Source of the DNA: Hymenobacter rubripertinctus
GTDB taxonomy: Bacteria > Bacteroidota > Bacteroidia > Cytophagales > Hymenobacteraceae
Direction of reading: 5' to 3'
Assembly: GCF_003583925.1 (NCBI RefSeq)
Contig: NZ_QYCN01000008.1
Span: 1 to 64,000, forward strand
DNA: 64,000 nucleotides
This document shows, piece after piece, positions 1-64,000 of this stretch. Positions within the stretch are counted from its first letter, which is position 1; each line of letters begins with the position of its first letter. The translations under genes were made by a program, and so were the position numbers. Below the pieces are notes generated by a model. It was not told the origin of the DNA. It ran no database searches and saw only the letters and a list, made by a program, of their open reading frames with translations.

Positions 1-120
1 TCTTGGCTCAACCGCTTCCGGCATCTGCTGATTCGCTGGGCCAAAAAACCGGAGAACTACTTGGCCATGCTCCACTTTGCCTGTGCGCGCATTACGTGGT
101 ACAATTGTCTTTTTGGCTGA
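1..120 (+). CDS. IS5-family transposase, C-terminal end (cut by window edge)
   Basis: The first frame is open from base 1 and ends with TGA at 118-120. It gives 39 residues containing WLNRFRHLLIRW and KKPENYLAMLHFACA, the typical C-terminus of IS5-family DDE transposases, where the NRFR..KKPENY stretch lies just past the catalytic Glu region. Only the tail is visible, so whether the element is intact cannot be judged. The family assignment is recognition of a known motif; the exact IS is unknown. The element ends about 100 bp upstream of ispD. Confidence 0.8.
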   Translation, partial: SWLNRFRHLLIRWAKKPENYLAMLHFACARITWYNCLFG

Positions 121-132
121 CCCTCATTCCCT

Positions 133-150
133 ATTCGGATAGACTCTTAG
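133..150. repeat. possible right terminal inverted repeat of the IS
   Basis: Shortly after the transposase stop the sequence ATTCGGATAGACTCTTAG reads, on the other strand, CTAAGAGTCTATCCGAAT. This is the kind of terminus IS5 relatives carry. The left end is outside the window, so the pairing cannot be checked. Confidence 0.3.
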
Positions 151-172
151 TGCTGCTGACTGAAACAGATTG

Positions 173-212
173 CGCCGGATGCTGCTTTTACTAGTGGCAT
201 CCGGCGTTTTTT
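173..212 (+). terminator. Rho-independent terminator
   Basis: A perfect 10-bp stem (173-182 with 197-206, CGCCGGATGC) has a 14-nt loop and is followed by six T (207-212). It lies between the IS end and ispD. It probably belonged to the gene that the IS landed in or behind. Confidence 0.75.
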
Positions 213-252
213 GTGGCCGTTGCCTTACTTGCGCTTCCACTCTGCTCTTAAT

Positions 253-981
253 ATGAACGAGTCCCGGCTCCCCACTTCCTCCGCTCCCCAGTATCCCCGC
301 TACGCTATCATCGTGGCCGGGGGCAGCGGCACGCGCATGGGCACCGACCGGCCCAAGCAGTTTCTGGAGCTGGCCGGCGAGCCGGTGCTCCTGCACACGC
401 TGCGGCGGTTTGCGGCCCCGGCCCTGGGCATTCGGGAGTTGATACTGGTGCTACCGGCGGAACAGTTGGGTACCTGGCAGGAGCTATGCGGGCAGTACGG
501 CATCAGTATTCCGCATACCGTGGTGGCGGGTGGGGCAACGCGCTGGGCCTCCGTGCGGGCGGGCCTCAACCAACTGGCTGGGGCGGATCCAGGCGTGGTG
601 GCCGTCCACGACGGCGTACGTCCCCTCACCCCGCCAGGCGTGATTGAGGCCACGTACCAAGCCGCCCGCAACCACGGGGCGGCTGTGGCGGCCGTGGTGC
701 CCAAAGACTCGGTGCGCAACCTCAGCCAGCAGGGCAGCTACGCCCTGAACCGCGCCCGCCTGCGCCTCGTGCAAACGCCCCAGTGCTTCGACCTGGACCT
801 GCTGCGCCGGGCCTACCAGCTGCCGGAGCTGAGTACGTTCACCGATGACGCCAGCGTGGTGGAGGACCTGCACCCCATTTCCCTGGTTGAAGGCGACTAC
901 CGCAACCTCAAAATCACAACTCCCGAGGACCTGTTTGTGGCGGAAGCCTTGCTGCGAATGAGGGATTCGGTAACTGATTGA
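253..981 (+). CDS. ispD: 2-C-methyl-D-erythritol 4-phosphate cytidylyltransferase
   Basis: Transfers CMP from CTP to MEP, the third step of the cytosolic MEP isoprenoid pathway. The 242-residue product has the nucleotide-binding loop VAGGSGTRMG with PKQF, the VHDGVRPLTPP segment, TPQCFDLDLL and the TDDASVVE metal/substrate region, all in the order expected for IspD (usually about 230 residues). The frame is open upstream to an ATG at 211. ATG 253 is preferred because the extra 14 residues do not look coding and 211 falls in the preceding terminator's T-tract. No other MEP gene is adjacent. Confidence 0.95.
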   Translation: MNESRLPTSSAPQYPRYAIIVAGGSGTRMGTDRPKQFLELAGEPVLLHTLRRFAAPALGIRELILVLPAEQLGTWQELCGQYGISIPHTVVAGGATRWASVRAGLNQLAGADPGVVAVHDGVRPLTPPGVIEATYQAARNHGAAVAAVVPKDSVRNLSQQGSYALNRARLRLVQTPQCFDLDLLRRAYQLPELSTFTDDASVVEDLHPISLVEGDYRNLKITTPEDLFVAEALLRMRDSVTD

Positions 982-1109
982 GTTGTTTTTGACCGGATGA
1001 CTGAGCATGGTGGTTCACCCGCCGGGGGACTGGCCCGGGCAGGTCGGTGGCACTCAGGATGACAGACGGTATATTTACCCACCCATTCACCGAGTTACTC
1101 CCTCGCTTT

Positions 1110-1907
1110 ATGTATTCCTGCCTGCTCTACGAAGTGCGCCCCGACGGCGTCGCGACCATTACTCTCAACCGCCCGGACGTATTTAACGCCTTCAACGACG
1201 CCCAGAGCTACGAGCTCCAGGACGCGCTCAAGCAGGTGGCCCGCGATGCCAGCGTGCGCGCCGTGGTGCTAACGGGGGCCGGCCGGGCCTTCTGCTCGGG
1301 CCAGGACCTGAAGGCCGCCAAGGAGGCTGAAGCCGCCGAGGGGCAGCCCCGCTCCTTCTACGATTCGCTGCACCAGCGCTACAACCCCATCATCCGGGCC
1401 ATGCGCGCCCTGCCCAAACCCCTGATTGCCCGCCTCAACGGCGTAGCGGCCGGGGCCGGCTGCTCCCTGGCTCTGGCCTGCGACGCCATCGTGGCCTCCT
1501 CCGACGCCTCGCTGATTGAAGTGTTCATCAATATTGGGCTGGTGCCGGATTCGGGCTCGTCGTGGTTTCTGCCGCGCCTGGTGGGCACGCTCAAGGCCTT
1601 CGAGCTGTGCACGCTGGGCTCCAAGGTAACGGCCGAAGAGGCCTTGCGCCTGGGCCTCGTGAGCCAGGTAGTCGCCCCCGATCAGCTCGATGAGGCCACT
1701 TACGGCCTGGCCGCCCGCTACGCCGCCGCGCCCACCAAATCCATCGGCCTCATCAAGCAGATGCTCAACAAAGCCAGCGCCGCCACCCTGGACGAAATGC
1801 TGGACTACGAAGCCCACTGCCAGCAGATTGCCGGCGAATCGGACGACTACCGCGAGGGCGTGCAGGCGTTCCTGGAAAAGCGCAAGCCCGAGTTCAAGGG
1901 CAAGTAA
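1110..1907 (+). CDS. paaG: enoyl-CoA hydratase/isomerase, PaaG-like
   Basis: A 265-residue crotonase-fold protein. It has the oxyanion-hole segments GRAFCSGQDL and NGVAAGAGCSLALACD and the signature GLVPDSGSSWFLPRLVG. The Asp in PDSG is the acid/base residue of PaaG, the ring-1,2-epoxyphenylacetyl-CoA isomerase (oxepin-CoA forming). The C-terminal TLDEMLDYEAHCQ and DDYREGVQAFLEKR also fit PaaG. No other paa genes are nearby, so a general beta-oxidation role remains possible. The frame is open to an ATG at 1047, but ATG 1110 (MYSCLLYEV) gives the usual family length. Confidence 0.85.
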   Translation: MYSCLLYEVRPDGVATITLNRPDVFNAFNDAQSYELQDALKQVARDASVRAVVLTGAGRAFCSGQDLKAAKEAEAAEGQPRSFYDSLHQRYNPIIRAMRALPKPLIARLNGVAAGAGCSLALACDAIVASSDASLIEVFINIGLVPDSGSSWFLPRLVGTLKAFELCTLGSKVTAEEALRLGLVSQVVAPDQLDEATYGLAARYAAAPTKSIGLIKQMLNKASAATLDEMLDYEAHCQQIAGESDDYREGVQAFLEKRKPEFKGK

Positions 1908-1962
1908 AAGCGGTCATTCCGACACTCTGCGCACCATGCGCAGAATGTCGGAATGACCGCTT
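1908..1962. terminator. long bidirectional terminator hairpin
   Basis: 25-bp arms (1908-1932 and 1938-1962) with one mismatch and a 5-nt loop sit between the convergent paaG-like gene and the lipoprotein gene. A-rich and T-rich flanks on the two sides allow termination in both directions. The stem is much longer than intrinsic termination needs. Confidence 0.8.
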
Positions 1963-1975
1963 TATAACGATCCGC

Positions 1976-2833
1976 CTACAGTCGGCGGCCGACCTGGATG
2001 GTGCGCGTGACGCCGTTCACCGTGATGGAGGCCAGGTTGTCGCAGGCCTGAGTGCCGGTGGGGTCGTAGTTGAGCAACAGCTCCTTTTCCTTTGAGGTCA
2101 GCACTTTCACCGTGCCCGCCACGAAGGTACGGGCGCAGCCCGGCTGAAGCTTCTTGATAAGCGGCTGCTGAATGGTGGCCGTGTAGCTTACGCCCTTGCG
2201 GTTGGTGCCCGCCATCTGGCCCGTCACGCTGTACTCATCATCGGCAATGGTGCGGGTGCCGAAGCCGGCGGTGCGGGTGTATAGGCGTTGCGAAGTCCAG
2301 CTGTGGGTGCCGGCCGAGGTAGCTACGCTGGCATTCTGCACGTCGAGGCTCCAAGAGCCCTGGCCCAGGTTGCTGATGGTACGGGTGCCGGTGTGCTGGT
2401 TATCGTTGCGGAAGTAGTTGACCAGCGTCACGGTTACCGCGCTGCCCTGCTGGCGGTATGGGCCGCTAAATACGGCCACGATTTTACCCCGCCGGGCCAC
2501 CCCGTTCGGACCCGCGCAATTGGTGGTCCCAAAATCGAGGGTCAGTGTGCGGGTGGGGGCATCGTAGGTGCGGGTGGCGCACCGGCCGGCCACGCGCAGC
2601 AGGTCGTCGGATTCGGCGGCGGGGCTCCCGGTTACGGCCGCATCGGTGGGCGAAGCGGCATCGACCAGGTCGGCCACGGTGGCGTTTTCATCCTCCGCCA
2701 GGCTCTGGTCTTCGGCCGATACGGCTAGGTCGGCGGCCTGGGGCTGCTCGTTGGTTTTGTCGCAGGAGGCGAGTAGCAGGGAGGAACCGGCCAGGGCGGC
2801 CAGGCTCAGGGTGCGGAGTGCAGAGCGTTTCAT
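1976..2833 (-). CDS. lipoprotein of unknown function
   Basis: 285 residues starting MKRSALRTLSLAALAGSSLL with the lipobox LLASC at about residue 24, so an exported lipid-anchored protein. A short acidic linker (residues about 28-75) is followed by a roughly 200-residue region rich in short beta-strand patterns (RTLTLDFGTTNC, KIVAVFSGPY, GTRTISNLGQGSWSLDV, YSVTGQMAGTNRKGVSYTATI) and four spaced Cys. I do not recognise a named family. The frame is open upstream to 3013, but the lipoprotein signal fixes the start at 2833. Divergent from the next gene. Confidence 0.8.
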   Translation of the reverse strand: MKRSALRTLSLAALAGSSLLLASCDKTNEQPQAADLAVSAEDQSLAEDENATVADLVDAASPTDAAVTGSPAAESDDLLRVAGRCATRTYDAPTRTLTLDFGTTNCAGPNGVARRGKIVAVFSGPYRQQGSAVTVTLVNYFRNDNQHTGTRTISNLGQGSWSLDVQNASVATSAGTHSWTSQRLYTRTAGFGTRTIADDEYSVTGQMAGTNRKGVSYTATIQQPLIKKLQPGCARTFVAGTVKVLTSKEKELLLNYDPTGTQACDNLASITVNGVTRTIQVGRRL

Positions 2834-3025
2834 GGGAAGTGGGGAATGAGCGTGAAGACAAGTGAAGACAGCGGCGGGAAAATCGATTTTCGGGGGTTGG
2901 AGGCGGCAGCGGCGGGAGAGTTTAATGAGCATGGGAACTTTTTTTACAAAATGCCCCCCGAACCCCGTCCGGCTAGGCGCGTATAGTTCCGAATAGCTTT
3001 TTCCCCTTTCCAATTCCCTGATCCT

Positions 3026-3604
3026 ATGCCTATTTCCTACCGTGCCTGCGCCCTGTTGCTGCTACCCTGGTTGGCCGCCTGCTCGGGGGGCGAAAGCAAC
3101 AAAGACCCCATCTTCGACGCCAAATTCCAGAACGAAAAGCGAATCGGGCAAGAAAATGTCACGAAGCGCCAGATCAAAGATGCGGAGTTCGTGGTGGAAA
3201 CGGCCAGTCGCAAAATGGAGCTGCTCGAAATCAGCCAGATTGCCCAGCGCAAAGCCGCCTCAGCCGATGCGCGCTACGCTGCCCAGAACGTCATCAACCA
3301 GACCAACGGCCTGCTGACGGTCCTTAAAACCCTGGCACAGCAGAAAAATCTGGTTTTGCCCACCGGGCTGGGCGAAAGTCAGGCTGAGCAGGTAGGCGAA
3401 CTAACGGCCCTCAACGATACGGCCTTCGACCGGAAATACGACGAGTTGCTGGCCAAGCTGGTCGATCAGGACAGTGACCAGAACGAGAGCATGGCCAAGG
3501 ATGCCTACGATGGTGATATCCGGCAAGCAGCCACCCGGCAGCTAACCGTTTTGCAGGACCTGAAACGCGCCTCCGAAGCACTGCACGACAAGCTCAACCC
3601 ATAA
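3026..3604 (+). CDS. DUF4142-type lipoprotein
   Basis: 192 residues with a lipoprotein signal (MPISYRACALLLLPWLAAC, lipobox LAAC). The mature part matches the DUF4142 pattern: DAEFVVETASRKMELLEISQ, then a helical NVINQTNGLLTVLKTLAQQK segment with LVLPTGLG, and a last helix ending in LKRASEALHDKL. DUF4142 proteins form a ferritin-like four-helix bundle in the periplasm or outer membrane; their biochemical role is unknown. It heads a run of three small lipoprotein genes on this strand, the third being a broken member of the same family. Confidence 0.8.
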   Translation: MPISYRACALLLLPWLAACSGGESNKDPIFDAKFQNEKRIGQENVTKRQIKDAEFVVETASRKMELLEISQIAQRKAASADARYAAQNVINQTNGLLTVLKTLAQQKNLVLPTGLGESQAEQVGELTALNDTAFDRKYDELLAKLVDQDSDQNESMAKDAYDGDIRQAATRQLTVLQDLKRASEALHDKLNP

Positions 3605-3645
3605 AGTCACGCATGCTGTCCCATTCTCCAAAACGTTCTGACTCT

Positions 3646-3879
3646 ATGAAACCTCGCTTTTTCTCCCTCCTTCTTTTTAGCGCCGGCCTCACGCTGGCCA
3701 GCTGCAACACCGACCAACGCACCGATGGCACCGCCGGCGAAGCCGTGAGCGACATGAATGCCGCCGCCGCCGACGGGGGCGTTCAGGCTGATGCCGTAGT
3801 CATCGACAATGATGCCGGCCCCACCGTGAGCGCCGACGCTGACTCCCTTGCGGCCGCTGACTCCCCTGGGGCTCAGTAG
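3646..3879 (+). CDS. small Ala/Asp-rich lipoprotein
   Basis: 77 residues: MKPRFFSLLLFSAGLTLASC is a clear lipoprotein signal (lipobox LASC). It is followed by an acidic, Ala/Asp-rich tail of about 57 residues without recognisable domains (AAADGGVQADAVVIDNDAG). The start is set by the signal peptide; the open frame begins at 3613. It sits 41 bp after the DUF4142 gene and 61 bp before a broken DUF4142 gene, probably in one operon. Function unknown. Confidence 0.7.
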   Translation: MKPRFFSLLLFSAGLTLASCNTDQRTDGTAGEAVSDMNAAAADGGVQADAVVIDNDAGPTVSADADSLAAADSPGAQ

Positions 3880-3940
3880 CCAGAACAGCCAACGCCGCCA
3901 CCGCCCTGCTTTCCCTCTGCCTAACCCCTTCTTTGCCGGT

Positions 3941-4544
3941 ATGAAACGCACGCTTTTGCAGCAGGCGACGGCCGCCGCCCTGCTGACCGCTACCGCCTCC
4001 TGCAACAATTCCGATTCGGTGGAGCAGGCCCAGCAGCAGAATGAAGCTCGCGACGACGCGGCTACCGCTGACACCAACATGGGCGACGTAGAGCAGGAAG
4101 GCATGGACTTCGATACCGAATTCATAACCCACGCCGCCAGCGGAGGGATGCTGGAGGTTGAACTCGGCACGGCCGTGGCCGCCAATGCGGCTTCGCGCGA
4201 GGCCAAGGAATTCGCCAACCAGATGGTCAGTGACCACTCCAAAGCCAACGCCGGATTAAAATCCCTGGCTGCGCAGCAGCATCATTGTACTGCCCACTAC
4301 CCTCAGCGACGACCATCAGAAGGTGCTCAAAGACGTGACTGAGGAAAAAGGCCTCGATATGGACAAGGAATACCTTAGGAAAATGGTAAAGGACCACGAA
4401 GAGGATGTGCAGGAATTCACGGAAGCTTCCGTGAAAGCCTCCGACCCGGCTATCAACGCCTTTGCCACCAAGTAGGTACCCGGGCTGAAGCATCACCTGG
4501 AAATGGCCCAGCAAATGAGCGTCTCCCTCAAAAACCGCAAGTGA
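3941..4544 (+). pseudogene. DUF4142 lipoprotein gene broken by a frameshift and a stop
   Basis: It starts MKRTLLQQATAAALLTATASC (lipoprotein signal) and continues as a normal DUF4142 domain (DTEFITHAASGGMLEVELG, KEFANQMVSDHSKANAGLKS). At about 4271-4280 the frame is lost in a CAGCAGC run. The family continues in the +1 frame (LPTTLSDDHQKVLKDVTEEK, then YLRKMVKDHEEDVQEF, then ASDPAINAFATK) until an in-frame TAG at 4473-4475. Beyond it the same frame still encodes PGLKHHLEMAQQM up to TGA 4542-4544. Two independent lesions argue for a real pseudogene rather than one sequencing error. Confidence 0.85.
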
Positions 4545-4567
4545 TATTCGGTTTTCCTTGAATAAAG

Positions 4568-4601
4568 AAAGCGGCCGTGCTGGATAGCACGGCCGCTTTT
4601 T
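4568..4601 (+). terminator. Rho-independent terminator
   Basis: A 14-bp stem (AAAGCGGCCGTGCT, 4568-4581, with 4586-4599) has a 4-nt loop and a short T run. It ends the lipoprotein cluster; the A/T symmetry would also work for the gene on the opposite strand. Confidence 0.8.
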
Positions 4602-4695
4602 AGTGTACATATGCTTCTACGGCCCGTGAGTTGCGGGCTGACTACCCGGCCGGTGGGACGAACGAGCAGAGCCACAACCTACGCCGTTCATGACG

Positions 4696-4914
4696 CTAAC
4701 GGTGAACCGTCAGGGCCTCGGCTGGAATGGAAGTGGTGGTTGCCGTCAGGTTTTTCTTCATCGACGCCTGGTTGCCGGCTGCCGGCTGAGCAGGCGTTGT
4801 GGGTGGCTGAATAACCGCTTCAGGAGCCAACGCGGTAGCTTTGGAAACGGCCGACTCAGGTGGACCAACGAAAATAGCAATGGCCAGCAAAACCGGGAAC
4901 ACAAGAACTTTCAT
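4696..4914 (-). CDS. small secreted protein, hypothetical
   Basis: 72 residues: MKVLVFPVLLAIAIFVGPPESA is a good Sec signal peptide, followed by a 50-residue Ala/Pro/Thr-rich tail (VIQPPTTPAQPAAGNQ). There is no domain and no lipobox Cys. The reading frame has little support beyond its signal sequence, so it may be a small exported protein or a chance ORF. Confidence 0.5.
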   Translation of the reverse strand: MKVLVFPVLLAIAIFVGPPESAVSKATALAPEAVIQPPTTPAQPAAGNQASMKKNLTATTTSIPAEALTVHR

Positions 4915-4950
4915 ACGGGAGGGAAATAGGACGAAGGGCTTAAACTACTA

Positions 4951-4992
4951 AACTCCCGGAGGTTTATCAAGTGCTGAAATCCCCCGGGAGTT
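4951..4992 (-). terminator. weak hairpin downstream of uvrA
   Basis: 9-bp arms AACTCCCGG (4951-4959) and CCGGGAGTT (4984-4992) with a 24-nt loop lie just past the uvrA stop. The wide loop and poor U-tract make this only a possible terminator. Confidence 0.3.
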
Positions 4993-5019
4993 AAATTATA
5001 GTCGAATCGCCCTATTCTA

Positions 5020-8157
<3,138 letters not shown>

Positions 8158-8181
8158 GCGGCAGCGGAGCGGATAAGTCTG

Positions 8182-8189
8182 CAAAAGTA
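8182..8189 (-). promoter_or_regulatory. Bacteroidota -7 element of uvrA
   Basis: On the minus strand the sequence is TACTTTTG, a perfect match to TAnnTTTG, 25 nt upstream of the uvrA ATG at 8157. No clear -33 TTTG was picked out. Confidence 0.5.
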
Positions 8190-8429
8190 CGTAAAACGCG
8201 CCCGGCAGGCTACTCCCAATAGTTTATTTACCAGTTGTTTTAGTGCCAACTGCCTAGGAAGTATACCCGGCCGGAGCGCGAGCAGGTGGCCTGTAACAAG
8301 TCTGCCCCCGGAAAGGTCCCGCTGCCCACCCAAGTTGACGCGTAGCCCGCTGCCGGCCGCAGCTGCTCAGCCATTTATGGTTCGGCTTTTGCGTACGGGG
8401 CAGGCACACCGCCTTTAGCTCCTGAACTC

Positions 8430-9134
8430 ATGAACACTTTGCTCAAATCGGGTCTGACGCTGGCCCTGGGTCTGCTGCTCTGCGGCAGCGCGGCGCAGGC
8501 GCAGGTCGCCGTTTACGCCGGCTCACCCTACCAGGGGCCAGTTGCGCCGCCCAACGTGCAGTACTACTACATTCCGGAAATCGACGGCTACTACGACCTC
8601 TACGCGCAGTCCTACCTGTTCTACGATCCGGCCTACGGGGCCTGGGTCAGCTCGCCGGTACTGCCCCGCCCCTACGCCAGCTACGATCCGCGCTTCTTCC
8701 ACCCTCTGGCCATTCCGTACGTGGGCCGACAGCCCTGGAGCTACCTGCCCGACCACCGCGCTTACTGCGGCCGCTGGGGCGTGCAGCCGGGGCGTTACTA
8801 CGGCTCCCGGTGGCCCGGCCACGGCTACGCGGTGGCCCCGCACAGCCGCTATGGCCCGGCCTATTACGGCCACCGCCCGGCCTATGGCACCTCCGGCCAC
8901 GCCCGCCAGCACGATGAGGACCGCGACAACCGGGACGGGAATTATGGCCGCCAGAGCCGCGACGACCGAAACGACTATGATAACCGGCGGGGCAGCAGCA
9001 GCCAGGAGGGCCGCCAGGACCAGGGCCGTTCCGAGCAACGGGGCAATGCCGGCTCTGCCGGCAACGGGCAGCCGGAACAACACATTCAAAACAACCGGGG
9101 GCAGCAGCCTTACAACGGCCGGCGCGGCCGATAA
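8430..9134 (+). CDS. secreted protein, YYYIPE family, low-complexity C-terminus
   Basis: 234 residues with signal peptide MNTLLKSGLTLALGLLLC...AQA. An aromatic-rich domain follows (QYYYIPEIDGYYDLYAQSYL, DPRFFHPLAIPYVGRQPWSYL). From about residue 150 the tail is hydrophilic, rich in Arg, Asp, Asn, Gly and Gln. The next gene is a paralogue sharing the QYYYIPE.x.GYYDL, FHP and YVG.QPW motifs. Function unknown; likely periplasmic or cell-surface. Confidence 0.8.
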   Translation: MNTLLKSGLTLALGLLLCGSAAQAQVAVYAGSPYQGPVAPPNVQYYYIPEIDGYYDLYAQSYLFYDPAYGAWVSSPVLPRPYASYDPRFFHPLAIPYVGRQPWSYLPDHRAYCGRWGVQPGRYYGSRWPGHGYAVAPHSRYGPAYYGHRPAYGTSGHARQHDEDRDNRDGNYGRQSRDDRNDYDNRRGSSSQEGRQDQGRSEQRGNAGSAGNGQPEQHIQNNRGQQPYNGRRGR

Positions 9135-9244
9135 CTTCCAGGCCCCGGCCCCAGCCTAACTAAACCGGCAACGGCGCGTTAAGGGCCGCAGCTGCAACAA
9201 GCTGACGGCTCTGCTAATTTTCTCTTCTTACCCCACTTCCCACC

Positions 9245-9730
9245 ATGACTTTACTACCCAAATTCGCCTTTGCGGGCTTGCTCCTGCTGTCCGTAGGTAG
9301 CCTCACGCAACCCGTTCAGGCCCAGGTGACCATCAACGTAAACCCGCCTTCCTGGGGACCAGCCGCCCCGGCCGGCACGCAGTATTATTATATCCCGGAA
9401 GTAGGGGGCTACTATGATCTGCGCGACCAGCAATACGTTATTCTGCGGGAGGGCAAATGGAAGAAGGCCAAGGTTGTGAGCGGCTACTCCACCAGCGCCT
9501 TTCATCCGGTTGTCATCAACTACGTGGGTGCCCAGCCCTGGGTGCTTATCAGGGAGCACAAGGTGAAATATCCGAAGGGCGGCCACCCCCACGGCTTGCC
9601 GCCCGGCCAGGCCAAAAAAGCCCGGGTAGTGTATGCTACGCCCGTCGGCCAGCCGGTATATGTGGTGGAAGGCAAAGGCAAGGGCAAGGACCACGACAAA
9701 GGCAAAGGGCACGGCAAGGGCAAGCACTAA
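9245..9730 (+). CDS. secreted protein, YYYIPE family, Lys/Gly-rich tail
   Basis: 161 residues: signal peptide MTLLPKFAFAGLLLLSVG...VQAQ, then the same domain as the upstream gene (QYYYIPEVGGYYDLRDQQYV, FHPVVINYVGAQPWVLI). The C-terminus is a basic Gly/Lys/His repeat (KGKGKDHDKGKGHGKGKH). Within the shared domain it reads REGKWKKAKVVSGYST where the paralogue has DPAYGAWVSSPVLPRP. The pair appears to be a tandem duplication with different charged tails. Function unknown. Confidence 0.8.
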   Translation: MTLLPKFAFAGLLLLSVGSLTQPVQAQVTINVNPPSWGPAAPAGTQYYYIPEVGGYYDLRDQQYVILREGKWKKAKVVSGYSTSAFHPVVINYVGAQPWVLIREHKVKYPKGGHPHGLPPGQAKKARVVYATPVGQPVYVVEGKGKGKDHDKGKGHGKGKH

Positions 9731-9750
9731 CCGGCCTGCTTCCCCGTAGC

Positions 9751-9787
9751 AAAGGCGGTTTCTCTTCGTGAGAAACCGCCTTTTTCT
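9751..9787. terminator. bidirectional Rho-independent terminator
   Basis: A 13-bp stem (AAAGGCGGTTTCT, 9751-9763, with 9771-9783) has a 7-nt loop and a T run. It lies between the convergent secreted-protein and oxidoreductase genes. Confidence 0.85.
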
Positions 9788-9804
9788 TGTTTGTTGCGGC
9801 TGCT

Positions 9805-11424
9805 TTATCCCAGCAGGGCGGCCCAGTGAAGCTTGCGGCGGGCGGCCGTGGGCGTGGGCATCCGGCCGGCGCGTAGCAAGGCTTCGATGACCATCATATC
9901 ATCGTCGCGGCCCATGGCGGCGGCGGCTACCAGGCGGTTTTGATGGGCATAGAGGGCTAGGAAATTCTGGCGGCGCACGTCGCCGTGGAAGATAATTTCG
10001 TCCCACCCGGGGGCGTGGCCCGCGTAACGGAGGCTCTTGCCGTATTGCTGGGTCCAGAAGAACGGCACTTCGGCGAAGGCAGCTTCCTGGCCCAGCATGT
10101 TGCGGGCCGCGCAGGCTCCCTGCTGCTGGGCCACCCGCCAGTGCTCGATGCGGTGCTGACCCAGGCCGGCCGCCAGCGGAAAAAGCGCCACATCGCCGGC
10201 CGCGTACACGTGCTCGGCCGCGCACAGGCAGGCATCCACGCGCAGGCCACCGTCTTTTTCCAGCTCGAAGGCGTGTTCCAGAAAATCGGTGGCGGGCCGC
10301 ACGCCCACGCCCAGCACCACCAGATCGGCGGACAGGCGCTGGCCCGAGGCCAGGCGCACGGCCGTTACGCGGCCGTCTTCGCCTTCCAGGGCAGTCACTT
10401 CGGCTTCGGCCTTAAAGCGCACCCCGTGGCGGCGGTGCAGGTTGCGGAACATGGCCCCGATTTTCGGCCCCAGCACCCGCTCAAAAGGCTCTTTCCCCTG
10501 GGCAATAACGGTGATGTGGCGCTTCCCATCGGCCAGGCTCGCGGCGACTTCCATCCCAATAAAGCTGCTCCCAATGACGACGACCCGCTCCGCTTTGGCA
10601 GCCGCCTGCCGGAGCTGGTCGGCATCGGCGGCCGAGCGCAGGGGCAGCACGCCGGTCAGGTCGTGGCCGGGGAGTTTGGGCAGACGGTTGGGTTGGGAGC
10701 CGGGGGCCAGCAGCAGCTTGTCGTACTTCAGCGGGTCGCGGCCGCTCAGTTTCAGCTGGCGGGTATGCAGGGTGAGGCCCGTGGCCCGGGTATCGGTCAG
10801 GACTTCGATGCGGTGCTGTTCGTAGAAACCAGGCTGGCGCAGTGGTAAAGCACTTTTATCGGCTTTGCCGGCCAGGTAGGCTTTGCTGAGTTTGGTGCGG
10901 TCGTAGGGCGCGGCGGCCTCGCTCGTGACCAGCACCAGGCGTCCGCCGAAGCCTTCGGCGCGCAGCGTCTGGGCCGCGAACTGCCCGGCCGCGCCGCCGC
11001 CCACCACCACGAACGTGCGCTCGTCGGGGGCGGCGCTGCTGAGAGGCGGCGCGGTGCCGCCCACCAGGGCGGTGGGCGTAGCATCGGGGCTGGCGGCAGC
11101 GGCGGCCGGTCTGGCGGGCAGCGTGACCCAGATTCGCCCCTCGGCCACGCGCACCGCGTAGCTGGGCAGGCTGTCGAGGGCCGGGGGCTGGCAGAGGTGG
11201 CCATCGGTGACGCGGAAACAGGCATGATGCCAGGGGCAGACGAGCTGGTCGCCGATGAGGCGGCCTTTTTCCAGCGGCGCCCCGTAGTGGGGGCAGTGGG
11301 CGGCCAGGGCCAGGTATTGCCCCGCGCGGCGCAGTAGCAATACATCGGTATCGGCGGCGGAATAGGTGCGCATTTCGCCGTCCTGGAGGGCGTCGGCGGG
11401 GGCAAGGTCGAATTCGGAAGGCAT
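9805..11424 (-). CDS. Rieske [2Fe-2S]/FAD-dependent oxidoreductase (AIF-like)
   Basis: 539 residues. Residues about 1-103 are a Rieske domain with C44-P-H46 and C63-P-W-H66 as cluster ligands. From about 135 there is a pyridine nucleotide-disulphide oxidoreductase with FAD motif VVVGGGAAGQFAA, NAD(P)-binding motif VVVIGSSFIGMEVAAS and the second FAD contact VYAAGDVA. The domain order is that of AIFM3-like proteins and of Rieske-fused ferredoxin reductases. The electron partner is unknown. The frame is open to 11865, but the extra 147 residues run through a non-coding palindrome, so MPSEFDL at 11424 is used. Confidence 0.85.
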   Translation of the reverse strand: MPSEFDLAPADALQDGEMRTYSAADTDVLLLRRAGQYLALAAHCPHYGAPLEKGRLIGDQLVCPWHHACFRVTDGHLCQPPALDSLPSYAVRVAEGRIWVTLPARPAAAAASPDATPTALVGGTAPPLSSAAPDERTFVVVGGGAAGQFAAQTLRAEGFGGRLVLVTSEAAAPYDRTKLSKAYLAGKADKSALPLRQPGFYEQHRIEVLTDTRATGLTLHTRQLKLSGRDPLKYDKLLLAPGSQPNRLPKLPGHDLTGVLPLRSAADADQLRQAAAKAERVVVIGSSFIGMEVAASLADGKRHITVIAQGKEPFERVLGPKIGAMFRNLHRRHGVRFKAEAEVTALEGEDGRVTAVRLASGQRLSADLVVLGVGVRPATDFLEHAFELEKDGGLRVDACLCAAEHVYAAGDVALFPLAAGLGQHRIEHWRVAQQQGACAARNMLGQEAAFAEVPFFWTQQYGKSLRYAGHAPGWDEIIFHGDVRRQNFLALYAHQNRLVAAAAMGRDDDMMVIEALLRAGRMPTPTAARRKLHWAALLG

Positions 11425-11602
11425 AAGGCAGAGGGCAGAAACGGGCGTAGCGGATGCTTTGCCAACGCAGACCAGGAAAGCCAGGTTGTGCCGGACCTTC
11501 CTGCTGCCAACGCGCCGTATATCCTTTCCGCACTCAATCCGTTCACGCCCGCCTGTCCCAAGTCCGCCATCCACCCATCCGGCTCTCTGGGCCGGCCTGC
11601 GC

Positions 11603-11761
11603 GTGGGCAACCCCTGCGTGTTGGTATACCGGGCGCCCGGCACCTCCGCCGAGTGCCGCGTGCAAGGCGTGGTGGCCGGCCTGCGCCGCCGGGGCCTGGT
11701 GGAGTACGTGTGCCTGGCCGACGGCTGCGAACTGCGCCTCGACTGGCTGGTAGCGGGATGA
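11603..11761 (+). pseudogene. truncated Rof-like (Rho-binding antiterminator) copy
   Basis: In-frame residues GNPCVLVYRAPG, then GVVAGLRRRGLVEYVCLADG and CELRLDWLVA, match the next gene (GQPCTLTYRTEP, GIIQDLYIQEKIEYLRLADG, FELRLDNLLA). The first ~20 residues of the family, including the YQPISC start, are missing. No ATG lies in a usable place; GTG 11603 would give 52 residues. It is either a decayed duplicate or a very short variant. Its last codons form part of a 31-bp palindrome. Confidence 0.6.
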
Positions 11762-11819
11762 ACCGCCCGGAGCGGCGGGCGGGTTGAGCCGCCCGCCGCT
11801 CCGGGCGGTTCATCCCGCT
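11752..11819. repeat. 31-bp perfect inverted repeat
   Basis: Arms 11752-11782 and 11789-11819 are exact reverse complements around a 6-nt loop. The left arm includes the last three bases before, and all of, the TGA stop of the Rof-like remnant. It could act as a transcription terminator, but T runs are absent. Confidence 0.85.
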
Positions 11820-11863
11820 GGCTGGTTTGCCCGTAAAACGGTTTTCCACCAATTTCCCCCGCC

Positions 11864-12112
11864 ATGTCTGCTACCTATCAACCCATTAGCTGCTCGTTCT
11901 ACGACGAGCTGGAGGCCCGCGCCACCAACGGCCAGCCCTGCACGCTCACCTACCGCACCGAGCCCGACACCCCACCCAGCACTTACCACGGCATCATCCA
12001 GGACCTCTACATCCAGGAGAAAATAGAATACCTGCGCCTCGCCGACGGTTTCGAGCTGCGCCTGGATAACCTGCTGGCCGTGGATGACAAGGAGTTGCGG
12101 AATTACTGTTGA
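11864..12112 (+). CDS. rof: Rof-like Rho-binding antiterminator
   Basis: 82 residues starting MSATYQPISCSFYDELEARA, close in pattern to the start of E. coli Rof (YQPI-C--YD-LE). It continues with a small barrel-like core (CTLTYRTEP, YHGIIQDLYI, EYLRLADGFELRLDNLLAVD). Rof binds Rho and reduces termination. By family similarity this would be a small cytosolic protein modulating Rho; it could also serve another Sm-like RNA-binding role. It follows a truncated paralogue by about 100 bp. Confidence 0.75.
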   Translation: MSATYQPISCSFYDELEARATNGQPCTLTYRTEPDTPPSTYHGIIQDLYIQEKIEYLRLADGFELRLDNLLAVDDKELRNYC

Positions 12113-12168
12113 GAGAACATTTTATCTTATAGATTGCTCCCCTCCCTTGGCAGGCTATCTGAATACGC

Positions 12169-12666
12169 ATGAAATATATCTATCTGACCCTCATAGCAAT
12201 ATTTACTCTTTCCTCCTGTTCTGAGCCGCAGCAAAACCGGAAATACCTGTACGATTTGCGGTTGTTAGAACAAGTTCGGTGGTCCGGGGACCATTTAACG
12301 CCTATTCCCGACTCTTTTGCCACTCTGGTCACTGTACAAGCAAAGCATGGAGCATCAACACGCTATAGATGGTCGGCCCAGGGCAGAGAAAGGTTTGGCG
12401 CACTCATCCAAAATCCTTCTGGCACCTTACCGGTACAATTATCTGACAGCCTTTATTATTTGGTTCAACAGGCTTTTGCTAATATTCCAGCTGATTCGGA
12501 CGAGCATCTCAAAGCCGTAGTTGAATCATCCGATAACACAGCCCGCAAAATAGAAATCAGCACATTCGATGAGCATACGAAGGCTGCTTTAACAGATGGT
12601 AATGCTGGACAACATACCAACGTAATCCTCTTCTTACTCAAACAGTCAAAGAAGCCTGACTTATAA
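12169..12666 (+). CDS. hypothetical lipoprotein, AT-richer than its surroundings
   Basis: 165 residues: MKYIYLTLIAIFTLSSC is a lipoprotein signal (lipobox LSSC). The remainder has no recognised domain (YDLRLLEQVRWSGDHLTPIP, YYLVQQAFANIPADSDEHLK). Codon use is visibly more AT-rich than in neighbouring genes (many ATA, TTA and AAA-type codons), which suggests recent acquisition. Confidence 0.7.
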   Translation: MKYIYLTLIAIFTLSSCSEPQQNRKYLYDLRLLEQVRWSGDHLTPIPDSFATLVTVQAKHGASTRYRWSAQGRERFGALIQNPSGTLPVQLSDSLYYLVQQAFANIPADSDEHLKAVVESSDNTARKIEISTFDEHTKAALTDGNAGQHTNVILFLLKQSKKPDL

Positions 12667-12675
12667 GTTATAACC

Positions 12676-12709
12676 ACAATGGCCACCCCTTCACAGGAGC
12701 GGCCATTGT
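12676..12709 (+). terminator. possible terminator hairpin
   Basis: 9-bp arms ACAATGGCC and GGCCATTGT (12676-12684, 12701-12709) follow the lipoprotein stop. There is no clear T run after the stem, so the call is tentative. Confidence 0.4.
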
Positions 12710-12756
12710 CATAAAGCATCAGCGCAATCAACGCCTAATCAGCGCAAATTCAGTCC

Positions 12757-14163
12757 TTAAAATTCCGCGCTGCCGGGGAAGCGGGGAAAGGGAATCACGT
12801 CGCGGATGTTGGCCATGCCGGTGATGAACAGGATGAGGCGCTCGAAGCCCAGGCCGAAGCCAGCGTGGGGCGCGGTGCCGTACTGGCGCAGCTCCAGGTA
12901 CCACCACAACTCGTGCTCGGGCACCTGCATGGCCGCCATGCGGGCGCGCAGCTTGGTCAGGTCCTCTTCGCGCTGGGAGCCGCCGATGATTTCGCCGATG
13001 CCGGGGAAGAGCACGTCCATGGCCCGCACGGTTTGCCCGTCGTCGTTGAGCTTCATGTAGAAGGCCTTGATATCCTTGGGGTAGTCGGTCAGGATAACGG
13101 GCTTCTTGAAGTGCTTTTCTACCAGGTAGCGCTCATGCTCGCTTTGCAGGTCGGTGCCCCAGTCCACGGGGAACTCGAACTTCTGCTTGGCTTTCTTGAG
13201 GATTTCCACGGCCTCGGTGTAGGCCAGGCGCTGGAAGTCGTTGTCGACCACGAATTGCAGGCGGGTGAGCAGCTCCTTGTCGTACTGCTCGTTGAGGAAT
13301 TTGAGGTCGTCCTGGCAGTGAGCCAAAGCGTAGCGCACGAGGCTCTTGAGGAAGTCCTCGGCCAGGTCCATGTTGTCCTGGAGGTCGTTGAAGGCCACTT
13401 CGGGCTCAATCATCCAAAACTCGGCCAGGTGGCGGGCGGTGTTCGAGTTTTCGGCCCGGAAGGTGGGGCCGAACGTATACACTTTACCCAGGGCCATGGC
13501 GGCCACCTCGGCCTCCAGCTGCCCCGATACGGTGAGGTTGGTTTGCTTGCCGAAGAAATCCTGCGCGTAATCGACGCCCGCCTTGTCCTCCGTCAGGGGT
13601 GGGTTCTGGTCGGGTAGGGTCGTCACGCGAAACATCTGGCCCGCGCCCTCGGCATCGGAACCCGTGACGATGGGCGTGTGCACGTAGCAAAAACCGTGGT
13701 CGTTGAAGTACTGGTGCACGGCAAAGGCCATGGCGTGCCGGATGCGCAATACCGCCCCGAACGTGTTGGTGCGGGGGCGCAGGTGGGCAATTTCGCGCAG
13801 GAATTCGAGCGAGTGGCCCTTCTTCTGCAGTGGGTACGTGGTGGGGTCGGCCGAGCCGTAGACCGTGATTTCGGTGGCCTGGATTTCCACGGCCTGGCCC
13901 TTGCCCTGGGAGGCCACCAGCTGGCCGCGTACAGCAATGGCGGCCCCGTTTTCCACGCCTTCGGCCCGCAGCTTTTCTTCCGGAAACTGCTCGGCGTTGG
14001 CCACCACTTGAATGGAATTGAAGCCCGAGCCGTCGTTGAGGGCGATGAACTGCACGTATTTGTTGCCGCGGCGGGTGCGCACCCACCCTTTCACCAGCAC
14101 CTCACGGTCGAGGTCTTGGCTGCGCAGCAGGTCCTGCACGCTGGTTTTTCGGAGGTCAGACAT
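12757..14163 (-). CDS. asnS: asparaginyl-tRNA synthetase
   Basis: 468 residues, the usual AsnRS length. An N-terminal OB-fold anticodon-binding domain ([20 protein letters not shown]) is followed by the class II catalytic core: motif 1 region [19 protein letters not shown], motif 2 [20 protein letters not shown] and motif 3 [15 protein letters not shown]. The IRDVIPFPR tail is typical of AsnRS. The frame is open to 14322, but [11 protein letters not shown] at 14163 gives the standard length and lies downstream of a promoter-like element. Confidence 0.97.
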
Positions 14164-14185
14164 GGAAGTAGTCGTATTTGAACTG

Positions 14186-14193
14186 TAAAGGTA
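14186..14193 (-). promoter_or_regulatory. candidate -7 element of asnS
   Basis: On the minus strand the sequence is TACCTTTA, one mismatch from TAnnTTTG, 23 nt upstream of the asnS ATG. The spacing is similar to that at uvrA. Confidence 0.35.
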
Positions 14194-14354
14194 GGACTGT
14201 AGCGCGAACCGCAGAACAGGGAGCACCCTGGGTTTCGGGGCAAACATCCCCACGGCTTCATTCCGGCAGATGCGCGGCCGAGACTTGGCGCTGCTTCCCA
14301 CACACTTCGGCCCGCGCCCCAACTTTTTCCCCCAAAACCAAGTACAGAAAGGCC

Positions 14355-14362
14355 TATATTTG
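14355..14362 (+). promoter_or_regulatory. -7 element of rpoN
   Basis: TATATTTG is a perfect TAnnTTTG, 50 nt upstream of the rpoN ATG. A T-run at 14324-14328 lies roughly where a -33 element could be, but the spacing is longer than usual. Confidence 0.5.
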
Positions 14363-14412
14363 ACCTAACTTCCCCGTTTCCTAACCCGGCGGGGCGTACC
14401 GTTTTTTAGCGT

Positions 14413-15996
14413 ATGCAACGACTGGACATGAAGCAGCTTCTCTCGCAGAAGCTGAGCCCCCAACAGATTCAATTTATCAAGCTGCTCCAGATTCCGACGG
14501 CGGAGCTGGAGGCGCGCATTAAAGAGGAACTGGAAGTGAACCCGGCCCTGGAAGAAGGCGAGGAAGAGCCGGAGGATGAGTTCGACGACCTCGATAGCGA
14601 CGACGGGGACGAGGAGTTCGACGACCCCGATGCCGAACTCGATAACCCCGACAACACCCTGGACGAGGATTTCGACGGGGAGCAAAGTGAGGAGCAGCCC
14701 GAAGTAGAGCTGCCCGTGAAGGAGGAAGTACCCGAGGTTGCCGAATCGTCGTCGGAATCCGATGACCTGGATTTGAGCGACTACCTCAACGACGACGAAA
14801 TCGCGGGCTACAAGATGCAGGGCGACGGCCCGGGCGAGGACGAGGACGATCGGGAAATGCCCTTGGCCGACACCAGCGGCTCGCTCATGGACAGCCTGCT
14901 CAGCCAACTGGGCTTCTCCAGCCTCGATGAGTACCAGAAGACCATCGGCCGCCAGCTCATCGGCTCCATCGACGGCGACGGCTACATCCGCCGCGACCTG
15001 TCGGCCATTGCCAACGACCTGGCTTTCTCGCAGAACCTGGAAGTAGCGGTACCCGAAATTGAGGGTGTGCTGCGCGTCATCCAGACCTTCGACCCGGCCG
15101 GTATTGCCGCCCGCGACTTGCAGGAATGCCTGCTGCTGCAACTGGAGCGCCGCCCCTCCGATGAGACGGTGGAGCACGCCGAGCACATTCTGAACGACAC
15201 GTTTGAGGAGTTCACCAAGAAGCACTACCAGCGCATTCAGCAGAAGCTGGACCTGGAAGACAACGAGCTAAAGGAGGCCATCGGCCTGATTCTCAAGCTC
15301 AACCCCAAGCCCGGCGGCAGCGGGCCGGTGGGTGGGGGCAAGATTCAGTACATCATCCCCGACTTTTTGCTCAGCCACGACAACGGCCAGTTCAACCTCA
15401 CGCTCAACACCCGCAACGCCCCCGACCTGCGGGTTTCGCCGGCCTACACCGAGATGTTCCGGGCCTACGACAAGGCCTCCAAGAAGGACAAGAAAATGAA
15501 GGAGGCCGTTACGTTCGTCAAGCAGAAGCTGGACTCGGCCAAGTGGTTTATTGATGCCATCCGCCAGCGCCAGAACACGCTGCTGCGCACCATGGACGCC
15601 ATTGTGCGCTACCAGCGCGAGTTTTTCGAGGAGGGCGACGAGAGCAAGCTGCGGCCCATGATTCTGAAAGACATTGCCCTGGAAATCAGCATGGACATCA
15701 GTACCGTGAGCCGGGTGGCCAACTCGAAAGCAGTGCAGACGGAGTTCGGAATTTATCCGCTCAAGTACTTCTTCTCCGAAGGCATTGCCACCGACTCGGG
15801 TGAGGATGCCAGCTCGCGGGAGGTGAAGTACATCCTGAAGGAAATCATTGAGGGCGAGCAGAAGAAAAAACCGCTTTCCGACGACAAGCTGGAGAAGATG
15901 CTCAATGCCCGCGGCTACAACATTGCCCGCCGCACGGTGGCCAAGTACCGCGAGCAGCTCAACATTCCGGTGGCCCGCCTGCGCAAGGAGCTTTAA
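14413..15996 (+). CDS. rpoN: RNA polymerase sigma-54 factor
   Basis: 527 residues in sigma-54 order. Gln/Leu-rich region I (residues 1-50, LSQKLSPQQIQFIKLLQIPT) binds activators. A long, extremely acidic region II (about 50-150, with DDLDSDDGDEEFDD) is followed by the core-binding region and a DNA-binding C-terminus whose RpoN box ARRTVAKYRE is at residues 505-514. It directs transcription from -24/-12 promoters with AAA+ activators. No activator gene is in the window. Confidence 0.97.
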   Translation: MQRLDMKQLLSQKLSPQQIQFIKLLQIPTAELEARIKEELEVNPALEEGEEEPEDEFDDLDSDDGDEEFDDPDAELDNPDNTLDEDFDGEQSEEQPEVELPVKEEVPEVAESSSESDDLDLSDYLNDDEIAGYKMQGDGPGEDEDDREMPLADTSGSLMDSLLSQLGFSSLDEYQKTIGRQLIGSIDGDGYIRRDLSAIANDLAFSQNLEVAVPEIEGVLRVIQTFDPAGIAARDLQECLLLQLERRPSDETVEHAEHILNDTFEEFTKKHYQRIQQKLDLEDNELKEAIGLILKLNPKPGGSGPVGGGKIQYIIPDFLLSHDNGQFNLTLNTRNAPDLRVSPAYTEMFRAYDKASKKDKKMKEAVTFVKQKLDSAKWFIDAIRQRQNTLLRTMDAIVRYQREFFEEGDESKLRPMILKDIALEISMDISTVSRVANSKAVQTEFGIYPLKYFFSEGIATDSGEDASSREVKYILKEIIEGEQKKKPLSDDKLEKMLNARGYNIARRTVAKYREQLNIPVARLRKEL

Positions 15997-16020
15997 GGCG
16001 ACGTACGGCATGTACTTGCG

Positions 16021-16050
16021 GCGGCCCGGGCTGAAATCCCGGGCCGCTTT
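16021..16050 (+). terminator. Rho-independent terminator of rpoN
   Basis: A perfect 10-bp GC stem (GCGGCCCGGG, 16021-16030, with 16038-16047) has a 7-nt loop and TTT after it. Confidence 0.7.
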
Positions 16051-16209
16051 GCGTTAGAAGCAAATGCCCTTCGCGGGGTAGCGGCGGCCGTTGGCGGGGG
16101 AAGCGGCGACGTTCGGCGAAGTGCCGCGTGGCGGGCAATCCGGCCGGGGAAAGCGGGGCGTAAATTGAAGCCTAACGCCCGCTTTTCACACACCTTGCCC
16201 CCCGTGCTC

Positions 16210-16407
16210 ATGTCGCTGCTTCGTACGATTCTCACCGTTTCGCTCTTCTCATTGCTGCTGGCCGTGCTCGGGGGGCCGCTGGTGTTGCGGGCGGCCACGG
16301 GGCCAGCCCGGCGGCAGCTGGAAGCCGCCCCGAAAGCCGTTCGCCTGGACGCGGGCAGCCTGCGGCCCTTGGCGGCGGCGCCCGCCCTAGGAGGCCAGCC
16401 TTCCTGA
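16210..16407 (+). CDS. small single-span membrane protein, hypothetical
   Basis: 65 residues starting MSLLRTILTVSLFSLLLAVL, one N-terminal hydrophobic segment and a short Ala/Arg/Leu tail. It ends 14 bp before the next membrane-protein gene, so it may be its operon partner. No homology recognised; coding status rests on the hydrophobic segment and spacing. Confidence 0.45.
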   Translation: MSLLRTILTVSLFSLLLAVLGGPLVLRAATGPARRQLEAAPKAVRLDAGSLRPLAAAPALGGQPS

Positions 16408-16421
16408 CCTCGCCGGACCGA

Positions 16422-17114
16422 ATGGGCACCCTGACGTATCTTCGCCAGGTTCCGTCTCTATTTTCCGGCCCCGTGTCCCGATTTCCGGCGACGGTACTGT
16501 CCGCGGTGTTTCATCCGCTGCTGGTGCCGTCTTACTTGTTTTACGTGGTGTGCTACCAGCTCCCGGGGGTGCTGATGCAGCCGGCCCTGCCCGAGCGGTG
16601 GCTGGTGCTGGCCGTGGCGGGCGGCTTCACGCTGGTACTGCCGGCGCTGGCGACCGGCCTGCTGGTGTACCTGGGCTTGGCCGACTCGGTGGAGCTGCGC
16701 GCCCGGGAGCAGCGCGCCTGGCCCCTGTTGCTGGCCGCGCTCAGCTTCGGGGCCGCCGCCTGGCTGCTGCACCGCCCGGCCTTGTTCGACGCCCTGCTGT
16801 TTGAGATGATGGCCGGCATGAGCCTGGCGGTACTGCTCACGTTTGGCATCACGCTCCGCTGGAAAATTTCGGCTCACGGCGTGGGCATGGGCGGGGCGCT
16901 GGGCCTGCTGGGGCTGCTGCACCTGAGCGGCAGCGCCGGGCTGCCGGGCGTCTGGTGGCTAGTGGGCACGGCCGCGGTGGCCGGAGCCGTGGGTAGTGCC
17001 CGGCTGGCGCTAAGCGCCCACACGCCCGCGCAGGTGTGGGCCGGCCTGGCACTGGGGCTGGGGTTGGTGGCCGGCCTGGGCCTGGGCCTGAGTCTGGGCC
17101 TGAGTCTGGGGTAG
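16422..17114 (+). CDS. integral membrane protein, PAP2-phosphatase-like
   Basis: 230 residues with about six hydrophobic segments. The C-terminal part, KISAHGVGMGGALG followed by ARLALSAHTPAQVWAGLALG, recalls the H-bearing motifs of Bacteroidota PAP2-family membrane proteins, but the full phosphatase signature is not evident. The protein ends in a Gly/Leu repeat (GLGLGLSLGLSLG) encoded by near-identical CTGGGC/CTGAGT units. It could be a degenerate PAP2 protein without catalysis. Confidence 0.7.
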   Translation: MGTLTYLRQVPSLFSGPVSRFPATVLSAVFHPLLVPSYLFYVVCYQLPGVLMQPALPERWLVLAVAGGFTLVLPALATGLLVYLGLADSVELRAREQRAWPLLLAALSFGAAAWLLHRPALFDALLFEMMAGMSLAVLLTFGITLRWKISAHGVGMGGALGLLGLLHLSGSAGLPGVWWLVGTAAVAGAVGSARLALSAHTPAQVWAGLALGLGLVAGLGLGLSLGLSLG

Positions 17115-17263
17115 GCGCGGCGGCGCGGCGCAGCGGCCGGCCCCGATTTTTGGGGCCGCCGAAACTACGTTATCTTCCGGCTTCGTAGGTTGCCTGCGCT
17201 CCCGCGTACTTGCGGGGGCGGGCCTTTTAGCCGGCCCTGCCGTTCCATCCTTATCCCGCCGCT

Positions 17264-20200
17264 ATGTCTTCCACCGCCTCCACCCCGCCCACGCCCGAAT
17301 CGTTGGTGGCCGAACTGGAACAGGAGCGCCGGGGCCGGCTGGCGGCCGAGGTGCAGGTCCAGACCTTGCGCCGCCACCTGGTTTCCACCCAGCGCACCGT
17401 GGGCCGCCTCACCGACAGCATCACGCGCCTGACCCAGAACCTGCGCGTGGGGGTGCTGGTGGCCCACCAGAACGGGATGGTGGCCCTGCTCAACCAGGAA
17501 TTCTGTGACCTGTTTGGGGTAGAGGAAATGCCGCCTTTGGGCATGCTCGACCACCCGGTGCAGCCCGTGCTGGAATCCCTCATCGCCCACACCCGCCGGC
17601 CCGAGCTGACCCGCCAGCGCCTGGAGAGCATGCGCCAGGCCGATCAGCGGGTGCTAGGCGAAGACCTGGAGCTGGCCGACGGCACCGTGCTGGAGCTGGA
17701 CTTCATTCCGCTCAACGGCCAGGATGAGCTGGTGGCGGCCGGCTACATGCTCTCCTTCCGCGACGTTACGCAGGCCCGTCGCGCCGAGCAGTACCTGCAT
17801 TCGCTGTCCCGTCTTCCGGGGCAGAACCCCAACCTGGTGCTGCGCCTGCACGCCGATGGCCGCCTGCTCTACAGTAACCCCGCCGCCGACACCCTGCGCC
17901 AGGAATACCTCAACCCCCGGCGCCAGCCCGAACTGGCCGGCCAGCTCTACCAGGCGGCCCTGGAGTCGCTGGCGACCAACCGGCTCACCCAGCGCGAGGT
18001 TCAGTTCGTGGACCAGTGGTTCCAGCTGGCCATTACGCCCTTCGAGGATGACCAGTACGTGAACCTGTACTTCACCAACATCACCCCGCTCAAGGAAGCC
18101 GAAAAGCGGCTGGTGGAGCAGCAGCAGTTCTACGAAACGGTTCTCAACCAGCTCCCGGCCGACGTGGCCGTATTCGATGCCGGACACCGTTACCGGTTCG
18201 TGAACCCGGCCGCCATCGGCAACGCTGAGCTGCGCCAGTGGATTATCGGGCACGATGATTTTGAATACGCCACCTACCGCAACCGCTCCGACAAGATGGC
18301 CCGCGACCGGCGTGCCCGCTTCGAGCAGGCCATCCGGCAGCGCACGGTGCTGGCCTGGGAGGAGCGCCTGAAAACCCCCACGGGGGACCGGCTGGCGCTG
18401 CGCCACATGCAGGCCGTATTCGACCCCACCACGGACGAGCTGCGCATGGTCATCGGCTACGGTATTGATATTACCGAGCGCCACGCGGCCGAGGAGCGTC
18501 TGCGCCAGCGCGAGGCGGAGCTCCAGGAAAACCAGGCCTTCGTGCGGGCCGTGGTCGATACCACGCCCAACATCATCTGGGCCACCGACGGGCGGGGCAA
18601 GGTGCTGTTCAGCAACCGCGCCTTCGACGACCTGATCAAGCAAAGTGCCCACCGGGAGCCCGGCATCGCCCCCAACAGCCGGGTGGCCGCCGAAGCCCAA
18701 GAGTTCATTATTTCCGACGACTACGTGCTGACGACCGGCCGGGAGCTGGTGAAGGAAACTACTTACACCCTGCGCGACGGCACCGTGCTGGACCTGCAAA
18801 CGGTGAAGCGCCCGTTGTACCGGGGCGACGGCAGCCTGAATGTGCTGGGCGTGAGCACCGACATCACGGAGATGAAAAAGGCCCGGCAGACCCTGGAAAA
18901 CAGTGCCAAGCAGTACCGCGACCTGATGCACTACTCCCAGGCCCTGATCTGCACCCACGACTTGAACGGCGTTCTGCTGTCGGTGAACCCGGCGGCGGCC
19001 CAGCTGGTGGGCGTGGTACCCGAAATGCTGATTGGCCGAACCCTGCATCAGGTGATGAGCCCCAACCTGCATTCCAAGCTCGACCTGTACCTGCAACAGT
19101 CGCGGGAGCAGCAGGCAATAACCGGCCTGATGACGCTCAACGGCCCCGATGGACGGCTGCATCACCTCATCTACGACAACTACCGGGTAGAGGAACCCGG
19201 CGAGGAGCCCTACGTGATTGCCTACGGCCAGGAAATAACGGAGCGCATCCAGGCCGAGCAGGAGCTGGTACGGGCCAAGGACGAGGCCGAAAATACGGCC
19301 CGGGCCAAGGAAAACTTTCTGGCCAACATGAGCCACGAAATCCGGACGCCCATCAACGGCATTCTGGGCATGGCCGGGCTGCTGGCCAAAACCCCGCTCG
19401 ACGAGTCGCAGCAGGAGCACCTGCGGATTCTGCGCAACTCCGGCCGCCACCTGCTCACCGTCATCAACGACGTGCTGGACGTGGCCAAGATCGAGGCTGG
19501 CAAGCTGGAAATGGAGCGGGTCCCGTTCGATATCTGCCAGTCGATTAAAGAAAGTGTGCAGACGCTGGCCTACCGGGCCGAGGAAAAGGGCATCGACTTC
19601 CGCCTCAAGCCCCTGCAACTGCCCCGGCCCATCGTTATCGGCGACCCGGGCCGCCTCAACCAGATTCTGCTCAACCTGCTCAGCAACGCCGTCAAGTTCA
19701 CCAACCGCGGTTCGGTGGAGCTGGGCGGCCGCCTGCTGCACGAAACCGAGGACGAAATCGGCATCGAGTTCTGCGTGCGCGACACGGGAATCGGCATTTC
19801 GGCCGACAAGCAGGAATCCATTTTCGAAAACTTTTCCCAGGCCTACGCCGACACGTCCCGGCGCTTCGGTGGCACGGGCCTGGGCCTGACCATCAGCCGC
19901 CGCCTGGTGCAGCAGATGGGCGGGCGCATGTGGGTGGAAAGCGAGGAGGGCCAGGGCAGTACGTTCTTTTTCAGCCTCACCCTGCCCAAAGGGGGCGCCA
20001 CGCTGCCTACCGTCGTGCCGCTGCCCAAGCCCGATTACACCGTTCTGCACCACAAGCGCGTGCTGCTGGTGGAAGACCACCCCGTGAACCAGCAGCTGGC
20101 CGTGCTCATTCTGGCCGGCTGGCAGGTAGAAACCCACGTGGCCTCTGATGGCACCGAAGCGCTGGAGCAGCTCGAAGCTCGCCTCTACGACGTGGTGCTG

Positions 20201-20875
20201 ATGGATATTCAGATGCCCGGCATGAGTGGCCTCGACGTAACCCGGCTGCTGCGCCAGCACCCCGACCCGGCTCGCGCCAACACCCCCGTTATTGCGCTTA
20301 CGGCCAACGTGATGCGCTCCGACAACGAGATATACCGCGCCGCCGGGCTCGACTATCTGTCGAAGCCCTTCGAGGAAGATGACCTGTTTCGCAAGCTGGA
20401 AGCCAACCTGCGGCCGGTGCCGGTGGCCCAGCTGGAACAGCAGCCCCCGGCCCCAACTCCGGCCGCCCAGGTGCCGCTGCCGCTGGCGGCCGAAACCCCG
20501 GCCCCGGCACCCGCCGAAGAACCGCTGTTCGACCTGAGCCGCCTGCGCGACATGGCCCACGGCAGCACCATTTTCATGCAGAAAATCATCGGCTCTTTTC
20601 GTACCCACACGCCGCTGGTGGTGGCGCAGTTGCAGGAGGCGGCCGCCGCCGCCGACTGGCCTGCGGTGGGCGCCCTGGCCCACAAGCTCCGGCCGTCGTT
20701 GCAGTTGCTGGGCATCGAGGCCACCTACGCCGCCGTGGGGGTGCTGGAGCCCTTCTCGCGCCCTGAACCGGCCCCCGCCCCCCGCCCCGATACCGAGCTG
20801 CTCGTCCTCACCCAGCAACTAACCACCACCCTGACCGCCGCCGTGGAGCAGCTCGGCAACGCCCGGGTGGAATAG
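17264..20875 (+). CDS. hybrid sensor histidine kinase with five PAS domains, REC and HPt
   Basis: 1203 residues, no transmembrane segment. A short coiled coil (about 14-60) is followed by five PAS-like units (about 60-165, 185-285, 290-405, 420-545, 550-665). The HisKA domain has the phospho-accepting His691 (SHEIRTP). The HATPase has its N-box at Asn808 (NLLSNAVKFT) and DTGIGI and GGTGLGL loops. A receiver with phospho-acceptor Asp981 (VLMDIQMPG) and a C-terminal HPt with His1140 (LAHKLRPSLQ) follow. A complete cytosolic phosphorelay in one chain; the output regulator is not identified. The adjacent LytTR regulator is convergent, so linkage is only by position. Confidence 0.95.
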   Translation: MSSTASTPPTPESLVAELEQERRGRLAAEVQVQTLRRHLVSTQRTVGRLTDSITRLTQNLRVGVLVAHQNGMVALLNQEFCDLFGVEEMPPLGMLDHPVQPVLESLIAHTRRPELTRQRLESMRQADQRVLGEDLELADGTVLELDFIPLNGQDELVAAGYMLSFRDVTQARRAEQYLHSLSRLPGQNPNLVLRLHADGRLLYSNPAADTLRQEYLNPRRQPELAGQLYQAALESLATNRLTQREVQFVDQWFQLAITPFEDDQYVNLYFTNITPLKEAEKRLVEQQQFYETVLNQLPADVAVFDAGHRYRFVNPAAIGNAELRQWIIGHDDFEYATYRNRSDKMARDRRARFEQAIRQRTVLAWEERLKTPTGDRLALRHMQAVFDPTTDELRMVIGYGIDITERHAAEERLRQREAELQENQAFVRAVVDTTPNIIWATDGRGKVLFSNRAFDDLIKQSAHREPGIAPNSRVAAEAQEFIISDDYVLTTGRELVKETTYTLRDGTVLDLQTVKRPLYRGDGSLNVLGVSTDITEMKKARQTLENSAKQYRDLMHYSQALICTHDLNGVLLSVNPAAAQLVGVVPEMLIGRTLHQVMSPNLHSKLDLYLQQSREQQAITGLMTLNGPDGRLHHLIYDNYRVEEPGEEPYVIAYGQEITERIQAEQELVRAKDEAENTARAKENFLANMSHEIRTPINGILGMAGLLAKTPLDESQQEHLRILRNSGRHLLTVINDVLDVAKIEAGKLEMERVPFDICQSIKESVQTLAYRAEEKGIDFRLKPLQLPRPIVIGDPGRLNQILLNLLSNAVKFTNRGSVELGGRLLHETEDEIGIEFCVRDTGIGISADKQESIFENFSQAYADTSRRFGGTGLGLTISRRLVQQMGGRMWVESEEGQGSTFFFSLTLPKGGATLPTVVPLPKPDYTVLHHKRVLLVEDHPVNQQLAVLILAGWQVETHVASDGTEALEQLEARLYDVVLMDIQMPGMSGLDVTRLLRQHPDPARANTPVIALTANVMRSDNEIYRAAGLDYLSKPFEEDDLFRKLEANLRPVPVAQLEQQPPAPTPAAQVPLPLAAETPAPAPAEEPLFDLSRLRDMAHGSTIFMQKIIGSFRTHTPLVVAQLQEAAAAADWPAVGALAHKLRPSLQLLGIEATYAAVGVLEPFSRPEPAPAPRPDTELLVLTQQLTTTLTAAVEQLGNARVE

Positions 20876-20885
20876 GTGAAATGGT

Positions 20886-20964
20886 GAGGTGGTGAGTTGA
20901 TGTTGGAGAGTCCTGACTGCGCCGCTTGCGCAAACAGGACTCTCCAACATCAACTCACCACCTC
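20886..20964. terminator. 30-bp perfect inverted repeat between convergent genes
   Basis: Arms 20886-20915 and 20935-20964 are exact reverse complements with a 19-nt spacer. The right arm covers the first two bases of the regulator's stop-codon end (gene ends at 20963). It probably terminates both convergent transcripts. Confidence 0.85.
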
Positions 20965-21697
20965 AGATGCGGTTGAGCTTGCTGAAAAAGGCCTCCTGGT
21001 AGGATTTGCCGATGGGCACGTGCTGGCCGCCGGGCACCACAGCCGCCCCGTCCTCAATGGCCTCGATGCGCTTCATGTTGAGAATGTAGGAGCGGTGCAC
21101 CCGCACGAAATGCTCGAAGGGCAGGCGCGCATCCAGCGACTTCATGGTAGTGTAGACGATGTACTTCTGCTTGTCGGTTACGATGATGACGTAATCCGAC
21201 AGGGCTTCGATGTAGAGCACCTCATCGAAGTTGATGCGCACCATTTTGCTGTTCACCTTCACAAACAGGTCACTGTCGGCGGGGGCGGGGGCGGGCGCAA
21301 CGGCGGCGGCAGCTACCGGGGTGGCGTGCTGTTGCAGGGCCCGCTGCACAGCCCGGCTGAAGCGGGCATAATCGAAGGGCTTGACCAGGTAATCCGTCAC
21401 CCGCAGGTCGAAGGCATCCACGGCGAAATCCTCGTGGGCGGTGGTCAGAATCACGATGGGCGGGTCGGGTAGCACCCGCAGCAGGTCCAGGCCGTTGAGC
21501 TGGGGCATCTGGATGTCGAGAAACAGCACGTCGACGCGGTTGCCGGCCCGGAAATAGTTCAGGCCCTGCAAGGCGTCATCCATCGACACCACCATTTCCA
21601 GCGAGTCGGTCAGGGAGATATAGTGCTCCAGCGTCAGCCGGTTGATTTCTTCATCATCAATAATAGCACAAGTCAGTAAAGGGCCGGGAGCAGACAT
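20963..21697 (-). CDS. LytTR-family response regulator
   Basis: 244 residues. The N-terminal receiver (about 8-122) has the acidic pair IIDDEE, phospho-acceptor Asp in VLFLDIQMPQLNG and DYLVKPFDYARF with the conserved Lys. An Ala/Pro linker leads to a LytTR DNA-binding domain (about 145-244: FVKVNSKMVRINFDEVLYIE, HFVRVHRSYILNM). Such regulators usually pair with LytS-type kinases; none is in view. The start is MSAPGPLLTCAIIDDEE; the upstream in-frame start at 21754 adds residues not belonging to the family. Confidence 0.95.
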   Translation of the reverse strand: MSAPGPLLTCAIIDDEEINRLTLEHYISLTDSLEMVVSMDDALQGLNYFRAGNRVDVLFLDIQMPQLNGLDLLRVLPDPPIVILTTAHEDFAVDAFDLRVTDYLVKPFDYARFSRAVQRALQQHATPVAAAAVAPAPAPADSDLFVKVNSKMVRINFDEVLYIEALSDYVIIVTDKQKYIVYTTMKSLDARLPFEHFVRVHRSYILNMKRIEAIEDGAAVVPGGQHVPIGKSYQEAFFSKLNRI

Positions 21698-22015
21698 AAC
21701 GGAGCGCGAAAAGTGGAGTAGGATAAGTGGCGGCGGCAAAGCGCGCGCAACCAAACGGAGCGGGAGGGCCAGCGGCCGGCACCAAAGGAGGCAGTTGGCT
21801 CGTAGCTAAGCTACTGTTCTGCCCTTTGCCAATCAAATTTAAATAACGGGGGAAGGCAGGGCCTTTCTTTTTGAACCAATCCGCCAGCGTTCGGACGTAC
21901 GCAGCGCCTATGTTCGCCGGATTGCCCGCCCCGGGTCCCGATCTGGGCCAGCCATTTTTTTCCGGCACACCAGCCGTGGCGGGCGCCTGGCTGGTAGCAG
22001 CGGCCCGCCCCCGGC
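21698..22015. other. intergenic region, no gene recognised
   Basis: 318 bp between the start of the LytTR regulator and the end of kynurenine monooxygenase, both on the minus strand. I see an A/T-rich patch near 21830-21860 and no convincing terminator, RNA or coding sequence. Confidence 0.5.
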
Positions 22016-23389
22016 TCAGCGCCGGGCCATTTCCTGGGCCACCAGGTCCTGCACCTCCGGTCGTTGGTAGTCCTGCTCGGTCTGAATGTGGGGCATGAGG
22101 CGCTGCATAATCTGTTCCTGGGCCTGCCCGTTGGCCAGGGCCTCGGCGTAGGGCAGGTGCGAAAACGTAACCTGCGAATACAGGGGCAGCCACTTGTCGG
22201 GGTACTGGCCCGAAATTTTGCCTTCGATTTTCTTCTGCAACAGAAAGCGCGGATCGGCCACCCGGTCGCGCATCTCCTGGAAATTGTACACGGCCAGGTC
22301 GGCCATGGCATCGGCATCGGGCTTGCGCGAGACTTCAAACTCGTGGAAAATCTGCCCCCAGTCGCGGCCGTGCTGTTGCAGCAGTTGGTCGAGCACGGTA
22401 CAATCCTCGAAGCCCGCGTTCATGCCCTGCCCGTAAAATGGCACAATGGCGTGGGAGGCATCTCCGAGCAGCAGCACGTCGTGCTGGTAAGTCCAGGGGA
22501 AGCAGCGCACCGTGACGAGCGAGCTGGTGGGGTTGTCGAAGAACTCGGTTTCCAGCTCCGGCATCAGGGGCACGGCATCCGGGAATACGTCGGCGAAGAA
22601 GTCGCGCACTTGGGCCGGCGTCTGGAGGGTGGCGAAGGAAACGGGGCCTTCGTAGGGGAAAAACAGGGTGCAGTTGAACGAGCCGTCGAGGTTGGGCAGC
22701 GCAATCATCATATACTGGCCCCGGGGCCAGATGTGGAGCGCATTTTTTTCCAGGGCCCAGGTGTTGTCAGGTCCGGCCGCGATGGTGAGTTCTTTGTAGC
22801 CGTAGTCGAGGTAGTGCTGGGAGTAGTTGAAGCGGTCGGTGCGCTGCAACGCACCGCGCACGGCCGAGTAGGCCCCATCGGCCCCGAACAGGCGCTGGTA
22901 GGGCACGGTGCGGGCCTGACCGGTGGCCACGTCCAGCATTTCCAGCTCCTGGCGGCGCACATCTACCCGGCGGCACTGCTGGTTGAACTGCACCCGGATG
23001 CCCGGCTGCTGCTCGGCTAAATCCAGCATCCGGCGGTTCAGGCCGGCCCGCGACACGGAGTAGATGGCCTGGCCGGCCTGGCCGTAGGGCTGGTGGGTGA
23101 GGTTGCCGGCCGGGTCGTGCATCACGCGCCCGTGCATAGGAATGGCCACTTCGCGCACGGCCTCGGCAATGCCCACGCCTTCCAGCGCCCGCCAGCCCCG
23201 GTCGGAGAGGGCCAGGTTGATGGAGCGCGCCTCCACGGGTGTTGCGCCCCGGATGTCGGGGCGGCGTTCGAATACGTCCACTTGGTGACCGTGCCGGGTC
23301 AGGTAGAGCGCTAACAGGCAGCCAACCAGGCCGCCCCCCATCACGGTAAGCGTTTCGGCGGGCTCGGCAACAGGGGCAGGTGAGGTCAT
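22016..23389 (-). CDS. kmo: kynurenine 3-monooxygenase
   Basis: FAD-dependent hydroxylation of L-kynurenine to 3-hydroxykynurenine using NADPH and O2. 457 residues: dinucleotide fold VMGGGLVGCLLALYLTRHGH at about 17-36, ARSINLALSDRGW substrate/FAD region, ADGAYSAVR, and the second FAD motif LLGDASHAIVPFYGQGMNAG. These match KMO rather than general PHBH-type hydroxylases. Start MTSPAPVAEP is used; the frame runs to 23461. It lies about 8 kb from kynU, separated by TonB receptors and alkB. Confidence 0.93.
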   Translation of the reverse strand: MTSPAPVAEPAETLTVMGGGLVGCLLALYLTRHGHQVDVFERRPDIRGATPVEARSINLALSDRGWRALEGVGIAEAVREVAIPMHGRVMHDPAGNLTHQPYGQAGQAIYSVSRAGLNRRMLDLAEQQPGIRVQFNQQCRRVDVRRQELEMLDVATGQARTVPYQRLFGADGAYSAVRGALQRTDRFNYSQHYLDYGYKELTIAAGPDNTWALEKNALHIWPRGQYMMIALPNLDGSFNCTLFFPYEGPVSFATLQTPAQVRDFFADVFPDAVPLMPELETEFFDNPTSSLVTVRCFPWTYQHDVLLLGDASHAIVPFYGQGMNAGFEDCTVLDQLLQQHGRDWGQIFHEFEVSRKPDADAMADLAVYNFQEMRDRVADPRFLLQKKIEGKISGQYPDKWLPLYSQVTFSHLPYAEALANGQAQEQIMQRLMPHIQTEQDYQRPEVQDLVAQEMARR

Positions 23390-23592
23390 GGCAACGGCGG
23401 AAAAATCGGCTAGCAAAGGAACGGTAAGCGGAAAGGCGAATGTAACCCATTCCGCTGGCATCGGTTAGTCGAGCAATACCCCCCGTTAAACGAGTGAATA
23501 GCCTATACTGGTGGGCACCCCAAAATAGCCGCCGGACATTGCTGTACTTTGGATTATCGAATGATTCTTCCCCGTTCCGCTTCTCCGGTTCC

Positions 23593-23835
23593 ATGCTGCT
23601 CTACCCCGCTACCGATTGGCCGCTCCTGTTCCCGCTCCCCCACCGGGCATCCTCGGGTGCCCTCACCGAAGTATGCAGTCCGGCCGATGCGGAGGCTTGG
23701 CCGCGCGTTCGGGAGCCCAACCCGTGGGTGGTAGCCGGTTGGTACGATGAAGGCCGGATATTGCAGATTGGAGACTACCTGATAGGAGATGAAAACTGTT
23801 CTTTGCTCTACGGACTACCCATTATCAGGTACTGA
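23593..23835 (+). CDS. hypothetical small protein
   Basis: 80 residues from MLLYPATDWPLLFPLPHRAS to GLPIIRY, with WYDEGRILQIGDYLIGDENC in the C-terminal half. No family recognised and no signal peptide. It is the only plausible coding stretch in the 635-bp gap between kmo and the first TonB receptor; if it is not real, that gap is empty apart from the promoter at 23964. Confidence 0.35.
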   Translation: MLLYPATDWPLLFPLPHRASSGALTEVCSPADAEAWPRVREPNPWVVAGWYDEGRILQIGDYLIGDENCSLLYGLPIIRY

Positions 23836-23963
23836 GCCCCGAATACCGATTAGCTAAGCAGCGCTTGGAAATAGCCAAACCCATTGAGTAAACACCATTT
23901 GCCCCCTTCGCTAAGCCGGGGCAAGCCCCCCGCCGGGCAGTAGGTTATTCGGCATGCCTACTT

Positions 23964-23971
23964 TATATTTG
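23964..23971 (+). promoter_or_regulatory. -7 element of TonB receptor 1
   Basis: TATATTTG followed by CAGCCCT, a perfect TAnnTTTG, 53 nt upstream of the ATG at 24025. The promoter of the second receptor has the same TTTGCAGCCCT continuation. Confidence 0.55.
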
Positions 23972-24024
23972 CAGCCCTCTTCCCTGACCCGGATATTTTT
24001 TTCATTTTTTTGCACTTTTTTAGC

Positions 24025-26736
24025 ATGAGAAAACTCTATCGTTTTCTATTTTTCTTCCTGTTGCTGCTGGGCACGGTGCTCACGGGCCAGGCGCAGGAAA
24101 TGGGCTCCGTTGCGGGCACAGTCCAAACGGAAGCCGGCGAACCCATGCCCGGGGCCACAATTTTTATCCGGGGCACGTTCATCGGCACCAGCACCAACCG
24201 CGACGGCCGGTTTACGCTCCGGACCGATTTCAGCGAGGGGCCGGTCACGCTGTCGGTTTCCTTCGTGGGCTATGAGAGCCGCGAGGTAACGCTGACCAAG
24301 CCCGACAACGCGGTGAAGGTGCAGCTCAAAGTGAACCCCACCCAGACGAACGAGGTAATTGCCTCGGCCTCCCGCGTAGAGGAGGGCATTTTGCAGGCCC
24401 CGGTAACGGTAGAAAAGGTAACCTCCCAGCAGGTGCTGCGCCTGCCCCCGCCCGACGTGCAGGTGGGTCTCAACCACTTCAAGGGCATTGATGTGAACGG
24501 GACGAGCATGCTGATGAATTCGCTGAGCACCCGCGGCTTCAACTCGCCCAAATCGGAGCGCCTGATCCAGCTCACCGACTACTTCGATACCCAGTCGCCC
24601 TCGCTGAACGTGAATGCCGGCAACCTGACGGGTTTGCCGGAAATCGATATTGAGAGCATCGAAATCATTCACGGTCCGGCTTCGGCCCTCTACGGAGCCA
24701 ATGCCTTCAACGGGGTACTGCTTCAGAACTCGAAAGACCCCTTCGTGAGCGAGGGCCTGAGCGTGCGCGTGCGCGGCGGCCAGCGCAGCTTTTTTGATGG
24801 CCAGCTGCGCTACGCCCAGAAAATCGGCGACAAGTTCGCCTTCAAAATCACGGGCGCCTACCTCACCGCCAACGACTGGCTGGCCAACAGCACGGTGGCC
24901 ACCAGCAAAAGCGTGGAGTTCCGTAACAATGCCCAGGGCTCGACGCTGGGCTACGAGGCCGTGAACCGCTACGGCGACGTAGCCTTTAAGGTACCGGCCG
25001 ATTACCCGTTCGCGGACCTACGGCCCAAAACCCTGTTTATGCCGGGCTTCGAGGAGAAAACGTTGGTTGGCAGTGATGACCAGGCGAAGTCGCTCAAAAT
25101 CCACCCCACGCTTTCCTACCTGGTAACCAACTCGATAAAGATGACGGTAGGTGCCAACTACAACCGCGGCACGGCCAGCTACCAGAGCTCCAGCCGCTAC
25201 CGCCTCAAAGACTTCGGCACCAACCAATTCCACGGCGAAATTAAAGGGGAACGGTGGTTTGTGCGCGGCCAGTCGGTGCAGGACTACGGTAACAACTCCT
25301 ACGACCTGAACCTGCTGGGCTCCTTCATTCAGAATTCGCCCATTGCCACGGGCAGCGGCACGACGTACGCCCAGCAGTATTTCAGCACCTACCTGACCAC
25401 CTACGGCGGCGCACGCCAGGCTGGCCAGACGGATGCCCAGGCTCAGACCACGGCCCTCAACGCGGCCGCCAAATTTCAGATTGATCCCAACTCGGCGGCC
25501 TTCCGCAACCTGCGCAGCCAGATTATTGCTGACGCGACGCCCGGTAAAGGCGCCCGCCTCAACCCCAGCTCCCTGCTGAACGAGGGCAACGCCCAGTACA
25601 ACTTCAAGCTGACCGAAACGGCTGACCTGATCGTGGGCGCGGCCTACCGTAAATTCCGCCTCGGCTCAAATGGCAACCTGTTCAGTGACGAGGAAGGCCG
25701 GATTCAGAACCACGAATTAGGGGCTTACAGCCAGCTCACCAAGAAATTGCTGGATGAGCGCCTGAAGCTGGCCCTGGCCGGCCGGGTAGACGACTTCAAG
25801 AACTTTAAGCCCGCCTTCTCGCCCCGCGCTTCGGTGGTGTATTCGGCCGACGCGGCCCGTCAGCATAACTTCCGGGCCAGCTACGGCCGGGCCCTGCGCT
25901 CGCCCACCCAGCTCGACCAGTATATTCAGCTCGACGTGCGCCAGGTGCTGCTGCTGGGCAACGTGGACAATGGGTTCCAAGGCTATACCCCAGCCAGCAT
26001 TGGCGCCAATATTCAGCCGGTATCAACCGACATTGCCTCGCTGAAGCTGGAGCGGCTGAGTACGTACGAAGTAGGCTATAAAGGAGCGCTTGGTGACAAG
26101 TTGGTGGTGGACGTTAATTACTACCGCAACTACTACAACGACTTTATTGGCGCTCAGCGCTTCATTGGCAACCGCGACGGCAGCCGGCCCACATCGGACC
26201 AGCTAACGTTTGAAAGGTCGCGTACGGCTACGAAGGCACCGTTCGGTACGCCGTTTCAGGAAGCCAGTTCCCCGACCCGTGTGTTGCAGGTGTGGACCAA
26301 CGCCAACCAGGAAGTGCGCACTCAGGGAGCCGCCTTGGGCCTGACCTACGCTTTCGCCCCCTTCTTCAACCTGGCCGCCAACTACACGCTCAACGTGCAG
26401 GACCGCTCCGACGTGACGGATGCCGAGTTCCAGACTTATTTCAACACGCCCAAGCACAAGTATAATGTAGGAGCCAGCGGCTCGGTTATCAACCACCTGA
26501 GCTACTCGCTGAACTACCGGTGGGCCCAGGGCCACGAGTACGGTACCCCGTTCGCCGTGGGCCAACTCTCGGACTACAGCGCCACGGATGCCTACTTGAG
26601 CTACAATTTCGTGCAGACGGGCCTGACGGTGCAGGCCGGGGCCTCCAACCTGTTCGATGCTACCAATGTGCAAGTGTACGGCGGCCCGCAAATCGGCCGG
26701 CTCGCGTACCTGGGCTTGCAGCTCGACATCAAGTAA
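24025..26736 (+). CDS. TonB-dependent outer-membrane receptor (copy 1)
   Basis: 903 residues. Signal peptide MRKLYRFLFFFLLLLGTVLT...AQA, then a carboxypeptidase-regulatory-like beta domain (about 28-110: GSVAGTVQTEAGEPMPGATI, GYESREVTL). The plug (about 120-250) has IEIIHGPASALYGANAFNGV, and a 22-strand type barrel ends in YLGLQLDIK. Energy-coupled import across the outer membrane; substrate unknown. No SusD-like lipoprotein follows, so it is probably not a glycan SusCD pair. ATG 24025 is preferred over TTG 24010. Confidence 0.93.
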   Translation: MRKLYRFLFFFLLLLGTVLTGQAQEMGSVAGTVQTEAGEPMPGATIFIRGTFIGTSTNRDGRFTLRTDFSEGPVTLSVSFVGYESREVTLTKPDNAVKVQLKVNPTQTNEVIASASRVEEGILQAPVTVEKVTSQQVLRLPPPDVQVGLNHFKGIDVNGTSMLMNSLSTRGFNSPKSERLIQLTDYFDTQSPSLNVNAGNLTGLPEIDIESIEIIHGPASALYGANAFNGVLLQNSKDPFVSEGLSVRVRGGQRSFFDGQLRYAQKIGDKFAFKITGAYLTANDWLANSTVATSKSVEFRNNAQGSTLGYEAVNRYGDVAFKVPADYPFADLRPKTLFMPGFEEKTLVGSDDQAKSLKIHPTLSYLVTNSIKMTVGANYNRGTASYQSSSRYRLKDFGTNQFHGEIKGERWFVRGQSVQDYGNNSYDLNLLGSFIQNSPIATGSGTTYAQQYFSTYLTTYGGARQAGQTDAQAQTTALNAAAKFQIDPNSAAFRNLRSQIIADATPGKGARLNPSSLLNEGNAQYNFKLTETADLIVGAAYRKFRLGSNGNLFSDEEGRIQNHELGAYSQLTKKLLDERLKLALAGRVDDFKNFKPAFSPRASVVYSADAARQHNFRASYGRALRSPTQLDQYIQLDVRQVLLLGNVDNGFQGYTPASIGANIQPVSTDIASLKLERLSTYEVGYKGALGDKLVVDVNYYRNYYNDFIGAQRFIGNRDGSRPTSDQLTFERSRTATKAPFGTPFQEASSPTRVLQVWTNANQEVRTQGAALGLTYAFAPFFNLAANYTLNVQDRSDVTDAEFQTYFNTPKHKYNVGASGSVINHLSYSLNYRWAQGHEYGTPFAVGQLSDYSATDAYLSYNFVQTGLTVQAGASNLFDATNVQVYGGPQIGRLAYLGLQLDIK

Positions 26737-26749
26737 ACGGCTCTTACCA

Positions 26750-26824
26750 CCCGTTGGGTCGTACCCGAAAGCGCCCTTCTTCTGCCTGGCAGAGGAAGGG
26801 CGCTTTCGGGTACGACCCAACGGG
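26750..26824. terminator. 30-bp perfect inverted repeat after receptor 1
   Basis: Arms 26750-26779 and 26795-26824 are exact reverse complements. The 15-nt centre can itself pair (TCTGCC with GGCAGA), making one nearly complete 75-nt palindrome. It lies between two codirectional receptor genes. Confidence 0.85.
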
Positions 26825-26959
26825 ACCCTCTTTTCCCATTAATAGAAACATGTCCGAAGATGGGAACGAGGGCGGCTCATTCGCCCCAGACAAAGGTCGG
26901 GTTCACCTGTGTTTCTACACTGTTTGCCGAAAATAATCAGAAGCGCGCGCGGGTGACGC

Positions 26960-26967
26960 TACGTTTG
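26960..26967 (+). promoter_or_regulatory. -7 element of TonB receptor 2
   Basis: TACGTTTG, followed by CAGCCCT as at receptor 1, 37 nt upstream of the ATG at 27005. The shared flank suggests the promoter was duplicated with the gene. Confidence 0.55.
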
Positions 26968-27004
26968 CAGCCCTGAATTCACACACCTCCGGCATTCGCG
27001 CCTC

Positions 27005-29803
27005 ATGACCTCTCTCTACTCATCCTCTCTATTAGCCGCTGCGGCCCTGCTGCCGCAGCTGGCTTTCACCACCCCGCTCCCTGTTCCGGCCCACCCGGCC
27101 GCCGCTACCCGCCTCACCACCCCAGACGCGGCCGAAAAAACGCTGGCGGGCAAGGTGCTCACCGACAAAGGCGAAGCTTTGCCCGGAGCCACGGTTTTCA
27201 TCAAAGGCACCTTCGTTGGCACCAGCACCGACCAACAGGGCAATTTTCAGCTGAATGCCACTTTCGAGAACGGCCCCGTGACGCTGGTGTTTTCCTACGT
27301 GGGCTTCGATACCCGCGAAATCCGGCTCCAGGCCCCCGATCAGGCCATCAATGTGGGCCTCTCGCCCAGTGCCACCCTGCTGAACGAAACGATTATATCG
27401 GCCTCGCGCATCGAGGAAAGTATTCTGCGCGCCCCGGTTACGGTGGATAAACTTTCGACCCGCCAGATTGAGCGCATCACCACGCCCGAGGTACTCAGCG
27501 GCCTGGGCCAGCTCAAGGGCATCGATGTGAGCTCGGCCTCCATGCTGTTTACCAGCGTGAGCACCCGGGGCTTCAACACGGCCAAATCGGAGCGCGTGAT
27601 TCAGCTGGTCGACTACATGGACACCCAGCTGCCCTCCCTCAACCTGAGCCCCGGCAACCTGGTGGGCATTCCGGAGCTCGATATGGAGAGCATCGAAATT
27701 ATCCACGGTCCGGCCTCGGCCCTCTACGGGGCCAATGCCCTGAGCGGGGTTATTCTGTTCAACTCCAAAGACCCCTTCGTGTACGAGGGGCTGAGCATGC
27801 GCCTGCGGGCCGGCCAGCGGGATCTGCTGGACGGGCAGCTGCGCTACGCCCAGAAAATAACCGACAAGCTGGCCTTCAAGGTGAATGCCAGCGCCTTCCG
27901 GGCCAACGACTGGCTGGCCCAGAACTACGGGGCAACCCAGAGCTCGGTAAACCCGGCCGGTTCGTCGTTGGGCTACAATGCCGTAAACCGTTATGGTGAA
28001 GGGGGCTATACCTTCAGCCCCTTCCAGAAACTATCGGACGATACGGCCCCCAACAACACCAACGCCAACCCGGAACTGTACGGCAAAACGGCTTACCTGC
28101 CCGGCTTCACGGAGCAGCAGCTGATTGCCAACGACAACCGCACGTCGTCGTACCGGCTGCAAGGCATGGTTTCGTACCTGCTGCGCGACGACCTGAAACT
28201 GACCGTGGACGTCAAGCACGCCGAGGGCACGGCTACCTACCAGAACCTGAGCCGGTTCCGGGTGAAGGGCCTGGGCTCGAACCAGTACCGCGCCGAGCTC
28301 AAGAGCAGCAAAGGCTTCGTACGGGCGTATAGCACCGAGGATTTCTCGGGCAAGTCCTACGAGTTCAACCAGCTGGGCACCCTGATTCAGCAGGCGCCCA
28401 CGGCTGAGGGTGGTTTCCGGAGCTATCAGGACCGGTTTTACTTTACCTACAACGACGCCTACGGCAAGGCCCGCCAGGCGGGCATGACGCCGGATGCGGC
28501 CCTGACAGCGGCCCAGACGGCCGCCAGCGCCACCCAGCTCGCCCCCTCCGACCCGCGCTTCAGTACGCTGCGGGAGCGAATCATTCAGGATAAGAACCCC
28601 AGCACCGGGGCCCAGCAGTACTTCAATTCCTACCTGCACGACCTCAGCGCCCAGCGCCAGTTTATGCTCGGCCAGGGTGGCACCAACCTGGTGGTGGGCG
28701 GGGCCTACCGCCAGTACCGCCTCGGCTCCGATGGCCTGCTGTTCAGCGACCAGGATGGCAAGCGCATCGTGAACTACGAGTACGGAGCCTACGGGCAGCT
28801 CACCCAAACCGTGTTCGAGGAGCGCCTGAAGCTGGCCCTGGCCGGCCGGATCGACGAGTTCAAGAACTTCAAGCCGGCCTTCTCGCCCCGGGCTTCCGCC
28901 GTGTACTCGGCCGGCGAAAACAAGCAGCATAACTTCCGGGCCAGCTACGGCCGGGCGTTCCGCTCGCCTTCGCAGCTGGAGCAGTACCTGTACAGCGACA
29001 TCCGCAGCGGCCTGTTGCTGGGCAACATCGGCAACGGGTTCCAGGGCTACAACACCACCCTGTTCGCTTCGCCCCAAACCCTGGGCGCGGCCTCGGCCGA
29101 CCCGGCCCGGCTGAAGACCTACGAGTACAACGCCGCGCCGCTGCAACTGGAGCAGGTGAAGACGGCCGAAATTGGCTACAAAGGCGCGCTCATCGCCAAC
29201 CTGTACGCCGACGTGAGCTACTACCGCAGCCGCTACGACGGCTTCATCGGGGCCCAGCTGTTTGTGGGCAACACCGATGGCAGCCGCCCGACCACGGCCC
29301 AGCTGGCCGCCGGCTATCCGACGGCCTACTCCAACCAAAGCCAGCCCACCCGCGTGCTCTACACCTACGTCAACAGCACCCAGGAAGTAAAAACCCAGGG
29401 CGTAACGGCCGGCCTGGCCTACTACTTCCGCCGGGCCTTCAACCTGACGGGCAACTACTCGCTCAACGTCCTCGACAAAAGCAACCTGCCCGCCGGCTTC
29501 CAGACGTTCTTCAACACGCCCAAGCACAAATACAACGTGGGCGCCAACGGCCAGGCCGGCAACCTGAGCTACTCCGTGAACTACCGCTGGGTGCAGGGCC
29601 ACTTGCAGGAAATGCCCTTCGCCGTGGGCACCATCCAGGATTACAGCACCACCGATGCCTACCTGGGCTACCTGGTTCCCAAGCTGGGCACCACCTTCCA
29701 GGCCGGTATTTCCAACGCCTTCAATGCCAATAACAACCAGGTGTTCGGCGGCCCCCAAATCGGCCGCCTCGGCTACCTGGGCCTGCGCTTCGATTTGCAA
29801 TAG
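27005..29803 (+). CDS. TonB-dependent outer-membrane receptor (copy 2)
   Basis: 932 residues, a tandem paralogue of the previous gene: LAGKVLTDKGEALPGATVFI in the regulatory-like domain, IEIIHGPASALYGANALSGV in the plug and a barrel ending GGPQIGRLGYLGLRFDLQ. Shared blocks include KLALAGR.D.FKNFKPAFSP and FNTPKHKYNVGA.G. The N-terminus has a less typical signal (MTSLYSSSLLAAAALLPQLA). The loops differ most between about residues 320-480, where substrate specificity normally lies. No SusD partner. Confidence 0.92.
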   Translation: MTSLYSSSLLAAAALLPQLAFTTPLPVPAHPAAATRLTTPDAAEKTLAGKVLTDKGEALPGATVFIKGTFVGTSTDQQGNFQLNATFENGPVTLVFSYVGFDTREIRLQAPDQAINVGLSPSATLLNETIISASRIEESILRAPVTVDKLSTRQIERITTPEVLSGLGQLKGIDVSSASMLFTSVSTRGFNTAKSERVIQLVDYMDTQLPSLNLSPGNLVGIPELDMESIEIIHGPASALYGANALSGVILFNSKDPFVYEGLSMRLRAGQRDLLDGQLRYAQKITDKLAFKVNASAFRANDWLAQNYGATQSSVNPAGSSLGYNAVNRYGEGGYTFSPFQKLSDDTAPNNTNANPELYGKTAYLPGFTEQQLIANDNRTSSYRLQGMVSYLLRDDLKLTVDVKHAEGTATYQNLSRFRVKGLGSNQYRAELKSSKGFVRAYSTEDFSGKSYEFNQLGTLIQQAPTAEGGFRSYQDRFYFTYNDAYGKARQAGMTPDAALTAAQTAASATQLAPSDPRFSTLRERIIQDKNPSTGAQQYFNSYLHDLSAQRQFMLGQGGTNLVVGGAYRQYRLGSDGLLFSDQDGKRIVNYEYGAYGQLTQTVFEERLKLALAGRIDEFKNFKPAFSPRASAVYSAGENKQHNFRASYGRAFRSPSQLEQYLYSDIRSGLLLGNIGNGFQGYNTTLFASPQTLGAASADPARLKTYEYNAAPLQLEQVKTAEIGYKGALIANLYADVSYYRSRYDGFIGAQLFVGNTDGSRPTTAQLAAGYPTAYSNQSQPTRVLYTYVNSTQEVKTQGVTAGLAYYFRRAFNLTGNYSLNVLDKSNLPAGFQTFFNTPKHKYNVGANGQAGNLSYSVNYRWVQGHLQEMPFAVGTIQDYSTTDAYLGYLVPKLGTTFQAGISNAFNANNNQVFGGPQIGRLGYLGLRFDLQ

Positions 29804-29808
29804 GCTGC

Positions 29809-29833
29809 TTAGGACTTAGGACTTAGGACTTAG
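29809..29833. repeat. 7-bp tandem repeat TTAGGAC
   Basis: Three full TTAGGAC units plus a partial one start 5 bp after the receptor-2 stop. Confidence 0.8.
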
Positions 29834-29844
29834 AAGGTACTGCA

Positions 29845-29880
29845 ACGCCCCCGCGACGGTTGTCGCGGGGGCGTTTTTTA
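29845..29880 (+). terminator. Rho-independent terminator of receptor 2
   Basis: A perfect 13-bp GC-rich stem (ACGCCCCCGCGAC, 29845-29857, with 29862-29874) has a 4-nt loop and a six-T run. Confidence 0.9.
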
Positions 29881-29895
29881 CTGGCGGGCGTCTGC

Positions 29896-29968
29896 TCCGC
29901 ATGAGCTAAACAATTAGGGGCTAAACAATTTGAAATTGTTTAGCCCCTAATTGTTTAGCTCATGCGGA
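29896..29968. repeat. 36-bp perfect palindrome with a 1-nt centre
   Basis: Arms 29896-29931 and 29933-29968 are exact reverse complements around a single G. Each arm contains two direct copies of GCTAAACAATT. It is AT-rich in a GC-rich region and lies between the receptor-2 terminator and the end of alkB. Confidence 0.9.
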
Positions 29969-29982
29969 AGCGGCAACTCCGC

Positions 29983-30579
29983 TTACCGGGCACTGTCTAC
30001 CAGCCGGAACGTGAGGTTGAGGCGGGGGCCGACGGGGCGGGCGGTTTTGGGCAGGGCGTGGAGCCAGTTCTGCTGGGTGGGGCCGCGCATCAGCAACAGG
30101 CTACCCGAGGTGAGCGGCAGGCTCAGGGCCTCAGCGGCCACGCCGGGGCGGGGCTTGAGACGGAAGGTACGGGTAGCGCCCAGCGTGAGCGAGGCAATAA
30201 CGGGCGCGGAACCCAGTTCGGGCTCGTCGTCGGCGTGGTAGCCCATGCTATCCTGGCCGCTGCGGTAAAGGTTGAGCAGCACGCTGTTGAAGCGGGTGCC
30301 GGCGGCGGCCTCCACGCGCCGACGCAGCTGGAGCAGCGGGGCAGTCCAGGGCAGGGGCTCCAGGCGCAGGCCCGAGTACTGGTAAGTAGCGGCCGGGTCG
30401 CCGTACCAGGCCGTGAGCCGGGGCTGCATCACCTGCTTGCCGAACAGCCGGATGGGCTGTTGCTGCCAGGGCACGTCGCAGGTGAGGTGGGCGAGCAGCG
30501 CGGCGGCGGCGGCCGGGGCCAGAAAGGCGGCGTCGAGCAGCAGCTCGGCGGCGGGCAGGGGCAGCGGGCGCAGGGGCAT
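29983..30579 (-). CDS. alkB: alkylated-DNA repair dioxygenase, AlkB family
   Basis: 198 residues. Fe(II)/2-oxoglutarate-dependent oxidative demethylation of alkylated bases. The iron ligands His115 and Asp117 (YHADDEPELG) and His174 (NWLHALPKT), and the 2OG-binding Arg in PRLNLTFR near the C-terminus, are all present. NSVLLNLYRSGQDSMG is the family signature. It starts 34 bp after the upstream membrane-protein gene and is likely cotranscribed with it. Confidence 0.93.
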   Translation of the reverse strand: MPLRPLPLPAAELLLDAAFLAPAAAAALLAHLTCDVPWQQQPIRLFGKQVMQPRLTAWYGDPAATYQYSGLRLEPLPWTAPLLQLRRRVEAAAGTRFNSVLLNLYRSGQDSMGYHADDEPELGSAPVIASLTLGATRTFRLKPRPGVAAEALSLPLTSGSLLLMRGPTQQNWLHALPKTARPVGPRLNLTFRLVDSAR

Positions 30580-30612
30580 TGGCGGGGTGGCGCGGGGTGG
30601 CGGCAGACTTGC

Positions 30613-31335
30613 CTACTCCTTCAGCAAGCGCTCTAGCTGCTTCATCTGCTGCTGCACCTCCGGGGGCTGTTGCTTTTGCAGGTAGGGCATGGCGTATTGC
30701 AGGGCCAGCGAAAGCAGGAAGCACACGATGATGGGCAGCAACAAACTGCGGCCCCGGTAATTTTCGGTGGCAATATAACGGGGCCAGAACCAGCGCACAT
30801 ACACCAGAATGGCCGGCACGTTGAACAGGAAGTAGCCGATGATGGGCGACACCCCGCCGCGCACAATCACCAGCATCACCAGATTCAGCATCAGCACGAT
30901 GTAGGCCAGCACGAACACGACCAGCAAGGCCAGCCCCCGAAACTGCCGCAGGCGTACCAGGTTCAGCCCCAGCAGCACGCCGCCCCCAATCATGGTAGAC
31001 ATGGGCAGGATCGAAAACAGGGCAATGGTACCGGGCGAATACAGGGCGGGGCCGGTAGGCTCGGCGGCTACCACCTCGCCGCGGGCCACACGCCGGGCCT
31101 GGTCCTGGTCGGCTACTTCGGCCCGGGCCACCGATTCGCGGCGGTCGGTTTCCTGCTGGCTGGTCTGGAGCGCGGTAGTCAGGGCGACGGCGTTGGGCTC
31201 GGGGGTGCCCCGCCGGGCCAGTTCCTCCAGGGCCGCCAGCACGGCTTCCTCCCGGTACTGATACCGATTGTCGACGTAGTCGCGCAGCTCGGCGGCAGTT
31301 TTGCGGCTCATTTTCGCCGCGTAGTCTTCGGCCAT
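30613..31335 (-). CDS. multi-span membrane protein, hypothetical
   Basis: 240 residues. Residues about 1-90 are hydrophilic and helical (KTAAELRDYVDNRYQYREEA, VLAALEELARRG). Four hydrophobic spans follow (about 100-120, 130-160, 165-180, 200-215). The C-terminus is Gln/Glu-rich. No named family recognised. It is upstream of alkB in the same direction with a short gap. Confidence 0.7.
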   Translation of the reverse strand: MAEDYAAKMSRKTAAELRDYVDNRYQYREEAVLAALEELARRGTPEPNAVALTTALQTSQQETDRRESVARAEVADQDQARRVARGEVVAAEPTGPALYSPGTIALFSILPMSTMIGGGVLLGLNLVRLRQFRGLALLVVFVLAYIVLMLNLVMLVIVRGGVSPIIGYFLFNVPAILVYVRWFWPRYIATENYRGRSLLLPIIVCFLLSLALQYAMPYLQKQQPPEVQQQMKQLERLLKE

Positions 31336-31339
31336 GATA

Positions 31340-31531
31340 GTTGTTGGTTGTCAGTGAGGAGTTGCCAGTTGTCAGTTGTCAGTTGTCAGTTGCCAGTTGT
31401 TAGTTGCCAGTTGTTAGTTGTCAGCGTTCAGTTGTCAGTTGCCAGTTGTCAGTTGTCAGTTGTCAGTTGTCAGTTGTCAGGATGTTCGATAACTGACAAC
31501 TGGCAACTGACAACTGACAACTAACAACTGG
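31340..31531. repeat. octamer tandem-repeat block with inverted copies
   Basis: About 190 bp composed almost entirely of variants of the 8-mer TCAGTTGT (TCAGTTGC, TTAGTTGC and similar). After an 18-nt unique centre (around 31480-31498) the same units continue in reverse complement (ACAACTGA). It sits between the membrane-protein/alkB pair and kynU, whose stop it touches. Confidence 0.9.
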
Positions 31532-31532
31532 C

Positions 31533-32816
31533 TTACTGACGGGACGCCCATTCGGCCAGCACCTCGCCCACCCGGTACACGTCCTCGAAGGTATTGTAGA
31601 GCGGCACCGGGGCCAGGCGGATAACGTTGGGCTCGCGCCAGTCGCCGATTACGCCCACGGCCATCAGGTGCTCGAACAGGTCGCGGCCGTTGCGGTGCAC
31701 CAGCAACGAGAGCTGACAGCCGCGCTGGGCCGGGTCGGCGGGGGTGATGATTTCCAGCTGCTCGCGGCCCAGACCGAGGCGGGTAATGAGGAACTCCAGG
31801 TAGCCCGTAAGCAGCTCGCTTTTGCGGCGCAGGGCGGGCATGCCCCCGGCGGCCTCATGCACCTGCAAAGCGGCTTCGTGCACGGCCATCGTGAGCACGG
31901 CCCCGTTGGATAGCTGCCAGCCAGCCGCCCCGCGCATGGGCTTGAAACCCTTCTTCATCTGGAAGCGCTCCTTCTCATCGTAGCCCCACCAGCCAGCCAG
32001 GCGTAGCAGCTCGGGCTGATCGGCAAACCGCTCGTGCACGAACGCGCCCGATACGCCGCCCGGACTGGAGTTGAGGTACTTATAGGAGCACCAGCAGGCG
32101 AAATCCACGTCCCAGTCGTGCAGGTGCAGCTCCACATTGCCGGCCGCGTGGGCCAGGTCGAAGCCCACCCGCGCGCCCACGGCGTGGCCGGCGGCGGTAA
32201 TAGCGCCCATGTCGTATACCTGGCCGGTGTAGTAGTTGAGCCCGCCCATGATGACGGTGCAGAGCGAGTCGCCGAGCTCCTCGATTTTGGCCAGAATATC
32301 CTCCGTGCGCAGGGTGTGCTCGCCGGTCCGGGGCACCAGCTCCACAATGGCCTCGTCGGGCGCGAAGCCGCGCTGCTGCACCTGCGTTTCGAGGGCGTAC
32401 TGGTCGGAGGGGAATGCGCCGCCTTCCATGAGCACCTTGTAGCGGGTGGCCGTGGGCTGGTAGAAGGTGATGAGCAGCAGGTGCAGGTTGGTGGTCAGGT
32501 TGTTCATCACCACCACCTCCACGGGCTTGGCCCCCACAATGCGGGCCGAGGCTCCTTGCAGCCGCTCATGGAACTGCATCCAGGGGGTTTCGCCCTTGAA
32601 ATGGCCTTCCACGGCCAGGTTCTGCCAGTTATCAAACTGCCGCTCCACGGCGGCGCGGGCCGTGCGGGGTTGCAGGCCCAGGGAGTTGCCGCAGAAGTAC
32701 AGGCACTCGCCCTGCCCATCGGGGCCGGGCGGAATCAGGAACTGCTGACGGAATTCGCGCAGCGGGTCCTGCGCATCGAGTTGGCGGGCAAAGTCGAGGG
32801 TGGGTTCGAAAGTCAT
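31533..32816 (-). CDS. kynU: kynureninase
   Basis: PLP-dependent cleavage of kynurenine or 3-hydroxykynurenine to (3-hydroxy)anthranilate and alanine. 427 residues: N-terminal YFCGNSLGLQPRTAR, the FDLAHAAGNVELHLHDWDVD stretch, PLP-binding Lys246 in CWCSYKYLNSSPGG, and GDWREPNVIRLAPVPLYNTF near the C-terminus. ATG 32816 is chosen: the next in-frame start (GTG 32834) would put the promoter's -7 box inside the gene. Confidence 0.95.
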   Translation of the reverse strand: MTFEPTLDFARQLDAQDPLREFRQQFLIPPGPDGQGECLYFCGNSLGLQPRTARAAVERQFDNWQNLAVEGHFKGETPWMQFHERLQGASARIVGAKPVEVVVMNNLTTNLHLLLITFYQPTATRYKVLMEGGAFPSDQYALETQVQQRGFAPDEAIVELVPRTGEHTLRTEDILAKIEELGDSLCTVIMGGLNYYTGQVYDMGAITAAGHAVGARVGFDLAHAAGNVELHLHDWDVDFACWCSYKYLNSSPGGVSGAFVHERFADQPELLRLAGWWGYDEKERFQMKKGFKPMRGAAGWQLSNGAVLTMAVHEAALQVHEAAGGMPALRRKSELLTGYLEFLITRLGLGREQLEIITPADPAQRGCQLSLLVHRNGRDLFEHLMAVGVIGDWREPNVIRLAPVPLYNTFEDVYRVGEVLAEWASRQ

Positions 32817-32822
32817 TACCAG

Positions 32823-32830
32823 CAAAGATA
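32823..32830 (-). promoter_or_regulatory. -7 element of kynU, six nt from the ATG
   Basis: On the minus strand TATCTTTG is a perfect TAnnTTTG, followed by CTGGTA and then the kynU ATG. Transcription would start at or very near the first codon, suggesting a leaderless mRNA. Confidence 0.5.
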
Positions 32831-32850
32831 CCACACCCCGGGCCGGGCAC

Positions 32851-33879
32851 CTAGCCGGCCACCGCCATGATTTTGGCCACCTGCGCCGGGGGCAGGTCCA
32901 GCCAGTCGAGGGCGTTGCCGCTCAGCAGGCGGGCCTGCACGTCGGCGGGGTAGCTCAGGGAGCGGATGAGCTGGCCGGGCACGGCCTCGCCCAGCGGGAA
33001 CGGGTAATCGGTGCCCAGGGCCACTTTATCGGCCCCCAGCGTGCGTACCAGAAAGTCGAGGGCCTGGGGGTCGTGCACGAGCGAATCGACCCAGAAGCGG
33101 CCCAGGTACTCGCGGGGGTTGCGGGCGTTATCCACGGCGCACAGGTCGGGGCGCACCTGCCAGCCGTGCTCGATGCGGCCAATGGTAGCCGGAAACGAGC
33201 CCCCCCCGTGGGCTACGGCCACCCGCAGCTTCGGCAGCCGCTCCAGTACGCCCCCGAAAATGAGCGAGCACAAGGCCCGGCTGCTCTCGGCGGGCATGCC
33301 CACCAGCCAGGGCAGCCAGTATTTGGGCATCTGGCCCTGGCCCATCATGTCCCAGGGATGCACGAACACGCACATACCCAGCTCCTCGGCGGCCTGAAAC
33401 ACCGGGAACAGCTCCGGGGCATCCAGGTTCCAGTCGTTGACGTGGGAGCCGATCTGGACGCCCGCCAGCCCGAGCTGGTGGCACCGTTCCAGTTCCCGTA
33501 CGGCCAGGTCGGGGGCCTGCAGTGGCAGCGTGCCCAGGCCCACGAACCGGCCGGGGTAGCGCTGCACCACGCCCGCCAGGTGGTCGTTGAGCAGCTGGCT
33601 CAGATCCAGCACGTCCAGGGGTTTGGCCCAGTAGCTGAACATCACGGGCACCGTGCTCAGCACCTGCACCTGGGCCCCGAACTGGTCGTACTCGCGCATT
33701 CGCACGGCGGGGTCCCAGCAGTTGTCCTGGATTTCGCGGAAGAACTTGTCGTCCTGCATCATGCGGGCGCAGCAGGGCCGGTGATGGTCGAGCCGGATGA
33801 AGCCCCCGTAGCCGTACCGTTCCCGCAAATCGGGCCACCGCTCGGGCAGGATGTGGGTATGGATGTCGATGGTGAGCAC
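32851..33879 (-). CDS. 2-amino-3-carboxymuconate-6-semialdehyde decarboxylase (ACMSD)
   Basis: Zn-dependent amidohydrolase-fold decarboxylase that diverts ACMS away from quinolinate/NAD synthesis towards catabolism. 342 residues: metal-binding His7-x-His9 ([14 protein letters not shown]), further ligand His in [11 protein letters not shown], the [10 protein letters not shown] segment and the catalytic Asp of [11 protein letters not shown]. All are diagnostic of ACMSD. It starts at a GTG codon. The substrate is made by the 3-hydroxyanthranilate dioxygenase encoded just upstream on the same strand. Confidence 0.95.
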
Positions 33880-33920
33880 GGGCGGTGGTGAATGAGGGGG
33901 TTAGCGAATAAGTGCAGTTG

Positions 33921-34041
33921 GTAAAAGAAGGTGTCATCCTGAGCGGAGCGAAGGATCTTCGCACGCTTGAACGGCTATAACAACGACTCTTTCCAACGTG
34001 CGAAGATCCTTCGCGCCGCTCAGCATGACACGTTCTTTTAC
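33921..34041. repeat. 45-bp inverted repeat with REP-like core
   Basis: Arms 33921-33965 and 33997-34041 pair with three mismatches around a 31-nt spacer. The left arm contains CATCCTGAGCGGAGCGAAGG, also present in the 51-bp palindrome at 39997-40111. It lies between the dioxygenase and ACMSD genes, which read in the same direction. Confidence 0.85.
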
Positions 34042-34049
34042 CCGTTCAC

Positions 34050-34577
34050 TCACCCTTGCGCCGCCGGGGCTTCCATATAGGTACCGCAGACGGTGCAGGT
34101 GCGCAGCGCGTCGGAGGCCCAGAAGGTACCCATGATGGGCGGGAGCTGGGCCACGATGTCGGTGATTTCGGCGAATTGCTCGTGGAGCTGGTGGCCGCAG
34201 TTTTCGCAGTACCACTGGAAGCCGTCCAGCTCGCCGGGGGCGCGGTAGCGTTCCAGCACCAGGCCCACGGAACCGGCCGGGCGGCGGGGCGAGTGGGGCA
34301 CGCCGGGCGGCAGCAGAAACATGCTGCCGGCCTTAATTTCAATGTCGACGGGCTTCCCGTCCTCGATGATTTTGACCACCATATCGCCCTCCAGCTGCAA
34401 AAACAGTTCCTCGCCCTCGTCCACGTGGTAGTCTTTGCGGGCATTGGGGCCGCCCACCACCATCACAATAAAGTCTTTATTGTCTTTAAAAACCTGCTGA
34501 TTGCCTACGGGCGGCTTGAGCAGATGGCGGTGGTCATCAATCCACTGCTGAAAGTTGAACGGACGGGCGACGGGCAT
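34050..34577 (-). CDS. 3-hydroxyanthranilate 3,4-dioxygenase
   Basis: Extradiol ring cleavage of 3-hydroxyanthranilate to ACMS. 175 residues, cupin fold with catalytic iron ligands His51, Glu57 (DYHVDEGEELF) and His95 (GVPHSP), and Arg47 for substrate. A rubredoxin-like second iron site is formed by Cys124, Cys127, Cys161 and Cys164 (CENC, CTVC), typical of the bacterial enzyme. It is divergent from an SDR gene whose 5-prime leader is identical for 27 bp. Confidence 0.95.
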   Translation of the reverse strand: MPVARPFNFQQWIDDHRHLLKPPVGNQQVFKDNKDFIVMVVGGPNARKDYHVDEGEELFLQLEGDMVVKIIEDGKPVDIEIKAGSMFLLPPGVPHSPRRPAGSVGLVLERYRAPGELDGFQWYCENCGHQLHEQFAEITDIVAQLPPIMGTFWASDALRTCTVCGTYMEAPAAQG

Positions 34578-34583
34578 GGCGGA

Positions 34584-34727
34584 GAATGAGTGAATGAGTG
34601 ACTCGGTGAAGGAGGCAGTGGGTATAGCACTGATGGCAACCTAAGCAAATAACGGCATTCTCGCCTATCCTCGAAACATCCCGTAATTTCCCCGCTCTAC
34701 TTCACCGAGTCACTCATTCACTCATTC
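34584..34727. repeat. 27-bp inverted repeat forming identical leaders of two divergent genes
   Basis: Arms 34584-34610 and 34701-34727 are exact reverse complements, 90 nt apart. Read towards each gene, both give TTCACCGAGTCACTCATTCA plus CTCATTC just before the start codon: 6 nt before the dioxygenase ATG and 8 nt before the SDR ATG. The intervening 90 nt must hold both promoters. Confidence 0.85.
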
Positions 34728-34735
34728 ACTCTCCC

Positions 34736-35521
34736 ATGGATTTTCTTTCCCAACGCGCCCTGGTGGGCGGCAGCACCCAGGGCATCGGGCGGGCCGTGGC
34801 CGAGGAGCTGGCCCGGCGCGGAGCCACCGTTACGCTGCTGGCCCGCAACGAAGCCAGCCTGCGCCAAGCCGCCGCCGCCCTGCCCACCCCCGCCAATCAG
34901 GTTCACGACTTTATCGTGGCCGATTTCAGCCACCCCGACCAGGTGCGCGCCGGGGTGCAGGCCTACCTCACGGCCCACCCCGCCGGCTTCGATATTCTGG
35001 TGAATAATACCGGCGGGCCGGCGGGCGGGCCGCTGCTGGACGCGCCGGTGGAAGCGTTCCGGGCCGCGTTCGAGCAGCACCTGGTGTGCAATCACCTGCT
35101 GGCCCAGGCCGTGGTGCCGGCCATGCGGGGCCGGGGGCGGGGCCGCATCCTCAACATCATCAGCACCTCGGTGAAGCAGCCGCTGCCGGGCCTGGGCGTG
35201 AGCAACACCATCCGGGCGGCGGTGGGCAACTGGGCCAAAACCCTGGCCAACGAACTGGCCGCCGACGGCATTACGGTGAACAACGTGCTGCCCGGGGCCA
35301 CCATCACGCAGCGGCACACGTCCCTCATCGAACAGAAAGTAGCCACCACCGGCCAGACCACCGCAGAAGTGGAGGCTGGTCTGCTGGCCCGCATTCCGGC
35401 CGGCCGTTTCGGGCAGGCGGCGGAAGTTGCCGCCGCCGTAGCTTTTCTGGCCTCGGAGGCGGCGGCCTACATCACGGGCATCAACGTGCCCGTGGACGGG
35501 GGCCGGACGGGAAACCTGTAA
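34736..35521 (+). CDS. SDR-family oxidoreductase with altered active site
   Basis: 261 residues. Rossmann motif GGSTQGIG (11-18), NNTGG (90-94) in place of NNAG, and the usual C-terminal AAAVAFLASEAAAYITGINV with PVDGG. The catalytic Ser143/Thr144 region (IISTS) is present, but the Tyr-xxx-Lys motif is SNTIR (Ser156, Arg160), so both Tyr and Lys are replaced. The context, divergent from the dioxygenase in a kynurenine cluster, suggests a role in aromatic-amino-acid catabolism, but this is inference. It could be a non-classical reductase or a non-catalytic binding protein. Confidence 0.85.
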   Translation: MDFLSQRALVGGSTQGIGRAVAEELARRGATVTLLARNEASLRQAAAALPTPANQVHDFIVADFSHPDQVRAGVQAYLTAHPAGFDILVNNTGGPAGGPLLDAPVEAFRAAFEQHLVCNHLLAQAVVPAMRGRGRGRILNIISTSVKQPLPGLGVSNTIRAAVGNWAKTLANELAADGITVNNVLPGATITQRHTSLIEQKVATTGQTTAEVEAGLLARIPAGRFGQAAEVAAAVAFLASEAAAYITGINVPVDGGRTGNL

Positions 35522-35548
35522 ACCCGGCGGACTCCAACCGCCGGTATG

Positions 35549-35639
35549 GCAAAAGTCCGTTGCGCGAGGAGCGGAGCGAGTTCCCACGCGTCAACTGACG
35601 CCTGACACTCGCTCCGCTCCTCGCGCAACGGACTTTTGC
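35549..35639. terminator. 32-bp perfect inverted repeat between convergent genes
   Basis: Arms 35549-35580 and 35608-35639 are exact reverse complements (one further T-A pair inside) with a roughly 25-nt spacer. The outer AAAA and TTTT ends would serve as U-tracts for both convergent transcripts. Confidence 0.85.
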
Positions 35640-35653
35640 GGTACGGCGGCGGG

Positions 35654-36202
35654 CTATTCTGCCCGGGCCAGGGTGATGTCGTCCACGAATACGGGCTGAG
35701 AGGAGCCTCCGCGCCAGAGGTAGAAGCGCAGCTCGTGGGTAGGGGCAATATTTTCGGGCATGGTGAAGGTCTTCTTCACTTCCGTCCACTTGTTGAGCGC
35801 CTTCACTTCGTCGCCCAGCGCAATGGCCTCCCAGAATACTTTCTGGGAGTCGTCGGCCGGATTTTTCACTTCTATCACCAGCTTGGCTTCGGTTTCCTTG
35901 CCCGTTAGCAGCACCCAGGCGCTCAGTTCGAGCTTTTTGAGGCGGGTCGGGCTCACCTTGGCCAGCAGCGCGCCGTAGCCCACGCCGTACTCAATGTCGT
36001 TATCCACCCGCATCGAGTAGCGGCCCGAGTGGGCCTTGGCCGTCGTCAGGGCCGGGTTGGCCGGAGCCCAGCCTTCCACCGACTCCAAATCGTTGTGGGC
36101 AATTACGTTTTCGGGCAGCACGTCGGTCTTGGAATCGGAGCAGCTTACCAGACCGGCACAGGCGGCGGCGGTCAGAAGGGAGTAGAAGGGCAGCAAACGC
36201 AT
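35654..36202 (-). CDS. lipoprotein with carbohydrate-binding-like beta domain
   Basis: 182 residues: MRLLPFYSLLTAAACAGLVS with lipobox LVSC. A jelly-roll-type domain follows (HNDLESVEGW, HSGRYSMRVDNDIEYG, LKKLELSAWVLL, ELRFYLWRGGSSQPVFVDDI), as in carbohydrate-binding-module-like Bacteroidota lipoproteins. The neighbouring membrane protein has a C-terminal module with a similar SAWV...W...DD layout. The frame opens at 36370; the signal fixes the start. A near-consensus -7 (CGAAGATA read in reverse, 36246-36253) lies upstream. Confidence 0.75.
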   Translation of the reverse strand: MRLLPFYSLLTAAACAGLVSCSDSKTDVLPENVIAHNDLESVEGWAPANPALTTAKAHSGRYSMRVDNDIEYGVGYGALLAKVSPTRLKKLELSAWVLLTGKETEAKLVIEVKNPADDSQKVFWEAIALGDEVKALNKWTEVKKTFTMPENIAPTHELRFYLWRGGSSQPVFVDDITLARAE

Positions 36203-36413
36203 GAGCGGGCCAGGGTATAACGAAAGGTGAGGGCAAAAAGCGGTGCGAAGATAGAGAGGTGAAAGGCCCTGTCCTAGACCCGGCCCGCGCAGTTTTTCAG
36301 GGCCGGGGGCCGCCACCAACGGGTTGTGAGCCCTAATCCCTATTTTTACCCCTCCGCTCCTGGTTACCACCCCGGCTCCCGGAGCCCGGCCCCTTTCTTT
36401 ACGCTAGTCCTGT

Positions 36414-38714
36414 ATGCCTGCTTACCGATTAACGCGCCCGGCCTGGGGCGGCCTCGCCGTGCTGGTGCTCTCGTTGGGCATTTTGATTGCCACCTTCGGC
36501 CCCGCCCTGCTGCATCCGGGCCACTACTATTTTCAGGCCGGCGGCGACGGTATTCAGAGCTACTTCGCCACGGCTTACTACGCGCTCTATGATGGCGGGC
36601 AGCACTTTTCGGGCATGAACTACCCGGTGGGGGAAAACTTTAACTACCCCAACCTTCAGCCCCTCATTGCCTGGGGTATTCACGTGGCCCAGCAGCTGGG
36701 CCTGCCCGCCGCCAAACACGCCATCGGCATCACCAACGCGGCGGCCATGGGCGCACTGCTGCTCACCCCGCTGGTGATCTACCTGATTCTGCGCCGGTTC
36801 CGGCTGCCGGTGGTGTATGCCGTGGTGATGGCCCTGCTCATCGGGTTCCTCTCGCCCCAGGTGCAGCGCCTCGGCGACCATATGTCGCTGAGCTACGCCT
36901 GCTTCATGCCCCTGCTCTGGTACTGCATCCTGCGCATTCAGGATGCCCCCTACCGGGCCAGGTGGTACGTGCTGTTTGGCACGCTCGCCACCCTAATGGG
37001 GCTGATTATGCTTTATTTCCTGGCCTGCGGCTGCATTCTGCTGCTGCTGCACGCCGCCCTGCTGGCCCTGCGCAAGCCCCGGCCCTGGGGCGTGGTGTGG
37101 CGCATGGTGGTGGCGGCCCTGGTGCCGCTGGTGCTCACCCGCGGCTGGCTCTGGCTCACCGATACCGTGACCGACCGGCCGCCCAACCCCTACGGCCTGC
37201 TGGTGTACGTGGCCACGCCGACCGGCGTGTTCAGCCCCTCGGTGGGGCCGGGCCAGGGCTGGTGGCAGACGCTGTTCCGCACCGAATCGGCCTCCTACGA
37301 GGCCATGTCGTACGTGGGCATTGTCACCACCATCACCCTGCTGGTGGTGGGGCTGCTGGCTTTGCGCAAGTTCCTGATCCGACCCACCCTCGGCCCCCGG
37401 CTGCTCCCGGCGGGCATCCCCGGCCCGCTGTCCGTTGGGTTGATAGCGAGCGGCCTGCTGCTGCTGATTGCCTTTGGCCTACCCATGAAGTTCCCCGGCC
37501 TGAACTGGCTGGTAGATTATCTGGGGCCGTTCAAGCAGTTCCGGGCACTGGGCCGGTTTGCCTGGCCCTTCTACTACGTGGCCACCGTATTCACGGCCTG
37601 GCTGCTGTGGCAGCTCTGGCAGCGCCAGCAGCAGGCGGGCCAGACGTGGCTGCTGCGCCTGTGGCTGCCGGCGGTGCTGCTGCTCTGGGCCGGCGAGGCC
37701 TGGGTCAACCTCGACACGAAGGCCACTCAGGTGTTGCAGGGAGCCGGCGCGGAGGATTTTTTTAATGCCCGCAACGGCCTGACGGGCCGCCTGAGCTGGA
37801 CCAACCGCCGCCCCGAGGAGTTTCAGGCCATTCTGCCCCTGCCCTACTTCAACAAAGGCAGCGACAAAATTGACCTCGACGGCTCCGGCGAATCCATGTT
37901 TCAGGCCCACCGGCTGGCCGTAACCACGGGCCTGCCGGAGCTGTCGAGCTACGTGTCGCGGCCCTCCATGACGCAGGTAATGCGCCACGTGCAGCTGCTC
38001 AGCAGCCCGCTGGTGGCCAAGCCCCTGCTCAACTCCTTCCCCTCGCGCAAGCCCCTGCTGCTGCTCGTGACCTCGCCCTGGCTTTCGCCGGAAGAAGCGC
38101 GGCTGGTCGGGCTGGCGCATTTGCTGGTCGATGCGCCCGAGGGTAAGCTCTATGAGTTGTCGCTCGACAGCCTGGCCCGCACCAGCATTCCGCAGGAGCG
38201 GGCGCGGTTCCGCCAGCGCTGGCCCACCCTGCCCGCCCGCCCCGGCGGCCTGCGCGCCACTACGGCCAAAGGCGTGCTCTACCAACCCTTCGACGACCGG
38301 CCCGACCGCCGGGGCCGCCTCCGGGCCGGCGCTTTCCACGAGCCGAAAGGCATGTTCAGCATCGTCTACGACGGCCCCCTGCCCGCCCCGGCCGATACGG
38401 GCCGCTACGAAGTAAGCGCCTGGGTGAATGCCCAGACGGCCCACGGCATCGGCAACATCCAGGTGAAGCAGTACGTGGGCAACGACATGGTAGACCATCA
38501 GGTGGTAGACGGTCGCCTGGCCCGGGAAATCATGGGCGACTGGGTCCGGATGGTGGTTCCGCTGCGGGTGCGGCCGGGAGTAACCCGCCTCGAAGTGCTC
38601 TACGACAGTAAAGACCTGTTGCTCGACGACCTGCTGATCCGGCCCGCCGATACGGACGTGTACTGGCTGAGCGCCGATAAAACCCCCGTGCTCAACGGAT
38701 ATCCCCTGCGCTAG
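36414..38714 (+). CDS. multi-span membrane protein, GT-C-like, with C-terminal beta module
   Basis: 766 residues. About ten hydrophobic segments occupy residues 10-430. The first large loop after TM1 has HYYFQAGGDGIQSYFATAYY, where an acidic residue follows TM1 as in GT-C glycosyltransferases. Residues about 450-590 are soluble (FQAILPLPYFNKGSDKIDL), homologous to the C-terminal part of the protein at 44640-46526. The last ~180 residues form a jelly-roll-like domain (RYEVSAWVNAQTAHGIGNIQ, LLLDDLLIRPADTDVYWLS). Probably a surface-glycan or lipid-linked sugar transferase; no reaction can be assigned. Confidence 0.8.
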   Translation: MPAYRLTRPAWGGLAVLVLSLGILIATFGPALLHPGHYYFQAGGDGIQSYFATAYYALYDGGQHFSGMNYPVGENFNYPNLQPLIAWGIHVAQQLGLPAAKHAIGITNAAAMGALLLTPLVIYLILRRFRLPVVYAVVMALLIGFLSPQVQRLGDHMSLSYACFMPLLWYCILRIQDAPYRARWYVLFGTLATLMGLIMLYFLACGCILLLLHAALLALRKPRPWGVVWRMVVAALVPLVLTRGWLWLTDTVTDRPPNPYGLLVYVATPTGVFSPSVGPGQGWWQTLFRTESASYEAMSYVGIVTTITLLVVGLLALRKFLIRPTLGPRLLPAGIPGPLSVGLIASGLLLLIAFGLPMKFPGLNWLVDYLGPFKQFRALGRFAWPFYYVATVFTAWLLWQLWQRQQQAGQTWLLRLWLPAVLLLWAGEAWVNLDTKATQVLQGAGAEDFFNARNGLTGRLSWTNRRPEEFQAILPLPYFNKGSDKIDLDGSGESMFQAHRLAVTTGLPELSSYVSRPSMTQVMRHVQLLSSPLVAKPLLNSFPSRKPLLLLVTSPWLSPEEARLVGLAHLLVDAPEGKLYELSLDSLARTSIPQERARFRQRWPTLPARPGGLRATTAKGVLYQPFDDRPDRRGRLRAGAFHEPKGMFSIVYDGPLPAPADTGRYEVSAWVNAQTAHGIGNIQVKQYVGNDMVDHQVVDGRLAREIMGDWVRMVVPLRVRPGVTRLEVLYDSKDLLLDDLLIRPADTDVYWLSADKTPVLNGYPLR

Positions 38715-38755
38715 CGGGTGGGGGCGCACCGCTGGTTTCCAGTTGTATCCCGGCG

Positions 38756-39004
38756 GTGGAAAGCCCGAAAAAAGGTAACGGCGGCTATTGCGCCTTCCTC
38801 AAACGGTACCGCTATGCCTACGAGCAGCAGCACGTGAACCTGGACGTGCTACCCTTCAGCGCCGCCGCCACCCTGGCCCCCGAAACGGTGGTCGTGACCA
38901 GCGACCCCACGTACCGGCCCCGGCTGGATTCGTTGTTTCAGACCGTTATCCTGCACGAGGGCGAGTACGGGCAGACACTGCTGCTGCTGCCTCGTCGTCC
39001 TTAA
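38756..39004 (+). pseudogene. possible C-terminal remnant of a membrane glycosyltransferase-type gene
   Basis: A GTG-started frame of 82 residues ending DPTYRPRLDSLFQTVILHEG and GQTLLLLPRRP. KRYRYAYEQQHVNLDVLPFS and VVVTSDP resemble the extreme C-terminus of large membrane glycosyltransferase-type proteins rather than a free-standing protein. There is no signal or start context. It may be what remains of a third such gene in this cluster; it could also be a small intact gene. Confidence 0.4.
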
Positions 39005-39022
39005 CTCCTAGCCCCGCCCATC

Positions 39023-39967
39023 GTGGATCTTTCCGTTATCATCCCCATTTACAACGAAGAAACGAACATTCCGGCCCTCTACGAGCGGCTGGGCGGGGTG
39101 CTGGACCCCATGCGCCTGCCCGGCGGCTACGAGTTCATCTTCGTCAACGACGGCTCCCGCGACCAGTCGCTGGCCCTGATTGAGAACCTGGCGGCCCGCG
39201 ATGAGCGGGTGCGCTTCATCACCTTCAGCCGCAATTTCGGTCACCAGATTGCCGTGACGGCCGGCCTCGACCGGGCCGAGGGTCAGGCCGTGGTGATTAT
39301 TGATGCCGACTTGCAGGACCCGCCCGAGCTCATTCCGCAGCTCTACCAGAAACTGAGTGAGGGCTACGAGGTGGTGTACGCCAAACGCCGCAGCCGCCAG
39401 GGCGAAAGTGCCGCCAAAAAGCTCACGGCCAAACTTTTCTACCGGATTCTGGCCAGCATCACCCACATTTCCATTCCCGTAGATACCGGCGACTTCCGGG
39501 TAATTTCGCGCAAGGTGGTGGAGGCCCTGCGCCGGATGCCGGAGCAGAACAAGTTTATCCGGGGCCAGATTTCCTGGATCGGCTACCGCCAAACCCACCT
39601 GGAGTACGACCGGGCCGAGCGGGCCGGGGGCGAAACCGGCTACACCTACCGCAAAATGCTCAAGCTGGCCCTGGATGGCATCACGGCCTTCTCCGACGTG
39701 CCACTCAAGGCGGCCACGGTCAGCGGTTTCGTAGTGTCGGGCATTGCCTTTCTGGTGATGCTCTACACGCTCTACGCCCGCTTCATCTCCCACGACTACG
39801 AACCCGGCTGGGCCTCGCTGATGGTGAGTATCCTGTTCCTGGGCGGGGTGCAGCTCATTGCCGTGGGCATCATCGGCGAGTACATTGCGCGCCTTTCGGC
39901 CAACGTCCGCCAGCGTCCCCTCTACATCGTATCCGACAGCAACATCGCGCCGCCGGGTGAGAAGTGA
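39023..39967 (+). CDS. family-2 glycosyltransferase, polyprenyl-phosphate type
   Basis: 314 residues, GTG start. GT-A domain: LSVIIPIYNEETNIPALYER, FVNDGSRDQSL, the NFGHQIAVTAGLD block and metal-binding VIIDADLQDPPELIPQLY. Two C-terminal membrane segments (about 232-255, 265-290) follow, as in DPM1/GtrB/ArnC-like enzymes that load a sugar onto undecaprenyl phosphate. It would supply a lipid-linked sugar to the GT-C-like protein upstream (inference). Its last two codons and stop lie inside a 7-bp tandem repeat. Confidence 0.93.
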   Translation: MDLSVIIPIYNEETNIPALYERLGGVLDPMRLPGGYEFIFVNDGSRDQSLALIENLAARDERVRFITFSRNFGHQIAVTAGLDRAEGQAVVIIDADLQDPPELIPQLYQKLSEGYEVVYAKRRSRQGESAAKKLTAKLFYRILASITHISIPVDTGDFRVISRKVVEALRRMPEQNKFIRGQISWIGYRQTHLEYDRAERAGGETGYTYRKMLKLALDGITAFSDVPLKAATVSGFVVSGIAFLVMLYTLYARFISHDYEPGWASLMVSILFLGGVQLIAVGIIGEYIARLSANVRQRPLYIVSDSNIAPPGEK

Positions 39968-39998
39968 GAAGTGAGAAGTGAGAAGTGAGAAGTGAGAA
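39957..39998. repeat. 7-bp tandem repeat GTGAGAA, six units
   Basis: Six perfect GTGAGAA units begin inside the glycosyltransferase gene (they encode its last two residues and stop codon) and run directly into the 51-bp palindrome. Confidence 0.9.
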
Positions 39999-40111
39999 AA
40001 GGTACGTCATCCTGAGCGGAGCGAAGGACCTTATCACGTCGAAACGAGTCGTTGTTACGGTCGTTTCGACGTGATAAGGTCCTTCGCTCCGCTCAGGATG
40101 ACGTACCTTTT
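39997..40111. terminator. 51-bp perfect inverted repeat
   Basis: Arms 39997-40047 and 40061-40111 are exact reverse complements with a 13-nt loop, starting AAAA and ending TTTT. The longest perfect palindrome in the window. It includes the CATCCTGAGCGGAGCGAAGG core shared with 33921-34041. It sits between codirectional genes, so it could terminate the glycosyltransferase transcript. Confidence 0.9.
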
Positions 40112-40142
40112 TACCCATTCCCCTCCTCACCCTCCTCACCTT

Positions 40143-41588
40143 ATGCTTCAGCTCCAAAACTTCATCGGCGGCCAACTGGTGCCACCCGCCGCCGACCGCT
40201 ACCTGCCGCTGCTGGAACCGGCCACCGGGCAGGTATTTGGGCAGGTGCCCGACTCCGACGCGGCCGACGTGGAGGCCGCCGTGCAAGCCGCCGAAGCCGC
40301 GCTGCCGGCCTGGCGGGCGCTGCCGGCCGAGGAGCGGGGCCGGCGGCTGGTGCGCCTGGCCGGGCTGATTGAGGAAAACCTCGAACCCCTGGCCCGGGCC
40401 GAAAGCCAGGACAACGGCAAGCCCCTGCGCCTGGCCCGTACCCTGGATATCCCAAGGGCGGCCAGCAACTTCGCCTTTTTCGGCACGGCGGCCGGGCATT
40501 TCGCCACCGAAGCGCACGTGCAGGACGGCGTGGCGGTCAACTACACCGTGCGGCATCCACTGGGCGTAGTGGCCTGTATTTCGCCCTGGAACCTGCCGCT
40601 GTACCTGTTCACCTGGAAAATTGCGCCCGCCCTGGCCGTGGGCTGCTGCGTGGTGGCCAAGCCGTCGGAGCTGACGCCCTACACGGCTTTCCTGCTGAGC
40701 GAATTGGTGCAACAGGCGGGCCTGCCGGCGGGGGTGCTCAACATTGTGCACGGCACCGGCCCCCGCGCCGGGCAGGCCCTGGTGGAACACCCGGGCATCC
40801 GGGCCATCAGCTTCACGGGCGGCACGGCTACCGGGGCGCACATTGCCCGCACGGCGGCCCCGCAGTTCAAAAAACTGTCGCTGGAGCTGGGCGGCAAAAA
40901 CCCTAACCTGATTTTTGCCGACTGCGACCTGGCCGACGCCGTGCGCACCAGCGTGCGCAGCAGCTTCGCCAACCAGGGCCAGATCTGCCTCTGCGGCTCC
41001 CGCATTTTTGTGGAGCGGAGCATCTATGAAGCTTTCAAAACCGAATTCCTGGCCCAGGTGGCGGCCCTCACCGTGGGCGACCCGCTTGAGGAAGCCACCC
41101 ACCAGGGTGCTTTGGTGAGCGAGGCCCACCTGCAAAAGGTGCTGCGCTACATCGAGCTGGCCCACGAGGAGGGCGGACGGCTTTTGGCCGGCGGGCAGCG
41201 CGTGTACCTGCCGGGCCGCTGCGCCGGGGGCTACTTTCTGCAACCCACCGTGTTCGAGGGCCTCAGCCCCGACTGCCGGGTGAACCAGGAGGAAATCTTC
41301 GGGCCGGTGGTTACGCTCACGCCCTTCGATACCGAAGCCGAGGTGCTGGCCTGGGCCAACGGCACCGACTACGGTCTCTCGGCCACCCTCTGGACCCGCG
41401 ACCTGCACCGGGCCCACCGCCTGGCCCACCAGCTGCACGCCGGCGTGGTGTGGGTGAACACCTGGCTGCACCGCGACCTGCGCACGCCTTTTGGCGGCAT
41501 GAAGAACTCCGGCGTAGGCCGCGAGGGCGGGCTGGAAGCCCTGCGCTTCTTCACCGAAGCCCAGAACGTGTGCCTGAAGCTGGGCTGA
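40143..41588 (+). CDS. 2-aminomuconate/2-hydroxymuconate-semialdehyde-type aldehyde dehydrogenase
   Basis: 481 residues, NAD-dependent ALDH. SPWNLPLYLFTWKIAPALA, AKPSELTP, FTGGTATG for NAD, catalytic Glu248 (LSLELGGKNPN) and nucleophile Cys282 (NQGQICLCGSR). The overall pattern, with GGMKNSGVGREGG at the C-terminus, is that of ALDH8A1/AmnC enzymes oxidising 2-aminomuconate semialdehyde, the product of ACMSD encoded in this region. ATG 40143 is chosen because the earlier frame runs through the palindrome. A copy of its 3-prime end recurs at 43714-43815. Confidence 0.9.
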   Translation: MLQLQNFIGGQLVPPAADRYLPLLEPATGQVFGQVPDSDAADVEAAVQAAEAALPAWRALPAEERGRRLVRLAGLIEENLEPLARAESQDNGKPLRLARTLDIPRAASNFAFFGTAAGHFATEAHVQDGVAVNYTVRHPLGVVACISPWNLPLYLFTWKIAPALAVGCCVVAKPSELTPYTAFLLSELVQQAGLPAGVLNIVHGTGPRAGQALVEHPGIRAISFTGGTATGAHIARTAAPQFKKLSLELGGKNPNLIFADCDLADAVRTSVRSSFANQGQICLCGSRIFVERSIYEAFKTEFLAQVAALTVGDPLEEATHQGALVSEAHLQKVLRYIELAHEEGGRLLAGGQRVYLPGRCAGGYFLQPTVFEGLSPDCRVNQEEIFGPVVTLTPFDTEAEVLAWANGTDYGLSATLWTRDLHRAHRLAHQLHAGVVWVNTWLHRDLRTPFGGMKNSGVGREGGLEALRFFTEAQNVCLKLG

Positions 41589-41599
41589 CGGACCCGCAC

Positions 41600-41665
41600 A
41601 GCCTCCGGGTGCTGCTGCGGGCCGTGGCGCCGAAGCCCAACGGGGTGTTCTCCCGCCTCACCCCC
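41600..41665 (+). pseudogene. remnant of a glycosyltransferase C-terminus
   Basis: Eleven bases after the dehydrogenase stop the DNA encodes SLRVLLRAVAPKPNGVFSRL then TP. This matches 16 of 22 residues of the intact glycosyltransferase at 43891-44631 (SLRVLPLAVELKPNVVFSRL then NP, about 44509-44575). There is no start and no further homology on either side. With the dehydrogenase remnant at 43714 it marks a decayed duplication. Confidence 0.75.
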
Positions 41666-41709
41666 CTTCCCATCCACCGGGACCATACTCCAGACCCCGC
41701 GTCGTCTCG

Positions 41710-43443
41710 TTAGGGCATCACCGTCAGGTGGCGGTAGCTTTGGGTTGGCCCCTGCTGCACCCGCACCTGATAAACGCCGGCGGGCAGGGCGCGCAGGTCG
41801 AGCGGGCCGGGGCCGGGCAGCGCTTGCGTGCGCACGAGCCGGCCCAGCATGTCGAACAGCTGCACCTGGGCCGGAGCCGCCCGGGCCAGGCCCACGGTCA
41901 CCGTCTGGCGGGCGGGGTTGGGGTAGAGGGCCAGCCCCGGCACCGCCTGAGCCGCCCGCACGGCCAGTACCGGCGCACTGGTGCGGGCCACGAACATACC
42001 CCACAGGTCGGGGGCCGTGGCAGACCGGGTCCCGAAGGTGAACGTACCCGTCCCGTAGAGCCAGCTAGCCACGGTGGCCTGCCCCAACCCATCGACGGCT
42101 AAACGCGGCTGGCGGGCAATGGCCGGGCCGCTGGCCAGCCAGCCCTGCAAGGCCCGGCCCGTGGAGTCGAGGCGCAGCACGCTCACCTGTTGCTGGGCAC
42201 CGGCGGGGGCCGTGAGCTGCACCGCTCCCCAGCGCACCGCATTGACCAGCGTGACGATGTACAGGTCTTCGTGGGGGCCGAGGGCCAGGCCCCTGGGGCT
42301 GAGCGTGCCGGTCGCGCTGCGGCGGATAGTGCCCTCGGGCGTGAGCCGCAGCACGAACGCATTGTCGTTGTTGGGATTGGGCACGGTCTGCGTGCCCAGC
42401 GTCAGCGGGTTGGTGCTCATGCCGCCCAGCGCGTACACGTGACCGGCGGCACTCACTTTCACGTCGTCGAAGTAATTGCCCGCTGTAGGGGTAGCCAGGG
42501 TGCCGACCAGCACCCACTCCGGTATGTTGGCCGAGGAAATCTTTACTAGAAACCCTGTGCTTCGAGGGGTATTAGTAGGCCCGGCTACGGGTGGCAGATT
42601 ACCAAACAACAAGGTTGCGTCGAAAACCCAGCCAGCCAAATACACGTCACCCGTCGGAGAAAGGGCCAAGCCATTGTAAAAACGCGCATCGTCGTCGCCC
42701 TTGGGCTGTTGGCCCGCCCAGGAGCCAGCCACCTGCCCGGCCGCGTTCACGCGCACCAGAAAAGGCTGCTTGGTATAGGCCACGGGCGAGGTATAGGTTT
42801 GCGTGCCTACCGTCAGGGAGCCGCGGTAGGTGCCAAACACCACGCTGTTGCCGGCCGCATCCACCGCCAGCTTCCAGTTGCCCTGGCCATCCGACACCCC
42901 GTAGCCAGCTTCTACCACATCACTGGCCCACTGCACTATCCCGGCCGCACTCACCTTGAGCAGGAAAGCCCGAGGCCCCGGCGTTGCCACGACTAGGGCT
43001 CCCCCTATCACCAGCCCGCGGTTGCAGTAGCCCAGCGCGTAGAGGTTGCCCGCCGCGTCGGCGGCCACGTCCACCACCCGCCCCCCCTGGCTTTCCAGGT
43101 TCAGCGTCCAGTTGAGCTGCCCATCGGCCCGGTACTGGGCCAAAAAACCGTTGGTGTACGTAAAGCCCGTTCGGGGGTCGGGGGGGCGGTTGGTGCCCAG
43201 CACCAGCGGGGAGCCCGCAAACCGCAGGTCGGGGTCGAACTCCCCGCCAATCGTCACGTTGCCGGCCGCATCGGCCGCTACCCCGTTCACGAAGCCCGTG
43301 CGGTTGCTACCCGCACTCGGGCCGAGTTGGGTAGCCCAGGCCCAGTCAGACGTCGCCCCAACTTGCGCCCAACTCGGCGCGGGGCCGGCCAGCAGCCCCA
43401 GCAGTAGCAGTAGTAACAAAAAGCGGGGTAGCATATTGCGCAT
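41710..43443 (-). CDS. secreted beta-propeller-like protein with T9SS sorting domain
   Basis: 577 residues. Signal peptide MRNMLPRFLLLLLLLGLLAG...SWA, then repeated SBBP-type units (GVAADAAGNVTIGGEF, DVAADAAGNLYALGY, KLAVDAAGNSVVFGTY, VKVSAAGHVYALGG). The C-terminal type A sorting domain (LALYPNPARQTVTVGL, LRALPAGVYQVRVQ) routes it through the type IX system to the cell surface. Role unknown. The gene sits exactly between the two remnants of the dehydrogenase-glycosyltransferase duplication and reads opposite to them. Confidence 0.9.
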   Translation of the reverse strand: MRNMLPRFLLLLLLLGLLAGPAPSWAQVGATSDWAWATQLGPSAGSNRTGFVNGVAADAAGNVTIGGEFDPDLRFAGSPLVLGTNRPPDPRTGFTYTNGFLAQYRADGQLNWTLNLESQGGRVVDVAADAAGNLYALGYCNRGLVIGGALVVATPGPRAFLLKVSAAGIVQWASDVVEAGYGVSDGQGNWKLAVDAAGNSVVFGTYRGSLTVGTQTYTSPVAYTKQPFLVRVNAAGQVAGSWAGQQPKGDDDARFYNGLALSPTGDVYLAGWVFDATLLFGNLPPVAGPTNTPRSTGFLVKISSANIPEWVLVGTLATPTAGNYFDDVKVSAAGHVYALGGMSTNPLTLGTQTVPNPNNDNAFVLRLTPEGTIRRSATGTLSPRGLALGPHEDLYIVTLVNAVRWGAVQLTAPAGAQQQVSVLRLDSTGRALQGWLASGPAIARQPRLAVDGLGQATVASWLYGTGTFTFGTRSATAPDLWGMFVARTSAPVLAVRAAQAVPGLALYPNPARQTVTVGLARAAPAQVQLFDMLGRLVRTQALPGPGPLDLRALPAGVYQVRVQQGPTQSYRHLTVMP

Positions 43444-43713
43444 AGAGGTAGGTAGTTGAGTGGAAGAACCGATAGTGCGGGGCGAATATACCCTTGGCAC
43501 CCGACCTCTTGCAACGCTTGGCAAAATGAACGTTCGTCCTCTTGTTTTTCTCCCCCTACCCTTGCGGCCCCGAACCAGGGAAAATACCCTTCCCCCAGAC
43601 GCGCGAGTCTGCGCCGCTCCCCCCTGACCGGTGTGTGGCAGTTGAAATCCGCCGCGCCCGCCGGGGCCGCAAAAAAGCCGCAACCCCCGACACCGTAGTA
43701 GCCGACGCCCTCG

Positions 43714-43815
43714 CCCTTCAGCGGCATGAAGACCTCCGGCGTGGGCCGCGAAGGTGGCCTGGAGGCCCTGCGCTTCTTCACCGAGCCCCGGAACGTGGGC
43801 CTGAAAATGGGCTGA
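43714..43815 (+). pseudogene. remnant of an aldehyde-dehydrogenase C-terminus
   Basis: 33 codons plus TGA encode PFSGMKTSGVGREGGLEALR then FFTEPRNVGLKMG, nearly the end of the dehydrogenase at 40143-41588 (PFGGMKNSGVGREGGLEALR...). Similarity continues past the stop (CTGACGGACCCGCAC in both). Upstream similarity stops abruptly. It lies 76 bp before the intact glycosyltransferase. Confidence 0.9.
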
Positions 43816-43857
43816 CGGACCCGCACGGCGCGGGCACTCCGGCGGCCCGCTTCCGCT

Positions 43858-43865
43858 TATCTTTG
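43858..43865 (+). promoter_or_regulatory. -7 element of the glycosyltransferase at 43891
   Basis: TATCTTTG, a perfect TAnnTTTG, 25 nt upstream of the GTG start. Confidence 0.55.
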
Positions 43866-43890
43866 CTGTATCCGCGTCTTTTCCTCTTCC

Positions 43891-44631
43891 GTGTCCGTGC
43901 CCCTGCCACCTGCCCAACTGGCTCTTGTTCTGCCCTGCTACCATCCGCCCCTGAGCTGGGCCGGCAATATTCTCACTAGTCTGGCGAAGCTGGAAGCCCT
44001 GCTGCCCCCCGCCACAACCGTGCACCTGTACGTGGTGAACGACGGCACCGAAACGGGCGTGACGCCGGCCGACATTGCGTTGCTGACCCAGGCGCTGCCG
44101 GGTGCTTTCACTTACCTGGCTTACCCCCTCAACCAGGGCAAGGGCCATGCCCTGCGCACCGGCATTGCCCGGGTGCGGGAGCCCTACTGCATCTTCACCG
44201 ACATCGACTTTCCTTACCAGGAAACCAGCGTGGCGGCCCTCTACGCCCTGTTGCAAACCGGGGCCGACGTGGCCGTGGGCGTGCGCGACGACGGGTACTA
44301 CGCCCAGATTCCGCCGGCCCGGCGGCGGGTTTCGCGCCTGCTGCGCCGCCTCACCAAGCACGTACTGCGCCTGCCCGTCGATGACACCCAGTGCGGCCTG
44401 AAAGGCTTCAACGAAGCCGGCCGCCGCCTGTTTCTGCGCACCACCACCAAGCGCTACCTCTTCGATCTGGAACTGCTGTTTCTGGCAGCACGCCAGGGCT
44501 CCCTCCGGGTGTTGCCGCTAGCCGTGGAGCTCAAGCCCAACGTAGTCTTTTCCCGCCTCAACCCCCGGATTCTGCTCACCGAGAGCCTGAATTTCATCCG
44601 GATTCTGGGCCGGCGGCTGGAGCAGGAGTAG
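43891..44631 (+). CDS. family-2 glycosyltransferase
   Basis: 246 residues, GTG start. GT-A fold: LALVLPCYHPPLSWAGNILT, VVNDGTETGVTP, LNQGKGHALRTGI and the metal motif CIFTDIDFPYQETSV. It also has DDTQCGLKGFN and RYLFDLELLFLA, the pattern of dolichyl-phosphate-glucose-type transferases. No C-terminal membrane span, unlike the one at 39023. A short piece of a second copy of its C-terminus lies at 41600-41665. It converges on the next gene with only 8 bp between stops. Confidence 0.92.
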   Translation: MSVPLPPAQLALVLPCYHPPLSWAGNILTSLAKLEALLPPATTVHLYVVNDGTETGVTPADIALLTQALPGAFTYLAYPLNQGKGHALRTGIARVREPYCIFTDIDFPYQETSVAALYALLQTGADVAVGVRDDGYYAQIPPARRRVSRLLRRLTKHVLRLPVDDTQCGLKGFNEAGRRLFLRTTTKRYLFDLELLFLAARQGSLRVLPLAVELKPNVVFSRLNPRILLTESLNFIRILGRRLEQE

Positions 44632-44639
44632 CGCTTTGC

Positions 44640-46526
44640 TTACCGCACATCCCAGCGGTAGAGCCGCAGGGAGCCCGCCTGGGCCAGCAGAGTCATGTGC
44701 TGGCGCGCGGGCAAGTCGGCCCCGGCATCAATGATCTTCCTTACTTTGGGCTTCGCGCGCTGGGCCGCCAGCAAGTCCGGGGTCTCGTAGTAGCGCTGGT
44801 CGTAGAGCACCAGGAGGGGTTTTTGCGCGGCCCGCAGGCGGCTCCGCAGGGCCGGCGTAGGCCCCTGTGGCATAAAAATGCTCCGGAGCTCCACCAAGTG
44901 TTCGGGCGGAGTGCGCGACATTTTACTGGCCATCAGGGGCAGATTGGTGCGCAGGGCCAGTTGGTAGGCGTGCAGGGAATGCGGGTCGTCATCGTCCAGC
45001 GTCAGCTCCAGATCTTCGGTACCCACGTGAAAGTAGGGAACGGGGAGAATGGCCTGGTATTGCCCGGGTTGAACGCTTCTAAGCAGTTGACTGATTTCTG
45101 GCGTGTACCGGGCGTTGGTCAGGGAGTTGGGCACGGTGTGGCGGTAGTGCTTCACGGCATCACGCGTATCAACAACGACCAGTAGCACCAGGCCCACAGC
45201 CACCAGCCAGCGGCCGGTCCAGCGGTTGCTGAGCAGCCAGAAATCCAGGCCCGCGAGCACCAGCAGGTTGGCCGCCCAGAAAAACACCCAGGAAAAGCGG
45301 GCGAGCACCCGAAACTGCGTAGTAATGGCGCTTATCTTCTGCGCGTAAAAAAACAGGTTCAGGTAGTTATGAATCGTGTAGGCCCCATTGTTGAGATTGT
45401 ACACCGTACCCACGGAAATCAGCAGGCTGATAAGGGCGGCCCCCAGCAGCAGACCCAGAAAGGGCCACCAGACGCTCCCTCTCCAGCCAGTCCAGAAGGC
45501 GCGGCCGGCGGCCGGGCGCACCGCCCACACGGCCGCGTACAGCGTCAGGGCAAACAGCACAAATGCCCCCAGGTAGGCCCCCGATTCGAAGCTGGGCTGG
45601 TCGCGGGCTTCAACCCAGAACCGTACGGCGTTGTACTCCGGCGACCGAAACAGAGCCGACACCTGTAATTTCCAGGGCTCGTAGTTAAAGCCCGTCGCGC
45701 CTTTACTACGCAGATGGTAGTACCCATCCACGGCCCGCACAATCAGCAGGCACGTGAGAGCGGGAACCAGGGTGAGTACGGCCCCGGCCAGCGCGAGCGG
45801 GCGCCGCGTGAGCCAGCGCCCGCGCGGCAGCAGCCACCACGCGAAAAAACCACCCGTCACGACGGCCAGCAGCGGCAGGTAGTACAAATGAATCAGGCCC
45901 GCTAATACGAAGCCGCCGACCAGGCCCGCTACCCAACGGCCAATCGGCCGGCCGGCCCCGGCCCGCTCGTGCAGGTTGAGCACCCCCCAGATAGCCAGTA
46001 GTAGCACCCAGCTATACGACAGGTTGAAGTGGCCGAACAGCAGGCGGCTGGCCTGCGGACTGAGCCACGGCAGCGTAACGGCAAACACTACCACCAGCCC
46101 CCAGTGGCGCAGCAGGCGGCGCAGAATAGCCGTCAGCAATACCGTACTCAGCAGAAATCCGCTTACCAGCAGCCAGTGGTATACATCCAGGGCGTAGGGG
46201 CGCAGATCGGTCAGGTAATGCGACCAGAGCCGGACCGGCACGGCCAGCAGGGGCGTATTATCGGTGTAGAAGAGGTAATCCCCGTAGGGATAGTTCATCA
46301 TGCTGAACCAGCGCAGCCCATTCGCCCAGGGCTGCTGCACGTAGGCCTGGAAAGTGTAGTAATTCTTTGCCCCGTCGTTAATATCGACCAACAGATGCTG
46401 ACCGGGCTCCAGCAGCAGCCCTTTGAAAGCCCGCAGAACCAATAGAACCTGCAAGCCCAGAGCCAAGGCGACCAACAGGCCGCGGGAAGGCTGCCAGGAA
46501 CGGACGGCCGCCAGTGAAAAGCGCAT
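44640..46526 (-). CDS. multi-span membrane protein, GT-C-like
   Basis: 628 residues. About ten to twelve hydrophobic segments span residues 20-450, with an acidic first periplasmic loop (HLLVDINDGAKNYYTFQAYV). A soluble C-terminal part (about 460-628: GQYQAILPVPYFHVGTEDLE) is paralogous to the protein at 36414-38714 (FQAILPLPYFNKGSDKIDL), though this copy lacks the last jelly-roll module. Probably an envelope-glycan glycosyltransferase or flippase-like protein; no reaction can be assigned. Confidence 0.8.
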   Translation of the reverse strand: MRFSLAAVRSWQPSRGLLVALALGLQVLLVLRAFKGLLLEPGQHLLVDINDGAKNYYTFQAYVQQPWANGLRWFSMMNYPYGDYLFYTDNTPLLAVPVRLWSHYLTDLRPYALDVYHWLLVSGFLLSTVLLTAILRRLLRHWGLVVVFAVTLPWLSPQASRLLFGHFNLSYSWVLLLAIWGVLNLHERAGAGRPIGRWVAGLVGGFVLAGLIHLYYLPLLAVVTGGFFAWWLLPRGRWLTRRPLALAGAVLTLVPALTCLLIVRAVDGYYHLRSKGATGFNYEPWKLQVSALFRSPEYNAVRFWVEARDQPSFESGAYLGAFVLFALTLYAAVWAVRPAAGRAFWTGWRGSVWWPFLGLLLGAALISLLISVGTVYNLNNGAYTIHNYLNLFFYAQKISAITTQFRVLARFSWVFFWAANLLVLAGLDFWLLSNRWTGRWLVAVGLVLLVVVDTRDAVKHYRHTVPNSLTNARYTPEISQLLRSVQPGQYQAILPVPYFHVGTEDLELTLDDDDPHSLHAYQLALRTNLPLMASKMSRTPPEHLVELRSIFMPQGPTPALRSRLRAAQKPLLVLYDQRYYETPDLLAAQRAKPKVRKIIDAGADLPARQHMTLLAQAGSLRLYRWDVR

Positions 46527-46591
46527 AAGAAGAGTGACGAAGCCGGGACGGCTGTGGCAGATTTCGGACGGCCCCCATTGGTGGGGCGAGC

Positions 46592-46599
46592 CAAAGATA
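46592..46599 (-). promoter_or_regulatory. -7 element of the GT-C-like gene
   Basis: On the minus strand TATCTTTG, a perfect TAnnTTTG, 65 nt upstream of the ATG at 46526 and just beyond the end of the deacetylase gene. Confidence 0.55.
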
Positions 46600-46610
46600 G
46601 CCTGCCGCCC

Positions 46611-47864
46611 TTAACGGGCGACTTCTACACGGCATAGTCGCCGTTGTCCGCCGGCGCGCAATTCGGCGAAGTAGACGCCCGTTGCCGGGAAACGTTGCAG
46701 GTCCAGCCACTGCTCGTGGCGGCCGGCGGTTTGGGTGCTGCCCTGTTGCAGTTCCTGCACCACCCGCCCCTGGATGTCCAGAATGCGTAACCAGACCGCT
46801 TCCTGCACCGGCAGCTGGTAGGCCAGCACCCCCGATACCGTCACTGGGTTCGGATAGCAGGGTTCCAGCACCAGCTTGCTCGCGTCGGCTTCGTCCTCGT
46901 CCGACGTGGCGGCCGGAGCGGGAGCAGTGGGCCGCAGCACCGTGCCCGTCTGGTGCTTCACCTGCGCGTACTGGCGGCCGATAAACTTCAGATGCTTTTC
47001 GTCCCAGGCACCCGGATACCCGGCGGCATCCATCGTCTGGCAGTAGGCCCGGTACACCTGCATTTGCCAGCTCTGCTGGGTTACCGTCAGGTTCGTCGGG
47101 TTGCGCATGATGGTGTAGCCGGCGTACTGAAAATAGCGGCACTCCACCTGCCTGGTTGCCTCCAGGGCCAGCAGTCCAGCCAACCGATGGTCGGAATGGT
47201 CGATGGGATTGACCCGCTCGTCAGGTTGGGGGCAATGAATGGTCAGCCGCCCCGCCTCCACGGCCTCGTAGGCCAGCAGCGCCCGGATGGTCTGGCTGAG
47301 TTCTTCCCAGGAAGTATACGCCGCGCCACCATCCAGCGGCTTGATAGCTTTTCCGGCCTCCCGCAGCTGTTTCAGGCTTTGGCCGCCACCGCGCACGAGG
47401 CCCTTGCCATCTACCCCGCCGTCGGGCAGGTGCAGGTAGCAGGAAATGGTATTCTGGTAACGGTGCGTTTCGATGCTATGGCCGTTTACCACGATGGTTG
47501 CGGCGGTCGAAACAACAGCTCCCGGGGTGGCCGTCGGACCCAGGTCCACGGCCTTGCGCACCGACGCCAGATGCCCGGCTTCGCGGCCGCGCCAATACGT
47601 ATCCGATGGTTCGTTGGCCTGCCCGCCGGTCAGGCAGATCAGCACCACCTTACGGCGGCTATGCTGAGCTTCCGCGCAAACGGCCGCCCCCATAAACAAC
47701 TGCCAGTCATCCGGGTGAGCGGTAATCACAACCGTCCATTTGGTAGCAGGAGACTGGCCTGCACTGGCCCCGCTTCCAGCACCGGAACCAGTTTGAGCGC
47801 GGCTGCTCAGCGGACACAGGCCAACCAGGCCAAGCAGGAAAACCCAGAGTAGCAATGCGCGCAT
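46611..47864 (-). CDS. PIG-L family deacetylase with T9SS sorting domain
   Basis: 417 residues. Signal peptide MRALLLWVFLLGLVGLC...SRAQ. A LmbE/PIG-L domain (about 42-290) starts with the Zn-binding TAHPDDWQLFMGAAV and contains the HSDHRLAG His-bearing motif, so hydrolysis of an N-acetyl group from a sugar is likely. A C-terminal type A sorting domain (LEPCYPNPVTVSGVLAY, FPATGVYFAELRAGGQRRLC) exports it by T9SS to the surface. A cell-surface deacetylase fits the surrounding glycan genes. Confidence 0.92.
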   Translation of the reverse strand: MRALLLWVFLLGLVGLCPLSSRAQTGSGAGSGASAGQSPATKWTVVITAHPDDWQLFMGAAVCAEAQHSRRKVVLICLTGGQANEPSDTYWRGREAGHLASVRKAVDLGPTATPGAVVSTAATIVVNGHSIETHRYQNTISCYLHLPDGGVDGKGLVRGGGQSLKQLREAGKAIKPLDGGAAYTSWEELSQTIRALLAYEAVEAGRLTIHCPQPDERVNPIDHSDHRLAGLLALEATRQVECRYFQYAGYTIMRNPTNLTVTQQSWQMQVYRAYCQTMDAAGYPGAWDEKHLKFIGRQYAQVKHQTGTVLRPTAPAPAATSDEDEADASKLVLEPCYPNPVTVSGVLAYQLPVQEAVWLRILDIQGRVVQELQQGSTQTAGRHEQWLDLQRFPATGVYFAELRAGGQRRLCRVEVAR

Positions 47865-47902
47865 TCAGCAGCCAGGAAAGCAGGCGGGAGTACCTGCTTT
47901 TC

Positions 47903-47910
47903 CAAAGTTA
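47903..47910 (-). promoter_or_regulatory. -7 element of the PIG-L gene
   Basis: On the minus strand TAACTTTG, a perfect TAnnTTTG, 38 nt upstream of the ATG at 47864. Confidence 0.5.
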
Positions 47911-47960
47911 GCAGGCTGCCGCAGATAACCGCGCTGGTTATACTTTTCTTAGATAAACCG

Positions 47961-49403
47961 TTAGTCCAGCCGGCCCAACACGGTTTCCAGATCGGCCAAC
48001 GATATTTCCGCGAAGCGCAACGTATCGGGCACCACGCCGGGCAGGGGAGCCTGCCGGGCCAGCAAGGGCATCCCGTTCTCGTAGCGCATCCCGATGACGG
48101 TGCTCCCGGCCGGGACGGCCATGAACTGGTAGCCGCCGGCCTGGGCATTGGCGGCCAGTACAATGCGCCGGCCTGGCACCAGCACGCGCACGGCGGTTTG
48201 GCTGCTAGTCCCGAAGGCCGGCACGAACAACGGGGCCGCCGCGCCCTGCCACGGCCGGCCGGCCGCCAGCCAGCCCAGCCGGGTGGGCCGGAGCGCGTTG
48301 GGGGCGGCCGCCAGCTCGTCCGGTTCGCTTGCCTCGTCTTCCCCGGCCGGACTGTCTGGGGCCGGCTCGGGAGCCGTGGCCGCGCCTGGCTGGAACCGGA
48401 ACCGGATGGGCAGCACCAGCTTCACCTTCACAAAATGACCGTCCTGCTGGCCGGGCGTCCAGTGGCCGGAAGTCTGGCGGAGCACCCGCAGCACCTCGTC
48501 GTCGCACCCGTCGCCGAGGCCGCGCACGATGCGGGGCTGCACCACGCGGCCGCTCTCATCCACCACAAACGAGGCGAATACCAGCCCTTCGGTGTGGTTT
48601 TCCTGGGCCTGGCGGGGATACCGAATCAGCTTGTTGATATCGGCCGGCCCCTGGCCGTAGCGGGGCATCCGCTGGGCGGTGGTCAGGATTTGCTCGGACA
48701 CGGCCGGGGCGGCTTCGCCCTCAGCCCAGCGCACCATGGCCCCGCTGCCGGACGCCTGCCCATAAAAGAGGGGCGTATTGCGCGCGCGGCCGGCCAGCTC
48801 CAGCTGAAAGCCCCGGCCCTTGGCCAGGCCCAGCTGCTGGCCATTGGCAGTGGCGCGCACCAACACGGCCGCGCTGAGTTCGAGCGGAGCGCCGGCCGCA
48901 GTTTCGGTCAGCAGGTTGGAAAGCAGCATCGACGAGCCGGAGTAGCACTCTTTCAGCTCCACCCACACGGCCCCGGTAACGGCCTGCTGGCGGCTGTTGA
49001 CCAAGGCATTGGCTGGAATCCGGACCACCGTTCCCTGCTGCCCACGCACCTCGGCGGCTTTGGTAGGGTCAATTTCGAAGTACTCGCTGGGTTGCAGCGT
49101 CAGGTCCTGGAGGCGGGGCTCGGCCGGCGGGGTGCCGGTGGCCGATGCGGGCGGGCGCATGCTGCGCTTGTACACAACCAGCGGGGCGCGGCGGCTGGTG
49201 GGCTTTTCCACCCGGTGCCAGTCGCGCTTCACGGGGGCATTGGCCAGGGGCGTATCGAGCGAGTCGTAGGCCAGCGTATCGGCCAGGGCGGGCGCGGTGG
49301 GCGCTGGCGTAGGGGGCTGGGCCGGGCGCTCCTGCTGGCAGGCCGTCAACAGCCCGCCACTCAACAGCACAGGCAACCAACGGCTCGGAAAACGGATAGA
49401 CAT
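47961..49403 (-). CDS. lipoprotein with TonB C-terminal domain
   Basis: 480 residues. MSIRFPSRWLPVLLSGGLLT with lipobox LTAC: a lipoprotein, not the inner-membrane span of classical TonB. A beta-rich region follows (about 100-240: YFEIDPTKAAEVRGQQGTVV, VWVELKECYSG). A TonB_C domain (about 250-345: YPRQAQENHTEGLVFASFVV, DESGRVVQPRIVRGLG, LPIRF) and a 130-residue C-terminal part (VPGRRIVLAANAQAGGYQFM) complete it. A lipid-anchored TonB_C protein cannot transduce energy in the usual way. The frame opens at 49445; the signal fixes the start. Confidence 0.8.
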   Translation of the reverse strand: MSIRFPSRWLPVLLSGGLLTACQQERPAQPPTPAPTAPALADTLAYDSLDTPLANAPVKRDWHRVEKPTSRRAPLVVYKRSMRPPASATGTPPAEPRLQDLTLQPSEYFEIDPTKAAEVRGQQGTVVRIPANALVNSRQQAVTGAVWVELKECYSGSSMLLSNLLTETAAGAPLELSAAVLVRATANGQQLGLAKGRGFQLELAGRARNTPLFYGQASGSGAMVRWAEGEAAPAVSEQILTTAQRMPRYGQGPADINKLIRYPRQAQENHTEGLVFASFVVDESGRVVQPRIVRGLGDGCDDEVLRVLRQTSGHWTPGQQDGHFVKVKLVLPIRFRFQPGAATAPEPAPDSPAGEDEASEPDELAAAPNALRPTRLGWLAAGRPWQGAAAPLFVPAFGTSSQTAVRVLVPGRRIVLAANAQAGGYQFMAVPAGSTVIGMRYENGMPLLARQAPLPGVVPDTLRFAEISLADLETVLGRLD

Positions 49404-49520
49404 GGGGAAGCGGGGCAAAACGGAGGTAATGGCCGAAATTCGCATTTTTCCGGCAGAAAACCGGACGGAAGCCTGTTTACTTGGCCGCCCCGCGCCGGGT
49501 TGCGGTTTGGCACCTACGAA

Positions 49521-49548
49521 AACGAGACGCCCGGGTGGGCGTCTCGTT
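49521..49548 (-). terminator. Rho-independent terminator downstream of the DPP-IV gene
   Basis: A perfect 12-bp stem (AACGAGACGCCC, 49521-49532, with 49537-49548) has a 4-nt loop. On the minus strand it is followed by a TTTT run. Confidence 0.8.
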
Positions 49549-49585
49549 GCAGGAATATCCGTTTTTTGGGCCGGCCCCTGGTAGC

Positions 49586-51811
49586 TTACAGGTTCTGGAG
49601 CACGAAATTGGTCATCTGGCGGTAGAGGTGCAGGCGGGTGTTGCCGCCGTAGATGCCGTGGTTGCGGTTGGGGTAGTACAGGGTCTGATAGTCCTTGTTG
49701 GCCTTAATCATGGCGTCCACGAAGGCCACCGAGTTCTGGAAATGCACGTTGTCGTCGCCGGTACCGTGCACCAGCAGCAGCTTGCCCGTGAGCTGGCCGG
49801 CGAACTGCACGGGCGAGTTGTCGTCGTAGCCCTGGGGGTTTTGCTGGGGCGTTTTCAGGAACCGCTCGGTATACACCGAGTCGTAGTAGCGCCAGTTGGT
49901 GACCGGGGCCACGGCCACGCCCATCTTGAACAGGTCGGCGTTTTTGGTGAGGGCCAGCGTGGTCATGTAGCCCCCGAAGCTCCAGCCCCAGATGCCAATG
50001 CGCGCCTTATCCACGTAGGGCAGGGTACCGAAGTAGCGGGCCGCCGCCGCCTGGTCCTGGGTTTCAAGCTTGCCCAGGTTGGCGTAGGTACTCTTTTTGA
50101 AAGCCGCGCCCCGGGCACCGGTGCCCCGGTTATCCACGCTCACGATGATGTAGCCGCGCTCGGCCAGCAGCTGGTGCCAGAGGTAGTTGGTGAAGGCAAT
50201 GCCGCCGCCGGCGTCGTCCTTCACCGTTTGGGAGCCCGGGCCGCCGTACACGTATAGCAGCACGGGGTACTTTTTGGCGGGGTCGAAGTTGGCGGGCTTG
50301 AGCACCGAGGCGTTCAAGTCCACACCCTCATCCGTTTTGAAGTTGATAAACTCCAGCTTGCCCAAGTTGTATTCCGCGAGCTTCCGGCGCAGCTTGTCGT
50401 TGTCTTCGAGCACCTTCACCAGCTGGCCGTTCTGGCCGTTGCGCAGGCTCACCACCTGGGGCTGCCCGGCCTCGGAGTGGTAGTTGAGGTAGTATTTGGT
50501 GTCGGGGCTCAGGTTCACCACATCCGTACCGTTGCCGGCTTCGCTGAGCCGGACCTTCTTGCGGCCCTTCAGATCCACGCGGTACAAATGGCGCTGCAAG
50601 GGCGAGGCCTCGGTGCTGGTGAAGTACACCTCGCCTTTCTTCTCGTTAAAACCCTCAATACTGGCAATTTCCCAGTTGCCCTTCGTGAGCTGGCGCACCA
50701 GCTGGCCCTTCATGTCGTAGAGGTAGAGGTGGCGGTAGCCGTCCTTCTCGCTCGTGAACAGGAACTGCTTGCCGCCTTCGAGGTAGCGCAAATCGTCGTT
50801 TACCTCCACATAAGCCGCATCGGTATCGGTCAACACCACGTCGGCTTTGCCGGTGCGGGCGTCGGCATGCAGAATTTCGAGCTGGTTCTGGAGCCGGTTC
50901 ATGCGCCGGATGCTGAGCAGGTTCGGCGTCTGGGTCCAGAGGATGCGCGGCAGGTACTGGTCGGCTTCGGGGCCCACGTCCATCTGCACGGTCTGGCCGC
51001 CGGCCACCTCGTACACGCTCACGCCCACGGTCGAGTTCTTCTCGCCGGCCTTGGGGTACTTGAAGCGGTAATCGGTGGGGTAGAGCGCGCCCCACTCCTG
51101 CATGTTGTACTCGGGCACGGCCGTTTCATCGAAGCGGTAAAACGCCACCTGCCGCGAGTCGGGCGACCATTGGAAGCCCTGGGCAAACTCGAATTCCTCC
51201 TCGTACACCCAGTCGGTGCCCCCGTTGATAATTTTGTTCAGCGCCCCGTCGGTGGTCACGGCCGTTTCCTGCATCGTGGCCAGGTCGGTCACGAACAGGT
51301 TGTTGTCGCGCACGAAGGCCACGCGCTTGCCATCGGGCGAAAATGTGGCGTAGAGCTGCTTGCCAGCCGTTTTGGTCAGGGGCGTGAGGTACTGGGTGGT
51401 GCGGTCATAAACGAAGAAGTTCGACTTGCTGCTGCGCCGGTAGATGGGCTCGGTGTCGGTGCTGAACAGGATTTTGGTTTCGTCGGCGTTGAAGCTGTAA
51501 CCGTCCACCGGCAGGGGCTGGGTCGAGCCGGGCTGCATCAGTTTCTGGCCCGCTACCAGCGTCTGCACGGGCTGGCCGGTGGTCACGTCGTGCTGCACCA
51601 GGTCGCCCTTGCTCAGGGAGGAATAGTAGCGGCCGTCCTTCATCCAGTTGAAGCCGGGCACCGATTTGGCGGCGAACGTGCCCTTCTGCCAGATGTCTTC
51701 GAGGGTGATACCGGGCTTTTGCTGGGCGAAGGCCGCCGGGGCGGTGGCGGGCAGCAGCACGGGGCTGGCGGTGGTCAGCAGCAGGGCCAGGCCCAGGGAA
51801 CGTAACTTCAT
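49586..51811 (-). CDS. dipeptidyl-peptidase IV family serine peptidase
   Basis: 741 residues, secreted (signal MKLRSLGLALLLTTASPVLL...FAQ). The N-terminal beta-propeller of the DPP IV family (about 30-480) includes the DWVYEEEFEF double-Glu motif that binds the substrate N-terminus. The C-terminal alpha/beta hydrolase has nucleophile Ser in GWSFGGY, Asp in HGTGDDNVH and His in NRNHGIYG. Cleaves Xaa-Pro dipeptides in the periplasm. The frame runs open to 52531 on the opposite strand of the next gene; ATG 51811 is set by the signal peptide and the normal family length. Confidence 0.95.
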   Translation of the reverse strand: MKLRSLGLALLLTTASPVLLPATAPAAFAQQKPGITLEDIWQKGTFAAKSVPGFNWMKDGRYYSSLSKGDLVQHDVTTGQPVQTLVAGQKLMQPGSTQPLPVDGYSFNADETKILFSTDTEPIYRRSSKSNFFVYDRTTQYLTPLTKTAGKQLYATFSPDGKRVAFVRDNNLFVTDLATMQETAVTTDGALNKIINGGTDWVYEEEFEFAQGFQWSPDSRQVAFYRFDETAVPEYNMQEWGALYPTDYRFKYPKAGEKNSTVGVSVYEVAGGQTVQMDVGPEADQYLPRILWTQTPNLLSIRRMNRLQNQLEILHADARTGKADVVLTDTDAAYVEVNDDLRYLEGGKQFLFTSEKDGYRHLYLYDMKGQLVRQLTKGNWEIASIEGFNEKKGEVYFTSTEASPLQRHLYRVDLKGRKKVRLSEAGNGTDVVNLSPDTKYYLNYHSEAGQPQVVSLRNGQNGQLVKVLEDNDKLRRKLAEYNLGKLEFINFKTDEGVDLNASVLKPANFDPAKKYPVLLYVYGGPGSQTVKDDAGGGIAFTNYLWHQLLAERGYIIVSVDNRGTGARGAAFKKSTYANLGKLETQDQAAAARYFGTLPYVDKARIGIWGWSFGGYMTTLALTKNADLFKMGVAVAPVTNWRYYDSVYTERFLKTPQQNPQGYDDNSPVQFAGQLTGKLLLVHGTGDDNVHFQNSVAFVDAMIKANKDYQTLYYPNRNHGIYGGNTRLHLYRQMTNFVLQNL

Positions 51812-51910
51812 GCGGGGAGTAATGAAATGTCGGCGGGAATCTGGCGTTAAGGTAGGAAATGAGTGGCGCAAGGTTGCACTGGCCGCCGCCCAACTCCTCC
51901 GCTTCCCTCC

Positions 51911-51918
51911 TATCTTTA
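51911..51918 (+). promoter_or_regulatory. candidate -7 element, seven nt from an ATG
   Basis: TATCTTTA (one mismatch to TAnnTTTG) is followed by CCCCCCT and then the ATG at 51926, so the lipoprotein mRNA could be leaderless or nearly so. Confidence 0.4.
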
Positions 51919-51925
51919 CCCCCCT

Positions 51926-52852
51926 ATGCCCCGCTACCTGCTCCTGCTTCCGGCTTTGGCCGCCCTGCTGCTCACCGCCTGTGAACCGGCCCTCCAGCCC
52001 GGCCCCCGCGTAGAATTCGTGGGTAGCACCCGTTTCAACACCACCGACCGCCGCCTGACCACCCCCGGCGACACCGTGGCCAACCGCGTGTACGGCGAGG
52101 CCGACGGCAGCGCCCTTGCCCGCCTGCAAATCACGGTCGACTACGAGCCGGTGCCAGAGCCCATCATCTACGACCCCATCAAGACCCCCGACAAGCGCAC
52201 GTTCACCTACCTGGATATGGCGATACCCGATGCGGGGAAGGAGCAATTTGCTTTCCAGAGCGTGCAGCCCACCCGTACCACGGCCGGCCAGGAGGTCTGG
52301 CATTACAAGTTCACGGATGCCGAAGGCCTCACCGGCGTCCGCAGCCTGCGCCTGCGCCTGGGCCGCACCGATTCGGCCGCCGCTTACCATAGCTATACCG
52401 TAACGGTGCAGGCTCCCGGAGATAAGCGCCGCCGTTTCCTGGCCCTGCGCGAAGGGCTGACGCTCCCCGATTTCTCCGTTATCGACCTGCCCCAGAACCG
52501 GCCGCTGATCGACCTGGTCTACGTTCCGCAAACCGGCACTGCGGCCCCCACTTTCGCCACGGCTACCGACGCCGTGCTGGGGCTGCTATGGCCGAATGCC
52601 CGGGCCACGCTCATCCGCAACACCCCCCTCACCAGCGTCGAGTTTGCGGCGGCCGGCACCACGGCCGCCCTCACTACCGCCTTCAACAACGGCACCTCCT
52701 TCGCCCCCCGCCCCACCAGCACCGGCGCCCTGAAGGAAGGCCAGGTTATGGCGTTCCTGACGCCCGGTGATAAATACGGCCTCCTGCTGGTGCAAACCAT
52801 CGTCAGCACCGGCATCCGCTCAGTAGTAGTGCAAGTCAGGATCAGCAAGTAG
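51926..52852 (+). CDS. lipoprotein of unknown function
   Basis: 308 residues: MPRYLLLLPALAALLLTAC is a lipoprotein signal. The mature protein has beta-rich segments (RVEFVGSTRFNTTDRRLTTP, LQITVDYEPVPEPIIYDP, SLRLRLGRTDS, HSYTVTVQAPG). The C-terminal ~100 residues (FATATDAVLGLLWPNA...YGLLLVQTIVSTGIRSVVVQ) look like a separate domain. No named family recognised. Divergent from the peptidase gene. Confidence 0.75.
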   Translation: MPRYLLLLPALAALLLTACEPALQPGPRVEFVGSTRFNTTDRRLTTPGDTVANRVYGEADGSALARLQITVDYEPVPEPIIYDPIKTPDKRTFTYLDMAIPDAGKEQFAFQSVQPTRTTAGQEVWHYKFTDAEGLTGVRSLRLRLGRTDSAAAYHSYTVTVQAPGDKRRRFLALREGLTLPDFSVIDLPQNRPLIDLVYVPQTGTAAPTFATATDAVLGLLWPNARATLIRNTPLTSVEFAAAGTTAALTTAFNNGTSFAPRPTSTGALKEGQVMAFLTPGDKYGLLLVQTIVSTGIRSVVVQVRISK

Positions 52853-52861
52853 CCTTCCGGC

Positions 52862-52913
52862 ATAACCCGCCCGGCCCGCCCTCCGAATGCGGAGAGCGGG
52901 CCGGGCGGGTTAT
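52862..52913. terminator. bidirectional terminator, 18-bp perfect stem
   Basis: Arms 52862-52879 and 52896-52913 (ATAACCCGCCCGGCCCGC) are exact reverse complements, with an inner CTCCG/CGGAG pair. It lies between the convergent lipoprotein and porin genes. Confidence 0.85.
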
Positions 52914-52929
52914 AGCAGCTGCCGTGCTG

Positions 52930-54426
52930 TCAGAAGATGAAACCGGCTGTAAGGGTGGTCGTGAACCGGTTGGTGTCTATCTGAATGACGGGCGTTTGGT
53001 CGTTGGCCAGCGAATACGGCGTGTAGAGTAGGTTGCCCTTACTATATACGCCGCTGGCATCCAGGAAGAAGTTGTTTTGCCGCAGCCCAACGCCGCCCGT
53101 GTAGTAATTGCGGCTCTGGTTGGTAGCGCTGCTCTGGTATGGGCTGCCGTAGTGCGCGTACCCCGCCCGCACCCGAAATATATCCAGCCGCCCCTCAATG
53201 CCTGCCCGCAGGTTCAGCGCGTTGGTATACAAAGACCTCACGGCATCGTTATCCGGCCCAAAATCACGGTTGCTCCTTACGTTGCCATTGGTGTTGTTGG
53301 CGAGTTGCGCACTGGAATAGTCCACGTACTCCACGTCGCCGCTTAGGAAGCCACTTTTGCCCAGCACGACGGCCACCCCGGCAGTAGCCCGGAAAGGCGT
53401 AGTGAGCGTGTAGCTCAGCGGCTCATCATCAATGGCAAAACTTTTCGACATATAGCTTTTACCATCTACCGGTACTGGCTTGTCGAACCGTGCATCCAAC
53501 GAACTGCTGTACACTTCCTCCAGCTGAAAGTACGTGGGGGTTTGCACCGAGGCCCCGATACGCACCTCGTTAACGGGCTTGTAAATCAGGCCGATCCGGG
53601 CATTGATGCCCGAGCCCTTCGTGAGCAGATTATCCCGCAGCGTGAGCGAGGCGAAGGAAGTACCGTCGTCCTGGCTGACGGGCGTTACCGGCTGCGGGTC
53701 GGAAGCCGTCAGCACGTTCTCGGAGTTGTACCGGCTCGAAATAATGCCGACTCCACCGCCGATGTACAGCTTGTCCTGGTAGCTCGTGCCGTAGGCCAGG
53801 TCGAATTGCGTGTTGGCTCCGGTGCGCCGCACGGTTTCGCCCTGGTTCAGCTGCCCGGTATTGTCGAAATCGATTGGGATGTAGGTTCCCTGGGCATCCT
53901 TATCCGTGAGGTAGGTGTTGTAGGCCAGCTCGTCCAGGGCTCCCCCCTGGTTTTCACTGAAGCGCTGGAATATATCCTGCTCCAGATCGGGCTTGCCCTG
54001 ATAGCGGAAGCTCTGGTTGAAGTCGGCGGTGCGCGTAATGCCAATGGCAAACGAGCCGGCCCGCCAGGGGTTAGCATCATCATCGGGCCGACGGGTAGTA
54101 AACACCAGCCCCAGGTTGGCCACGTGCAGGTTACTGCGCGAATCAGCCGTTGTATTGCCAAAGCCCCGGCTATTGGAGCTGAGGTTGGTGAAACCGGGAG
54201 AAAACGTGAATTCCGAGCGTTGGTACATGCCCAAACCAGCCGGATTTACGGCCACCGAGCCAAAGTCACCCCCCACGGCGGTACTGGCTCCCCCGATGCC
54301 CAGGGTGCGGGCCGTGCCGGCGGGCTGCGTCTGCGAGTAGCGCAGGGCGTCGGTCTGATATTGAGCAAAGGCGTGGCTGGCCGAACCCATCAGGGCGACG
54401 GCAAAGCCATATTTCAGCAGTTTCAT
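52930..54426 (-). CDS. outer-membrane porin, OmpP1/FadL family
   Basis: 498 residues: signal MKLLKYGFAVALMGSASHAF. The N-terminal hatch-like GGASTAVGGDFGSVAVNPAG with GLGMYQRSEFTFSPG is characteristic of FadL/TodX transporters of hydrophobic compounds. It is followed by a long series of amphipathic strands (LYIGGGVGIISSRYNSENV, VRIGASVQTPTYFQLEEVY) ending in FTTTLTAGFIF. The Tyr/Gly-rich lipoprotein gene ends upstream on the same strand 99 bp away, and the two are probably cotranscribed. Confidence 0.9.
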   Translation of the reverse strand: MKLLKYGFAVALMGSASHAFAQYQTDALRYSQTQPAGTARTLGIGGASTAVGGDFGSVAVNPAGLGMYQRSEFTFSPGFTNLSSNSRGFGNTTADSRSNLHVANLGLVFTTRRPDDDANPWRAGSFAIGITRTADFNQSFRYQGKPDLEQDIFQRFSENQGGALDELAYNTYLTDKDAQGTYIPIDFDNTGQLNQGETVRRTGANTQFDLAYGTSYQDKLYIGGGVGIISSRYNSENVLTASDPQPVTPVSQDDGTSFASLTLRDNLLTKGSGINARIGLIYKPVNEVRIGASVQTPTYFQLEEVYSSSLDARFDKPVPVDGKSYMSKSFAIDDEPLSYTLTTPFRATAGVAVVLGKSGFLSGDVEYVDYSSAQLANNTNGNVRSNRDFGPDNDAVRSLYTNALNLRAGIEGRLDIFRVRAGYAHYGSPYQSSATNQSRNYYTGGVGLRQNNFFLDASGVYSKGNLLYTPYSLANDQTPVIQIDTNRFTTTLTAGFIF

Positions 54427-54525
54427 GGAAGGAAGAGAAGGGGTACCCAACCCGCCGAAACGGGCCAGGTACCAGACCAGATAAGATAAAAGAAGCCAGC
54501 TAATCAGGCAACGGAGCGGGCCAAG

Positions 54526-55884
54526 TTAGCGCCGCCGACTGCCGCCGCCGCTCGAACTGCCCCCGGAGCTACCACTGCCGCTGCCGCTGCTGCTGCCACT
54601 ACTCCGCGAAGGAGCCGAGTAAGACCCCGAAGACTCGGAGCGGGACGGCTGCGAATACGTCCGCGCGGGTTGTGAGCGGCGAGGCTCGGAGTAAGTAGGC
54701 GCAGGCTCCGAAGCGGGAGCCGGAGCACTTTCGAACAACCGCTGCCGACGCGGCTGATCGGCCACCCGGGGCTGGTCGGGCGCGGGCGCGGGGGAGGAAG
54801 AAACGCTGCCCGGGTTCCAGTCGGCCCGCCGGCGCCGGCCGTAGTCGTTGTTGGCAGGGTTGTCGGGCTGGCCACCCGGCGTGGGCGTGGCCACGGTACC
54901 ACCGGCGCTATTGTCCAGCACGCGCCAGCGCCGCCCTTCCGGCCGGGTATCGGGCGTCGGAGCAGGCAATTGCTGGATAGGCTGGTCGGCTTGGTCGACC
55001 ACCTGCCGGCCCCGGCGACCAGACAGGGTTGTCTCCGGTAATTGCTCCGGCGTTGAAGCAGTGCCTGATGGGGTTGTTGGCTCCTGGACCCGACGGCGGC
55101 TGCCGGGTTGGGTTGCCCCGGCCGAAGTTACACCGTTGGTCTGCGGAGCACTAAAGCCGCCCTCCTGCACCCGCCGACGGCCGGTGGTGGTAGCGCCATC
55201 TGCGGCGGTAAAGCCCGCGCCGTCCCCCGTCCGGTCGCGCCGGCCGCTGTAGGTAGCCTGGCGGGCGGGGCGGTAGTTGTTAACGCCGGTATAGCCACCG
55301 TAACCCCCGTAGCCGTAGCCCCCGTAGCCATAGCCCCCGTAACCACCCCACGGACGGTTGTAATAGTAGTCGTAGGGACTGTAGCCATATCCGTAACCAA
55401 AGGGCCGGTACCAGGGCCGACCGATATTAATAATCACGCTCACTCCTCCATAACCGTAGTAAGGCTGGTAGAAGGGGTCGTAATAGCCATAAGGTGAGTA
55501 GGGCGAGCCATATCCGTAAGCCGAGCCACCGTACCAGAAGGGGTCGGTGTAGGCAAAGTCATAATACCCCAGGCTCGAACCCCGGTAGGGAGTATGAAAG
55601 CGCCGCAGCCGGGAAGCATAGTAGTAATCATCGTCGTAGTACTCGGCCGGGCTGCCGGCAGCGGCAGTGCTGCCGGTATAGTCCGGATTCACCACGTCGC
55701 CCGAATTCGCGCCCTGGTCGGCCGGCTGGGCGGCCGCCATGGCCGGGGCCGTCGCTACCACTTTGTCCGACGCGGAATAGTACATTCCGTCGTTTTCGGT
55801 GGTAGTCAGATAAGAACTACTGGCGCAGCCCCCCAGCGTAAGCAGGGTGAGGGCAGGCAATAAGGATGGAAGTATCTTTTTCAT
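54526..55884 (-). CDS. Tyr/Gly-rich low-complexity lipoprotein
   Basis: 452 residues: MKKILPSLLPALTLLTLGGC is a lipoprotein signal. Residues about 80-200 are extremely rich in Tyr, Gly and Pro (YDDDYYYASRLRRFHTPYRG, GYGGYGYGGYGYGGYGGYTG). Residues 200-400 are Arg/Pro/Thr-rich with repeated RRRVQ/GRRGR/GRRWRVLD-like motifs, and the end is a Ser/Gly tract (SSGSGSGSSGGSSSGGGSRR). No folded domain is evident. It looks like an intrinsically disordered surface or adhesive protein upstream of a FadL-type porin. Confidence 0.85.
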   Translation of the reverse strand: MKKILPSLLPALTLLTLGGCASSSYLTTTENDGMYYSASDKVVATAPAMAAAQPADQGANSGDVVNPDYTGSTAAAGSPAEYYDDDYYYASRLRRFHTPYRGSSLGYYDFAYTDPFWYGGSAYGYGSPYSPYGYYDPFYQPYYGYGGVSVIINIGRPWYRPFGYGYGYSPYDYYYNRPWGGYGGYGYGGYGYGGYGGYTGVNNYRPARQATYSGRRDRTGDGAGFTAADGATTTGRRRVQEGGFSAPQTNGVTSAGATQPGSRRRVQEPTTPSGTASTPEQLPETTLSGRRGRQVVDQADQPIQQLPAPTPDTRPEGRRWRVLDNSAGGTVATPTPGGQPDNPANNDYGRRRRADWNPGSVSSSPAPAPDQPRVADQPRRQRLFESAPAPASEPAPTYSEPRRSQPARTYSQPSRSESSGSYSAPSRSSGSSSGSGSGSSGGSSSGGGSRRR

Positions 55885-56072
55885 GGCGGCTACGACGTAA
55901 GGTTGGAATCAGAAAGTGGAGGCTGGGTGAAGCCCGGGCGGCGCAGGCCGCTAAAGCCCCGTTCCTCCGGATTTAATAACGTAATTTGGGGCCGAAACGG
56001 TGCCCTTTTCCTACTTCAAATCTTGTACCAGAACAAGGAACTTTTTCACTTACTCAAAAGATACTTCGAAAG

Positions 56073-57548
56073 ATGAGCAAAAGTTTGCCCAAGCGTACGG
56101 AAGATTATTCCCTGTGGTACAACGAGTTGGTAAAGCGTGCCGGACTGGCCGAAAACTCCTCCGTACGGGGCTGCATGGTGATCAAGCCCTATGGCTACGC
56201 TATCTGGGAGAAGATGCAGCGCACCCTGGACGACATGTTCAAGCGCACGGGCCACGAAAACGCGTATTTCCCGCTTTTCGTCCCCAAAAGCCTGTTCGAG
56301 GCGGAAGAAAAAAATGCGGAGGGATTTGCCAAGGAGTGCGCCGTAGTCACCCACTACCGCCTCCAGAACGACCCCGATAAGCCCGGCAAGCTGCGCGTCG
56401 ACCCCAACGCCAAACTCGAAGAAGAGCTCATTGTTCGTCCGACCTCGGAGGCCATTATCTGGAGCACCTATAAAGGCTGGATTCAGAGCTACCGCGACCT
56501 GCCGCTGCTCATCAACCAGTGGGCCAACGTGGTGCGCTGGGAAATGCGCACCCGCCTGTTTCTTCGCACCGCCGAGTTCCTCTGGCAGGAAGGCCACACG
56601 GCCCACGCCACCGCTGAGGAAGCCCTGGCCGAAACCCGTCAGATGCTGGACGTGTACGCGCAGTTTGCCGAGGAATGGCTGGCCCTGCCGGTGGTGAAGG
56701 GCGTGAAAACGGAAAATGAGCGGTTTGCCGGAGCCGTCGAAACGTATTGTATCGAGGGCCTGATGCAGGATGGCAAGGCCCTCCAGGCGGGCACTTCCCA
56801 CTTCCTGGGCCAGAACTTCGCCAAGGCCTTCGACGTGCAGTTCCAGACCAAAGAAGGGGGTCTTGAGCACGTGTGGGGCACCAGTTGGGGCGTGAGCACC
56901 CGCCTGATGGGGGCCCTCGTTATGGCGCACTCCGACGACGAAGGCCTCGTGCTGCCGCCCAAACTGGCTCCCATCCAGGTGGTTATTGTGCCCATTTATA
57001 AGGCCGGCCAGCTCGACGAGTTGCGGGAGCGTATCCGCCCCATGCAGATGGGCCTGATTGAGCGCGGTATCTCCGTAAAACTGGACGACCGCGACACGGA
57101 GCGCCCCGGCTACAAGTTTGCCGAGTGGGAGCTCAAGGGCGTGCCCGTCCGCATTGCCGTGGGTATGCGCGACCTGGAGGCCGGCACCGTGGAAGTAGCC
57201 CGCCGCGATACCAAGGAGAAGATGACCCTGCCCCTGGCCGACATCGTGGCCAGCGTGGATCAGCTGCTGGCCGATATACAGCAGAACATTTACCGCCGGG
57301 CCTTGCACTACCGCGAGGAGCACACCACCCGCGTGGAGACCTATGAGGAGTTCAAGCAGGTGCTCGACGGCAAGGGCGGTTTTGTGGTGGCTCACTACGA
57401 TGGCACGCCCGAAACGGAGGAGCGCATCAAAGACGAAACCAAGGCGACCATCCGGTGCCTGGCCCTCAACGAGCCCGAAGAGGCCGGCATCTGCATCCTC
57501 ACTGGCCGCCCTTCCACCCGCCGCGCCCACTTCGCCCGGGCCTACTAG
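56073..57548 (+). CDS. proS: prolyl-tRNA synthetase (short, archaeal/eukaryotic type)
   Basis: 491 residues. Class II aaRS core with motif 1 region [20 protein letters not shown], motif 2 [27 protein letters not shown] and motif 3 [15 protein letters not shown]. Then an anticodon-binding domain ([20 protein letters not shown]) and the extra C-terminal zinc-binding-like domain ending [11 protein letters not shown]. It lacks the editing insertion of E. coli ProRS, typical for Bacteroidota. ATG 56073 ([13 protein letters not shown]) gives the family length. Confidence 0.96.
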
Positions 57549-57627
57549 GACCACGGACTAGCGCAGATTTTGGGGGCGATAACGCCAGAGCGACGCTTCG
57601 CCTCCGGCCAGCCCGCTATGACCTGTC

Positions 57628-57685
57628 AGTCGCCCAAACGAACCGCCCCGGCCACTTATGGCCGGGGCGGTTCGTTTGGGCGACT
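57628..57685. terminator. 26-bp perfect inverted repeat between convergent genes
   Basis: Arms 57628-57653 and 57660-57685 are exact reverse complements around a 6-nt loop, placed between proS and the GreA/B-like gene. Confidence 0.85.
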
Positions 57686-57701
57686 AGCTAGCCTCCAGAA
57701 T

Positions 57702-58211
57702 TCAATAGGCGATGCTGATGACTTCTACCTCTTCGGTTTTCGACCCCAGTCGCAGGTGCACGCGCTGGCCTAGCCGGGCTCCCTGCACGGCGCGGGCAAT
57801 GGGCGCGACGAAGGCAATTTTTCCGGCCGCCACATCCGCCTCATCCACCCCTACGATGGCAAACTGGCGCTCCGGCCCCTGGCCCGCTACCGGCCGCAGC
57901 GTAACGCAGGCGCCGAACCGGACCTCACGGGCCGGCTGGGCCGCTGGTTCTACTACCCGGGCGCTGGCAATCCGGTCGTTGAGGGCGCTGAGCTGGCCGT
58001 TGAGCACCGTGAGGCGGCGGGTGCGGTCGGCGGCGTTGTCGCGGTTGGCCTCGGCGGCGGTGCGGGTGACTTCCAGCTGCGTTAATTCCTGACGCAGCTG
58101 CTCCAGGCCGGCGGGCGTGACGTAGTTGGTTGTGCCGGGCGGCAGCGCGGCCCGGGGCGGAATGATGGGAACTTCGAGAGAATCGTCTTCCTTGGTGAAT
58201 GCTCGGCTCAT
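57702..58211 (-). CDS. GreA/GreB-family transcription elongation factor
   Basis: 169 residues. N-terminal coiled-coil (YVTPAGLEQLRQELTQLEVT, LNGQLSALNDRIASARVVEP). C-terminal FKBP-like domain (FGACVTLRPVAG, AIVGVDEADVAAGKIAFVAP, VHLRLGSKTEEVEVISIAY). It could rescue stalled RNA polymerase by transcript cleavage or act as a Gre-like competitor; the coiled-coil tip acidic pair was not confirmed. The start MSRAFTKEDDSLE is chosen over the longer frame to 58361. Confidence 0.85.
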   Translation of the reverse strand: MSRAFTKEDDSLEVPIIPPRAALPPGTTNYVTPAGLEQLRQELTQLEVTRTAAEANRDNAADRTRRLTVLNGQLSALNDRIASARVVEPAAQPAREVRFGACVTLRPVAGQGPERQFAIVGVDEADVAAGKIAFVAPIARAVQGARLGQRVHLRLGSKTEEVEVISIAY

Positions 58212-58275
58212 AGTACCTTGGTTAACGCGGGCAGGGCCGGGGTAGTTATGCGTTTTGTGAGCAGATACGCTCCGG

Positions 58276-58854
58276 CTACGCAGGCAGGCAGACGGCGGCC
58301 CTCCCGGCTCCGGCCGCCCGTGTGGCCTGGGCCAGGTGCCGCTGGGCATGAGCCACCACAAACAGCAGCGCCTCCCCGTTTCGCAGCTTTAGTAGCCGCA
58401 GAAATTCGACCGGCACCGCCTTCCGGTTGAGGTCGGACGCCGGAGCTGTCCGGATCAGGCGGGCCAGTTCCACCAGCTGGTTTTCCAGTTCGGCTACTAC
58501 CGCTGCGGCCGATAACAGGCTGCTAACGGGGTTCATGCGCGGTAGTGTGCGGTGGGGTTGCGCGTTTTCGGGCCGAACCAGCTCGTACGATTTCCTGCCC
58601 AGCCAACTAAAACGCACCGGGGCCAGCCGGTGGGCAGGACGGGCGGGGCGGGCCAGGGCCTGACGCAGCGCCGGCAGGTAATGGCGGCCGTAGCGGTTCA
58701 GGTGTTCCAGGCACTCCAATGCGCTCCAGCTGCCAGGGGCCGGACGGTGGTTAAGCACCGCTTCGGACTGGGGCCGCAGCTCCGTTGCCAAAGTCACCTG
58801 CAAGGCCTGGGTGCGGCGGGCAAGGTCGGCCAGAAAGTCAGCGGCTGATTCCAT
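58276..58854 (-). CDS. DinB-superfamily protein
   Basis: 192 residues, predicted four-helix bundle. WSALECLEHLNRYGRHYLPA has the first metal-ligand His and HAQRHLAQATRA at the C-terminus has the two others, the arrangement of DinB/YfiT metal-dependent transferases. Substrate unknown; relatives act as thiol-S-transferases or are stress-linked. It starts MESAADFLADLA and lies 104 bp after the Crp/Fnr gene on the same strand. Confidence 0.8.
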   Translation of the reverse strand: MESAADFLADLARRTQALQVTLATELRPQSEAVLNHRPAPGSWSALECLEHLNRYGRHYLPALRQALARPARPAHRLAPVRFSWLGRKSYELVRPENAQPHRTLPRMNPVSSLLSAAAVVAELENQLVELARLIRTAPASDLNRKAVPVEFLRLLKLRNGEALLFVVAHAQRHLAQATRAAGAGRAAVCLPA

Positions 58855-58958
58855 GAGCGGAAGCGGAAGGGTGAATGCATGGCAAACTTCCCCTTTTTCC
58901 AGGCCCGGAATCTTGATCGGGCGCAAGATTTGGGACCTCACCCGGCTCGGCCCGGCCT

Positions 58959-59540
58959 TCAGCGCAGGCGGCTCAGGGTTTCGGGCGTCATGCGCAGGTA
59001 GGAGGCAATGTATTTGTGCGGCACCCGTTGAAAAAGCTGGGGGCTACGCGCCAGCAGCCGCGCGTAGCGGCGGGCGGGTTCGGGAAGCAGCAAATCGATT
59101 TCGCGCTCAATCCGGCCCAGCAGGTTGCGCTCCAACTCGGCCCGCCAGAAATGCGCCAGAGCCGGAATCTGGTCCAGACTGCCCATAAACTCCGCCCGTC
59201 CGATGCTTAGCAGCTCGCTCCGCCGCAACGCCTGAATGGCGTATTCGGAAGGCTGCTGGCTGATAAACGACGGGAATGAGCAAAGCAGCGTGGCCTCGTA
59301 CCCAAATCCGACGCAGATGTCCTCGGCTTCGGTTGGGTAACAGATGCGCAGTACCCCCTGGCCCACGAAGTAGAGCCGCTGCTCCACCTGTCCCGGCCGG
59401 ATCAGAAAGTCGCCGCGCCGGAGCGGGGGCACGGGCTGCCAACGGGCCACGAATGCCGCCGCTTCCGCCGCCGACAGGCCGGGAACGGCGCGGACCAGCT
59501 CAAGCAGCCGACCGGCCGGGTTTGGGAGCATAGGGCGCAT
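58959..59540 (-). CDS. Crp/Fnr-family transcriptional regulator
   Basis: 193 residues. Cyclic-nucleotide-binding-like beta-roll (about 25-115: PPLRRGDFLIRPGQVEQRLY, VGQGVLRICY), a long dimerisation helix, and a short helix-turn-helix ending VPHKYIASYLRMTPETLSRL, the typical end of Bacteroidota members. No Cys cluster for an iron-sulphur centre, so a small-molecule ligand is more likely. It reads towards the DinB-like gene and may control it. The exact start among three close in-frame Met codons is uncertain. Confidence 0.9.
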   Translation of the reverse strand: MRPMLPNPAGRLLELVRAVPGLSAAEAAAFVARWQPVPPLRRGDFLIRPGQVEQRLYFVGQGVLRICYPTEAEDICVGFGYEATLLCSFPSFISQQPSEYAIQALRRSELLSIGRAEFMGSLDQIPALAHFWRAELERNLLGRIEREIDLLLPEPARRYARLLARSPQLFQRVPHKYIASYLRMTPETLSRLR

Positions 59541-59603
59541 AGGGTTGGGTATTGCAAAGGAGGTGGCGGGCACAAAATAAAGAAAGGCCGGGGCTTAGCG
59601 CCG

Positions 59604-59611
59604 TAGGTTTG
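59604..59611 (+). promoter_or_regulatory. -7 element of nfeD-floA
   Basis: TAGGTTTG, a perfect TAnnTTTG, 26 nt upstream of the nfeD ATG. TATCTTTT at 59614-59621 is a second, weaker match. Confidence 0.5.
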
Positions 59612-59636
59612 TGTATCTTTTCCCAACCAAACTGCT

Positions 59637-60110
59637 ATGTGTATGGACTGGCTGACGATTGCGCTCCTTCTCTTTTTCGGCCTGGCCTTCCTGGTAGTCG
59701 AAGTGATTTTCATTCCCGGCACTACGGTGGTCGGGCTGGTGGGCTTCGGGCTGCTGGCGGCCGGCATCTGGTTCAGCTACCGCGACCTGGGCACCTCTAC
59801 GGGCCACCTGCTACTCGCGGCCTCGGCCGTATTCATCGGGGCACTGGTCTATGTGGGGCTGCGGCCCCGCAACCTCAACCGCATGGCCCTCACCCAGGAA
59901 AACCACGGCCACGTGCTTGATGCACGTCACGCCGACGTGCTGCCCGGCACCGTGGGCCGCACGCTTTCGGCCCTGCGCCCCGCCGGCACGGCCCTCTTCG
60001 CCGAGGCCCGCCGCGAAGTCACGACCCGCGGTGAGTTCGTGGCCGCCGGCTCCGACGTGCAGGTCGTCGGCATCGAGCAAAACCGCATCGTCGTGCAGCA
60101 AATCGTCTGA
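59637..60110 (+). CDS. NfeD-like membrane protein
   Basis: 157 residues. Two or three hydrophobic segments (about 4-25, 30-45, 55-72) with FIPGTTVVGLVGFGLLAAG. A C-terminal OB-fold of the NfeD type follows (GTVGRTLSALRPAGTALFAE, GEFVAAGSDVQVVGIEQNRI). The short, protease-less NfeD form is nearly always encoded beside floA, as here, and helps organise flotillin-like membrane microdomains. Confidence 0.92.
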   Translation: MCMDWLTIALLLFFGLAFLVVEVIFIPGTTVVGLVGFGLLAAGIWFSYRDLGTSTGHLLLAASAVFIGALVYVGLRPRNLNRMALTQENHGHVLDARHADVLPGTVGRTLSALRPAGTALFAEARREVTTRGEFVAAGSDVQVVGIEQNRIVVQQIV

Positions 60111-60113
60111 TTT

Positions 60114-60190
60114 CAGTGGCCAGTGGCCAGTGTTGAGAACGAACTGGCAACTGAACACGGGCAACTGGACACTGAACACGGGCAACTGAA
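60114..60190. repeat. short direct repeats between nfeD and floA
   Basis: CAGTGGC units at 60114-60131 are followed by two copies of CTGAACACGGGCAACTG (60151-60167, 60172-60188). The CAACTG-rich composition resembles the octamer block at 31340-31531. Confidence 0.75.
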
Positions 60191-60213
60191 TACTCACCAA
60201 CTCCCTATTTCGT

Positions 60214-61221
60214 ATGCTGATTAACTCTCCCTTCTTTCCGCTCATTGTGGGCGGTATTGTGCTGCTGGTGTTCCTGTACTTTTTTCCGATCAGCCTCTGG
60301 ATTACGGCGCTGTTTTCGGGCGTGCGCATCAGCCTGTTCCAGCTCGCGTTTATGCGGGTGCGCAAGGTGCCGCCGTCCCTGATCGTGAACTCCATGATTA
60401 CCTCCACCAAGGCCGGCCTGGCCCTCACGGCCAACGACCTGGAGACCCACTACCTGGCTGGCGGCAACGTGCCCAGCGTCATCAAGGCCTTGATTTCGGC
60501 CGACAAGGCCAACATCCCGCTCACGTTCAAGCAGGCCACCGCCATTGATCTGGCCGGGCGCGACGTATTTGCGGCCGTCACGACGAGCGTAAATCCCAAG
60601 GTGATTAACACGCCCAATGTGGCTGCCGTGGCCCAGGATGGCATTCAGCTCATCGCCAAGGCCCGCGTAACGGTGCGCGCCAACATTGCCCAGCTCGTGG
60701 GCGGGGCCGGCGAGGAAACCATTCTGGCCCGCGTGGGTGAGGGTATCGTCACCAGCATCGGCTCCTCGCGCTCCCACAAGGAGGTGCTCGAAAACCCCGA
60801 CAAAATTTCCAAGCTCGTGCTCAGCAAGGGCCTTGACGCGGGCACGGCCTTCGAAATCCTGTCCATCGACATTGCCGACATCGACATCGGGGAAAACATC
60901 GGGGCCAAGCTCCAGATTGACCAGGCCACGGCCGACCTCAAGGTGGCCGAAGCCAAAGCCGAAGAGCGCCGGGCCATGGCCGTAGCCGTGGAGCAGGAGA
61001 ATCGCGCCAAAACCCAGGAAGCCAAGGCCCGCGTAGTCGAGGCCGAAGCCGAAATCCCGAAGGCCATGGCCGAAGCCTTCCGCAACGGCAACCTCGGCAT
61101 CATGGACTACTACAAAATGCGCAACATCCAGTCTGATACCGATATGCGCGACTCCATCGCCAACCCCGGCAACCAGAACAGCAGCACCAAGCCCGGCCGC
61201 GACGAAACCCGGCTAAGCTGA
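60214..61221 (+). CDS. floA: flotillin-like protein FloA
   Basis: 335 residues, the usual FloA (UPF0365/YqfA) length. An N-terminal membrane-inserted segment ([20 protein letters not shown]) is followed by the band-7-like domain ([55 protein letters not shown]) and a long Ala/Glu helical region ([20 protein letters not shown]). It scaffolds membrane microdomains together with the NfeD protein encoded just upstream. Confidence 0.96.
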
Positions 61222-61233
61222 TTTTTTGGAGCT

Positions 61234-61395
61234 GTTAGCTGGGAGCCATTAGCTGTTAGCCTGACCATTCAACGCCCCGACGAAGAAAGGACCTTACTTG
61301 ACCCGAACGAATCGTTCTGGTTGAGTAAGGTCCTTTTACTTTGTGCCACGGGGTTACCGGGCAGTTGAGCTAACAGCTAATGGCTCTCAGCTAAC
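61234..61395. repeat. 27-bp inverted repeat enclosing a terminator
   Basis: Arms 61234-61260 and 61369-61395 pair with one mismatch. Each contains GTTAGCTG-like units. The hairpin at 61286-61336 lies inside, so two palindromes are nested between the convergent floA and OmpA genes. Confidence 0.85.
61286..61336. terminator. terminator hairpin between floA and the OmpA-family gene
   Basis: A 13-bp outer stem (AAAGGACCTTACT, 61286-61298, with 61324-61336) plus an inner GAACGA/TCGTTC pair, with A and T runs outside for both directions. Confidence 0.8.
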
Positions 61396-61409
61396 CGCTT
61401 AAAACAAGC

Positions 61410-63455
61410 CTACTTTTTCGTGATCCGGAACTCGACGCGGCGGTTGAGCTTGCGGGTTTCTTCCTGGTCGTTGCTGGCTACGGGCTTGCTGCCGCCGAAG
61501 CCTTCGGTGGTGATGCGGGTGCCGGCAATGCCTTTCTGCACGAGGTATTTCTTTACCTCATTCACGCGGTCGAGGCTCAGCTTTACGTTCAGCAATGGGT
61601 CGCCCTGGTTGTCGGTGTGGCCTTCCAGCTTGATTTCAACCTGCGGATAATCTTTCAGAATTTTCACCAGGCGCAGCAGCTCCGGGTAGGAATTTTCGCG
61701 TAGGTAATACTTGCTTTGGGCGAAGAAGATGTTGTTGAGCTTGATGGTCTGGCCCACGGCGAAGGGCACCAGATACAAATCCTGGGTTACCTCCGAATAC
61801 TTCTGGCGGTCAGTTACGTCCAGGTTATCCGATTCGGCCAGGTAGTCCTTGGCTTCGGCCCGGTAGCCATACTGGGTTCCCGAAGGCAGCACGATAGTGT
61901 AAGAACCGTCAATCGGACTGGTTTCGGCCACCCCGATTTCCTCGCCGGTCAGCAGGTTTTCGTAGCGGATAGTAGCGGCCACCGGCTTCTTGGAAGCGGC
62001 ATCCAGCACCCGCCCGCGCACGAGCGTTACTACTTCGGGCCGGAACGTGGGCGTCAGGTTGATGCGGAAGATGTCCTTGGAACCGTCAATGCCCTTGCGG
62101 TCCGATACCAGATAAGCATCCTCGCCGGCCGCCGACACCACGTAGTAGGCGTCGAAGTCGGGCGAGTTCACCGTGGAACCCAGGTTGCGGGGCTTGGTCC
62201 AGTTGGTCCAGCTGTCGTCGAGGCGCTTGGAGTAGAACACGTCGCTCTTGCCGTAACCGCCGTGGCCCTCGGAGGCGAAGTAGAGGGTTTTGTTGTCGGA
62301 GGCCAGGAAGGGGGCAAACTCTGGCTTTTTCGTGTTGATGCTGGTCCCCAGGTTGCGGGGCCGGGTCCAACTCTTACCATCGGGCTTGAGGAAGCAGACG
62401 TACAAATCCTGCTCCCCCTGGCCGTCCTTGCGCTGCACGGCCATGAGCATCACCTTGCCCGAAGTAGCCAGGAAGAAGTCCACGTGCTCGGCGTCATCGT
62501 TGTAGTAGTCCTCAATTTCCACCTTCTCCGGCTTGGTCCAGCCGGTGGCCGTGCGCCGGGTCATGCTGGGTCCCTTGGGCACGATGGTGCCATCGGGCTG
62601 GTACACGCCAATCACCAGCAGCTGCTGGCCGTTGGCCGATACGGAGGCCACGCCATTGGGGTCGTTGGGGGTGTTGATGGGGCTGCCGATGTTTTTGGCT
62701 GGGTTCCAGGATTTCTTCTCCGCATTGGCCAGCGTGCTGAACCACACATCCTGCACGTCGCGGGAGCCACCGGTATTCTGGGGGCTTTCCTGGCGGGCAA
62801 AGAACAGGGTGCGGCCATCGGGCGAAATGACCGGGTGGGTATCCACGTACTTGGAGTTCACCGTGGGTCCCAGGTTCACCATGGCCGAGTCGAAGCTCAC
62901 GATACTCTCGTCGTTCTTGAACTCCTTCTTCACCATCGTATCCACCACGTCGGCCACGCCGATAGCGTCAATCTGATTCACGCCGTTCACGGCTTTCGTG
63001 TTCATGGTCACCACCACCCCAATGGTGCGGTAGGTACCCGCCGCGAAAGTGACCTGCAGGGTGCGGAACTGCTCGGGAATTGGGCCGGGCGTATTGTTTT
63101 CGTATACCGGGTGCTTGTTGCCACGAGTATCAACCAACTCGATGGTGGTGATGGAACCGGGGTTGAAATTCTCCACTACCGTCACCTGCCGGGCAATGAC
63201 CGACTTCACAAAGCGAATTTCGATGAACTCACTGTTGCCGGATTTTTTCGGAATCCAGGCTTCATTGCTGGCCTGCCCGAGAGGAATGGCGTTGGGTTCC
63301 CCCAGCACCTTCTCGGGCGAGAAGGGCTCCTTGCCATCGGTTTTCTGGGACGATACATCTACCACCTTGGCTGCCCACACTGCGTGCTGCGCCTGCCCCA
63401 TCGTACTCATCCCCGCTACCAGTCCCCACAACAACACTATCTTTTTACTATTCAT
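61410..63455 (-). CDS. OmpA-family outer-membrane protein with PD40 propeller
   Basis: 681 residues: signal MNSKKIVLLWGLVAGMSTMG. A discoidin-like N-terminal region (about 45-165) precedes WD40-like PD40 repeats (about 200-450: THPVISPDGRTLFFARQES, FAPFLASDNKTLYFASEGHG). A carboxypeptidase-regulatory-like domain (about 465-545: VRGRVLDAASKKPVAATIRY) and a C-terminal OmpA peptidoglycan-binding domain (NNIFFAQSKYYLRENSYPEL, LEGHTDNQGD, LNRRVEFRI) follow. The PD40-CNA/CarbD-OmpA order is widespread in Bacteroidota, including gliding/T9SS-associated PorE-like proteins. Confidence 0.92.
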   Translation of the reverse strand: MNSKKIVLLWGLVAGMSTMGQAQHAVWAAKVVDVSSQKTDGKEPFSPEKVLGEPNAIPLGQASNEAWIPKKSGNSEFIEIRFVKSVIARQVTVVENFNPGSITTIELVDTRGNKHPVYENNTPGPIPEQFRTLQVTFAAGTYRTIGVVVTMNTKAVNGVNQIDAIGVADVVDTMVKKEFKNDESIVSFDSAMVNLGPTVNSKYVDTHPVISPDGRTLFFARQESPQNTGGSRDVQDVWFSTLANAEKKSWNPAKNIGSPINTPNDPNGVASVSANGQQLLVIGVYQPDGTIVPKGPSMTRRTATGWTKPEKVEIEDYYNDDAEHVDFFLATSGKVMLMAVQRKDGQGEQDLYVCFLKPDGKSWTRPRNLGTSINTKKPEFAPFLASDNKTLYFASEGHGGYGKSDVFYSKRLDDSWTNWTKPRNLGSTVNSPDFDAYYVVSAAGEDAYLVSDRKGIDGSKDIFRINLTPTFRPEVVTLVRGRVLDAASKKPVAATIRYENLLTGEEIGVAETSPIDGSYTIVLPSGTQYGYRAEAKDYLAESDNLDVTDRQKYSEVTQDLYLVPFAVGQTIKLNNIFFAQSKYYLRENSYPELLRLVKILKDYPQVEIKLEGHTDNQGDPLLNVKLSLDRVNEVKKYLVQKGIAGTRITTEGFGGSKPVASNDQEETRKLNRRVEFRITKK

Positions 63456-63979
63456 AGACCAAGGTCAAAGCAAGGCTTGCGGGAGGAATTACGTGTCGGC
63501 TGACGTGCTGGCTGACACACTTACGAACTCTGAAGACGTCCTAACGCGGGTGGAAGTTTCGCGCTCCGGCGAAAGGCATCCGGCCGGGGCGCGCGCGTTG
63601 AAGGTTCCATTGCCTGCTAAAGCACTTTCAGGCACTTCGCCAAAAGCCACTGTCAGGCACACGGCCAAAGTGGTGCGCAACAGCCGGTGCTAAAAGTACC
63701 GCTTCCCGGGGGAGCAGCCCGTGAAGGCGGGCCAAGAAAGGGGAAAAATCCAGTATGATGGGCGTTGTAGCCGCTGAACAGGCCAAATCACTCGGTTAAA
63801 GTTCGATTTGACCCTGTTACGAATTGTAGTTTGCCCGGCATAGAACCTATGGACGTAAATTCGGCTTCTGCTGTTGCACTTCGCGCCCTGCTTTGCTGAC
63901 CCGTGCGCGACAGCACTGGTTTTTGAGTAACTTGCGCCGTACGCACTTTCCCCCCACCAGTACACTTTTTAGCATTCCG
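63456..63979. other. intergenic region, no gene recognised
   Basis: 524 bp upstream of two divergent genes. Open frames here (for example 63489-63680 on the minus strand, which begins with a weakly signal-like MRTTLAVCLTVAFG) have no supporting features. No clear TAnnTTTG element was found next to either start. Confidence 0.5.
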
Positions 63980-64000
63980 ATGGAAGATAAATTGCTGGAC
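63980..64000 (+). CDS. start of a gene cut by the window edge
   Basis: ATG at 63980 followed by MEDKLLD to the end of the window. Too short to identify. The start is plausible because it follows a long non-coding stretch and opens an unbroken frame. Confidence 0.4.

Follow-up and report, generated by a model that had tools for sequence, protein, structure and literature searches.

A two-copy tract around a T9SS cargo gene in Hymenobacter rubripertinctus: the possible scar of a duplicating insertion

Organization of the locus

We analysed a window of 64,000 nucleotides from Hymenobacter rubripertinctus, in which an intact aldehyde dehydrogenase gene (ALDH) and an intact glycosyltransferase gene (GT) stand on either side of a T9SS cargo gene of opposite orientation. 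The ALDH gene (40143–41588, plus strand) has 481 codons, and its product matches PF00171 with 568.6 bits and shares 93% amino-acid identity with its Hymenobacter piscis counterpart, which occupies the same site. Its best NCBIfam match, TIGR03216 (2-hydroxymuconic semialdehyde dehydrogenase), scores 565.5 bits and misses the equivalog cut-off of 693.25, which leaves this more specific assignment unsupported. The GT gene (43891–44631, plus strand) encodes a family 2 glycosyltransferase of 246 codons (PF00535, 43.6 bits), to which no other match in the same genome exceeded 33%. The kynurenine link of the neighbourhood is based on a nearby 3-HAO gene; the gene at 32851–33879, which we take to be ACMSD, had no match among the NCBIfam profiles. 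A palindromic repeat lies between GT2a and ALDH (39997–40111) and again at 33928–34029, with 79 strand-wise matches at about 40 places in the genome (most match both strands). It also occurs upstream of ALDH in H. piscis and by its look belongs to a REP- or MITE-like family.

The space between the two intact genes is filled by partial copies of both, all on the plus strand, and by an insert. The left copy of a shared tract begins within ALDH itself, where repeat search and alignment delimit the tail, the stop codon and 13 post-stop bases (41485–41601), and it continues with a remnant of GT codons 204–226 (41602–41666), most of the GT body being gone. An insert of 2,048 bp (41667–43714), missing at the H. 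piscis locus, separates this copy from the right one. It holds the uninterrupted cargo gene of 577 codons (41710–43443, minus strand), with an SBBP beta-propeller repeat and a Por_Secre_tail domain, and a remnant of rpsP, the gene of 30S ribosomal protein S16, comprising the promoter region, the leader and the first ~26 codons (43550–43714, plus strand). The right copy opens with the last ~33 ALDH codons, the stop codon and 13 post-stop bases (43715–43829). The ALDH-GT intergenic stretch follows (43830–43890), which by eye resembles its H. piscis counterpart in a shared TCCGG-GGCCCGCT and contains TATCTTTG at 43858, where TAnnTTTG is presumably the Bacteroidota -7 element. The intact GT comes next.

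Two copies of one tract

The first-pass annotation had described a remnant of the ALDH C-terminus in front of GT, with similar DNA past its stop, and the alignments bear this out. With blastn within the window, 41485–41624 and 43712–43849 are 82.9% identical over 140 columns (E 9.5e-35), and their local alignment score of 160 lies far above the maximum of 37 among 1,000 random window placements, from which those starting in 38–46 kb were dropped. A repeat search returned the same pair as 123 nt at 85% (41480–41602 and 43707–43829). Behind the stop codon, 11 of 13 bases agree between the two tails, as against 4 of 13 between either tail and H. piscis. The annotation was also right about a 22-codon remnant of the GT tail at 41600, 11 bp behind the ALDH stop (41588), with 16 of 22 residues identical: at the DNA level, 41602–41666 and 44502–44566 are 81.5% identical over 65 bases (E 2e-11), with a local alignment score of 70 against a maximum of 34 under the same null.

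The ends of the tract meet the boundaries of the insert, give or take a few bases. The left copy spans 41485–41666, with an internal deletion, and GT similarity ends at 41666, where the insert begins. The right copy spans 43715–44566 and ends inside GT at codon 226, 20 codons before the GT stop. At its left end, rpsP similarity stops at about 43714 (seven of ten alignments end at 43710–43714 and three at 43728) just where ALDH similarity starts (43703–43712, by alignment). Because the tract ends coincide with the insert ends, a single tract may explain the partial genes on both sides. An H. piscis-like intergenic stretch and then the intact GT come after the right ALDH tail, so this junction looks like the native ALDH-GT junction.

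Comparison with H. piscis bears on the age of the duplication. Over the coding bases of the ALDH tails, left and right agree at 81 of 93 positions, left and H. piscis at 88, and right and H. piscis at 85; taken by themselves, these bases would also fit a duplication of greater age, or a copy acquired from a sister species. The GT remnant is closest to the GT of its own genome (53 of 65 bases), H. piscis GT coming second (49 of 65), and the two intact GT genes agree at 51 of 65. The GT remnant (53 versus 51 of 65) and the post-stop agreement (11 of 13 versus 4 of 13) together suggest a lineage-specific duplication, which looks to have followed the split from H. piscis and to have been followed by decay. 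Bases without a match in any orthologue number 4 of 90 in the right ALDH tail and 4 of 65 in the GT remnant, whereas there are none in the left ALDH (0 of 90), in the intact GT (0 of 65) or in H. piscis for either gene. The counts refer to 29 ALDH loci (77 other genomes had a match) and 26 GT loci, with 31 loci for rpsP. Since such private bases occur in the tails and not in the intact copies, the sequences indicate that both tails are decaying.

Contents of the insert

An opposite-strand T9SS propeller gene had been recognized in the gap from the translation, and the profile searches agree. The C-terminal sorting domain of the product exceeds the cut-offs of TIGR04183 (46.2 bits versus 23) and PF18962 (37.3 versus 27), the SBBP match is likewise over its cut-off, and the start of the protein appears signal-peptide-like by eye. 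Base composition (GC 0.68, GC3 0.815) lies inside the range of the neighbouring genes and does not stand out. Among 204 family genomes, the best relative found, in genome G099, has 39% identity, and matches at E up to 1e-25 occur in nine genomes including the own one; these searches scored the best 11 or best 6 candidates per genome, so that misses are possible. The G099 relative lies on a different contig (C73) from the rpsP match (C10), and no cargo-rpsP neighbourhood was therefore seen there; a cargo gene adjoining rpsP was seen in no sampled genome. The flanks of the cargo gene matched those of this nearest relative no better than 300 random placements did, and a plasmid search yielded one record at 25.9%. 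Ten other open reading frames of at least 90 amino acids lie in or overlap the insert, with zero Pfam matches. No further copy of the insert was listed in the genome, where the rpsP locus and short matches alone appeared among the 40 of 292 candidates scored. In a genus-wide DNA search with the GT remnant and its 3' flank, those matches listed beyond the window were short, mostly 20–45 bases.

The rpsP head (43550–43714) is a third remnant, which the first-pass annotation had missed. When the insert was searched in its own genome, the sole strong place besides itself was a match of 43595–43714 to G000:C58:70472–70589 (76%, E 1e-14; 40 of 292 candidates scored), which is the start of rpsP, a gene assigned to S16 by NF011094 over the cut-off. 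In the genus, 43444–43722 found matches at E up to 0.001 in 79 of 120 genomes, the own one included, a few of them over short stretches only. The best match among those scored was the rpsP of G082 (E 3e-32), as against 1e-15 for the own rpsP in that search, in which the best 6 candidates were scored per genome and misses are possible. The best matches, such as that in G082, extend upstream to about 43550, across the TACCTTTG box. This box is also present in front of the rpsP of H. rubripertinctus and H. piscis, from which a GGGAAA leader stretch is absent; that stretch is found in 7 of the 8 best genomes and, in an altered form, in the window. The position of the start codon is now GTG (43635).

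We compared the remnant at 20 columns fixed differently between these eight genomes and the pair of H. rubripertinctus and H. piscis. At 12 columns it sides with the eight, at 3 with the own pair and at 5 with neither, and from the start codon on the counts are 4, 0 and 3. The comparison is biased towards the eight, since they were selected for matching best, and leader gaps make up some of the 20 columns. Eight of 81 bases of the head occur in no orthologue, a figure that stands without an intact control. In a tree of 29 genus loci (best first, among matches given a locus) with the own and H. piscis rpsP, the remnant fell near other clades on a long branch (0.68), a position that received no support, and an AU test did not reject its grouping with the own and H. 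piscis sequences (p 0.09). On these comparisons, the rpsP head is likely of foreign origin, from another Hymenobacter.

Two side observations concern this head. The severed S16 frame stays open over 43542–43979, through the out-of-frame ALDH tail into GT; the chimeric open reading frame has an in-frame GTG at 43635, appears chance-like and has no Pfam match. In G083 (5372–7823 of its rpsP locus), a divergent gene lies directly upstream of rpsP, and thus the site appears to tolerate gene turnover; the other seven of the eight compared genomes have a co-oriented gene there instead, presumably desaturase-like.

The empty site and the right-hand flank

The first-pass annotation had supposed that ALDH and GT were once adjacent and had pointed to related genomes as the place to look for an uninterrupted pair; such a pair exists. 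H. piscis NST-14 (G054; NZ_JAHHZN010000005.1) carries a single-copy empty site, and its gene order is that of the window on both sides: ACMSD, HAO, SDR, g35654, big36414, GT2a, ALDH, GT, g44640, g47961 and DPP4. Its ALDH and GT are less than 100 bp apart, and the cargo gene and the remnants are absent. A GT match was present in 26 other genomes of the genus, and in four of these ALDH and GT are adjacent, namely H. piscis and the more distant G081, G052 and G032, in which the pair likewise stands without a cargo gene. Unlike the window, the H. piscis locus lacks g46611, the gene at 46611–47864. This gene lies beside the g44640 relative in G081, G052, G053, G041 and G063 and nearby in G032, and the end of its protein looks by eye like a sorting domain.

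Identity to H. piscis at four-fold sites differs between the two sides of the insert. The left genes reach 0.70–0.83, with ALDH at 0.76, whereas GT, g44640 and g47961 on the right fall to 0.62, 0.50 and 0.61, before DPP4 returns to 0.80. At these sites g44640 is nearer G081 (0.57) than H. piscis (0.50); at the protein level, GT, g44640 and g47961 each come closest to H. piscis when H. piscis, G081 and G041 are compared. Because these three genes are more diverged from H. piscis than the left genes and DPP4, the segment 43891–49445 might have undergone a foreign DNA exchange, to the right of the insert, in one of the two lineages.

Discussion

We consider it somewhat more probable than not that one additive (duplicating) insertion, and a single deletion after it, left the scar seen at this locus. 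The ancestor would have carried GT2a, ALDH and GT beside kynurenine-type genes, as H. piscis does. A tract T of about 850 bp, which reaches from ALDH codon ~450 into GT as far as codon 226 (43715–44566, 852 bp, in the right copy), would have undergone a tandem duplication with a 2.05-kb insert F (41667–43714) at the junction, giving the arrangement ALDH-GT' - F - 'ALDH-GT. F would have consisted of the cargo gene on the minus strand and the truncated rpsP head on the plus strand, probably from another Hymenobacter, although its parts could have come separately rather than as one foreign block. The left copy of T would later have lost 672 bp, the counterpart of 43830–44501, and with it most of the truncated GT. 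Since ALDH remained complete on the left and GT on the right, the insertion would have broken no gene, and the partial copies would therefore have been free to decay. The first-pass proposal that the cargo gene arrived by recombination is supported, because the H. piscis site does not have this gene and the search of 204 family genomes found no close relative. The duplication may well have arisen when a molecule joining F to the local chromosomal fragment T was integrated, either by unequal crossing-over or in a Campbell-like manner; natural transformation would be one setting for this. The ComEC and DprA families are present in the genome of H. rubripertinctus but are widespread, with matches in 10 and 11, respectively, of the 14 control genomes.

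The duplicating insertion and the deletion would together cover all three remnants. The first-pass annotation had instead proposed a tandem duplication of the full ALDH-GT unit, after which one copy lost most of its GT and the other most of its ALDH, with the cargo gene entering the gap. A duplication is indeed the simplest source of the tails, both of which lie in the correct order and orientation, and the adjacent ALDH-GT pair in relatives supplies the unit. A complete second unit is not needed, however, and is less economical: besides the duplication and a GT deletion, the left GT end and the right ALDH front would have to be replaced, and the replacement that brought the rpsP head of the insert would have to end almost exactly where the ALDH tail begins, give or take a few bases. 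Nor did the searches of the gap turn up anything resembling the lost 1.35 kb of ALDH. We regard the full-unit duplication as rather unlikely. An exchange with a sister species, which would have brought in the DNA to one side of the insert, appears to us more doubtful still. In one version, an ALDH-deleted GT-cargo arrangement would have entered through upstream homology and been joined illegitimately within the resident ALDH tail, by homology-facilitated illegitimate recombination; in another, the right-hand stretch of ALDH tail, GT and flank would be incoming. That both ALDH tails resemble H. piscis more than they resemble one another, and that the right genes have the lower four-fold-site identity, would suit such an exchange. 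Against it, the left ALDH has diverged from H. piscis as much as its left neighbours have, the two tails have post-stop bases in common that H. piscis does not have, and by their proteins the three diverged genes still come closest to H. piscis out of the three genomes.

The insert is framed by directly repeated ALDH 3' ends, much as islands that integrate at gene ends are bracketed by their att repeats, so delivery of the cargo gene by a mobile element, be it a transposon, an insertion sequence or such an island, deserves mention. The cargo protein has no recombinase match, and none came from Pfam for the other ten reading frames. The insert ends are not paired by inverted repeats, the nearest pair (41777–41791 and 43650–43664, 15 nt, 87%) being internal, and the ends of an element would not be expected to carry part of GT or the head of rpsP. 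We rejected a transposable element or integrative island, since a recombinase family and terminal inverted repeats are both absent, and consider delivery by any mobile element highly improbable.

A duplicating insertion of the kind preferred here has laboratory counterparts. Niaudet and co-workers are said to have obtained, in 1985, foreign DNA between two target copies (T-F-T) from heterologous DNA joined to chromosomal fragments, and Mannarelli and Lacks reportedly described T-F-T structures from ectopic integration in 1984. Such structures arise in laboratory transformation. Those were laboratory constructs, whereas the present locus would be a decayed natural scar with a deletion in one T. 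In Streptococcus pneumoniae, transformation with partly homologous DNA is reported to lead to tandem duplication by unequal crossing-over with a new junction, and the duplicated genes of the merodiploids, in duplications of about 100–900 kb, are free to change (Johnston et al. 2013, PMC3784515). The mechanism in H. rubripertinctus may be similar; here the tract is about 0.85 kb and other DNA lies at the junction. Homology-facilitated illegitimate recombination (PMC3240628) imports DNA by one homologous anchor and one illegitimate join; by comparison, both tails at this locus would require a donor already without most of GT. Titles and abstract openings of the literature on Hymenobacter gene fragments and horizontal transfer contained nothing on this locus, and searches on Hymenobacter pseudogenes with tandem duplication and on ectopic integration found nothing.

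In summary, the locus looks like a fresh and well-preserved example of a known, ordinary kind of genome rearrangement, clean in its detail. It can be read as a fossil of how a secreted-protein gene enters a chromosome and breaks nothing, the duplication keeping the neighbours whole while the partial copies decay. Three gene fragments at one site, together with the empty site of a sister species, make the steps testable. As a long shot, Hymenobacter may spread T9SS cargo genes via short additive integrations of foreign DNA joined to a local fragment, leaving duplicated tails and severed housekeeping heads as scars, with this locus as the type case; the severed rpsP promoter and start may for a time even have driven GT or the chimeric S16-headed frame. 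If such scars recur, they would serve as markers of recent cargo-gene uptake in T9SS bacteria.
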